From Desulfurococcales archaeon (GTDB lineage Archaea > Thermoproteota > Thermoprotei_A > Sulfolobales > Ignicoccaceae), in the NCBI GenBank assembly GCA_027081755.1, contig JALWJF010000062.1:1-40166 (forward strand): a stretch of 40,166 nt of DNA. Direction: 5' to 3'. A program made the position numbers and the translations under genes. The notes beneath the pieces were generated by a model. It saw nothing but the letters and a program-made list of their open reading frames with translations. It ran no database searches and was not told where the DNA came from. How positions within the stretch are numbered: position 1 is the first letter of the stretch; every line of letters begins with the position of its first letter. This document shows positions 1 to 40,166 of the stretch, one piece after another.

Positions 1-1
1 C

Positions 2-2662
2 CTATTGGGTATCACAGACGACCTCTGAGCCCCTAGCACCTTTTCTTACTCTACATACATACTCGGCGACGTCAAGTACTTCCTGGTCATGAGTTACTAC
101 TATTAGTTGATGTAGTGCCGGGCCTACGGCCTTCAGCAATATTTCTTTTAACCTTCGCTTTCTCTCCTCATCCAAGTTTACAGTAGGTTCGTCCAAGACC
201 AATACTGATACCTTACCTCTTGATAACATCTTCACTAGGGCGAGCTTCATCGCTAAAGAAACTCCGACTTTCTCTCCGCCACTCAAGGTCTCAACCTTTA
301 GCTCTCTACCAGAGTCGCCTATTGCCTCAATAACCCAACCTTCACTCCTCCCTCTCTTCTCTTCGACTATTTTAATTGAGCTTATACTGAGATCAAAGTT
401 CTGCAGAAGCTTATTGGCTTCGACTTCCCATACTCTTCTAAAGTTTTCACTTATAGTGTTGTATATCGATGGAATTTTTGCTTTAAAGTCTTTTAGAAAG
501 TCAATGAAGTTTCTTATTTCTTCATACTCTTTGGCACTCTCTTCAAGTTCCTTGAGCTCCTTCATTCTCTCTTCGATGTTGTTATCGACTTCCTTAAGCA
601 TACCTTCGTATCTCTTCAATTTCTCGAAAATGCTGTCCTTTTCTTGCTTCTTATTTTCATATTCCTCTTTAACTTTGGCGTACTCAGTTTCATTGAAGTT
701 CAACTCATCTAGGTCCTTCAATATTTTATTTATCTCCTCTTCGAGGTTATCTTTGATACCCTTTAGATGATTCTTCTCATTTAGCTTCTTTTGGATTTCT
801 TCCCTTAGTTCCTCCAATTGGGCTTTTCTCTTCTCCAATTCATTTAGCTTCTCTAATTCTTTTTTATATGTATCCAAAGCTTCGTCTATAGCGTCATCGC
901 TCAAGTTGAACTGCTTAAGTAGTTCATTAAGTGCCCTTCTCTTTTCTGTCAACATCGCTTGTATTTCTTTTTTCTCTTTGAGCTGTTGTCTTATTCTTTC
1001 TAATTTTTCATTGAGTTTGGACTCTGTTGATTTAAGCGAGTCATATTTTTCTTCAAATTGTTTGATGTCGTTTTTGTACTTTTTAATTTCATTTTCTAGC
1101 TTTTCCACGTCTCGCTTCAATTCTTCAACATCCTTGTAGCCTAGGCTGTCTAGTATAGCCTCGACCTTATTATACGTCTGCTTTAAATCGTCTAACCTTT
1201 TCTTGTATCTTTCTAACTCTAATCGGACATTACTTAACTCTTTCTCTATGTCATCATATCTCTTCTTGAGCTCCTCCTTTTCCTTTAGCTTTCTCTCAAT
1301 TAGTTCTCTCCTCTTTAGCTCATTAAGGGGTGCACCACATACGGGACATTTGCCCTTGCTGTTCTTCAAGGCCCCTAAGCTATCATCAATCAAGGACAAC
1401 TTGCTTTCCAATTCGGCTTTCAGAGTTCGAAGTTCGTCTTTTTTTGATTCCAATTTGTCGAGGATCTCATCTAGAGACATAATTTCGGCTATAATCTCTT
1501 CCATGGATTTTCCATTAAGTAATGCCTTTACCCTCTTCAAATTTTCCTTTTTGGTTTCAAGTTCCTTAGATATATGCTTACACCTCTCCTTTATCTTACT
1601 GAGGTTCATTGCTAATTGCTCTTTCTCCTTCCTTATCTCATCTATCTTACTTACAATAGTTCTTTCATCATCGTCAGTTACTTTGATCTTCATAAGTTTC
1701 ATTTTCATTTCCTCTATCTCGTTTCTTAGTTTTGACGCCCTTCTCAGTTGTTCAACAATGTATTCATTGACTTGCTTATTCTTTAATCTTTTTTCCATGT
1801 TCTTTAATTCTTCTACTATTGCATTCAAATCTTCTTCGTTAACCTTAAGCTGTTCGAACCTCTCGTTTATCTCACGTAGTTTCTCTTTCTTTATACGTAA
1901 TTCTTCGTTCAATCTTCTATACTTTTCATAGGCGCTCCTCATCTCATCGATCTTATTACTTAGCTCTGTGAGTTCTTTTTCCATCTTATCTAGTTTGGCA
2001 TTTAATTCACTTACCTTCTTATGTAGATCTCTTCTCTTCTTCCTTAGCTCGGTTATTTTTTCTTTTTGTTTCCTATACATCTTTGCTTTAAATTCGAGCT
2101 TGGACGCCTTAATTTCATAGTTTTTAATCACTTCATTAAGTTTGTTCGTTATATTATCCCTTTTACCAATCCCTATTATTTCTATCACTCTATCCCTCAG
2201 CTCAGAGGGACCTAACTCTATCAGTTCTGTCAGTCTCCCTTGAGGAACGAACATCGATTCTATTGCAGCATTAACGCTTTCAAATCCTAGAATTCTTGCT
2301 ATTTCCTTATTAACGCTGGATGTACCATGAGCTATTCTTCTCCTGTTGTTAAGATCGTATAAGTAGGCTTCGCTTGCCCTGCCTTTACCAAATCTTCTCT
2401 CTACCATGTACTTTCTAGAGCCAATTTCGAAATAGAGTTTGACTTCTGTAAAAGTAGAGCCTTTGCGGATGAGTTCTGATTGCTTTACTCCCTTTCGGCT
2501 CGCAGGTTTGGATGAGAGGGCATATGCTATAGCGTCTATGAGACTAGTTTTCCCGGCACCGTTTTCTCCGTGTAAAATTATGAAGCCGGAGGGTATCTCC
2601 ACGGTGGCATTTGAATAAGAGAGGAAGTTCTTAAGTTCCACTCTGTTAATTTTGAATGACAT
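2..2662 (-). CDS. rad50: DNA double-strand break repair ATPase Rad50
   Basis: Rad50 (886 aa) is the SMC-like ATPase of the Mre11-Rad50 complex that tethers and processes DNA ends. Visible in order: Walker A GENGAGKTS at residues 32-40, a long Glu/Lys-rich coiled coil (about 170-430), the zinc hook CPVCG near residue 438, a second coiled coil, the ABC signature LSGGEK near 790 and Walker B with VLDEPT near 820. Length and order are typical of archaeal Rad50. The ATG at 2662 is preceded by a GGGTGA ribosome binding site at 2670-2675. The gene begins only 14 bases after the encoded CCA of tRNA-Ser, so the two are probably co-transcribed. mre11, often the upstream neighbour in archaea, is not upstream here; what follows lies outside the window. 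Confidence 0.97.
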   Translation of the reverse strand: MSFKINRVELKNFLSYSNATVEIPSGFIILHGENGAGKTSLIDAIAYALSSKPASRKGVKQSELIRKGSTFTEVKLYFEIGSRKYMVERRFGKGRASEAYLYDLNNRRRIAHGTSSVNKEIARILGFESVNAAIESMFVPQGRLTELIELGPSELRDRVIEIIGIGKRDNITNKLNEVIKNYEIKASKLEFKAKMYRKQKEKITELRKKRRDLHKKVSELNAKLDKMEKELTELSNKIDEMRSAYEKYRRLNEELRIKKEKLREINERFEQLKVNEEDLNAIVEELKNMEKRLKNKQVNEYIVEQLRRASKLRNEIEEMKMKLMKIKVTDDDERTIVSKIDEIRKEKEQLAMNLSKIKERCKHISKELETKKENLKRVKALLNGKSMEEIIAEIMSLDEILDKLESKKDELRTLKAELESKLSLIDDSLGALKNSKGKCPVCGAPLNELKRRELIERKLKEKEELKKRYDDIEKELSNVRLELERYKKRLDDLKQTYNKVEAILDSLGYKDVEELKRDVEKLENEIKKYKNDIKQFEEKYDSLKSTESKLNEKLERIRQQLKEKKEIQAMLTEKRRALNELLKQFNLSDDAIDEALDTYKKELEKLNELEKRKAQLEELREEIQKKLNEKNHLKGIKDNLEEEINKILKDLDELNFNETEYAKVKEEYENKKQEKDSIFEKLKRYEGMLKEVDNNIEERMKELKELEESAKEYEEIRNFIDFLKDFKAKIPSIYNTISENFRRVWEVEANKLLQNFDLSISSIKIVEEKRGRSEGWVIEAIGDSGRELKVETLSGGEKVGVSLAMKLALVKMLSRGKVSVLVLDEPTVNLDEERKRRLKEILLKAVGPALHQLIVVTHDQEVLDVAEYVCRVRKGARGSEVVCDTQ

Positions 2663-2676
2663 CTTACGTCACCCGT

Positions 2677-2765
2677 TGGCGCCGGGGGCGGGATTCGAAC
2701 CCGCGCGGGGGAGGACCCCCAGTGGGTCTCAAGCCCACCCCCTTAGGCCGCTCGGGCACCCCGGC
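2677..2765 (-). tRNA. tRNA-Ser (anticodon UGA)
   Basis: Read on the minus strand the sequence folds as a class II tRNA: acceptor GCCGGGG/CCCCGGC, D arm, anticodon stem GTGGG/CCCAC with loop CTTGAGA (anticodon TGA at loop positions 34-36), a long GC-rich variable arm, and a T arm with loop TTCGAAT. Discriminator base G and the UGA anticodon point to serine rather than leucine. CCA is encoded at 2677-2679. No intron is visible. Confidence 0.95.
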
Positions 2766-2788
2766 GGTAGTGCCAACTCAAAGTATAG

Positions 2789-2796
2789 TTAATAAA
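2789..2796 (-). promoter_or_regulatory. TATA box for tRNA-Ser (and probably rad50)
   Basis: TTTATTAA on the minus strand is centred about 27 bases before the tRNA-Ser 5' end, the usual archaeal TATA-to-start distance. It sits immediately downstream of the nadE stop codon, so the tRNA (and perhaps rad50) can be transcribed separately from the upstream operon. Confidence 0.6.
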
Positions 2797-2798
2797 TG

Positions 2799-3620
2799 CT
2801 ACAGTTCGAGTTCCGGTATGAGAGGTGCAAATTCGAAAGCTGTTCTCTTACTTATCTTAACTATTGGCGGTGGTAGGAGCTTGTGTTGGTTCTTCTTCAT
2901 TAGCTCGATCACTCTCCTTACCGCTTCTTCTGGAACACCATATTTCTCAATAACTTCTCTTGGTTTAAGTCCTTCATCAACAATTCCGTAAAGTATCTTA
3001 TCCGCTATCTCATACTTTATTCCTAGCTCATCCTCTGCTAGTTGACCAGACCACAACCTGGGGCTTGAAGGTTTGAGTGCTATTCTTTCTGGTATTCCCA
3101 TATGCAAAGCTAGCTTTCTGACCCAGGTTTTGTATAAATCCCCTATAGGTAGAACGTCAACCGCACCATCACCATACTTAGTAAAGTAACCTAACAAGAG
3201 TTCACTTTTGTCACCAGTACCTATGACTAAGCCGTCCTCGTGAGCAAGCGCATACAATATAGTCATTCTTATTCTTGCCATGGTGTTTCCTCTAACGACT
3301 TTGTCCATATTCCCCAATGCTTCCTTGAAGCTTTTCAATATCTTATTGATATTTATTATTTTCCAGTCAGTGACGCCAAACTTTTGGATCACTTCTTTAG
3401 CATCTTCAATATCTTCTGGTGGCGTCGTTTGTGAAGGCATTATCACTGCTCTCACATCTTTCGCTCCAAAAGCCTTCACGGAAAGAGCTAAGACCGTGGC
3501 AGAGTCTACTCCACCACTAACGCCAATCACAGCCTTCCTTCCAGTCTTATCCTTAAGGTCTCTCAGAAAGTTAACTATCCTCTCTTCTACTTCACTCCAG
3601 TTTAGGACTGGGAGCTCCAT
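2799..3620 (-). CDS. nadE: NAD+ synthase (NadE)
   Basis: NadE amidates deamido-NAD to NAD+ using ATP, the last step of NAD synthesis; small archaeal forms like this one use ammonia. The ATP-pyrophosphatase P-loop SGGVDS lies at residues 35-40 (from the start chosen here), followed by an IGTGDKSE-type segment, YGDGAVDVLP and the SPRLWSGQ region, all NadE hallmarks. No glutaminase domain is present. The start at 3620 gives the usual family N-terminus. An in-frame ATG at 3665 overlaps the upstream DUF460 stop as ATGA and would add 15 hydrophobic residues not expected in this family, so the longer form cannot be excluded. It is the last protein gene of the minus-strand informational run. Confidence 0.93.
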   Translation of the reverse strand: MELPVLNWSEVEERIVNFLRDLKDKTGRKAVIGVSGGVDSATVLALSVKAFGAKDVRAVIMPSQTTPPEDIEDAKEVIQKFGVTDWKIININKILKSFKEALGNMDKVVRGNTMARIRMTILYALAHEDGLVIGTGDKSELLLGYFTKYGDGAVDVLPIGDLYKTWVRKLALHMGIPERIALKPSSPRLWSGQLAEDELGIKYEIADKILYGIVDEGLKPREVIEKYGVPEEAVRRVIELMKKNQHKLLPPPIVKISKRTAFEFAPLIPELEL

Positions 3621-3661
3621 GCCAAATCCCGATAAAGGTAACGCTAACCAACAGTAAAAGT

Positions 3662-5617
3662 TCATTTCCAGCGTGCAAGTCTGTACTCAAGCAGCATCTT
3701 TTCTATATCTTCTACGTTCACTTCTCCCTTAACTAGCTCTTCCCTTAATTTTTCCCATTCATCAAATACATCGTTTCCAACCGTTACTATTTTAGTCAAT
3801 TTCCTCACATCATTTCTCTTTAAAATAGGGATACCGATTTCTGTGAGACGCTTTTCAGCTTTTTTAGTGATATTTCCAACAATCAGCACAACATTATTAC
3901 TTTTTATAGCATTTATGAAATCGTCATTTATGTCTTTAACATCTTCAGCATATATGATTCTTAATGATTTCTCGGAGACTGCCTCTGGGTATTGAGTAGT
4001 GAAAGTTAACGTTTTGATGTAAATACCAGGTACGCGCTCGCCTTTGTTTACATTTATTATTTCCTCTTCACTAATCTTCAGTTTCTCTTCCTTGATCTGA
4101 AGTTCTTTCCTTAGATTTTCTACTTCTAGGCTCATTGATCTGAGAGTCTCTTTTAAGGTATTTATCTTAGCTTCAATGGCCTTATCTATGTCTTTCTTTA
4201 GCAAGTTTATTTCTAATTCTTTCTTCTTTAACTCTTCTTCTAATTCATTCAATTTCAGTTTTAACCAAACATTCTCAGCTTCAAGTTGGGCTAAACGTAG
4301 GTCTCTCTTAAATGAAGAAGTAGGTTTAGAGCGCATTGGAACTCTTTCGACCTTCTCTACCTTTTCCTCTTCAATTGCTTTGGATAACTCCTCTTCGACT
4401 GCTTCTGCAAGACTCTTCCCATTTAGTACCTCTACCTTTATTTTGTCTCTATTTATCTCTATGCCTATCTTGTCTAAATATGCATCAACTTTCTTTAGTT
4501 TTTCATGAACTTCTATCCAAGCCTTATAGGCTGCCGCAATTGCATCTCTTTGATGGGAATCCTTTATTTGAACACCTTGTTCTTTTAACATACCTTCTAT
4601 TCTCTCTTTTTCAGAGACTGATAGCGATGAGCGAGGAATATACAGCTGAGCTTTCAATACACTAGCCAGCTTTTTGGCAGAATGAGGAGGCGGATTGGTG
4701 TCTACTGCAACGATTATTGGGGTACCAAACTTTCTTATTAGTGAGACAATGTCTCCTCTGTCAACATTTTGAAGGGTAGTAGTTATTAAGACATTACCTT
4801 CTAGATCAATTATGGCCAAACCCGTATTTATACCTGGATCAAAACCTACGATTAGATACTTTCCTTCAGTTTTATCCTCGTCTTCGAATGTTATATGCCT
4901 AGTTATTACTGGTCTGATCTTAACCTTTACTGAAGAAGTAGAGATTGGCTTTATCTTACCTTCCAAATTTTTACGTGATGTGTAGACCGTAAAAACTGCG
5001 CTCTCTATAGATCCGTCACTTTTTCTGGTTACTAAGTCGTAATCAAAGCCCTCTTCGTCTAATATTTTCTTTATCTCTCTTACTGTTTCCATTACAGCAT
5101 TCTTTGTCGCTCTCTTGAACCTATTCATACTGCTCCCGCCAGCTCTTGGCGTCCTTCCCTTTGTAACCACGATCTTGGTCTTTTCCTCGTATGCCTTCAG
5201 CTTCGTTCCAACGCCTTTGAGTGCTAAGACACCTAGTATGTAGGCAGTTTCTAGCGGATCAAGTTTCCCACTTACTTTTATATCAAACTTTTTGGCCAAG
5301 TCCTTTATATCAATAAACATACCGTTTACTCTAGTAACTTGTACTACACTAGTCTCTGGAGGAAATAAATTGAGTACCTTTAATAGTTCCCTCTTGTCCC
5401 TGCCTAGTTCCATTATATTGTCTACTGCTAGTATCTTCGGTCTCTTCTCCCAGAGCAATCGGAGTAATTTCGTAAAGCTTACGACTTTCTGAAGAAGTAC
5501 CCTACCCTCACAATCGAGAATAACCAAGGCGTACTCGCCCTTAGTGCCCGGAGCTTTCCCGGGTATCACATCTATCGCTGCTACCGGACACTCCAAGCCT
5601 TGTGAGTACCTCTTCAA
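3662..5617 (-). CDS. DUF460 protein with RNase H-like fold and coiled coil
   Basis: I recognise this as the archaeal DUF460 family, about 650 aa, of unproven function. The N-terminal region (about 10-130) contains AIDVIPGK. A second RNase H/YqgF-like region (about 250-360) has VGFDPGINTG and VAVDTNPPPH, with an acidic residue in each strand, and ends with DSHQRDAIAAAYKAW. Then follow a strong coiled coil (about 430-530) and a C-terminal domain. The pattern suggests a nucleic-acid-binding protein or nuclease. The 5' end overlaps the rio2 3' end by about 77 bases. The TTG at 5617 is the longest choice; a TTG at 5596 preceded by GAGGT is also plausible. The 3' end abuts nadE. Confidence 0.8.
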   Translation of the reverse strand: MKRYSQGLECPVAAIDVIPGKAPGTKGEYALVILDCEGRVLLQKVVSFTKLLRLLWEKRPKILAVDNIMELGRDKRELLKVLNLFPPETSVVQVTRVNGMFIDIKDLAKKFDIKVSGKLDPLETAYILGVLALKGVGTKLKAYEEKTKIVVTKGRTPRAGGSSMNRFKRATKNAVMETVREIKKILDEEGFDYDLVTRKSDGSIESAVFTVYTSRKNLEGKIKPISTSSVKVKIRPVITRHITFEDEDKTEGKYLIVGFDPGINTGLAIIDLEGNVLITTTLQNVDRGDIVSLIRKFGTPIIVAVDTNPPPHSAKKLASVLKAQLYIPRSSLSVSEKERIEGMLKEQGVQIKDSHQRDAIAAAYKAWIEVHEKLKKVDAYLDKIGIEINRDKIKVEVLNGKSLAEAVEEELSKAIEEEKVEKVERVPMRSKPTSSFKRDLRLAQLEAENVWLKLKLNELEEELKKKELEINLLKKDIDKAIEAKINTLKETLRSMSLEVENLRKELQIKEEKLKISEEEIINVNKGERVPGIYIKTLTFTTQYPEAVSEKSLRIIYAEDVKDINDDFINAIKSNNVVLIVGNITKKAEKRLTEIGIPILKRNDVRKLTKIVTVGNDVFDEWEKLREELVKGEVNVEDIEKMLLEYRLARWK

Positions 5618-6455
5618 TTTCTATTGGCACACCATATACTTTCTTAAAAAATCTTACTACATATTCGATGTCTCTTCTCAGTAGCTGTAGTGCTGAAGGA
5701 TGCTCCTTTTCAACATATTGGGGCCAATCTATAACATATGCTTCACTAGTTTCCGGTATTACTATTATGTTATATTCGCTTAAATCGCCGTGTACTATAC
5801 CAACTTCTTTATATGCTATCTCCACTGTTTCAAGAACGTCTATTAGTGCTTTTACTGGGTCTTTTATATCTGGTTTTCTGTAAAGTTCAACAGCACCTTC
5901 AATAAGCTTTGTAACAACTACATGTCTGGACTTAGCTACTGGTTCCGGTACTTTCGCCCCTCTAGGGAAAAGTTCCTTGAGTGCTGTAAACTCTCTAGCA
6001 GCAGAGAGCCTCGATTGTAAGAGCCAGTTTTCCTCTTCTTTATAGGTTCTGTGTCTAACTATGTGTCGAAAACTCTGTCTTCCAACCCTATGGAACTTAA
6101 CAGCCAGTTTCACTCCACCAGGGCCTATGCCTAGGTATACGTCGCTCTCCTTACCAACACCTATCTTTTCTCCTAGAGCTACTAAGATTCCTCTTCTCAT
6201 GAGACTGTGGACTGCCAGTACATCATATGCCAAAATGGTCAGCCTATAGCCTAGCACACTTGTTGACATCCTACGAATGAGCTTTAGCTTGTTTAGATGG
6301 TATAGACTCCTCTCTAGGCGATGTAACGGTAGCTTAGTATCCCGTTCGATTAGCTCTATAGGTACGAATTCGTGTGTCTTTAACCTCTTCTCTATTGCAT
6401 ATAGAACCTTAAAGTCGTCAGGGTGTAGCTGAGTTAGTGCTTCTTTTACGTTCAA
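5541..6455 (-). CDS. rio2: RIO2-family atypical serine protein kinase
   Basis: Rio2 (304 aa) is an atypical kinase/ATPase acting in late maturation of the small ribosomal subunit. The N-terminal winged helix (about 1-85) contains HRLERSLYHLNKL. The kinase domain has a nucleotide loop near 96-106 (GEKIGVGKES), Lys120 in AVKFH, the catalytic loop HGDLSEYN with Asp224 and Asn229, and the metal-binding VIDWPQ with Asp243. The start is TTG at 6455, overlapping the upstream stop (TTGA), with a GAGGAG ribosome binding site just before it, indicating translational coupling to the HTH gene. The C-terminal tail beyond about residue 290 is hydrophilic and is read in a second frame by the DUF460 start. 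Confidence 0.94.
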   Translation of the reverse strand: MNVKEALTQLHPDDFKVLYAIEKRLKTHEFVPIELIERDTKLPLHRLERSLYHLNKLKLIRRMSTSVLGYRLTILAYDVLAVHSLMRRGILVALGEKIGVGKESDVYLGIGPGGVKLAVKFHRVGRQSFRHIVRHRTYKEEENWLLQSRLSAAREFTALKELFPRGAKVPEPVAKSRHVVVTKLIEGAVELYRKPDIKDPVKALIDVLETVEIAYKEVGIVHGDLSEYNIIVIPETSEAYVIDWPQYVEKEHPSALQLLRRDIEYVVRFFKKVYGVPIEIEEVLTRLGVSGSSDRCDTRESSGH

Positions 6456-7312
6456 CTTTCTCTCTCCTCTTCGAGAACTTCAAAGAATTCTTGTACATTG
6501 TCTACTACCTCAACTGGGCTCTCTTCGAGCTCTTTAGGTACTTCCTTAAATCCTACCGCTATACTCCTTCTGTTTATCAACTTACTCAGTGCACCAAACC
6601 AATTGAGATCGTCTTTCCTTCCATGTGGAACTAGCGCCGTGAATTCCTTGTTGCCATATACCCCTCCCACGCTGACTTTACCTTTAGCTACGTGTATAGA
6701 TTTAGTTTCAGTGAGTATCTTTGCTTCCATGGGGGTATGAGGTGGAACCTTTAGTTCATCTCCCTTGAATTCAGCTAAATCTACTGATCTCAATATATCT
6801 TCGCCGAAGAGTTCTGCTAATTTTATAGCAATGTCCACATGTACTCTACTCCGCCCTCTTTCATATTCATAGACAGACTTGCGGCTTACGCCTATTGTCT
6901 CAGCGACTGCTCCTATACTAAGCCTATTCTCAAGTCGTTTTCTCCTTAGTATCTGTCCATCTATTTCAACAACGAACATCGACCTAAGCTTTCTTATATA
7001 GACCTCATTCCCCTCTAGGAGCTGCCTAGCAGTTTCTGGTGTAACTACTGCTGCGTTATATCTTTCATACACGACATCATCAAGTAGTTTTTCACCGCCC
7101 ATTCTTTTAGCCACTACCAAAAGCTTTGCACCTATACTCTTGGCTAATGAACTTCCTATTCCTATTCTTCGCTTGGTGGCTTTGTTAGCATTTTCAGTAC
7201 ATATCATCACGAATACATCGTCTTTGCCTCTAACAACCATATCACTCGCTTCGCCATTTTCCAAATATTCATATTTTTCGCATATCTCCTTACAATACTC
7301 CTTCGTAACCAT
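6452..7312 (-). CDS. Archaeal HTH-type transcriptional regulator (Cro/C1-type HTH)
   Basis: This protein (286 aa) matches the archaeal family usually labelled putative HTH-type transcriptional regulatory protein. Residues about 1-115 form a domain resembling a restriction-endonuclease-like or nucleotide-handling fold. Residues about 127-175 hold a Cro/C1 helix-turn-helix (LSIGAVAETIGVSRKSVYEYERG). The remaining C-terminal part is mixed alpha/beta. The ATG at 7312 follows a GGGGGTGA stretch; a GTG one codon upstream is the alternative. It overlaps the upstream UPF0216 gene by about 23 bases and the downstream rio2 start by 4, so all three are probably one operon. The target genes are unknown. 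Confidence 0.82.
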   Translation of the reverse strand: MVTKEYCKEICEKYEYLENGEASDMVVRGKDDVFVMICTENANKATKRRIGIGSSLAKSIGAKLLVVAKRMGGEKLLDDVVYERYNAAVVTPETARQLLEGNEVYIRKLRSMFVVEIDGQILRRKRLENRLSIGAVAETIGVSRKSVYEYERGRSRVHVDIAIKLAELFGEDILRSVDLAEFKGDELKVPPHTPMEAKILTETKSIHVAKGKVSVGGVYGNKEFTALVPHGRKDDLNWFGALSKLINRRSIAVGFKEVPKELEESPVEVVDNVQEFFEVLEEERES

Positions 7313-7730
7313 CACCCCCTATAATATCTTCGACCCTCACATCAAACAATATAAATATTAGGGAAGAGTATCTCATAATTAACTTCTCTAAAGCTAAGAA
7401 GTTGAGTTTTTCTAGTGAATCTAAGCCCAAAGCGTACCTTACCGCTCTCTCTTCCCACTCACTCCCAAGAACTTTAAGGAGTTCTGTTGAGGGGTTATAA
7501 GCTAATGTTATAGGCACTCGAACTATCCACCTCATCCAAGAAGGTAGCTTCTCGGAGAAGTCCTTGAGTTCGTCTGCATCCATTAGATGTTTTGTATTAT
7601 CTTTAAGCATTATCTCCCTCTTACCATCTAAGGCTACTTTGAGAGTGACCGTTTCCTTAGGTACGCTTTGGTTTATGCTATATATATCATTAAAGACTAG
7701 CTTCGTTAGTCTTTTTTGTCCTTTGTCCAT
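7290..7730 (-). CDS. UPF0216/DUF61 family protein
   Basis: A 146-aa protein that resembles the archaeal UPF0216 (DUF61) family: a basic N-terminus, a central segment with LKDNTKHLMDADEL, then a segment ending in a VRVPITLAY-type strand. The function of the family is unknown. The ATG at 7730 was chosen; a TTG at 7751, upstream of GGAGGTGA, would add seven residues. It sits between the zinc-ribbon gene and the HTH regulator in the same orientation, with only 42 bases before it and an overlap after it, so it belongs to the RIO2/DUF460 operon. The family call rests on recognition of the motif pattern and is moderate. Confidence 0.65.
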   Translation of the reverse strand: MDKGQKRLTKLVFNDIYSINQSVPKETVTLKVALDGKREIMLKDNTKHLMDADELKDFSEKLPSWMRWIVRVPITLAYNPSTELLKVLGSEWEERAVRYALGLDSLEKLNFLALEKLIMRYSSLIFILFDVRVEDIIGGDGYEGVL

Positions 7731-7772
7731 ACTCCCAATCTTCACCTCCAATTTTTACTAAAAGTTTTATTT

Positions 7773-8141
7773 TTACAGCTCTTCACCTTCAAATTCCTTC
7801 TCAATATCACTGAGGTCGAGTTCTATAACCTCACCTTCTTCTCTGTCTTCCTTAGGTTTTTGGCTACCTTTTAACTTCTTTTTCTTATTCTTAGTCTCGA
7901 CCTCTACTTCATCACCACCCACTTTTATCTTGCTTATAACCGCTCTCCACTTGTGTCCGCAGTTCGGGCATTCAAAAGAACCCATTATAGTTATCGTTAT
8001 CCTACCGTGTGAGTCTGGCATAGGTGAAACTAATTGCCATGTTTTCTTTGGTTCAGCTACTCTAGTTCCGCACTCTGGGCACACGTAGGGATCCTTCTTT
8101 TTCGACCTTGCCACAGCTCTTCGCCACTCTTTCGAGATCAA
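7773..8141 (-). CDS. C4 zinc-ribbon protein with charged tail
   Basis: A small protein with a single zinc ribbon: CPECG and CPNCG about 36 residues apart, flanked by aromatic and basic residues, and a C-terminal tail first Lys-rich and then strongly acidic (EGEVIELDLSDIEKEF). This layout recalls Elf1-like transcription-associated zinc ribbons, but the inter-CxxC distance is longer than usual, so no specific function is claimed. The reading frame is open upstream to 8345, but that part would run over the divergent gene at 8229. The TTG at 8141 is preferred because a TATA-like element lies near 8180-8190; a GTG at 8114 is the alternative. First gene of the minus-strand informational operon. Confidence 0.6.
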   Translation of the reverse strand: MISKEWRRAVARSKKKDPYVCPECGTRVAEPKKTWQLVSPMPDSHGRITITIMGSFECPNCGHKWRAVISKIKVGGDEVEVETKNKKKKLKGSQKPKEDREEGEVIELDLSDIEKEFEGEEL

Positions 8142-8228
8142 CGACGGATTAATACTCGACTGTTGCCCAGCTGAGGTAAGATACATATTAGGTCTAAGAC
8201 AAAGAAACGTACCATAGGGTATGAAATC

Positions 8229-8603
8229 ATGGACTTTGGAGAAAAAGTCAAGAGAGTTGTTGAAGATTTCAACAAGAGATTTGCAGCTGAGTGTGAAGTA
8301 TTGAAAGCAGATGAACATGAGATAATAATTCACTTTAAAGGTCACATATGCTTCACATGTGGTACATACGACTACTTTGAAGATTTGGCTTATGACCTAA
8401 GCGATGCACTCGGTAAGAAGTATATACTTGCAGAATACGAGCAATTAGAAGACGGTACGTACATCGTAAAGTACAAACCAGAGGAGGAGGTTGATAGCAT
8501 AAAACGTGAAATAACTGTAATGCTCTATGACAAAGTGGAAAAAATCAGAATAGAGATTCCAACAAAGAGGAGTGAGAGTTTTGGGACAGAGTCCTCGAAT
8601 TAA
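8229..8603 (+). CDS. Hypothetical protein with a CxxC motif
   Basis: A 124-aa acidic protein that I do not recognise. It has an N-terminal amphipathic helix (VKRVVEDFNKRFAAE), a beta-rich middle with HICFTCGTYDYFEDLAYDLSD containing one CxxC, and a C-terminal strand/helix section. The spacing is too small for a full metal site unless it dimerises. It is divergent from the zinc-ribbon gene across a short A/T-rich gap with a TATA-like TACATATTA near 8182-8190. Its 3' end overlaps the LysE-family gene by 32 bases, suggesting co-transcription. Confidence 0.65.
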   Translation: MDFGEKVKRVVEDFNKRFAAECEVLKADEHEIIIHFKGHICFTCGTYDYFEDLAYDLSDALGKKYILAEYEQLEDGTYIVKYKPEEEVDSIKREITVMLYDKVEKIRIEIPTKRSESFGTESSN

Positions 8604-9201
8604 AGATGTAATAGTTTCTACGCTAATGCTCACACCCAGCGGTGCTTTCAGCCCAGGTTTGTTGAGCGCCGCGGCTGTAGCCTCTGGGACGGCATTGGGT
8701 CCCCTAGGAGGAGTACTAGTAAGCGCTGGCCACGTAGCTTTCGAACTGCCGTATCTTGTACTTCTAAGTGTCTTGCTCTCAAGCATACGCAAAGTCCTTC
8801 TAAGGTTCAAAAAAGTACTTTCAATCATCGTACTAGCATTCGCCACTTTCTTCGCTTATGGTCTATTAAGTGGAGGAAGTATGCCTAAGGTTACCATATC
8901 TGATGCCTTCTTAGCCGGTCTAGTATTTACTGCATCCAACGTCTATTTCTTGCTGTGGTGGGTCACGGTAGGCTTGCCACTTGTAGAAATTGGCAGCGTT
9001 TCTCGGAAACATTTCTTAGTAATGTACGCATCGCATGCATGGATGGACTTCCTCTGGCTAACGCTATTAGCTGCTGCAGGTCAGCTACTATTCTCAATAG
9101 CATTGAGTAAAGTGTTTAACATAGCACTAGCTAGCTTGATGATGTTATTCGCTATAGATATAGTGCTAAAAAGCTTCATAAACAGAGGAATCTTACCGTA
9201 G
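8572..9201 (+). CDS. LysE-family membrane exporter
   Basis: A 209-aa membrane protein with about six hydrophobic segments and the N-terminal pattern of LysE/RhtB translocators (SPGLLSAAAVASGTALGP, where the family has a conserved Pro/Gly-rich motif after the first helix). These proteins export amino acids or other small solutes; the substrate here is unknown. The GTG at 8572 follows AAGAGG; a TTG three codons on is the alternative. It overlaps the preceding small gene and converges on carB, from which it is separated by 46 bases carrying a hairpin. Confidence 0.75.
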   Translation: MRVLGQSPRIKDVIVSTLMLTPSGAFSPGLLSAAAVASGTALGPLGGVLVSAGHVAFELPYLVLLSVLLSSIRKVLLRFKKVLSIIVLAFATFFAYGLLSGGSMPKVTISDAFLAGLVFTASNVYFLLWWVTVGLPLVEIGSVSRKHFLVMYASHAWMDFLWLTLLAAAGQLLFSIALSKVFNIALASLMMLFAIDIVLKSFINRGILP

Positions 9202-9240
9202 GGGATGAAGATAGCTAGATTGTCTGAACAGTGATGACGG

Positions 9241-9260
9241 TTTCGGGTCAAGACCCGAAA
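9241..9260. terminator. Hairpin between convergent LysE-family gene and carB
   Basis: TTTCGGGT and ACCCGAAA form a perfect 8-bp stem around a CAAG loop. The hairpin includes the last codons and the stop of carB. It could end transcription from both sides, but archaeal terminators are usually U-rich without hairpins, so the role is uncertain. Confidence 0.35.
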
Positions 9261-12200
9261 AGTTCACCGTATTCGTAAAGCTTAAGCCTTTTGAGATCCA
9301 AGCATCCATATCTCCTATACATGTATTCGAAGGACTTGCTCAGTTCCTCTGCCAAGTATGAGTTCAAGACTAAGGGAACGTTTAGGTCAACGGCTGTCCT
9401 TCGCACAAGGTAATCCACTTTCTCGTCGCTTCCTGACGTCATTACAAACCCTATCTCTCCATTCACTAACATCTCTCTAACCCTTGACACATTGACTCTT
9501 TCAAAGCCTTCTAGGGGTCTCTCGTCCAACGTTACAACTTCGAAGCCCATTTCACTCATTCTTCTTGCCGCCGACTTCATTTTGTTAATATCGTCTTCGT
9601 AGTGCTCTAACGTATAGGCCAATACCTTCTTATTAGGTTTAGGTAAATTATTAGGAACTGCCGAGAGCCACGATAACAGCAATGCCTCTTCATATTTCTT
9701 CATGAAGGATGCTACTTCTCCTGTGGACCTCATTTCTGCCCCTAAATCAGGATAAGCACCCTTCAATTGAGCCCAACTGAACTGTGGACTCTTTACACCG
9801 TAAGTTCTAGCGGACGGAACGTAAATTTCCTTGTCTATACCCAAGCTTCCACTTAAGACGACCTTCGCTGCCAGCCTCATTAGATTTATATTCCTAGACT
9901 TGCTAGAGAATGGCATACTTCTGCTCGCTCTTAAGTTAGTTTCTATAACGTAAACATCATTACCGCTTACTATGAATTGTACGTTGAAGGGACCTCTTAT
10001 TTCTAGTTCTCTTGCTATCCGATAGGCAATATCCAATATTTTCTTTTCAATACTTTCTGAGAACATAAATGGTGTGACCATAGTTGAATCACCGGAGTGA
10101 ACGCCAGCAGGTTCAATGTGGCTAAGAGTTATCGCGATCACATGTTTAGAGTCAGAAACCGCATCTATCTCTGCCTCTCGAGCACCTACAATGAATTCTG
10201 AGATCACTACTGGATATTCCTCACTAACTTCGGCAGCCTTGACTAAGAATTCCTCTAACTCTTCCCAATTCCAGACCACTTTCATCCCAGCGCCACTTAG
10301 AACATAACTGGGTCTCACAATGACTGGGAAGCCGACCTCATCGATGAATATCTTTATTTCCCTCATGTTCTTTGCTGATATCCATTTGGGTTGCTTTATC
10401 CCTAACCTGTCCAATAGTTCTGAAAATTTCTCTCTGTTCTCGGCTATATCAACGCTCCTTCCAGAGGTCCCTAATATAGGAATGCCTAGAGATTCTAATT
10501 TCTTGTATAGACGGTTGGCTATCTGACCTCCAGCAAAAGCTATTACGCCCCACGGTCTCTCCCTTTTCGCTATCTTGTATACGGTTTCCAGTGTTAGCTC
10601 TTCAAAATAGAGCTTATCGCTTTCGTCCCAATCTGTGGATACAGTTTCGGGGTTATAGTTATGGATTATCACTTCTTCGGAATCATGCTCTTTAAGAGAA
10701 TGGGCTAAGGTAACCGTGGCCCAGTCGAACTCCACCGAGACTCCTATCCTAAAGACTCCAGCACCTAACACTATCGTCTTCATATGTTTTTTCTCAAAGC
10801 TTATATCATCTTCTTCAGCATCATGGGTTGTATAGAGATAGTTCGTCTTCGCAGGCCACTCTCCAGCTAAGGTGTCAATCCTCTTTACTCTAGGTAGAGT
10901 ACCCTTTATTATGTCCTTACTCACTTCCTCATCGCTAAAGCCTAGTATCTTAGCATACTCATAGTCAAACTCACCTTTCTCTATATCCTTTTTCATATCA
11001 ACAATTTCCTTTATCCAATAAACGAAATACTTATCCACACCATATACATCACTTACCTCATCGGGAGTGGCGCCCTCATACAAGGCCTTTGCCGCATACA
11101 AGGGCCAATATGGCTGCCTCTCCCTTAGGGCTTTCAATGCATCTTCCTTACTCAGCTTAGACAACTTTTTGAAATCAGTTAGTCCTTTATGACCTATGTC
11201 AAGCATCCTTATTGCCTTTTGCATGGCTTCGGCCACGTTCCTCCCTATAGCCATTACTTCTCCTACGCTCTTCATTTCGCTGTCAAGTCTCTTATCTACA
11301 CGCTCGAATTTATCCAAGTCCCATCGAGGTACCTTTATTACTACATAGTCCAAACTTGGCTCGAAGCAAGCACAAGTTATACCGGTTACTTTGTTTAATA
11401 TTTCCCATAATTTATAGCCTAAGGCTAGTTTTGCTGCTACATAAGCTAGGGGATAACCAGTAGCCTTACTGGCAAGAGCACTGCTCCTACTCATTCTAGG
11501 ATTGGTCTCTATCACGTAGTATGTCTCACCATGAGGATCCAAAGCTAACTGAACGTTGCCTTCTCCTATCATGCCTATGGTTTCAGCCACCTTTATTGAA
11601 GCATCCCTTAATATCTGGTACTCTCTATTAGTCAACGTCTGACAAGGTGCTATTACTACTGAATCTCCCGTGTGAATGCCCATGGGATCTAGGTTCTCAA
11701 GGCACGCGACCGCTATGGAATTACCATAAGCATCTCTAACCACCTCAAACTCAATTTCCTTCCAATGGTGAAGATATTTCTCTACTAGTACTTTTCCAAC
11801 ATCGCTCTGTGCAAAGGCCCTAGTTAACCACTTTTCAAATTCCTCCTCATTCCACGCTATGAAGCTTCCCTTCCCACCCAACGTGAAAGCTATCCTGACT
11901 ATTACTGGGAAACCTAACTTCTTAGCTGCCTCTAATGCCTCCTCTACACGTTTTGCTGGATAACTGGGTGGCATAGGTATTCCAGCTTCTTTCATCGTTT
12001 TTGAGAAGAGTGTTTTATCAGTCGCTTTTTCTATACCCTCTATAGGCGTACCTAATACTTTAATTCCATATTTCTTGAGCACACCTCTTTTCCACAGCTC
12101 CACTCCCAAGGTAAGGGCAGTTTGTCCGCCAAAACCAAACATCATTCCGTCAGGTCTTTCTTTTTCTATTATTTTCTCGAGCGTATCTATACGCAACGGT

Positions 12201-12382
12201 ACGAAGTATAGTCTATCTGCCAACTCTTTAGTGGTTTGAACTGTGGCCACGTTTGGATTAACAAGAACGCTCTCTATACCATCTTCTCTTAGCGCTTTTA
12301 AGGCTTGACTTGTACTGTAATCGAACTCAGCTGCTTCGCCTATCTTTATTCCTCCAGAGCCAATAACCATCACTTTTTTCAT
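9248..12382 (-). CDS. carB: Carbamoyl phosphate synthase, large subunit
   Basis: CarB (1044 aa) makes carbamoyl phosphate from bicarbonate, ammonia and two ATP, for pyrimidine and arginine synthesis. It has two homologous ATP-grasp halves: the first opens with GSGGIKIGEAAEFDYS and has ETNPRMSRSSALASKATG near 300, the second opens with GAGVFRIGVSVEFDW near 545 and has ETNLRASRSMPFSSK. A linker and a C-terminal MGS-like allosteric domain follow. It is slightly shorter than bacterial CarB (about 1070). The ATG at 12382 overlaps the carA stop as ATGA, with AAAGGTGG upstream, so the two subunits are translationally coupled. Confidence 0.97.
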   Translation of the reverse strand: MKKVMVIGSGGIKIGEAAEFDYSTSQALKALREDGIESVLVNPNVATVQTTKELADRLYFVPLRIDTLEKIIEKERPDGMMFGFGGQTALTLGVELWKRGVLKKYGIKVLGTPIEGIEKATDKTLFSKTMKEAGIPMPPSYPAKRVEEALEAAKKLGFPVIVRIAFTLGGKGSFIAWNEEEFEKWLTRAFAQSDVGKVLVEKYLHHWKEIEFEVVRDAYGNSIAVACLENLDPMGIHTGDSVVIAPCQTLTNREYQILRDASIKVAETIGMIGEGNVQLALDPHGETYYVIETNPRMSRSSALASKATGYPLAYVAAKLALGYKLWEILNKVTGITCACFEPSLDYVVIKVPRWDLDKFERVDKRLDSEMKSVGEVMAIGRNVAEAMQKAIRMLDIGHKGLTDFKKLSKLSKEDALKALRERQPYWPLYAAKALYEGATPDEVSDVYGVDKYFVYWIKEIVDMKKDIEKGEFDYEYAKILGFSDEEVSKDIIKGTLPRVKRIDTLAGEWPAKTNYLYTTHDAEEDDISFEKKHMKTIVLGAGVFRIGVSVEFDWATVTLAHSLKEHDSEEVIIHNYNPETVSTDWDESDKLYFEELTLETVYKIAKRERPWGVIAFAGGQIANRLYKKLESLGIPILGTSGRSVDIAENREKFSELLDRLGIKQPKWISAKNMREIKIFIDEVGFPVIVRPSYVLSGAGMKVVWNWEELEEFLVKAAEVSEEYPVVISEFIVGAREAEIDAVSDSKHVIAITLSHIEPAGVHSGDSTMVTPFMFSESIEKKILDIAYRIARELEIRGPFNVQFIVSGNDVYVIETNLRASRSMPFSSKSRNINLMRLAAKVVLSGSLGIDKEIYVPSARTYGVKSPQFSWAQLKGAYPDLGAEMRSTGEVASFMKKYEEALLLSWLSAVPNNLPKPNKKVLAYTLEHYEDDINKMKSAARRMSEMGFEVVTLDERPLEGFERVNVSRVREMLVNGEIGFVMTSGSDEKVDYLVRRTAVDLNVPLVLNSYLAEELSKSFEYMYRRYGCLDLKRLKLYEYGELFGS

Positions 12383-13494
12383 GCTACCACCTTTGCGAAC
12401 TGATCAAAGATCCACTTAATGTCATTAGGACCTGGTGAAGATTCAGGATGGAACTGAGTGCTTAGGATTGGCATTTCTTTCCCTTTGACACCTTCTAACG
12501 TGCCATCATCTGGATTGATGAACCAGGGTTCTAACAGTTCCTTATTTATGGTCTCTATATCGATGGCAAAACCGTGGTTCTCACTGACGATGTAGCATTT
12601 TTTGTCCTTAACTTCTCTAACGGGTTTGTTAACCCCCCTATGTCCATATTTCATTTTATAAACATCTGCGCCCAAGGTCATATTGAGCATTTGATGCCCT
12701 AAGCAAATAGCCATTATCGGTAACTTGTATTCCAAAACGGAGTTTATAAAATGATCGACTTTATACCTCTTCATTATTACCTTCGGGTTACCGGGTCCGT
12801 TAGCTAGTACTACACCCTTTGCTAGACTCAGATACTTATCTGCATTGTAACCACAAGGCACCCTCAGTACTTTGAAACCCCTCGAAACTAATTCCCTTAC
12901 TATTCCATACTTTACGCCACAGTCCAGCAAAACTACTAATGGTCCCTCTCCGTGTTCCACGACATGCTTTGGTTTCACTTTGGAAACGTAGTCCACTTCA
13001 TCATATCTTGGAGCATTTCTCAACATCTCAATTGCTTCATCCAAATCCTCACCATTATATAGGATTCCCATTTTCACTCCTTCTTCTCTTAACTTCTTAA
13101 CTAACATCCTTGTATCAATGCCGTAAATTCCAGGAATTCCTTCTTCCTTCAGCCACTGATCTAAATCCTTTACCGAAGCCCAGTGATTGGGTTTAGTTAA
13201 CCTTGCTATAACGAATGCTTCGACCTTGACTCCATCCGATTCGTAGTGTAGTGGTAGGCCCGACTTTGGATCTATTATATTAGGGTCAGGAACCCCATAA
13301 TTACCGACCATAGGATGCGTCATAACAAGTATCTGACCCTTATAGGAAGGATCAGTTAGTGCTTCGGGATATCCATACATGGTGGTGGTAAATACGACCT
13401 CACCTACAGCATGCGTTTTTGCCCCAAACGAACATCCATCGAGTATTGTGCCGTCCTCCAGTATCAAATACGCTCGTTCACCCCTACACTTCAA
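12379..13494 (-). CDS. carA: Carbamoyl phosphate synthase, small (glutaminase) subunit
   Basis: CarA (371 aa) hydrolyses glutamine and channels ammonia to CarB. The N-terminal CPSase domain contains VVFTTTMYGYPEALTDPSY and IYGIDTRML. The class I glutamine amidotransferase domain has GPGNP near 233, catalytic Cys264 in AICLGHQM, and His349/Glu351 in QFHPESSPG. The start is TTG at 13494, the only start that leaves the usual N-terminus intact; a TATA box about 36 bases upstream implies a very short leader. First gene of carAB. Confidence 0.96.
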   Translation of the reverse strand: MKCRGERAYLILEDGTILDGCSFGAKTHAVGEVVFTTTMYGYPEALTDPSYKGQILVMTHPMVGNYGVPDPNIIDPKSGLPLHYESDGVKVEAFVIARLTKPNHWASVKDLDQWLKEEGIPGIYGIDTRMLVKKLREEGVKMGILYNGEDLDEAIEMLRNAPRYDEVDYVSKVKPKHVVEHGEGPLVVLLDCGVKYGIVRELVSRGFKVLRVPCGYNADKYLSLAKGVVLANGPGNPKVIMKRYKVDHFINSVLEYKLPIMAICLGHQMLNMTLGADVYKMKYGHRGVNKPVREVKDKKCYIVSENHGFAIDIETINKELLEPWFINPDDGTLEGVKGKEMPILSTQFHPESSPGPNDIKWIFDQFAKVVA

Positions 13495-13526
13495 TGGAAC
13501 CCAAGCTTTGGGAGCCCTTAGGGGGA

Positions 13527-13534
13527 TTTATATA
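13527..13534 (-). promoter_or_regulatory. TATA box of carAB
   Basis: TATATAAA on the minus strand lies about 36 bases before the TTG start of carA, predicting transcription to begin about 10 bases upstream of the start codon. Confidence 0.6.
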
Positions 13535-13595
13535 GGTAATTTGGAAGTACCTAAGCCTAATAGATTGTGGAGTCCTTAACCCATCTTCACCGATA

Positions 13596-13603
13596 ATATA
13601 AAA
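13596..13603 (+). promoter_or_regulatory. TATA box of the thiolase gene
   Basis: ATATAAAA about 38 bases before the ATG at 13638. Transcription would start near 13625, leaving the GGTGAG ribosome binding site (13626-13631) at the very 5' end. This rules against the in-frame GTG at 13614, which would lie upstream of the transcript start. Confidence 0.55.
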
Positions 13604-13637
13604 TCTTAACCCAGTGTGGTCTTGCGGTGAGTACGAA

Positions 13638-14828
13638 ATGAAAGATATATATATAATATCGGCTGTGAGGACACCGATAGGTCGGTTCTTAGGCTCGTTC
13701 TCAAACGTTCCAGCACCAGAACTAGGTGCTACAGTAGCAAAAGAAGCGATTAAGAAGGCGGGTATAGAGCCCAAGGATATAGACTATTACTCCTTTGGCA
13801 ATGTAATAGGTGCGGCTGTTGGTCAAAACCCTGCTAGGAGAATAGCGTTACTCGCCGGTATACCTTACGAGGTCGACGGTTTTACAATAAACATGGTGTG
13901 TTCTTCTGGCATGTCGAGCATAATAGACGCTATAAGAACGTTTAGAGCTGGTGACGCTAAGATAGCCCTAGTCGGCGGTACAGAAAATATGACTAGGGCT
14001 CCTCTCTGCTTACCCCATGAAGCGAGGACTGGGATAAAGCACTTGATTGGGAGAGATGCAAAGCTTATAGATACTATGGTCCTCGATGGTCTAACCGATG
14101 CTTGGAACTGGAGGCTGATGGGAGAAGAAGCTGACATGACCGCAAAGAAGTATGGAGCCAAGAGGGAAGAGTTGGATATGATAGCGTATGAAAGTCATAT
14201 GAGGGCGGCTAAGGCAACGGATGAAGGGATCTTCGCGAAAGAAATTGTCCCAGTGGAAGTGAAGACTAGAAAAGGAACTGTAATTGTGGATAAGGACGAA
14301 GGAATAAGAAGGGACACATCACTGGAGAAGCTTGCTAGGTTACCACCAGCATTTACTCCAGACGGCGTTCACACAGCTGGCAATAGCTCTCAATTGAGCG
14401 ATGGAGCAGCAGCGCTTATTTTAGCACCAGAGAACGTGGTAGAAGAATATGGTCTAAAGCCTATAGCTAGAATAATTGCATATGATATAGTAGGCCTAAA
14501 GCCAGAAGACTTCGTAGAGGCACCAGTACCCTCGATCAAGAGAGTGTCCGAGAAAGCTGGCGTTAAGCCGGACGATTGGGACCTATATGAGGTCAATGAA
14601 GCATTTGCAATAAGCTTGTGGTTACCACATCATTTACTAGGGATACCTTATGAGAGAATGAATGTGCATGGTGGGGCAATAGCTATAGGTCACCCTCTAG
14701 GGGCATCAGGAGCAAGGATCGTGGTCACCTTGATAAATGCACTAAAGACATACAACAAGAATAAAGGTGTAGCCACCTTGTGTCATGGAACGGGAGGCGG
14801 AACTGCAATAGCTCTAGAGGTTTTTTAA
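13638..14828 (+). CDS. Acetyl-CoA C-acetyltransferase (thiolase)
   Basis: A thiolase of 396 aa, condensing two acetyl-CoA or cleaving acetoacetyl-CoA. Active-site residues are visible: nucleophile Cys88 in NMVCSSGM, His352 in IGHPLGASG and Cys382 in CHGTGGG; NEAFA is also present. Complete length and all three catalytic residues argue for a real beta-ketothiolase rather than an SCP2-type homologue. In autotrophic Desulfurococcales such an enzyme releases two acetyl-CoA at the end of the dicarboxylate/4-hydroxybutyrate cycle; that role here is inference. The ATG follows GGTGAG by six bases. It is divergent from carAB and appears to be a single-gene unit. No DUF35 partner, often beside archaeal thiolases, is adjacent. 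Confidence 0.93.
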   Translation: MKDIYIISAVRTPIGRFLGSFSNVPAPELGATVAKEAIKKAGIEPKDIDYYSFGNVIGAAVGQNPARRIALLAGIPYEVDGFTINMVCSSGMSSIIDAIRTFRAGDAKIALVGGTENMTRAPLCLPHEARTGIKHLIGRDAKLIDTMVLDGLTDAWNWRLMGEEADMTAKKYGAKREELDMIAYESHMRAAKATDEGIFAKEIVPVEVKTRKGTVIVDKDEGIRRDTSLEKLARLPPAFTPDGVHTAGNSSQLSDGAAALILAPENVVEEYGLKPIARIIAYDIVGLKPEDFVEAPVPSIKRVSEKAGVKPDDWDLYEVNEAFAISLWLPHHLLGIPYERMNVHGGAIAIGHPLGASGARIVVTLINALKTYNKNKGVATLCHGTGGGTAIALEVF

Positions 14829-14863
14829 GAAGTCCTTACCTACATATTTAAGCCGACTAAAGA

Positions 14864-14887
14864 GTCATCATAAGAAGCCATCATAGG
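14864..14887 (+). repeat. Tandem 11-bp direct repeat upstream of lysW
   Basis: GTCATCATAAG (14864-14874) and GCCATCATAGG (14877-14887) match at 9 of 11 positions with a 13-bp period. They lie 14-37 bases upstream of the lysW TATA box, where an activator or repressor dimer could bind. Confidence 0.35.
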
Positions 14888-14900
14888 ACAACCAAAAACC

Positions 14901-14910
14901 TTTAAAAATA
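14901..14910 (+). promoter_or_regulatory. TATA box of lysWX
   Basis: TTTAAAAATA preceded by CC lies about 36 bases before the lysW ATG (14942). A GGCGGTGGTGG ribosome binding region follows at about 14928-14938. Confidence 0.55.
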
Positions 14911-14941
14911 ACAAAGAGAGGCTAAAGGCGGTGGTGGTTGT

Positions 14942-15112
14942 ATGAAGGCAAAGTGTCCGGTCTGTGGCGCTGACGTAGAACTTCCCGACGACGTAATGGA
15001 TGGCGAGATAGTAGAATGTCCCTCTTGTGGAGCCCAATTAGAGGTCAAGAAGGCTGGTGACAAAGTAGAGCTGAAAGTAGCCGAAGAAGTAGGTGAAGAC
15101 TGGGGCGAGTAA
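14942..15112 (+). CDS. lysW: LysW amino-group carrier protein
   Basis: A 56-aa protein, MKAKCPVCGADVELPDD at the start and VGEDWGE at the end. LysW is the acidic carrier whose C-terminal Glu gamma-carboxyl is linked to alpha-aminoadipate or glutamate during lysine/arginine synthesis. The zinc site CPVCG (Cys5, Cys8) and CPSCG (Cys26, Cys29) and the required C-terminal EDWGE are all present. It is followed after 16 bases by its ligase gene. The remaining LysW-pathway genes (lysZ, Y, J, K) are not in this window. Confidence 0.95.
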   Translation: MKAKCPVCGADVELPDDVMDGEIVECPSCGAQLEVKKAGDKVELKVAEEVGEDWGE

Positions 15113-15128
15113 ATGGAAGGAGGTGGAG

Positions 15129-15986
15129 GTGAGGTGGTTCCACCCCGTTGTTAAAGTATATTATGATATGCCTCGTATAGAGGAAAAGCTAATAATTAAA
15201 GCATTAGAAGACGCCGGCTTCAAAGTAGAACCAATAAACGTAACGAAGACTCCACTGCCCCTCAGTGGTATCCAAGAACACATAGCTCTAATAAGAGCAG
15301 TAAGCATGTTCCGATCAACATATACAGCAGCTGTGCTAGAAGCCAATGGAATAAAACCTATCAACAGTTCCTTCACGATAATGTTCTCTGGCGATAAAGT
15401 ATTAACATATTCAGTATTGGCAGCCAATAATATACCGATCCCAAAAACCATGATAACCTTAAACGGTGAGTCGGCTGAGAAGGCATATGCAGAGATGGGG
15501 TTTCCCCTAGTTGATAAACCCCCTTTAGGAAGTTGGGGGAGGCTGGTAACTCTTATAAGAGACTGGCACGAGGCAAAGATAGTCATTGAACACCGGAGCA
15601 TGTTCAATACACCACAAATGAAAGTCCATATTGTCCAAGAGTATGTAAAAATGCCAGAGAATAGAGACATAAGATGCTTTATTATCGGAGATCGGTGTCT
15701 CGGATGCATATACAGAAAGCCAAGTGAAGGAGAGTGGAGATCTAACGTGGCCCTAGGAGGAAAAGTAGAAGCACTAGAGAACTGCGAAGAAGAATGCGAA
15801 CTAGCAATCAAGGCTGCCAGAGCTCTCAAGGGCAAAGTAATCTCCATAGATATCTTCGAGTCTGAGAGGGGGCTCATAGTCAATGAGGTAAATGGTGTGC
15901 CGGAGTTCAAAGGATTCATGAGAGCTACTGGTGTAAATGTAGCGGAGAACATTGCAGAATACATAAAGGCTAAGGTGAAGAGGTGA
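15129..15986 (+). CDS. lysX: LysW ligase: LysX or ArgX (RimK-like ATP-grasp)
   Basis: An ATP-grasp ligase (285 aa) that joins the LysW C-terminus to alpha-aminoadipate (LysX) or glutamate (ArgX). Visible motifs: DKPPLGSWGRLV (nucleotide-binding strand/loop), VQEYVKMPENRDIRCFIIGD, and FESERGLIVNEVNGVPEFKG with the Mg-binding Glu/Asn pair. The Lys-type and Glu-type ligases are close relatives and I cannot tell which this is, or whether it serves both. The GTG at 15129 was chosen because GGAAGGAGGT (15115-15124) is well placed; a GTG at 15123 or a longer form overlapping lysW is less likely. Its 3' end overlaps the convergent HIT gene by 17 bases. Confidence 0.9.
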   Translation: MRWFHPVVKVYYDMPRIEEKLIIKALEDAGFKVEPINVTKTPLPLSGIQEHIALIRAVSMFRSTYTAAVLEANGIKPINSSFTIMFSGDKVLTYSVLAANNIPIPKTMITLNGESAEKAYAEMGFPLVDKPPLGSWGRLVTLIRDWHEAKIVIEHRSMFNTPQMKVHIVQEYVKMPENRDIRCFIIGDRCLGCIYRKPSEGEWRSNVALGGKVEALENCEEECELAIKAARALKGKVISIDIFESERGLIVNEVNGVPEFKGFMRATGVNVAENIAEYIKAKVKR

Positions 15987-16467
15987 ATCTCTCAAATCCT
16001 CTTCTCAGTCTCTCCCACGTCTCACTCAACGCTTCTGGAAGTACTTTAACGCTCGCGGTTACTGTCATAAAGTTTGCATCACCCGCCCATCGTGGGACCA
16101 CATGGACATGCACATGACCGGGAATGCCGGCTCCTGCAGCCCTACCTATATTCCACCCTACGTTGAAGCCCTCAGGTTTATACTCTTCCCTTAAGACCTT
16201 GAGTACTATACGTAGTATCTTCATGGTTTCAAAAAGCTCCTCATCTGTCATGTCTTCTACAGTGCTTACATGTCTATAGGGGACTATCATAACATGACCA
16301 GAGTTATACGGGAAGGCATTCAATACTACATAATTATACTTGCCCCTATAAACTATCAACGCATCTTTATCTTTCTTCTTTGGAAGTTCACAGAAAATAC
16401 ATTTGTCGCTTTTCTCCAAGGTCGATTTGATATATTGCATTCTCCAAGGAGTCCAAAGTATTTCCAT
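15970..16467 (-). CDS. HIT-family nucleotide hydrolase/transferase
   Basis: A 165-aa histidine-triad protein of the AP4A-phosphorylase/Fhit-like type, acting on dinucleoside polyphosphates or nucleotidyl conjugates. The triad GHVHVHVVP has His118, His120 and His122. Cys23/Cys26 in CIFCEL plus downstream His residues resemble the zinc site of archaeal/actinobacterial HIT proteins. N-terminal LWTPWRMQYI is typical. The ATG at 16467 is preceded by AGGGGA. It lies 30 bases downstream of the prepilin peptidase gene on the same strand and probably shares its transcript. The physiological substrate is unknown. Confidence 0.9.
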   Translation of the reverse strand: MEILWTPWRMQYIKSTLEKSDKCIFCELPKKKDKDALIVYRGKYNYVVLNAFPYNSGHVMIVPYRHVSTVEDMTDEELFETMKILRIVLKVLREEYKPEGFNVGWNIGRAAGAGIPGHVHVHVVPRWAGDANFMTVTASVKVLPEALSETWERLRRGFERFTSSP

Positions 16468-16497
16468 GTTTCCCCTATCAGCAAATATGATCAGACA

Positions 16498-17283
16498 CTA
16501 AAATAATAGCAGAATGCGGAAGGGTACATCTCCTATTATCAGCGCTAATATAAATCCAATTAGCATGAAAACTATGAAGGGTATTCCGTAAGTTACAAAT
16601 ATTAGTTCGTTCTCCCTTATTTTGCCTCTATCGAGCAGTTCCTTCAATTTCTTTTGATGTTCTTCATATTCCTCTTCAACATGGAAATAGGGTCTAAGTT
16701 CTCTCTTAATCCCATTGTTGGTCTCTTTAATTATCTCTAATGGGTACCAGAACTTTTTTGATAAGTATTCCTTTACCGTCATTACGCTGGCAGAAGATGC
16801 CAACCTTATTTTTTTAAAACCACTTATGCCTAGCTCTTCAGCATGAACATTGAACTTTCTATCACTTAGGTTCTTTATAACCTTAATTGGAATGTAGATC
16901 GCGACCGCTAAACTGGCATATAGTAGAGTTAGTAATGGTATAGGCAGTATAGAACGTACACCAAATGCTACCGGATACCATGGCATATCAACAATCAAGA
17001 AGACATATGCAAGCATGTCTGCACCACCGAAGAGCCCTTTTTTGAAAAGGTAGACTATGAATGGTAGGAACACTATTGCTATGGCAACTTCCAGTAAACA
17101 AAATAGTAGGTATCCTTTAGTTATCAGAAACCAAGCCTCGTAGAGTGTTAAAGGAAGAGCTATGAGGCTTGCTATTAGCCATAACCATGGACTAATTTCT
17201 CTTGTCTTTACATCGCTGTAAGCTGCATAGCTTAGTGTTAAGAGTGCTATTATCGTCCTTGCTAGGTCAACCTCGAACAGCAA
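16498..17283 (-). CDS. Prepilin/prearchaellin peptidase (GXGD aspartic protease, A24)
   Basis: A 261-aa membrane protease of the PibD/FlaK type that removes class III signal peptides from archaellins and pilins. The two catalytic aspartates are visible: Asp24 in AYSDVKTREIS and Asp89 in GGAD. About six hydrophobic segments occur, with a soluble loop between about 145 and 225, larger than in the shortest homologues. The TTG at 17283 is the start; a TATA-like box lies about 34 bases upstream, suggesting an almost leaderless transcript. No archaellin or pilus genes are nearby. PibD versus FlaK cannot be separated from sequence alone. Confidence 0.85.
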   Translation of the reverse strand: MLFEVDLARTIIALLTLSYAAYSDVKTREISPWLWLIASLIALPLTLYEAWFLITKGYLLFCLLEVAIAIVFLPFIVYLFKKGLFGGADMLAYVFLIVDMPWYPVAFGVRSILPIPLLTLLYASLAVAIYIPIKVIKNLSDRKFNVHAEELGISGFKKIRLASSASVMTVKEYLSKKFWYPLEIIKETNNGIKRELRPYFHVEEEYEEHQKKLKELLDRGKIRENELIFVTYGIPFIVFMLIGFILALIIGDVPFRILLLF

Positions 17284-17312
17284 AGCCTTTTCCCGTGGCA
17301 GTTAGTGTGAGG

Positions 17313-17320
17313 CATATTTA
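17313..17320 (-). promoter_or_regulatory. TATA box of the prepilin peptidase gene
   Basis: TAAATATG on the minus strand within CCTAAATATGCC lies about 34 bases before the TTG start, so transcription would begin about 7-10 bases before the coding region. Confidence 0.45.
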
Positions 17321-17324
17321 GGGG

Positions 17325-17386
17325 TCCTCAGGCGGCTCTTCCGCTTTCACCTCTCAAGGGTTACCGGGCATGAGTCTTCATCGGGT
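17325..17386 (-). ncRNA. Candidate box C/D-like sRNA downstream of tRNA-Leu
   Basis: Directly after tRNA-Leu on the same strand lie a box C-like CCGATGA (17378-17384), a D'-like TTGA (17354-17357), a C'-like GTGAAAG (17344-17350), a 12-base spacer and a perfect box D CTGA (17328-17331). The second guide interval has the normal length; the first (20 bases) is too long and box C is imperfect. GCGG/CCGC can also form a hairpin there. This is only a candidate. Confidence 0.25.
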
Positions 17387-17391
17387 TTTTA

Positions 17392-17479
17392 TGGTGCCGG
17401 GGGTGGGATTTGAACCCACGCAGGCCTACGCCATCGGGTCCTAAGCCCGACCCCTTTGGCCAGGCTCGGGCACCCCGGC
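17392..17479 (-). tRNA. tRNA-Leu (anticodon UAG)
   Basis: A class II tRNA on the minus strand: acceptor GCCGGGG/CCCCGGC, anticodon stem TCGGG/CCCGA with loop CTTAGGA (anticodon TAG), a long variable arm, T arm GTGGG/CCCAC with loop TTCAAAT, and discriminator A, as expected for leucine. CCA is encoded at 17392-17394. No intron. Confidence 0.95.
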
Positions 17480-17502
17480 TCCGCCGAAATGGGTTCCGTT
17501 TG

Positions 17503-17512
17503 CCTTTATAAG
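17503..17512 (-). promoter_or_regulatory. TATA box of tRNA-Leu, possibly shared with the YchF-like gene
   Basis: CTTATAAAGG on the minus strand is centred about 28 bases before the tRNA-Leu 5' end. Read on the plus strand, CCTTTATAAG could also serve the GTPase gene at 17571 with a leader of roughly 35 bases. Confidence 0.5.
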
Positions 17513-17570
17513 CTTAGCTTGACGGAGCACCCTTAACCTTTTTGACTCGAAAACTATGTGGTACTAAGCT

Positions 17571-18776
17571 TTGATTCCACTCTTGGGGTTGGTTGGTAAA
17601 ACTAACGTGGGGAAGTCTTCTTTCTTCAGTGCGGCCACAATGGTCGAGGTTCCAATGGAGAATAGACCGTTCGTTACCATAGACCCCAATGTAGGGGTGA
17701 CGTATGTTAGGAAGAAGTGTGCTCACGTAGACCTAGGTTTGCCTAAGTGTGACCCTATCGACGGTTTCTGTATGAAGGGATGGAGGTTTATACCAATAAA
17801 GTTAGTGGACATCGCTGGCCTAGTACCAGAGGCTAGTAAGGGTAGGGGCCTAGGAACGAAGTTTTTAGATGAAGTCAGAAAAGCTGATGCACTATTAGTA
17901 GTGGTTGATGCTTCAGGCTCAACAGACTCAGAGGGCAACCCCGTACCTCCGGGAACTCATGACCCGAGAGAGGACGTAGAAATCTTATTAAGAGAAATGA
18001 GCGAGTGGATGTTCAACCAAGTTTACAAAGATTGGAAGTCTTTTGTGACCAAAGTTTCCACCCTAGGTATTAGGGCAGACGAAGCCCTCAAAGAGAGGTT
18101 GAGTGGCTTTAGCGTTAACCATAGAGAAATAGTGAAAGCAATAGAAGAGTTGGGGTTACCAGATCAACTCCACAAGTGGAGTGCAAATGATTTAAAGAAA
18201 TTCATAAGAAAAGTAGTTGAGTTAAGACCAAAAGTTATTGTAGCTAACAAAATAGATATGCCAAAAGCTGAAGAGGGTTATAGACTTCTAAAAGAAGCCT
18301 ATCCACAGTATCCAGTAGTACCAGCCTCCGCCGCAGCCGAGTTAATATTAAGAAAGGCAGCTAAGGCGGGATTAATCGAATACACCCCCGGTGATTCCAA
18401 CTTTGAGATAAAGAGTAACCTTAGCGAAAAACAAAGAAGAGTGCTTGAAATGATAAGGAAGAATGTGTTGGAGAAATGGGGCTCAACCGGCGTAGTACAA
18501 GCACTGAACAAAGCTGTCTTCGATCAGTTAGGCATGGTTGTGGCCTATCCTGTTCATGATACCCATAAGTTTACTGATAGCGAGGGTAGAATACTCCCAG
18601 AAGCCAAGCTCGTACCAAAAGGGACAACTCTAAAAGAGTTCGCTGCAATGATACACTCCGATCTGGCCAAAGGTTTCCTATATGCTATAGATGCAAGGAC
18701 TGGAAGGAGACTAGGAGCGGATGCAGAAGTAGAGGATGGTATGGTCATAAAGATAGTGTCCACAACGGGTCACTGA
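17571..18776 (+). CDS. YchF/Obg-related translation-associated GTPase
   Basis: A 401-aa P-loop GTPase of the archaeal YchF/Ola1-related group, which binds ribosomes or translation factors. G1 is GKTNVGKS at residues 9-16, G3 is DIAGL followed by the family-typical VPEASKGRGLGTKFLDEVRKAD, and G4 is NKID. The helical insertion follows, and a C-terminal TGS-type domain (about 320-400) closes the protein. NKID argues for GTP, unlike ATP-using YchF with a changed G4. The TTG at 17571 is the first possible start (an in-frame TAA lies at 17565-17567) and no ribosome binding site is obvious. Confidence 0.92.
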   Translation: MIPLLGLVGKTNVGKSSFFSAATMVEVPMENRPFVTIDPNVGVTYVRKKCAHVDLGLPKCDPIDGFCMKGWRFIPIKLVDIAGLVPEASKGRGLGTKFLDEVRKADALLVVVDASGSTDSEGNPVPPGTHDPREDVEILLREMSEWMFNQVYKDWKSFVTKVSTLGIRADEALKERLSGFSVNHREIVKAIEELGLPDQLHKWSANDLKKFIRKVVELRPKVIVANKIDMPKAEEGYRLLKEAYPQYPVVPASAAAELILRKAAKAGLIEYTPGDSNFEIKSNLSEKQRRVLEMIRKNVLEKWGSTGVVQALNKAVFDQLGMVVAYPVHDTHKFTDSEGRILPEAKLVPKGTTLKEFAAMIHSDLAKGFLYAIDARTGRRLGADAEVEDGMVIKIVSTTGH

Positions 18777-18796
18777 CCAACTGGTACATAAAAGGT

Positions 18797-18804
18797 CTTA
18801 TATC
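18797..18804 (+). promoter_or_regulatory. Possible TATA box of the hydrogenase operon
   Basis: CTTATATC lies 54 bases before the hynS ATG, in the only gap (18777-18854) ahead of the operon. It predicts a leader of about 25-30 bases containing the GCGGTGAG ribosome binding site. Confidence 0.4.
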
Positions 18805-18854
18805 GTAGAATGTCCCCAACCATTGGGCAACCATGTTCGTAAAGCGGTGAGATC

Positions 18855-20126
18855 ATGTCTTCTGGTAAACCTCGTAGGGAATTCTTGAAGAGCCTCCTGG
18901 CTGGAGGGGCTGCTCTAACTGTGTTGAGCAACATAGACTGGGCCAAGGCTGCTGAAATGGCTGCCGAAGCAGTAAGAAAAGGGAAGATAAACATAGTTTG
19001 GTTTGAAGGACAGAGCTGTACCGGTGACACCACTTCCATAATCCAAGCCACCGATCCAGACCTAGTTCAGGTACTGCTAGGAGCTTCTCACTTAGCCGGA
19101 CCCGGAACTGTAGGACTAGCGTTCCACGACACAATAATGCCCGAGTGGGGAGAAGGGGCTATTGAGATATTACATCTAGCTGAAAGAGGTGCCTATGATC
19201 CTTACGTCCTAGTACTTGAAGGCTCCATACCTGACGAGAACCACGCACGAAAGCATTGTAATGATCCTAACCACTGCGGTTACTATTGCTTCGTTGGCGA
19301 AGAGAATGGTAGAGTGGTGACTTGTACCGAATGGGTCAGGAGACTTGCCAAGAGGGCTGTGGCCGTGCTCACATTTGGTGCATGTGCATCTTATGGAGGC
19401 ATACCTGCTAACAAGGTCCTCGAGCCCCCACCAGGATGGACTTATCCAAGCTGGAGCCTAGCTCCCACCGGAGCTATAGGCTTCTTTGACGATCCCATTA
19501 GAGGATACAAAGGTCTCATAAGCAGAACAGCCGATATGCCCGAGTTCACTCCGTACTTCAAGTACATCTATGAGGACTGCGATCCTATACTAAGCCCAGA
19601 TAGCGGCTGTAAGCCCGCAGTGGCAGTACCCGGCTGTCCAGCAAACGGAAACGGTATGCTTAGAGTACTAGTTCACATGGTACTAGCTGCTCTATATCCC
19701 AACTTAGTCCCACTGCCCAAGGCCAGCCAATGGCTAGACCAATATGCTAGACCGAAGTATATCTTTGGTCGCACCGTTCACGACCAGTGTCCTAGGGCTG
19801 GTTACTATGCTGCTGGTGCCTTCAGAGTAAACCCCGGAGATAACGATGCCAAGTGTCTCTTCGCCGTAGGCTGTAAGGGACCAGCGTCCAACTGTCCATG
19901 GAATAAATATGGCTGGGTAAACGGCGTGGGAGGTCCAACGAGGACTGGAGGTGTGTGTATAGGCTGTACTATGCCCGGCTTCAGTGATGCTTTCGAACCC
20001 TTCTACAAGCCTCTACCGGCACCAGCAACTCCAAGTGCTCCAGCAGCTTTAGCTACAACAGTAGGTGCCGCTGCTGTAGGTGCAATAGTTGGATATGCAA
20101 TGTCTAAAAAGGGTAAGAGTGAGTGA
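18855..20126 (+). CDS. hynS: Membrane-bound [NiFe] hydrogenase small subunit
   Basis: The electron-transfer subunit of an uptake hydrogenase (423 aa). A Tat signal (RREFLK at residues 7-12 plus a hydrophobic stretch) and a C-terminal hydrophobic helix (about 395-418, followed by Lys residues) place it on the outer face of the membrane. Iron-sulfur ligands are seen in GQSCTGD (Cys55), FGACASYGG, PGCPANG, VHDQCPRAGYY, NCPWN and CIGCTMPGF. The normal CxxC of the proximal cluster reads C-T-G-D: Asp58 replaces the second Cys. It is the first gene of the hynS-hynL-isp1-isp2 operon; the ATG at 18855 follows GGTGAG. The 15-base gap to hynL contains GGAGGG. Confidence 0.93.
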   Translation: MSSGKPRREFLKSLLAGGAALTVLSNIDWAKAAEMAAEAVRKGKINIVWFEGQSCTGDTTSIIQATDPDLVQVLLGASHLAGPGTVGLAFHDTIMPEWGEGAIEILHLAERGAYDPYVLVLEGSIPDENHARKHCNDPNHCGYYCFVGEENGRVVTCTEWVRRLAKRAVAVLTFGACASYGGIPANKVLEPPPGWTYPSWSLAPTGAIGFFDDPIRGYKGLISRTADMPEFTPYFKYIYEDCDPILSPDSGCKPAVAVPGCPANGNGMLRVLVHMVLAALYPNLVPLPKASQWLDQYARPKYIFGRTVHDQCPRAGYYAAGAFRVNPGDNDAKCLFAVGCKGPASNCPWNKYGWVNGVGGPTRTGGVCIGCTMPGFSDAFEPFYKPLPAPATPSAPAALATTVGAAAVGAIVGYAMSKKGKSE

Positions 20127-20140
20127 AGGAGGGACGAGTC

Positions 20141-22159
20141 ATGAGTGGAAGGAGCGAAAAGAGGAATAATGTAAATACTAAGATAAATGATCCAAGGTTC
20201 AAGAATAAGAAAGATCCGAAATTAGTATTGCTAGCGCCCAACGTGAAAGGAATTAGAGGCAATGTTGCCGAAATATACATAGACCCTATTACCAGGATCG
20301 AAGGCCACTTAGGGCTGAGGGCAGAAGTTGACGTAACCACTAGAAGGACGAAGAATACTTGGGTCTTCGCGACGATGTTCAGAGGATTCGAAGTGTTCAT
20401 GAGGGGTAGGCCTCCAGAGGACGCAATATCTCTGGCCTCTAGGGTCTGTGGAGTATGTGGAGCAAGTCACGCCAGCGCTGCAACTATGGCAGATGACATG
20501 GCATTAGGTGCAGTACCAACACCACTAGGAGTCGCCCTAAGAAACATGGCCTTTGCAATGACTGACTTGATATACGACCACTCAATAATTCTGAACTTGT
20601 TGGGAGGTCCAGACTACAGCGAAATAGTCGTAAGCAAGTTGACTCCCCATTGTTGGGAAGCTGCTAAGACCACCCCAGCGGAATACTCAGCTATTCACGG
20701 TTACCGCTACATAGCGGACATAATGAAGGACTTGAACCCAATAGTGGGCAAGATATGGCAACTAGCAGTTAAATATCAAAGGATAGCTAGGGAAGCTGGA
20801 GTACTTCTATACGGAAGGCACTCCCACCCAAGTACCTTGGTACCCGGAGGAATAGGTACTGACTTATCAACCGGTAACTACCTACTGGAGGAATACATAT
20901 TCCGCCTAACCCGACTAACGGCTTGGGTTAAGTTCGTAGTAGCAATATGGATGGACTTAGCTGACTTCTACGTCAAGAACTGTGACTATGCTAAGAATGG
21001 CTATACTTACACAAAGCCCGTATTCTACAGCTCTGGAGCTTTCGACGACCCAGAGACATACAGCCAACTAGGAGATGATTACAAGACAATATATGAGAAC
21101 ATAGACAAAGCTGCAAAGAGGAGGGCTACGCCACCGGGCCTCTATATAGGCGGTGAACTGGTTACCGAAAATATCACCGAACATCAGAGGAATGTAGTAG
21201 AGCTAGTTGACAGCGCCTTCTATGACGAGTGGAAAGGCAAGACAACGCTATTCACCAAGACGGATCCGGCCGGTAACCCGTTGGTAGGAGGCAACGAAGA
21301 GCTCATTTGGTACCACCCATGGAACAAGACCACCATACCAAAACCAAGCGACATCAAGTGGAGCGGTAAGTATAGCTGGGCTGCAACAGTTAGGATCTAC
21401 TATAATGGTAAATTATATCCATATGAAGTAGGACCAATGGCGAAGGTATGGGTAACGGCCCATAGCAACCTAAAGGGCTGGGTCGAGGAAGAAGGTGGTG
21501 CCGTAAAGCACGGTGGAGGCAAAATAGAAGTAACGTTACCACTGTCCAGAGACGTAACCGACTTGCCCAAGGGCACTTGGGAAGAGGTCAAGTTCACCTA
21601 CAAAGCACCGGAAATAAGCTCTACCATAGAAAGGGTTAGGGCAAGAGCCTTTGATATGGCACTTGACATAATAGATGCTTGGGCTAGTGCCCTAAAGGCC
21701 GTATATTACATAAATACTAAGGGAATGACTAAGGCATCGAGACCTTGGAAAGAACCGGCCTTTGCGCTAGGTTTCGGTCAGCTAGAGGTACCAAGAGGAA
21801 ACGTAGAGCACTGGATAGTTGTCAAAAACGCGCGCATAGCCAATTACCAGATCCACGCACCCACGACTCAGAACGTAGGTCCGAGAGCTCCTAAGGGCGA
21901 ACTAAGGAAGTACATACCGAACGACCCATGGGTAACCAAGAGCCCAGAAGGTATACCGCTGAGTCCCTTCGAAGCTGCAGCACTGAACACAGTAGTAACT
22001 GAAGAGGTCAAACCGGAGGAGTGGACAGGCTTAGACTTCGTGAGAGCTATAAGGAGCTTCGACCCATGTATATCATGTGCTGCACACATAGAATTCATCA
22101 AGGATAAGAAGGTACTAAAGAGCGTAAAGAAGTTCCTCACCAATGCATGCAGCCTGTAA
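20141..22159 (+). CDS. hynL: [NiFe] hydrogenase large subunit
   Basis: The catalytic subunit (672 aa) with the NiFe(CN)2CO site. L1 motif RVCGVCGASH gives Cys103, Cys106 and His110; L5 motif DPCISCAAH gives Cys643 and Cys646. The protein ends 23 residues after His649, a basic tail that the maturation protease would remove; most tails are about 15 residues. There is no signal peptide, so it is expected to be exported by Tat together with HynS. It is longer than usual (about 570-600), with a 40-residue basic N-terminal extension and internal insertions. The ATG at 20141 lies seven bases after GGAGGG. Maturation genes (hyp, protease) are not in this window. Confidence 0.95.
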   Translation: MSGRSEKRNNVNTKINDPRFKNKKDPKLVLLAPNVKGIRGNVAEIYIDPITRIEGHLGLRAEVDVTTRRTKNTWVFATMFRGFEVFMRGRPPEDAISLASRVCGVCGASHASAATMADDMALGAVPTPLGVALRNMAFAMTDLIYDHSIILNLLGGPDYSEIVVSKLTPHCWEAAKTTPAEYSAIHGYRYIADIMKDLNPIVGKIWQLAVKYQRIAREAGVLLYGRHSHPSTLVPGGIGTDLSTGNYLLEEYIFRLTRLTAWVKFVVAIWMDLADFYVKNCDYAKNGYTYTKPVFYSSGAFDDPETYSQLGDDYKTIYENIDKAAKRRATPPGLYIGGELVTENITEHQRNVVELVDSAFYDEWKGKTTLFTKTDPAGNPLVGGNEELIWYHPWNKTTIPKPSDIKWSGKYSWAATVRIYYNGKLYPYEVGPMAKVWVTAHSNLKGWVEEEGGAVKHGGGKIEVTLPLSRDVTDLPKGTWEEVKFTYKAPEISSTIERVRARAFDMALDIIDAWASALKAVYYINTKGMTKASRPWKEPAFALGFGQLEVPRGNVEHWIVVKNARIANYQIHAPTTQNVGPRAPKGELRKYIPNDPWVTKSPEGIPLSPFEAAALNTVVTEEVKPEEWTGLDFVRAIRSFDPCISCAAHIEFIKDKKVLKSVKKFLTNACSL

Positions 22160-22228
22160 TCCATATTTTCTTGACTGATTGGTTAAGTAGCCTTTTTAGT
22201 CAAGTTTCCCTTTATGGGGGTGAGAACC

Positions 22229-23062
22229 ATGAATGTAGGTGGATGGGGATCACCAAACGATATTTTCAACTTTGCCGTATACTACTTACTAGTACCATCG
22301 ATATTCATATTCAGCGCTGGAGCTACATATAGGATAGTAAAACTGCTCGTAAACACCAAGTGGTCCAAGGTCCAGAAGGGACACAATGGATGGGGCGAGA
22401 TAATAAAAGGTCTAATAATGACCTTCTTGAGACCGATAATATTTAGCGCTAAAGTGAAGCCAGACGACTTCATAGCCGGAATACTGCTGCTTCACTTGGT
22501 CGGCGTAATTCCAGTCCTCTTCCTACTAGGTCAACACATATCTTGGTGGAGCTACTATTTCCCAGCATACAAGGCACTATGGATATTCAGTGTACCGGAA
22601 AGCATCAGTACAAGCGTGCTGACTGTGACCTCCAAAGTAATTCCAAGTAGTAGCATGTCATTTACATTCGTTAACACAATATGGGGACCCTTGGTAGTAA
22701 TACTTAACGGTGACCTCATGAGCTTATTCATACTGATCGCCATAGGCTACAAGTGCGCAGTAAGGCTAACCGAGACAGTAATGAAACACAATATAAGCCC
22801 AGCTAGGTACGGCGACTACATAGCCTACCTACTGCTCTTCCTAATAGTGTTCTTTGGCTACGCCGCTGCTAGGCACTGGCCATCCGAGAATACTGCAGTT
22901 TACAGAAACGTACTAGGACTCCACGTACTCTTTGCAGAGCTTCTGTTCATGTACATACCGTTCAGCAAGTATTGGCACTTCGTATTCGGTTATTGGTACG
23001 GCAAACTCCATGAATGGTACGATAATGATATTAAGAGAGGAGAGATGGAAGTTGAGTTGTAA
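22229..23062 (+). CDS. isp1: Isp1-like membrane subunit (NarI/HdrE-type cytochrome b)
   Basis: A 277-aa integral membrane protein with about five hydrophobic helices (for example YYLLVPSIFIFSAG, GILLLHLVGVIPVLFLLG, YIAYLLLFLIVFFGYAAA and LHVLFAELLFMYIPF). His residues near helix ends (LLHLVG, GQHISWW, ARHW, GLHVLF, KYWHF) could bind heme b, as in NarI/HdrE/DsrM. In Acidianus and related archaea this gene type is isp1, linking hydrogenase to the quinone pool. The ATG at 22229 was chosen because GGGGGTGAG lies just upstream; an ATG at 22214 lies before it. The 69-base gap after hynL is pyrimidine-rich and could hold a weak terminator or internal promoter. Confidence 0.85.
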   Translation: MNVGGWGSPNDIFNFAVYYLLVPSIFIFSAGATYRIVKLLVNTKWSKVQKGHNGWGEIIKGLIMTFLRPIIFSAKVKPDDFIAGILLLHLVGVIPVLFLLGQHISWWSYYFPAYKALWIFSVPESISTSVLTVTSKVIPSSSMSFTFVNTIWGPLVVILNGDLMSLFILIAIGYKCAVRLTETVMKHNISPARYGDYIAYLLLFLIVFFGYAAARHWPSENTAVYRNVLGLHVLFAELLFMYIPFSKYWHFVFGYWYGKLHEWYDNDIKRGEMEVEL

Positions 23063-23077
23063 AGGGGGTGATGAGTC

Positions 23078-24508
23078 ATGAGCGCTATGGGTGGAGATAT
23101 GGATATGAGTAAAATGATGGAAATGCTAGCAAGCCAGAGGACTGACATAAAGACCGCCATAAAGAAGATGTTAAGTAAGATAGACGCAGTAACTATACAC
23201 TACATAGAAGACTGCCTAAACTGTGGAATATGTGCACCATCTTGTCCGTTCTATAAAGCTGGTCCAGAGTACACCCCAGTTAACAAGGCAGAACAAGTAA
23301 GAAAGATCTATAGGAAGGAAATGACTATAATAGGTAAACTATTGGGAGGTCTAGCAAATGCGTGGGAGCCTAAGGACGATGCTGACATGAAGAAGCTCAT
23401 GGACTTGGCTTACGCTTGTACCAACTGTGGTCATTGTTACTACACCTGTACTGTGGGAATTCATAGCGGTACTATGGTCGGACTTCTGAAGTCAATGCTT
23501 ACAGCTGCCGGCTATGTACCAACGATACTCAACTTGTTCGAAGCAGTAGAAGTGAACAACATGCACATGAAGATACCAGGCTTGGCGAAGCTATGGAATG
23601 ATGCAATAACTGAGGCACAAAACAAATACGGAGCTATAGAGTTCGAAAAGAAAGGCGCAGACATATTCTTCATGGGCTGGTTGACTGATGCATTTATGAT
23701 GAGGGAAGGATTCATAGCTACTATAGGCATATTGAACAAGTTGAAAGAACTCGGAATAAGTTGGACAACGTGGAAAGAGCCCTTAGCAGTGAGGGCTCCA
23801 ATATCGGTAGTCATAGGCAGAGGCGAGAACGCTGCCCAAGTCGTTAGCAGGATAGCCAAATACGTAGACGAACTAAGACCAAAATACGTAGTATTGATGG
23901 ACGGAGGATACCCGTATCCCGTATTCCGCTTCAACATGTATAACACAATCGTCAAAGCACTAGGTAAGAAGCCCGAGTGGAAAATTATACACATCACCGA
24001 ACTGTTAGCAGAACTCCTCAGAGCTGGTAAGATAAAGTTCAAGAAGAGTAACGACCCCATAACTTGGCACGATCCATGTCAGCTAGGGAGGCATTCAAGA
24101 GTCTTCGAACCTCCGAGAGTTGTACTAAAGGCAGCCAGCGTCGGCTATAGAGACTTACCGCATAACCGCGAAATGAACTACTGCTGTGGAGGCGGTGGTG
24201 GTATAGGCTGTATGCTGAGAGAGGTAAGACTGATGATGGGACAAATAATAGGACAAGAAATAAGGATATCGCCAGAAGAGGAGGAATTCGAAAGGAGAGT
24301 TGAAGAGAAGCATAAAATAGCAGTGAGAAGGAAGATGGAAGACATAGCAAAGGTTCAACCAAAACTAATAGCAACCGCTTGTCCAGCTTGCGTAGAAACG
24401 ATTAACAGAGGCATAAGGTGGTTTGGCGAAGAACTGGGCATTGCAGATGCCAAAGCTATACACATATCTGAATATGTCGTTGACAAACTAGAAATAACTA
24501 AACACTAA
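23078..24508 (+). CDS. isp2: Isp2-like iron-sulfur protein (HdrD/DsrK family)
   Basis: A soluble subunit (476 aa) that relays electrons between hydrogenase and the membrane or an acceptor. A two-[4Fe-4S] ferredoxin domain has Cys46/49/52/56 and Cys114/117/120/124. The C-terminal cysteine-rich region keeps one CCG-type set: Cys334 (HDPCQLG), Cys369-Cys370 (YCCGGGGG) and Cys435/Cys438 (CPAC). The place of the first CCG set (IFFMGWLTDAF and around) has no Cys. A Met-rich N-terminus precedes the ferredoxin domain. The ATG at 23078 is preceded by GGGGGTGA, 15 bases after isp1. Last gene of the operon; it overlaps the convergent archaemetzincin by 11 bases. Confidence 0.87.
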   Translation: MSAMGGDMDMSKMMEMLASQRTDIKTAIKKMLSKIDAVTIHYIEDCLNCGICAPSCPFYKAGPEYTPVNKAEQVRKIYRKEMTIIGKLLGGLANAWEPKDDADMKKLMDLAYACTNCGHCYYTCTVGIHSGTMVGLLKSMLTAAGYVPTILNLFEAVEVNNMHMKIPGLAKLWNDAITEAQNKYGAIEFEKKGADIFFMGWLTDAFMMREGFIATIGILNKLKELGISWTTWKEPLAVRAPISVVIGRGENAAQVVSRIAKYVDELRPKYVVLMDGGYPYPVFRFNMYNTIVKALGKKPEWKIIHITELLAELLRAGKIKFKKSNDPITWHDPCQLGRHSRVFEPPRVVLKAASVGYRDLPHNREMNYCCGGGGGIGCMLREVRLMMGQIIGQEIRISPEEEEFERRVEEKHKIAVRRKMEDIAKVQPKLIATACPACVETINRGIRWFGEELGIADAKAIHISEYVVDKLEITKH

Positions 24509-25031
24509 ATCTGTGGTATATTTTTAGCTTACACATGTTACAAAACCTCGCCTCTTTGAAGTCCACATCGTATATCGAGTTAGAAAAACTCATGACACAT
24601 TTCGGATTTAGACAATGCTCTAAACCCAGCAAGTGGCCCACTTCATGGAGAACTTCTTTTTCTACTCGTTGCATGAACCTCTCCTCGTCTGGGCTCCAGC
24701 CATAATATTCGTTCCTAAGCCTCTTCAAAAAGACACCCGCTATACCCAAGTTAGGCATAGCCAATCCAAAGACAAAATTCAAATTGTCTTCATATGCATC
24801 CACATCAGCAAGGTACACTGTTATTACATCGCCGACCCTCCCGAGCAATCTTAGAAGTTTTGAGGCAACATATTGCCTCCTTTCCCAGTCGTAGGCATCT
24901 AATACTGGCTCTAAGCTTTTGTAGTCTATGTATACGTTCACAAAGTCGAGTTCCCTTTTCAAGGCTCTCTTAGCCCTTTCCAAAGCTTGGCTGGGGACGT
25001 CACCTACCCTTCTTAATAACAGTTCCAACAT
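24498..25031 (-). CDS. amzA: Archaemetzincin-type metalloprotease
   Basis: A 177-aa zinc peptidase of the archaemetzincin family. The signature HEVGHLLGLEH is followed by CLNPKCVMSFSN, including the family's extra Cys residues and the Met-turn, and by CNMCK, giving a second, structural CxxC. N-terminal part: a short alpha/beta fold with VYIDYKSLEPVLDAYDWERRQY. The substrate is unknown; most homologues are cytosolic, and no signal peptide is seen. The ATG at 25031 has GGGGAG four bases upstream. Divergent from the agmatinase-family gene 39 bases away. Confidence 0.9.
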   Translation of the reverse strand: MLELLLRRVGDVPSQALERAKRALKRELDFVNVYIDYKSLEPVLDAYDWERRQYVASKLLRLLGRVGDVITVYLADVDAYEDNLNFVFGLAMPNLGIAGVFLKRLRNEYYGWSPDEERFMQRVEKEVLHEVGHLLGLEHCLNPKCVMSFSNSIYDVDFKEARFCNMCKLKIYHRFSV

Positions 25032-25070
25032 TTACTCCCCGCCAGTACCTTCTTTTGGTGGTCAAAGTAT

Positions 25071-25883
25071 ATGATCGGTGAACCGTTAGCGTTTGGCGGC
25101 TTCAAGAAAAAGGATAGCAAGTACAAAGTACTAGGTTTCCCCCTAGAGGTAACAACAACCTTTAGGGAAGGTACCAAGTGGGCACCTTACGAGATCAGAA
25201 AGGCTTCAACGTATATCGAGTTTCGTTCGTCTCTTACAGATTTGGACGTGGACGAAATAGGCTTTGACGACTTAGGCGATTGTGTAACTGTTTCCGGAGA
25301 CTTAAGAAAGAGTTTGGAAATATTGGAGAACGTGATAAGAAGCATTGAAGGTATACCGATAATTCTAGGGGGTGAACACAGCTTAAGCTACGCTGCTGTC
25401 AAAGCACTAAAACCAGACTGCTTACTTGTACTAGACGCTCACATGGATTTGAGAGATGAATGCTTAGGTCAGAAATGGTCACATGCAACGTGGCTTAGAA
25501 GGTTAACGGAAGAAGTCGAAACAAGAGTGATGATAATAGGAGCAAGAGCATATGTGAGAGAGGAAGTGGAATATGCGAAAGAAAAAAAGATAAAGATTAT
25601 TACACAACCTTCCTTAGTACCGGAGAGCGTTTCAGAATGTAGTAGTGTGTACTTGAGCTTGGATATGGACTTTTTCGACCCCACCTTCGCTCCGGGCGTC
25701 TCTAACCCGGAGCCGGGAGGCTATTCTTTCAATGATTATTTGGTTGTCCTACAATCACTATATAGGACGGAGCTTGTAGGAATGGACGTAGTCGAACTCT
25801 CGCCACCTTACGATCACTCTGGCACTACAGCAGTTCTTGCCGCTAGAGCGATCATCGAAGCTGTTGCTGCTAACGAACTTTAG
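25071..25883 (+). CDS. Arginase/agmatinase family ureohydrolase
   Basis: A 270-aa Mn-dependent ureohydrolase, probably agmatinase (agmatine to putrescine and urea) in polyamine synthesis. Metal-binding motifs: [18 protein letters not shown] and [14 protein letters not shown], with [10 protein letters not shown] near the end. Complete length. Agmatinase is favoured because crenarchaea make agmatine from arginine, but the exact substrate is inference; arginase or guanidinobutyrase activity is possible. GGTGGT lies about nine bases before the ATG. Its end overlaps the convergent TFB gene by four bases. Confidence 0.88.
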
Positions 25884-26845
25884 TCCCTCTCACCTATGCT
25901 GTTGAGTACTTTCATTATCTCCTTATAGCGGTTCCTTACGGTGACCTCTGTCACACCAGCAACTTGTGCTATTTCTTTCTGTGTTCTTCTTTCACCCTTC
26001 CTCATAACGGCTATGTATATTACTGCGGCAGCTATCCCTGCCGGGTCCTTACCGGCGGTTATTGGATTACCCTTTATCTTCTTCATAATTTTCATGGCTT
26101 CTTCAATGATATCCCCTCTTAGGCGTAAGGCTTGGCCTATTCTCGGTATGTAGTAGCTTGGATCGGCTATAGGAACCTTCAGATCTAATTCCTTTATGAG
26201 AAGTCTGTAACAGCGGGCTATTTCCTTCTTTTCTATATTCTCTCCGAGCTTCTCTTTTATTTCCTTCGATATCTCGTCCAGAGTTTTAGGTTGTTTGTGT
26301 ATTCTAGAGGCGATGTATATCACCGCAGCGACGACAGAGTTTATGCTTCTACCTCTAACCAGTCCTTTCTCTACAGCTTTACGGTATATTACGGCTGCCT
26401 CATCCTTTATAGGTTTCGGCAGATTCAGTGCAGCCGCCATCTTCTCTAGCTCGTTCATAGCTATGCTCAGATTTCTCTCCATTCCAGTCTGAATCCTAGA
26501 CCTCATCTGCCACTTTCTCAACTTCTGTACTTCAAACCTCCTTCTGGGACTGAGCCTCTTGCCCAGAGCGTCTCTATCCCTATGATCTATTACTGTGGTC
26601 AAGCCTTGATCGTGGAGGGTTGGAGATAAGGGTGCTCCTGTCCTTCCTCTCCTCTCCCTTTCCTCTGGAGTAAAGGCTCTCCACTCCGGACCTTGGTCAA
26701 TATACCTTTCCATTACTACGGCTCCACATCTCCTGCAGACGTAGTTGCCCGTCTCCTCGTCGAATATTATATCAGTGCTCCCACAAACGGGGCACTTGAG
26801 CTGTTCACCACCGGGCCCTCTCGCTTCGGGCACCTTCGCCCACAC
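25880..26845 (-). CDS. tfb: Transcription initiation factor TFB (TFIIB homologue)
   Basis: TFB (321 aa) recruits RNA polymerase to TBP-bound promoters. An N-terminal zinc ribbon has Cys18/21 and Cys37/40; the B-reader/linker contains [19 protein letters not shown] and the SPTLHDQGL segment. Two cyclin-like repeats (about 125-215 and 220-315) follow, the second with a recognition helix for the BRE in [14 protein letters not shown]. All parts are intact. The GTG at 26845 fits the TATA box at 26883-26890; a GTG at 26833 would place GGGGTG at normal spacing and is possible. Whether the genome has further TFBs cannot be seen here. Confidence 0.96.
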
Positions 26846-26882
26846 CCCTTTTTTGCCTTTTCGTAAACAGGTATGGTTCGGG

Positions 26883-26890
26883 GTTTATAA
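26883..26890 (-). promoter_or_regulatory. TATA box of tfb
   Basis: TTATAAAC on the minus strand lies about 40 bases before the GTG start and about 35 bases after the end of tRNA-Trp, giving tfb its own promoter. Confidence 0.55.
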
Positions 26891-26924
26891 GTTTAAGTGC
26901 GAAGATAGGAGCCCGGCAAGGCTG

Positions 26925-27090
26925 TGGTGGGCCCGGGGGGATTTGAACCCCCGACCTACGGGTCTCTCCCCTTCTCACGGCTTTGCCTCGAAGCTCCAAA
27001 CGCCGATCATCGCCTTACGGCTCTTCCAGACCCGTAGAATCCGGCAAGCCGTCTGGAGCCCGCCGCTCTGCCTGGCTGAGCTACGGGCCC
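26925..27090 (-). tRNA. tRNA-Trp (anticodon CCA) with an 89-base intron
   Basis: Minus strand. Exon 1 (27053-27090): acceptor GGGCCCG, D arm GCTC/GAGC, anticodon stem GCGGG and loop start CTCCAG with anticodon CCA. Exon 2 (26928-26963): A38, CCCGT, variable loop, T arm GGGGG/CCCCC with loop TTCAAAT, acceptor CGGGCCC and discriminator A. CCA is encoded at 26925-26927. The intron lies after G37, the canonical archaeal site. CTCC and GGAG form the 4-bp central helix between two AGA bulges, as the splicing endonuclease requires. Confidence 0.93.
26964..27052 (-). other. tRNA-Trp intron with anticodon-complementary segments
   Basis: The 89-base intron carries a 13-base segment (27025-27037, CTACGGGTCTGGA) perfectly complementary to the spliced tRNA across the exon junction. 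A second segment (26993-27000, TTTGGAGC) pairs with the anticodon loop, with one G-U. Between them is CGATGATCG, resembling box C. ACGGCTT and AAGCCGT at the two sides also pair. The arrangement recalls the box C/D guide introns of euryarchaeal pre-tRNA-Trp, but no convincing box D (CUGA) is present. Confidence 0.6.
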
Positions 27091-27125
27091 ACCAGATCTC
27101 ATCCGTGTTACGGACTACGGAGGGG

Positions 27126-27133
27126 TTATTTAG
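27126..27133 (-). promoter_or_regulatory. TATA-like element for tRNA-Trp
   Basis: CTAAATAA on the minus strand, at the junction with the AGOG gene, is about 39 bases before the mature tRNA 5' end, implying a leader of roughly 14 bases. A palindrome TCCGT-GTT-ACGGA lies between them, near 27102-27114. Confidence 0.4.
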
Positions 27134-27134
27134 T

Positions 27135-27947
27135 TTAACAGCAAGCTCTCCTAACAATCAAACTGGCTATCCTCTCAGCCTCTTCGATACCATACTCTTC
27201 CAAATTTTTCTTCAAAACTTCTCTACCATAGCTTAGCCCTTTACACAGCGCTTTCCTCAAGCCTTTGGCCGGTAACCAGAGCAGCGCATCCAAATGAAGA
27301 GTCTTAATACCCACTTCGTGGGCTACTTGACTCCATAACCTTATCGCCTCATCTCTTCTCTTACTCATTATCTCCTCCACGTTTGCATCAATTAAGCCAG
27401 AAGAACACGTGAGAGTTGCTATCCTAGAGTCTATAGGAAGCTCTACGTCCCCCTCAACGTTCACTCCCAAGGATTTGAACAAATAGTAGGCCATCTTTAA
27501 TGCGAAGACCAATGTCTTCTCTGTCCCCTTAGCCTTTAAGGCTCTTTTAAGCCTCTCCCTTATCAAATCCAAGTTTGAATAGCGCATATCTGCTAACTCG
27601 ATTAGAGTTTTCCTCACCTTTTCTATTCTCTTTAACTTTTGCTCTTTCATTACCTTATTGTATTTTGATAGTTTAATAAACTGTATCAAGCTATCTACCG
27701 AGGGTTCATACTTCAAGAAATACTTACCGAACTCTTCCCAGTATTGTTCACCCGTGCCACTGAGCCTATAGCTCACCAAAGCATTGCCTACTACTACCGG
27801 TAACGCCTTTATGCCATGTTTTCGTGCCACCTTAGATACCCACAAGTATTGAGGATCCTTCTCCTCCATGTGATCAATATACTTAGATAAAATTGATAGA
27901 GCTTCCTTTATCTCCTCACGCCCCAAATTTCTTTGCCCTGTTGGCAT
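27135..27947 (-). CDS. Archaeal 8-oxoguanine DNA glycosylase/lyase (AGOG family)
   Basis: A 270-aa protein that I recognise as AGOG, the archaeal base-excision enzyme removing 8-oxoguanine from DNA. It is almost entirely helical. LVSYRLSGTGEQYWEEF and KTLVFALKMAYYL are family hallmarks; Lys151 is the candidate Schiff-base lysine and Asp173 in PIDSRIATLT the candidate catalytic acid. The C-terminal part has HLDALLWLPAKGL. The ATG at 27947 lies within the end of the phosphoglycerate mutase gene (32-base overlap), so the two are co-translated. Assignment of the catalytic residues by position is inference. Confidence 0.85.
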   Translation of the reverse strand: MPTGQRNLGREEIKEALSILSKYIDHMEEKDPQYLWVSKVARKHGIKALPVVVGNALVSYRLSGTGEQYWEEFGKYFLKYEPSVDSLIQFIKLSKYNKVMKEQKLKRIEKVRKTLIELADMRYSNLDLIRERLKRALKAKGTEKTLVFALKMAYYLFKSLGVNVEGDVELPIDSRIATLTCSSGLIDANVEEIMSKRRDEAIRLWSQVAHEVGIKTLHLDALLWLPAKGLRKALCKGLSYGREVLKKNLEEYGIEEAERIASLIVRRACC

Positions 27948-29166
27948 AGTTTGTCATTAGTCTAATTAGATCCCTTCCCTTAATCCTCAAACTGCCCTTG
28001 ATGGCTGCTCTTTCATTATATTCACCCACCCCATCGGGTATTTGGGTTGGTGCATATAGCAAAACGGGTACCGGATCGCCGGTATGTTCCTTAACGCTTA
28101 GCGGGGTTGCGTGATCTGGTGTTACGGCAAAGACCGCTTCACCATCATAGTAATCCAGTATGTAACCCGCTATGTAGTCAAGAGCTTCTATCATTCTTAC
28201 CTTTTCCTCTACTAATCCGTCATGAGATGCTGCATCTGTTCCCTTCAAATGAACGAAGACCATATCATAATCATTTAGACGCTTTACGGCCTCCCTTGCC
28301 TTGGCCTTATAATCCGTATCTATACCTCCAGTAGCTCCTTTAGGTACGTAGACATCCATTCCTACTGCCCTGGCTACACCTAAGACCAAGGCAGTTGCTC
28401 CCACCGCAGCCGCTTTAATACCAAACATCTCCTGAAGCTTCGGTAGCCTCTTCCTCATCATACCAGCTCCTCTTAAGAGGACTATGTTTGCTGGGGGTAA
28501 GCCCTTTCTTATTCTCTCCTTATTTGATGGATGATCCTTCAATATTTCATAACTCTTTAATGTTATTTCGTTTAGTATTTCGGCGGTCTTTTTGGCTTCG
28601 GGGGTATCCCTTAACGGTTTGGATAGTGCTACAGGCTTACCCACTTCATGGGGATCCGTATCAGTCACTTCATCGCTGAGACCGGATCCGTGGAGGACAA
28701 CCGCCAACCTATGCTCAGTGGCATGATAGAACTTAACCTCTACATCCTTTACTCTGTTCAACTTTTCATTTAATGTCTTTACAAGTTCTTCTGCTTCTGG
28801 TACCCTTCTACCAGCTCTTCTATCAATTACAATAAGTTTACCGTTTTCTTCTTTAACTGTTGCAAAATTCCCTCTTAGAGCTACATCTCCTTGCTCAAGT
28901 TCGGCCCCAACACCTAGGGCTTCGAAAGGGCCTCTACCTTCATACCATTCAAAGGGATCTAAACCGAAGAGAGCTAGGTGGGCGGTATCACTTCCCGGAG
29001 GGACTCCGGGGGCTATTACGTCCATTAGTCCTACCCTACCCCTTCTAGCCATTTCATCCAAGTTCGGTGTACTTGCCACCTCCAAGGGCGTCTTGTTACC
29101 CAAGGAAGGGACGAGCCTATCTCCCATACCATCGCCAACTAATAGCACGAGCTTGAGTTTTTTCAT
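27916..29166 (-). CDS. apgM: 2,3-bisphosphoglycerate-independent phosphoglycerate mutase, archaeal type
   Basis: ApgM (416 aa) interconverts 3- and 2-phosphoglycerate in glycolysis/gluconeogenesis. The alkaline-phosphatase-like core shows VGDGMGD near 8-14, GSDTAHLALFG with the phosphorylated Ser near 60, FVHLKGTDAASHDG, and TPDHATPLSVKEHTGDPVP with the metal-binding His residues. Archaeal-type length (about 410) distinguishes it from the 510-aa bacterial iPGM. The ATG at 29166 follows GGTG by six bases; a longer frame to 29196 is less likely. Divergent from the CBS-domain gene. Confidence 0.94.
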   Translation of the reverse strand: MKKLKLVLLVGDGMGDRLVPSLGNKTPLEVASTPNLDEMARRGRVGLMDVIAPGVPPGSDTAHLALFGLDPFEWYEGRGPFEALGVGAELEQGDVALRGNFATVKEENGKLIVIDRRAGRRVPEAEELVKTLNEKLNRVKDVEVKFYHATEHRLAVVLHGSGLSDEVTDTDPHEVGKPVALSKPLRDTPEAKKTAEILNEITLKSYEILKDHPSNKERIRKGLPPANIVLLRGAGMMRKRLPKLQEMFGIKAAAVGATALVLGVARAVGMDVYVPKGATGGIDTDYKAKAREAVKRLNDYDMVFVHLKGTDAASHDGLVEEKVRMIEALDYIAGYILDYYDGEAVFAVTPDHATPLSVKEHTGDPVPVLLYAPTQIPDGVGEYNERAAIKGSLRIKGRDLIRLMTNYANRAKKFGA

Positions 29167-29237
29167 GCAGACACCGCTTAACCTTAACGTACCCAATTAA
29201 TTACTTCTCTCCACTTAGCGGAATACGGTAAAGAGGC

Positions 29238-30047
29238 TTGAAGAGGCCCGAAGGCCCTAGGTTCTTGAGGTCTGACGGTACCCCATCAAAGCTCACGAGA
29301 ATTCATAAGGAACAGCATTGGCTAGATGAGGCCAGAGAGCTAGAAGTCGTCCATACACCAGCAAGTCCCATAAGGGTGGCTATCCTAGAGATGATTAATA
29401 GAAACATACTAGACGTAATAATAAGCGATGGCGACAAATACCTAGGATTGGTAACATTACCCAAGCTCGTGTCCGAGATAGCCCTCTGGGAGAAGAAAGA
29501 TGAGCCTATATATAAAGTATTCTTAGAGCCTCTTAAGAGAGCATTAATAAAGGTTAAACCGTTAGACTTGGGCATGGATGACAAGGAGGTTGCTGAGATA
29601 CTTAGCTCCGCTGTGCCTAGCGATGAATACCCTATAGTGCAAGAAGAGAAAGTAGTGGGCATGCTCCCCTTGAGGGAGGTCGTGGCTAAAAGACCGTGTG
29701 ATAAGGCCTTGGGAAGCATAGCACGAGAAGTCCCAGTTGCCAAGGACATAACTGAGGCATTAAAGCTAATGTATGAGACAGCTTCTCCTGTGGTGGGCGT
29801 AGAAGAGAGAATAATAGATTCGAGGGATCTAGCCAAAAGGATATGGGAGGAAAGAACACACAATGTTGGCGATCTAAGTTTAAATGACCTACCTCACGAG
29901 CCCCATGAAGTCTTCAAGGAAAACGTAAGGCTATCCGAAGCTATAGAAAGCTTAGATATACATAAAGCTGACTATATACTAGTTAAGAAGGAGGGAGGTC
30001 TAGCTTACGTACCAATAAACGTGGCAGCGTCATGCAACATACATTAA
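29238..30047 (+). CDS. CBS-domain protein
   Basis: A 269-aa soluble protein that appears to consist of CBS-type repeats: ASPIRVAILEMINRNILDVIIS followed by YLGLVTLPKLV, then ASPVVGVEERIIDSRDLAKRIW, with further degenerate copies (DEYPIVQEEKVVGMLPLREV and the C-terminal HKADYILVKKEGGLAYV). CBS pairs bind adenine nucleotides or SAM and usually regulate a partner; no enzyme domain is present. The TTG at 29238 is the only start giving the full N-terminus; its first 20 residues are basic. The 3' end overlaps the Mut7-C gene by 16 bases. Confidence 0.72.
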   Translation: MKRPEGPRFLRSDGTPSKLTRIHKEQHWLDEARELEVVHTPASPIRVAILEMINRNILDVIISDGDKYLGLVTLPKLVSEIALWEKKDEPIYKVFLEPLKRALIKVKPLDLGMDDKEVAEILSSAVPSDEYPIVQEEKVVGMLPLREVVAKRPCDKALGSIAREVPVAKDITEALKLMYETASPVVGVEERIIDSRDLAKRIWEERTHNVGDLSLNDLPHEPHEVFKENVRLSEAIESLDIHKADYILVKKEGGLAYVPINVAASCNIH

Positions 30048-30466
30048 AGTTCGTTTGTGATGCTATGCTAGGAAAACTAGCCAGATTTTTGAGAGTTCTC
30101 GGCTATGACACTCTGTATACTCAAGAAAAAGATGAACTTATCTTAAAGAAGTATAAGGATCGGATACTATTGACCAAAGATAAGGAACTTTGCAAAAGAT
30201 TCGAGGGTCATTGCATATACATTCATTCCCAAGATGTCAAAGAACAATTAGAAGAACTTCACATAACCCTAGGTTTACCACTAAAAATGCCAGAGAGACC
30301 TTTAAGGTGTTCATTATGTAATACCGAATTGGTCTATGTGGGAAAGACCAGAGATAGGGATTTATGGGTCTGTCCCAAGTGCGGTCAACCGTACTGGAAA
30401 GGCTCACATACGGAGAGGATGGAAAGAATGTTTAGAAACATAAGGAAGAAGTACATCATTTCTTGA
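30032..30466 (+). CDS. Mut7-C RNase domain protein (DUF82, PIN-like) with zinc ribbon
   Basis: A 144-aa protein of the Mut7-C family. The PIN-like fold shows VCDAMLGKLARFLRVLGYD (first catalytic Asp), an acidic EKDELIL segment and RILLTKDKELC (further acidic site). A C-terminal zinc ribbon has CSLCN and CPKCGQPYWKGSH, ending in a basic helix. The family is predicted to be an RNase; a substrate is not known. The ATG at 30032 lies inside the end of the CBS gene, so the two are probably translated together. It converges on napH with an 11-base overlap. Confidence 0.88.
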   Translation: MQHTLKFVCDAMLGKLARFLRVLGYDTLYTQEKDELILKKYKDRILLTKDKELCKRFEGHCIYIHSQDVKEQLEELHITLGLPLKMPERPLRCSLCNTELVYVGKTRDRDLWVCPKCGQPYWKGSHTERMERMFRNIRKKYIIS

Positions 30467-31406
30467 ATCTGAAGCCGAGCTTTAGTACCCCAGACGGGCA
30501 GACTTCTACACACCTTCCACAATGGAAGCAACGATAATCCTTAACGTCTTTCATTGTGTTCACATACTGGCCATAGACATCTATGTTCATTGGGCAAACC
30601 ATACTACAGAGATTACACTTAGTACATTTGGTAACGTCCTCTACCTTTATTCTGAATGGGCTATACTTGTTCATTACAAAGCCATAGAAGTTGCCCACTG
30701 GACATACGTATTTGCACCAGAACCTCTTTACCTTAAACGCCTTTTCGGCAACGATGTTCACTACTAAAGCTACTATTATGAAAGTAACATAAGCAAGTGC
30801 CGTACCCAGAGCTGCTCCGGGCAGTCCCATAGCAATTGCTACGAGTTCGTCAAAGAACTTAGTAGTCCCCGCTATTGGCGATATCGTAGTATAGAACGGT
30901 ATGCTGAAGTATACTGACAGTATGAAGAATATGGCCATCGATATTATTGGTACTACTTTCTCCTTGGCATTTGCCTCGTGATACTTCATGTGATAGCTAT
31001 CCTTGGGTAATGAGAGCTTTTTCTCAAAGATGCTGAAGAGTAGGTCCATTGGACAGACCCATCCACAGAAGAACCTTCCCAGGAAGCTGTACAGTACTAC
31101 AACTACGGCTACTCCTATCACTGTCTGGAGTATTACGTGGTGTGCTGAACCCCACAGCTCTATGAAAGCCCAAGGATCAAACATAGGTATCTCGCAAAAT
31201 ACCCTGCTCGAGGCCAAGGAACCTTCTAAAGGCATTGAGCAAGTAACGTTGCCATGGAATGTTGGCTTTACTATATAGAAATATATGGGTAATTGTAACG
31301 CAAAACCCAAGAGTATGAGCACTTGTAGTGCCCTTCTAGCTAGGGTCCATTTCCCTCTGGGCGGAGTTCCTTTGATCCACCTCTTGATCATAGATTTGCT
31401 TACCAT
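30456..31406 (-). CDS. napH: NapH-like quinol dehydrogenase membrane subunit
   Basis: A 316-aa membrane iron-sulfur protein of the NapH type that takes electrons from quinol. About four to five helices (ARRALQVLILLGFALQLPIY; VIGVAVVVVLYSF; ISMAIFFILSVYF; AYVTFIIVALVVNIV). Two CxxxCP loops, CGWVCPMD and CKYVCPVG, follow helices, and the C-terminal domain has two clusters, CTKCNLCSMVCP and CFHCGRCVEVCP. The ATG at 31406 has GAGGTGA five bases upstream, overlapping the napG stop. Last gene of the nap-like operon. No heme-binding CxxCH is present. Confidence 0.88.
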   Translation of the reverse strand: MVSKSMIKRWIKGTPPRGKWTLARRALQVLILLGFALQLPIYFYIVKPTFHGNVTCSMPLEGSLASSRVFCEIPMFDPWAFIELWGSAHHVILQTVIGVAVVVVLYSFLGRFFCGWVCPMDLLFSIFEKKLSLPKDSYHMKYHEANAKEKVVPIISMAIFFILSVYFSIPFYTTISPIAGTTKFFDELVAIAMGLPGAALGTALAYVTFIIVALVVNIVAEKAFKVKRFWCKYVCPVGNFYGFVMNKYSPFRIKVEDVTKCTKCNLCSMVCPMNIDVYGQYVNTMKDVKDYRCFHCGRCVEVCPSGVLKLGFRFKK

Positions 31407-31416
31407 GTCTTTCACC

Positions 31417-32361
31417 TCACAGACCCGGAGTTAACCTTTTGGCCTTCCTAACGTTTATCAAGTAGTCGGCGTTTAGGGAGCTTCTTATAGTTGCTTTGTA
31501 CGGATCATTATACTCTGCATCAAAGATAAGTTTTATATATTCGTCATACGTCATACCAGTATTCTTGAAGTTTTTGACCCTCTTCTCGTACTCATCCTTA
31601 GGCAAGACGTGTATAGCTGCTCCTGGAACTGGACATGAACTCATACATAAGCCACAACCGTTACACTGATCCGGTTTGACTCTTGTATGCTTGCCCCACT
31701 CGTTATAGGTAAACTCGAAGACCTCGGCCCCTCTGGGACAAGCTGATGCGCAGCTCTCGCAGTCACCACTGTTCCAAGCCCAACATAGATCTGGGTCTAT
31801 CAGAGCAATCCCCATCTTGACTTCTCTTGGCTCAATCTTTGCCAGCGCATCTGTAGGACATACCTTTACACATTCCATACAAAGCTCACATGGATGGTTG
31901 AACACATCGTATGCTACTGGGATCCCTACCTCGGCGGGATTTCCTTCGAATCCCTTTAACCTTAAAACCCCATATCCCATGTTGCTACAAGCAGTATAGC
32001 ATAAGGTACATCTGATGCATTTGCTAGCGTAGTTCTCATCAGCTCCGGGAGGAGGAAGTTCATAATGGTCTTCCTTGTATGGCTTTGTATACGTCATACA
32101 TTTGTCCGGCAATAATGGATTCTTCACTATAATCTTATTCCCTATTTTTTCAGTCAAGCCTAAGGCTTGGTAATATGCTATCTTGTCTTTAGCTTTGAGT
32201 ATCCACGGTTCATAATAATAGCCTTCACAGTCTCCCAATTCATTTGCCTTTTCTAAAGCTTCCATAGCCTTAGAGGTAGTTGGAAGTAAACTCGAAACGG
32301 CAACAAGGAGGATCCCTTTGAGCAAATTCCTCCTAGTATCGTTCAAGCCTTGAATACCCAA
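31417..32361 (-). CDS. napG: NapG-like exported ferredoxin-type protein
   Basis: A 314-aa protein with a Tat signal (TRRNLLKG, residues 9-16, then a hydrophobic stretch) and four [4Fe-4S] cluster motifs: CIRCTLCYTAC, CELCMECVKVCP, CESCASACPRG and CNGCGLCMSSCP. NapG passes electrons from the NapH quinol site to the terminal reductase on the outer face of the membrane. A 50-60 residue segment between the signal and the first cluster is larger than in E. coli NapG. The TTG start at 32361 lies 25 bases from a TATA box, suggesting a leaderless mRNA; a TTG at 32346 is possible. Confidence 0.87.
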   Translation of the reverse strand: MGIQGLNDTRRNLLKGILLVAVSSLLPTTSKAMEALEKANELGDCEGYYYEPWILKAKDKIAYYQALGLTEKIGNKIIVKNPLLPDKCMTYTKPYKEDHYELPPPGADENYASKCIRCTLCYTACSNMGYGVLRLKGFEGNPAEVGIPVAYDVFNHPCELCMECVKVCPTDALAKIEPREVKMGIALIDPDLCWAWNSGDCESCASACPRGAEVFEFTYNEWGKHTRVKPDQCNGCGLCMSSCPVPGAAIHVLPKDEYEKRVKNFKNTGMTYDEYIKLIFDAEYNDPYKATIRSSLNADYLINVRKAKRLTPGL

Positions 32362-32381
32362 GGATAATGGGCAAGAGGAGG

Positions 32382-32389
32382 AAATAAAT
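32382..32389 (-). promoter_or_regulatory. TATA box for napGH
   Basis: ATTTATTT on the minus strand is centred about 25 bases before the napG TTG. Transcription would begin at or next to the start codon, so napGH can be expressed apart from napA. Confidence 0.45.
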
Positions 32390-32427
32390 AGTACGTTCGA
32401 GATACATGAAAAAGATTTTTGTCTAAG

Positions 32428-35400
32428 TTATTCTAACTCTACCATACACTCTGGACAATAGTCCTTAAGCTTTATGTCGTAGTTGGGCTTGGCAGTCTGC
32501 TCCTTGGACCATATTCCTCCTGGCGGTATCTCGTCGGGCCTAGCCTTCCTTATCCTGGCTGCACACGTCTTGAAGTCTGGCTGGAAGAAGTACGGCTGTA
32601 CGTCGTAATTATCAAGCGTTAGTGCATTAGCTAACTTGTATTGGTCGAACCATGGTATGAAGGTGTAGTCGGCCCTCGGACCTCCTAGACCGGTCTTCGG
32701 GTTCAGTATCCTTACTGGCACCACAACCTTACCTCTTGGACTCTCTACCACTACCCAATCGCCAGGCTTGAGTCCTAGCTTCTTGGCAGTCTTCACGTTG
32801 ATCTCTGCATAAGCGCTTGGCTTAACTCTATACAGCTCTGGTACCCTACATGTCATAGTACAGGTGTGCCAATGCTCGATCACTCTTCCGGTGGTGGCGA
32901 CCATTGGGTAGCCGTCATCATTCCTTACATCTATTACTGTTCCGTCTGGTAGCCTGTACCTCAAGTTGAAGCCGGGTGCTTCAGCCGGTGCTAGCGCTAT
33001 CTCGAAAATAGCCTCTATGTCACCCTTGCTGATAGCCAATGCGTCACCCCAGCTCATTTGCTCTAGCAGTTGTAGTCCCCTCTCTGGGTCACCGCTTGCT
33101 GGTTCAGCTATGTACTTCTTGGTTACTACGAACGGTCCCTTCGGGGCAGTGAAGACGCTTATCTTACCCTTGAAGACAGCGTCTGCGTCGAGCTTCTCGT
33201 GGGTTATTATTACCTTCTTGTTGATAGTCATCTTGCCGGTCTTGTGGTCTAAGTTCACCGGTAACCATGGCCTGGCCCACATAGTCATTCTACCGGTGTA
33301 CTTGGCATAGAAGATGTTGTACCAGTCTTTCGGTAGGTTCCACTTCTTCTTGTACTCCATATCATCAATCTCTTCCACTATCTTCTTTAACACCCACTTC
33401 AGTAGTACTGGGTTGTGCCATAGGTGACCGAGCCACTTCTTCTTGTGTATCGGGTGCAGCTTGGTATCGTCGTAGTTCATTATGAAGTTGCGTATCTCTT
33501 GCGGATCGTTCATGTTCTTTATCTTGTTGTATATGTCCTTAATGACCTCTGGGTCCGGCATTAGCGGATCATACGGATATACGTACCTCATAGCGCTCTC
33601 GTACTTGTCGTACCTCCTCTTCACGCTCGGGTTGACGGCATAGGTCCAAGGCCACGGCCACCTGAAGCCGTGTTGCTGCTGCCAAGTCCTCTTGCGGAAT
33701 AGATTCCTGTCCGGATAGCTGAAGTCGTAGTAGGTGTTCTTACAGAGTGCCCTTATGTCGTAGTTCCATATGCGGTCGAGTACCTTCATGTGCCACTTCT
33801 TCTCTTGACTCTTCTCTACTACGTACTGAACCCAGCTCTTGTAACCAGCCTTCTTGGCAGCCTCATCAACCCTTTCTGGGAAGAAGACGCTCACTATGCC
33901 CTTCGGTACTAGGCCCTCGTCCTCCCAGGCCTTTCCTAACATAGCGAATATGATGTGGTCACCGATGGCTTCTCCGTACGGCTTGATCACGTAGCCGGCT
34001 ACGGAGTACCTCCTCTCGGTACAGCCGTAGAAGAACTCCTTCTCGGCGTATGCTGCTGCTGGAAGTACTAGGTCGGCCACGTCGGTAGTTCTGGTTGGGT
34101 AGATGTCGTTTACCACTACGAACGGAAATGCTGGATCGTCGTCATGCGGCTTAGCCATGCCTAGCCTGAACTTGAAGACGTTCGGGAGGCTCTGACCTGG
34201 GTTGGTCTCGGCTATCCAGATGATCTTGATCTGCCCGGCGTTCACACGGCGGAACATCTCTATTACGTGAGGTCCGGGTACTGGGTGGACCCAGATCTCC
34301 TTCATGGTCTTCTGGATTACGCTCTCTGGATAGCCCAATTCTCTCATTAACTCAGCAGTTACTTTCCTCCAGATCTCCTCTACCTCATGCCTAGCCTCAG
34401 CATTGGCAATCAGCCTTCCGTAAGGCAGTACGTGGGCTAGACCTCCTTGGTCCCTTATTCCTCCACACGCGTTGGGCTGTCCGGTTAGGCTTAGCGTGCC
34501 CTTACCATACTTACCTAAGTTACCACTCAGTGCTAGGAAGTCCATTATAGTGTTTATCGAGTGCACACCTTGTATCTTCTGGTTTATGCCCATCGTCCAG
34601 AGCACTAGGGTGTTGCCCTTAGCCATCCACTTAGTAGCGAGTCTCATGGCCTCCACTGGGTCAATCTCCACGAACGGCTCGGTGCCCTCCATGTTGACCT
34701 TAGCCGGATCCAGCTCGCCAGCTTGGATGAGCTTTTGGGCTAGGCTCCTCTTGATTAGTGGCATCTCGTCACCGAACAGTATCTTGACCATTACCTCTGG
34801 CTTGTAAAGCTTGATGAAGTCTACGAATAAGGCGAATCCCTTCTCCCAGTCTCTCTCTATCTCGTCCTCACTCCCGTATTCCTTACCTAAGCTTGGATAG
34901 AATGCGTAGTTACTCTTGACGCTGGCAGTAGTACCCATATCCCAGACCTTGTTGAGATCCTTTAGGTTGTTGTACTTAGTGTTGTAATCCTTGAGAGCCC
35001 AAGTCTTTTGGCTCTGTTTGATTATCGCGAAGTCCACGTGTCTTCTGAGCCAAGTTAGATCTAGCCATTCGGGGTTCTCACAAGTGACCTTTCCATTAAC
35101 TGGATCAGCCTTACACTTGGCCAGCTCGTAGAGAAGTATGTATATCATGGTATTCATGAAGGCTACGTCCATGGACCACCTCAGAGGTAGCCACAGATCC
35201 GATAGTACACCGGTCCTAGTCTTCCTTGGATCGGCCAGTATGATCTTCGCCTTGTCGCCCATCCTTTCCTTGACCCTAGCTATCCTACCGAAGAGTATTG
35301 GGTGGGCTTCGGCAGTGTTGGTACCTATCAGTAGGAAGGTATTAGCGTGCTCGCCGGTCTCTGGCTCCGGTATGTCAATTAGGTCATAGCTGGTTTCTGG

Positions 35401-36186
35401 CTCGTCCGCTCCGAAGCCGGTTATGTAACCTCCTACTGCAGAGACCATACACATTCTTGGGTTGCCGTCTAGGTTGTTGGTGTGAATACCTCCCTTGGTT
35501 AGCTTGTTGATCACATAGCTCTCTTCAGTTCCTAGCTGTCCACTTCCATAGTAAGCGAAGCTGTGGGGACCGTACTTCTGGAGTGCGTACTTGAACATCG
35601 CAGTGAAGAACTTTACGGCAGTGTCCCAATCAACCTCAACGAAATTATTGAAGAGGAAGTCGTCTTGGACGAGCTTGGCACTTACGTTCTTGGTTACTTG
35701 TCTATTCTTAACCCTGGGAGCAAGCTTTATCTCTTCAGGCTTAATCGGTGGTCTGTTGAGGCCGGGTATGATCCAGTCCTTGTTGACCAGAGGTCTCTTG
35801 AGCCTGGCCTTGGCGGCTTGCTTGTTACCACCGTGACCTATGGCCTTGTGAATGTAGAATGCCTTAGTACACATCGCACCGTGGTTGACGGGGTAGGCAG
35901 GCATTCCCAAGATGGCATACATCTCAATGGCTAGATCAGTCTTGGGGTCTACCAGGGCTTGGGTCTGGACGCCACAACCGGTTCCACAGAACCTACAAGG
36001 TCCTATAGGTACTATGGTCATGTAGGGTCTGCCTTCAGCTTGTAGATGCATAACCTCGTTTATGCTAGACTTTATTTCTCCCTCGAGTTCCTTGTTGGTA
36101 AGCTTAGCTGCCCTTCCGACCGTCGCGAGGGCTGCGCCCAGAGCCAGGGCCTTGAGTAGGTTCCTACGCGCTTTGTTCACTGTCAA
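32428..36186 (-). CDS. napA: NapA-like periplasmic-type nitrate reductase, oversized
   Basis: A molybdopterin oxidoreductase (1252 aa against about 830 for bacterial NapA). The Tat signal is ARRNLLK (6-12). The [4Fe-4S] site is Cys64/67/71/106 with Lys108 after the last Cys. Cys246 in NPRMCMVSAV aligns with the Mo-ligand Cys of NapA, and GFGADEPETSYDLID is characteristic. The C-terminal domain has TGRVIEHWH and MTCRVPELYRVKPSA, ending in TCAARIRKARPDEIP, again NapA-like. Extra sequence lies about 120-175 and roughly 870-1080. The TTG at 36186 follows a TATA box by about 38 bases; a GTG two codons on is possible. The substrate is inferred to be nitrate; this is not proven. Confidence 0.87.
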   Translation of the reverse strand: MTVNKARRNLLKALALGAALATVGRAAKLTNKELEGEIKSSINEVMHLQAEGRPYMTIVPIGPCRFCGTGCGVQTQALVDPKTDLAIEMYAILGMPAYPVNHGAMCTKAFYIHKAIGHGGNKQAAKARLKRPLVNKDWIIPGLNRPPIKPEEIKLAPRVKNRQVTKNVSAKLVQDDFLFNNFVEVDWDTAVKFFTAMFKYALQKYGPHSFAYYGSGQLGTEESYVINKLTKGGIHTNNLDGNPRMCMVSAVGGYITGFGADEPETSYDLIDIPEPETGEHANTFLLIGTNTAEAHPILFGRIARVKERMGDKAKIILADPRKTRTGVLSDLWLPLRWSMDVAFMNTMIYILLYELAKCKADPVNGKVTCENPEWLDLTWLRRHVDFAIIKQSQKTWALKDYNTKYNNLKDLNKVWDMGTTASVKSNYAFYPSLGKEYGSEDEIERDWEKGFALFVDFIKLYKPEVMVKILFGDEMPLIKRSLAQKLIQAGELDPAKVNMEGTEPFVEIDPVEAMRLATKWMAKGNTLVLWTMGINQKIQGVHSINTIMDFLALSGNLGKYGKGTLSLTGQPNACGGIRDQGGLAHVLPYGRLIANAEARHEVEEIWRKVTAELMRELGYPESVIQKTMKEIWVHPVPGPHVIEMFRRVNAGQIKIIWIAETNPGQSLPNVFKFRLGMAKPHDDDPAFPFVVVNDIYPTRTTDVADLVLPAAAYAEKEFFYGCTERRYSVAGYVIKPYGEAIGDHIIFAMLGKAWEDEGLVPKGIVSVFFPERVDEAAKKAGYKSWVQYVVEKSQEKKWHMKVLDRIWNYDIRALCKNTYYDFSYPDRNLFRKRTWQQQHGFRWPWPWTYAVNPSVKRRYDKYESAMRYVYPYDPLMPDPEVIKDIYNKIKNMNDPQEIRNFIMNYDDTKLHPIHKKKWLGHLWHNPVLLKWVLKKIVEEIDDMEYKKKWNLPKDWYNIFYAKYTGRMTMWARPWLPVNLDHKTGKMTINKKVIITHEKLDADAVFKGKISVFTAPKGPFVVTKKYIAEPASGDPERGLQLLEQMSWGDALAISKGDIEAIFEIALAPAEAPGFNLRYRLPDGTVIDVRNDDGYPMVATTGRVIEHWHTCTMTCRVPELYRVKPSAYAEINVKTAKKLGLKPGDWVVVESPRGKVVVPVRILNPKTGLGGPRADYTFIPWFDQYKLANALTLDNYDVQPYFFQPDFKTCAARIRKARPDEIPPGGIWSKEQTAKPNYDIKLKDYCPECMVELE

Positions 36187-36220
36187 GGACTGGTCCCATG
36201 AGAAGGTGTTATTTTCTCCC

Positions 36221-36228
36221 TAAAATAG
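36221..36228 (-). promoter_or_regulatory. TATA box of napA
   Basis: CTATTTTA on the minus strand lies about 38 bases before the napA TTG, in the 72-base gap behind napD. Confidence 0.45.
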
Positions 36229-36258
36229 GTTGGGGAGTACATAGAAACACTTTAAGTT

Positions 36259-36618
36259 CTATTTCGAATCTTGTTCCTCTATTTTTGAAAGTATTAGGCG
36301 GTAATAGGCTTTTGCCTCTTCTGAGACACCTATCTCCTTATTTAATAGCATTCGGTTTAGCCTCTCTTCAGCTTCTTTGTCAGCCAAAAAGCCATAAGCC
36401 ACATAGGCCTTCAATACACCCTCAACGCCTTCAGCATACCTTATTATATCAATCAAGTCGTCAACCGTAGGCGCTTCGACGTAGAAGAGTAGGTAAGCCG
36501 GGTTATCCATTTCGTATGTTTCGAAACCGGACTTGTGTAGTACTTCCCTTATCTTAGCTATCACTTCTGGCTTACGGTATTGAGGAGCTATTAAGAAGAA
36601 GCCCGTTGCAAACGGCAA
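36259..36618 (-). CDS. napD: NapD-like Tat chaperone
   Basis: A 119-aa protein resembling NapD, the small ferredoxin-fold chaperone that binds the NapA Tat signal during cofactor insertion. AYLLFYVEAPTVDDLIDII, then EGVEGVLKAYVAYGF, match the NapD strand-helix-strand layout. A C-terminal extension of about 35 residues is charged and helical. The start is TTG at 36618 (an in-frame TAG lies upstream) with a TATA box about 35 bases before it. It sits 72 bases upstream of napA, which supports the call; sequence alone is moderate. Confidence 0.72.
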   Translation of the reverse strand: MPFATGFFLIAPQYRKPEVIAKIREVLHKSGFETYEMDNPAYLLFYVEAPTVDDLIDIIRYAEGVEGVLKAYVAYGFLADKEAEERLNRMLLNKEIGVSEEAKAYYRLILSKIEEQDSK

Positions 36619-36649
36619 ACCTCGTGCCCCAGCTCTACTCTATGTGTCG

Positions 36650-36657
36650 GTATAAAA
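36650..36657. promoter_or_regulatory. Possible bidirectional TATA box between napD and a divergent unknown gene
   Basis: GTATAAAA (plus) reads TTTTATAC on the minus strand. It lies about 35 bases from the napD start and about 55 from the ATG at 36708. One element could direct TFB/TBP either way. Confidence 0.4.
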
Positions 36658-36707
36658 TGACCCCTATACATTAGCTTTACTCAAAACCTTCTGTAGCGGG
36701 AGAACTG

Positions 36708-37349
36708 ATGATACTAATTAAATATACAACGATTCCAGAACCAAAAATGGAGGAGGAAAATTATGAGGGTAAGCCGTACCTTTATTATAGGGAGTGTTCA
36801 GACGGCCTTTACTTAGAAGTCGCTGTGGATGAAGAAAATGCCGATATCGTGAAAGAAGCCATAGAAGGTGGAGAGTTACCAGATGCTGTCCTTTCGGCTT
36901 TAGGTATAGGGATTGAAGGGGAAAGTTTGGAAGAATTATGCGAGCAGTTGAAAGAGAGAGGTCTAGACTGCGAAATGAGGGCCTACGAAGAAGGGAAGAG
37001 GTACTGTGAAGAAATGAGGTTAGAACTAGGAAGAGGAGGGGGGAGACTCGTAAAGGTTGTCGTAGAGGGTAACAGCATTAGGACATTTCCCTATAGAGGA
37101 AAGAGCTACGTGAGATTTGTAGGAGGGAAAATCCCGAAACTCGAGGCGACTGTGCCTTCCTCTGCTCTCGAAGCAATATTCAAAAGCGAAGACAAGCTCA
37201 AGGCCACGCTTGCATTAGTAGTTCCAATCTTAAAGGAAACTAACTTGGACGATCCCGTAGACGTTATCGAAAAGCTTGAAGCGAGTGGCGAGAACTACAA
37301 GATATGTATTGAGAGGAAAGGAAACACTATAGTGTGGACGCTTGAGTAA
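36708..37349 (+). CDS. Hypothetical protein beside the nap-like operon
   Basis: A 213-aa acidic, soluble protein I do not recognise. It shows two halves: an N-terminal region rich in Glu with five Cys (one in YRECSDGLYLEV, then ELCEQLKERGLDCEM and RYCEEM), and a C-terminal region with strands RLVKVVVEGNSIRTF and SYVRFVGGKIPKLEATVP plus a helical section and one more Cys. No known motif, signal peptide or membrane helix. The ATG at 36708 follows GGGAG. It is divergent from napD across a shared TATA region, so it might respond to the same signals; that is inference. Confidence 0.7.
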   Translation: MILIKYTTIPEPKMEEENYEGKPYLYYRECSDGLYLEVAVDEENADIVKEAIEGGELPDAVLSALGIGIEGESLEELCEQLKERGLDCEMRAYEEGKRYCEEMRLELGRGGGRLVKVVVEGNSIRTFPYRGKSYVRFVGGKIPKLEATVPSSALEAIFKSEDKLKATLALVVPILKETNLDDPVDVIEKLEASGENYKICIERKGNTIVWTLE

Positions 37350-37398
37350 GGCCTACACATTTTAGGGTATTCCCTTTTCGTCCAAAAGGCTGATACTA

Positions 37399-39264
37399 AT
37401 GGCCATCCAGATACCTAAGACTGAAGTACCATTACAGATAGAGAAGCCACCTACTCCAGAAGATGTAGAAAGGATGTGGGATGTGGCAGAGGACCTAAGG
37501 TACAAGTTCCTAGAAGTCAAGGATTTGGAAGAAGCTAGGAGGTATGCTTATGAGTGGCTTTCCGAAAAGGAAATGAAGTATTACTACGGCGAAGTGAGCG
37601 TTCATCCCCTCGTAGCTGCACAAGCCTTAGAAGCAATAAAGGTCTTGAGGAACGTCTTCGCTCCGATAAACGAACAGCTCACGGGCTTCTCGGCACTTCA
37701 ATACCTTGTCGATTTAGCTCACATGAGGAACTTGGATAAAGTCGACGTAGGCTTTGTACTGGAATTCTACCACTTGTTCAAAGCCGTGAACGGGAGGCCC
37801 GACATTTACCCGGCTAAGTACGCCGAAGGCTTGGGCTACTTCGACTTCTCAAAGCTTAAGGGGAGGCAAGCCGGAATAGCTAGGAGCGAGTATCTAGACC
37901 GCTTGGCATCTAGGGTTTGGGAGTACATCAAGAGGTACCCGAGCGGACTGGAACCAGAAATTATTGAAAAAAGAAAGGAGAACAGGAAGAAGATACTTGA
38001 GGTTTTGGGAGGCACTGAAGAGGACTGGAAGGACTACAAGTGGCACTATAGGAACGCGCTAAGGGGCAAGAGGGCCATTAGGGTATTGAAGGAACTAATC
38101 AAGGACTTGAGGGAAGAGGACTGGGAGGCCTTAGAGAAAGCCGTAACCTATAACGTTCCCTTCGGGATAACACCCTACTACCTACACCTCTTCGACTTCG
38201 AAGAAGGCTGGAAGAAGGATTATGCTGTAAGAAGGCAAGTGTTACCGCCGCTACACTACGTTAAGGAGATGGTAGCTCACTTGGACGAGAGGGAGTACTA
38301 CTTCGACTTCATGGGAGAGCACGACACAAGCCCGCATCCACTGATAACCAGGAGGTACCCAATGGTAGCAATCCTAAAGGCCGCTCACACTTGTCCACAG
38401 ATCTGTGTGTACTGCCAGAGGAACTGGGAAATAATGACCGCTATGGATAGAAGCGCAATACCCACGAGGATGACTATAGATGAGGCAATAGACTGGTTTG
38501 CTGAACACCCTAACATAATAGACGTATTGGTAACTGGAGGAGACCCATTCATACTGAGGGACGAAGACATAGAATACATACTGAAGAGGTTGAGCGAACT
38601 TGACCACGTGAAACTCATCAGGTTCGGAACGAGGACTCCAGTAACCGTGCCAATGAGGATAACGCCAGAGTTTGCCGAAATGCTCGGCTCCTACATAGAG
38701 CCCGGCAAGAGGAATGTGCACGTAGTGACACACGTGGAACATGCCTATGAAGTGACTCCAGAAATGGCTGAAGCAGTAACCAACCTAAGGAAGAACAAGA
38801 TATACGTGTACAACCAGCAAGTGTTCACCTTCTGGAACAGCAGGAGGTTCGAGACTTCAGCCCTAAGGATAGCTCTCAAGAAAGTCGGAATAGACCCTTA
38901 CTATACCTTCTATCCCAAGGGCAAGTGGGAGACCAAGGACTACTTGGTGCCCGTAGCGAGGATACTGCAAGAAAGGAAGGAGGAGGCCAGAGTGTTACCG
39001 GGAACCTTCAGAACCGAAGAGCCGGTGTTCAACGTTCCAAGGCTAGGCAAGAACCATCTGAGGGCTTGGCAAGACCACCAGATCATAATGATAAGGCCAG
39101 ACGGAAGGAGGGTATACCTCTGGCACCCGTGGGAGAAGAACATACAACTGGTAACGCCATACATCTACACAGACATGGTATCCATAAGGATGTACTTGGA
39201 CAAGCTCAAGGAAGTGTTCAACGAAGACTTAGAAGACTACAAGAGCATATGGTACTACTACTAA
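37399..39264 (+). CDS. KamA-family radical SAM protein, N-terminally extended
   Basis: A radical SAM protein (621 aa) of the lysine 2,3-aminomutase family. The SAM-binding cluster motif AHTCPQICVYC gives Cys332, Cys336 and Cys339, followed by VTGGDPFIL and RFGTRTPVTVPMR, both typical of KamA. Clostridial KamA is about 416 aa with its cluster near residue 125, so about 200 N-terminal residues are extra here. The C-terminal PLP-lysine segment, usually PGGGGK, reads VPRLGKNHL. Substrate therefore uncertain: lysine, glutamate or another amino acid. ATG at 37399; only weak Shine-Dalgarno (AAAGGCTGAT). No beta-lysine acetyltransferase is adjacent. Confidence 0.85.
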   Translation: MAIQIPKTEVPLQIEKPPTPEDVERMWDVAEDLRYKFLEVKDLEEARRYAYEWLSEKEMKYYYGEVSVHPLVAAQALEAIKVLRNVFAPINEQLTGFSALQYLVDLAHMRNLDKVDVGFVLEFYHLFKAVNGRPDIYPAKYAEGLGYFDFSKLKGRQAGIARSEYLDRLASRVWEYIKRYPSGLEPEIIEKRKENRKKILEVLGGTEEDWKDYKWHYRNALRGKRAIRVLKELIKDLREEDWEALEKAVTYNVPFGITPYYLHLFDFEEGWKKDYAVRRQVLPPLHYVKEMVAHLDEREYYFDFMGEHDTSPHPLITRRYPMVAILKAAHTCPQICVYCQRNWEIMTAMDRSAIPTRMTIDEAIDWFAEHPNIIDVLVTGGDPFILRDEDIEYILKRLSELDHVKLIRFGTRTPVTVPMRITPEFAEMLGSYIEPGKRNVHVVTHVEHAYEVTPEMAEAVTNLRKNKIYVYNQQVFTFWNSRRFETSALRIALKKVGIDPYYTFYPKGKWETKDYLVPVARILQERKEEARVLPGTFRTEEPVFNVPRLGKNHLRAWQDHQIIMIRPDGRRVYLWHPWEKNIQLVTPYIYTDMVSIRMYLDKLKEVFNEDLEDYKSIWYYY

Positions 39265-39412
39265 GCGATTTCACTTGAACCTAAGCTACCAAGCTACTAA
39301 GATTTCCCCATACTTTCCATTACGTCGCTTTCTATAAATATCTCAAAACAGAAACTTCCTACTTTCGGAACTTCACGCGTCTTCAAAACTTAGCGTTCAT
39401 CTCCAAAGCTCA

Positions 39413-39422
39413 TTATTTTAAT
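39413..39422 (+). promoter_or_regulatory. TATA-like element for the HEPN-like gene
   Basis: TTATTTTAAT lies about 37 bases before the ATG at 39454. The rest of the 189-base gap 39265-39453 holds no gene that I can support; a second, stronger-looking TATA (CTATAAATA, 39332-39340) sits further upstream. Confidence 0.35.
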
Positions 39423-39453
39423 CCTTGCTCCATACAAAATAGGGTTCCAGCCC

Positions 39454-39996
39454 ATGCATTCCTCCCTAGAAAGACCCTTACCAAAGGAAGACCTCAAAGA
39501 ATTGGCTAAGCTCAAACTCAAAGAATCCCTCATTGAATCCAAATTGGCATTAGAGTACTTGGACAAAGGAATAGTAAGGAACGCGGCTGGAAAAGCCTTT
39601 CAAGCTTGGAAGGCTCTGATCTCCGCTTTAATAGCCTTGAACTTTGATAGGCTTTCAAAAGACTTGAGAGAAGAACAAAAGGAATGGCTAAGGGAGAAAG
39701 GAATACTTGCTCCGACGAGCAAGCTCAAGCCGTTGAGCCAAATGCTCGAAGAAAAGGCTGAGCTGAAGGGACTGAGCGCTTGGACAGATAAGGCCTTAGA
39801 CCTCCACGATTACCAGTACAACGGTCCAGATCCAGACTTGGTCTTCAGTAAGTACACGGATTCAGAGACAGCTTTCGAGGATGTCAAGCTATTACTGAAA
39901 ACCTTAGTTGAGTATGTTGAGAGGTACAAGGACTTGCTGGATGAAGAAGGACTGAAGCTTTTGGATGAACTGAAGAACGCTCTCAGCAGTGCCTAA
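39454..39996 (+). CDS. PaREP1/HEPN-like helical protein
   Basis: A 180-aa all-helical protein that resembles the PaREP1 group of archaeal paralogues (HEPN-like). The N-terminal helix LAKLKLKESLIESKLALEYLDKG and the following AAGKAFQAWKALISALIALN match the two-helix start of that group; LHDYQYNGPDP is a recurrent motif of these proteins. HEPN relatives include RNases and toxin components, but the usual Rx4-6H catalytic motif is not obvious, so activity is not claimed. The ATG at 39454 has only AGGG upstream. No minimal nucleotidyltransferase partner is visible next to it. Confidence 0.65.
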   Translation: MHSSLERPLPKEDLKELAKLKLKESLIESKLALEYLDKGIVRNAAGKAFQAWKALISALIALNFDRLSKDLREEQKEWLREKGILAPTSKLKPLSQMLEEKAELKGLSAWTDKALDLHDYQYNGPDPDLVFSKYTDSETAFEDVKLLLKTLVEYVERYKDLLDEEGLKLLDELKNALSSA

Positions 39997-40053
39997 CCTT
40001 TGCTCACCTCCCCCTCTTATATTCCATTCAAGCATACTCAATGGGACTCTGCT

Positions 40054-40166
40054 TTGTCCCTTTCAGACCAACTTGCCAAGGAGATAATGGAAGGCAAGGG
40101 AGATAAGCTCATTAGTGCAATTGCTTACAAGCTAATGATCGGTCCAGATTTTACAAAAACAATTGT
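40054..40166 (+). CDS. Partial reading frame running off the window end
   Basis: An open frame beginning near TTG 40054 (LSDQLAKEIMEG and onward, ending in GPDFTKTI) continues to the last base. A TATA-like CTTATATT at 40016-40023 lies about 35 bases upstream. No family can be named from 37 residues. The frame is also open further upstream, so the start is uncertain. Confidence 0.3.
   Translation, partial: MSLSDQLAKEIMEGKGDKLISAIAYKLMIGPDFTKTI

Follow-up and report, generated by a model that had tools for sequence, protein, structure and literature searches.

The ligand set of the proximal iron-sulfur cluster is thought to affect the oxygen response, the overpotential and the catalytic bias of [NiFe] hydrogenases, and non-cysteine ligation of this cluster has mostly been discussed for aerobic enzymes. 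The window (the whole stretch of DNA analysed, 40,166 nucleotides) raises the question of what an aspartate does in place of a proximal-cluster cysteine in the putative uptake hydrogenase of an Ignicoccus-type archaeon from hot vents. The small subunit gene, hynS, is an open reading frame on the plus strand (18855..20126) with matches to PF14720 (1.3e-24), PF01058 and the PDB entries 5aa5 and 2wpn. It encodes 423 amino acids with an N-terminal twin-arginine (Tat) signal and a C-terminal hydrophobic segment; its NiFe_hyd_SSU_C and Oxidored_q6 domains and its pairing with a large subunit carrying CxxC motifs are those of a group 1 [NiFe] small subunit. Alignment to 5aa5, 2wpn and 87 other small subunits identified the first proximal-cluster motif as C55-T-G-D58 (19017..19028, plus strand), with aspartate replacing the second cysteine; the codons are TGT for C55 (19017-19019), ACC, GGT and GAC for D58 (19026-19028). 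A phmmer comparison with solved structures matched D58 without a gap to two residues, the aspartate of HofK (CTGD on CDGD, 5aa5) and the second cysteine in the [NiFeSe] motif CTGC (2wpn), confirming the first-pass annotation that an aspartate occupies a ligand position. Its statement that the rest of the ligand motifs are intact held as well, since all other proximal, medial and distal ligands were found by alignment. On the plus strand, these are the proximal-cluster cysteines C177 (19383..19385) and C261 in PGCP (19635..19637), each a cysteine in 60 of 60 ingroup sequences, the distal-cluster ligands H309, C312, C334 and C340 (19779..19874; cysteine columns invariant, His309 by alignment) and the medial-cluster ligands C347, C368 and C371 (19893..19967), accompanied by Pro361 as in standard [3Fe-4S] enzymes. 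HynS has the 3Cys1Asp pattern in full: aspartate takes the place of the second Cys in the proximal CxxC, and the three other cysteines are kept. The two supernumerary cysteines of the O2-tolerant 6-Cys [4Fe-3S] MBH (CTCC and WGC in HyaA) are absent from HynS, which has glycine at both places (CTGD, YGG). AlphaFold2 models built from 6-sequence alignments reached a mean pLDDT of 43 (full length) and 51 (trimmed), too poor for reading the cluster geometry.

The window genome consists of 1.41 Mb in 159 contigs, and D58 could in principle stem from a sequencing or assembly error or from a decaying gene. However, hynS of three other genomes of the window genus, 81-94% identical, encodes CTGD in every case. 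One of them (L002, 94% identical to the window) is an independent MAG and the other two (L010 and L011) are single-contig genomes; the aspartate codon is GAC in the window and L010 and GAT in L002 and L011. Between the window and L002, dN was 0.04 and dS 1.54, and the operon is intact. As the aspartate recurs in four genomes with both codons, and dN lies far below dS, sequencing error was rejected as the source of D58, and the chance of error or decay is negligible.

The small subunits used to place the residue came from genomes of the class (229) and the phylum (398) and from two families, with plasmid-borne bacterial references added. The tree of 88 small subunits (IQ-TREE, columns 53-60 left out) was a quick one with SH-aLRT support only, in which long outgroup branches meet. 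The window HynS fell inside a crenarchaeal 1g-type clade of 60 rows (SH-aLRT 98), in which 43 rows have Asn at position 58, 14 Asp, two Glu and one Cys, a count that excludes seven SUL2-type rows, all with Asn58. The sole Cys58 belongs to L044, a long-branched second copy (CAGC) in genome G171, the main copy of which, L038, reads CAGE. Glutamate at this position (CAGE) is found in L037 and L038, where a 3Cys1Glu cluster would be possible. Asn58 also occurs outside the clade in three short HucS-like small subunits (L054, L056, L057) that are probably of group 2e. The outgroups have mostly Cys, with Asp in group 1h. Aspartate had first been taken as a departure from a cysteine norm, which does not apply to this enzyme class; because the crenarchaeal clade is nearly free of Cys58 and mostly carries Asn, the relevant contrast is Asp against Asn, and the contrast with Cys describes the outgroups. 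The check proposed at first, whether Asp is conserved among relatives, gave a divided answer: it is present in all four hynS genes of the genus, but Asn stands in 43 of the 60 sequences of the clade.

The operon places the enzyme further. On the plus strand, hynS is followed by the large subunit gene hynL (20123..22159; PF00374, active-site motifs CGVC at residues 109-112 and DPCISC at 649-652), a gene for an isp1-like membrane subunit (22214..23062; weak TmcC/HmcE similarity, homologous to the gene in the Isp1 place of canonical 1g operons) and one for an isp2-like DsrK/HmcF-type Fe-S protein with a CCG domain (23078..24508; from similarity, domain match and comparison with canonical 1g operons). 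HynS gave the only PF14720 match in the window genome, and PF00374 matched HynL and, in a weaker two-part match, a sequence on contig C21. Group 1g is defined by isp1 and isp2 genes lying between the small and large subunit genes (PMC11018855). HynS resembles this group (e.g. Acidianus Hca) in belonging to the same small-subunit clade, with about 56-63% identity to canonical members, in its Isp1/Isp2 partners and in its Tat signal, and H2 oxidation by the group is anaerobic and sulfur-linked (PMC11018855). It differs in having Asp58 instead of Asn58 and in the gene order, which is hynS-hynL-isp1-isp2 in the window (18855-24508) and the canonical hynS-isp1-isp2-hynL in three relatives (L117, L118, L119). 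Since both isp genes are present but follow hynL, we call HynS only 1g-like, although it branches with the crenarchaeal 1g small subunits and would work as they do; the HydDB class itself rests on the large subunit. A placement in group 1h was not found, as HofK and the mycobacterial homologue sit on branches that do not belong to the 1g clade. Hsu2, the SUL2 hydrogenase of Sulfolobales, which has been associated with H2 oxidation under aerobic conditions (PMC11018855), is likewise of Isp type, shares the order S-L-Isp1-Isp2 and has no Cys58; it is only about 42% identical and has Asn58, Asp at the third proximal cysteine and Ser at the first medial cysteine. In the SUL2-type rows (L045-L050, L052), the position of C261 is Asp (AADP in place of PGCP), the first medial Cys is Ser and a Cys stands at 361, so that their proximal cluster would have two cysteines only; the gene order was confirmed in L116.

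With Cys58 lost, a nearby cysteine might supply the missing ligand, a possibility that the first-pass annotation had named as counting against its reading. The window protein does contain six non-canonical cysteines, C135, C141, C145, C157, C242 and C252, and C135 and C141 are confined to the window genus. Against this, C145, C157, C242 and C252 are all absent from the Sulfolobales 1g enzymes, themselves without Cys58, and the other Asp lineages have neither C135 nor C141; for these reasons a substitute cysteine is not needed in general. Among the 60 ingroup sequences, exactly nine cysteine columns are invariant where covered (C55, C177, C261, C312, C334, C340, C347, C368 and C371), and no further conserved cysteine able to replace ligand 58 was found. 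With the canonical cysteines invariant and no others so, no substitute ligand is evident, and replacement by a nearby cysteine is very improbable, although the extra cysteines may have a ligand role specific to the genus. They are encoded at 19257-19325 and 19578-19610; C145/C157 and C242/C252 are widespread in 1g, and the set might form disulfides or another metal site.

We propose that D58 probably completes, as fourth ligand, a proximal [4Fe-4S] cluster of the 3Cys1Asp kind in the uptake hydrogenase of an H2/sulfur respirer. HynS belongs, as small subunit, to a group 1g-like [NiFe] enzyme of the crenarchaeal Isp type in which Asp58, together with C55, C177 and C261, would ligate the proximal [4Fe-4S] cluster, both iron ligation and nuclearity being suggested by homology. 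On this putative route, electrons from H2 would leave the proximal cluster for the medial [3Fe-4S] and then the distal cluster, and would reach sulfur respiration through Isp1/Isp2. The closest precedent is group 1h HofK of C. necator (5aa5), which like the window has Asp at column 58 and the three remaining proximal cysteines; according to a passage of PMC7174314 citing Schaefer 2016, its proximal [4Fe4S] cluster is coordinated by aspartate. HofK differs in carrying the medial Cys361, in being an O2-insensitive enzyme and in its separate branch of the tree. Furthermore, Alteromonas HynS in which the homologous Cys was changed to Asp or Asn (C81D/N) is still active (PMC4070099). Of the precedents cited at first, both the Asp of an actinobacterial-type enzyme and the Asn of cyanobacterial HupS were recovered from alignment and literature.

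The asparagine enzymes, however, open a different view of the site, in which the proximal cluster would be [3Fe-4S] and Asp58 would sit beside the empty corner but bind no iron. Group 2a HucS of M. smegmatis (PDB 7uur/7utd) and cyanobacterial HupS share with the window the absence of the second cysteine of the proximal CxxC, but they have Asn in its place, and Huc is an aerobic, high-affinity enzyme with three [3Fe-4S] clusters. HucS has its Asn at the aligned position (CSGN), and cryo-EM and EPR assigned all three of its clusters as [3Fe-4S] (PMC10017518); as Asn goes with [3Fe-4S] in HucS, this fold accepts a proximal cluster that lacks a fourth ligand. Asn is the main state of the crenarchaeal clade as well, and Azotobacter ferredoxin I, according to reference titles in PMC13111528, has an Asp close to a [3Fe-4S] cluster. 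Asn alone does not dictate [3Fe-4S], though, because Nostoc HupS, with Asn here, gave two [4Fe-4S] clusters and one [3Fe-4S] by EPR (PMC4463661), and for HofK the passage quoted above reports the equivalent Asp as a ligand of a [4Fe-4S] cluster. We consider a [3Fe-4S] proximal cluster unlikely in HynS. A labile Asp-ligated site, which would let the cluster change from [3Fe-4S] to [4Fe-4S] and back as redox state or iron supply varies, appears less likely still: the Asp-ligated [4Fe-4S] cluster of Pyrococcus ferredoxin has a labile iron (PMC4070099) and [3Fe-4S] clusters, when exposed, are able to acquire Fe2+ (PMC13111528), but that same passage on HofK describes its Asp as bound.

Position 58 has changed repeatedly. 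The tree of 88 small subunits requires at least 12 changes of its full state and at least seven between Asp and non-Asp, minimum numbers on a tree with several forks open and with gain and loss indistinguishable. Asp58 lineages are the window genus, G042/G043/G379/G117, G182/G183, L066 with L068, L093/L094 and group 1h. L066 and L068 have Asp58, whereas the other sampled members of their genus have Asn58, and one Asp/non-Asp change falls between near-sister species of a single genus. The surroundings of the residue differ too. All 43 Asn58 sequences of the 60-row clade have an acidic residue at position 54 or 56 (D-C-A-G-N or A-C-E-G-N) and, at 87, a basic one. Asp58 is often accompanied by Ser at 54, Thr at 56 and a residue at 87 that is not basic, as in the window genus, L023/L024 and L068; L066 retains Arg87. 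Residues 54 and 56 are presumably part of the proton path of the small subunit, an assumption that the literature we found did not confirm and on which we do not rely. The sisters L066 (Asp) and L070 (Asn) (SH-aLRT 99) are 90% identical overall, but differ at six of the nine residues 54-62 (scan-corrected shuffle P 0.0037, for a pair picked after seeing the data). Around the second proximal cysteine, L066 and L068 have T173, S178 and S179, and four Asn-type rows of the genus A173, A178 and A179; the Ser codons vary by lineage (AGC/AGT or TCC/TCG). Tree-aware pair tests of D58 with 54, 56 or 87 mostly pointed in the same direction, with four supported pairs, a number at which significance is unreachable. 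These patterns are suggestive of a remodelling of the residues around the proximal cluster along with position 58. No link of D58 to the medial Pro-to-Cys change was seen, as Asp occurs with both Pro361 and Cys361. A tentative and rather doubtful extension is that one orthologous anaerobic family evolves back and forth between an Asn58 state with three ligands, [3Fe-4S] like the clusters of Huc, and a [4Fe-4S] cluster ligated by Asp, with a co-varying pocket (54, 56, 87, 178, 179); near-sisters would then have different relay potentials and perhaps a different catalytic bias.

That Asp58 tunes the proximal-cluster potential relative to the Asn-type enzymes is a plausible speculation, and the shift may go either way, with Asp ligation lowering the potential and [3Fe-4S] raising it. 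The peculiar (Asp) ligation in dark protochlorophyllide reductase probably lowers the potential (PMC4157233), and [3Fe-4S] clusters are generally about 250 mV higher (PMC10017518). A role of the Cys58 loss in O2 tolerance is unlikely here because nearly the whole crenarchaeal clade lacks Cys58. The role of group 1g enzymes, with Isp1 and Isp2 as partners, is in H2 oxidation that is anaerobic and linked to sulfur (PMC11018855). The first-pass annotation had argued for both points, an anaerobic setting and a function of the Asp other than oxygen tolerance, and they agree with this comparison. I. hospitalis uses H2 as its only electron donor and has one operon for the uptake enzyme (PMC2614490). 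Its small subunit (Iho_1366) and the hydrogenase partner subunit are among the abundant proteins, and the levels of both roughly double when it is co-cultured with Nanoarchaeum (PMC3149612).

Non-cysteine at position 58 is the rule in a crenarchaeal clade in which anaerobic sulfur respiration with H2 is the way of life of the characterised members. From the sequences compared, Asp58 is no oddity but a feature of anaerobic enzymes that is conserved in the genus and switches naturally in the clade. The crenarchaeal set offers a natural Asn/Asp comparison series, with close pairs such as L066 and L070 for direct measurement, and if the Asn forms truly hold [3Fe-4S], it would represent a natural and repeated switch of cluster type. 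Elsewhere in the window, the minus strand carries NapH-, NapG- and NapA/Fdh-like genes at 30456-36186, with a catalytic subunit of 1252 amino acids; they seem to correspond to the Igni1377-1380 complex of I. hospitalis, the substrate of which is unknown.
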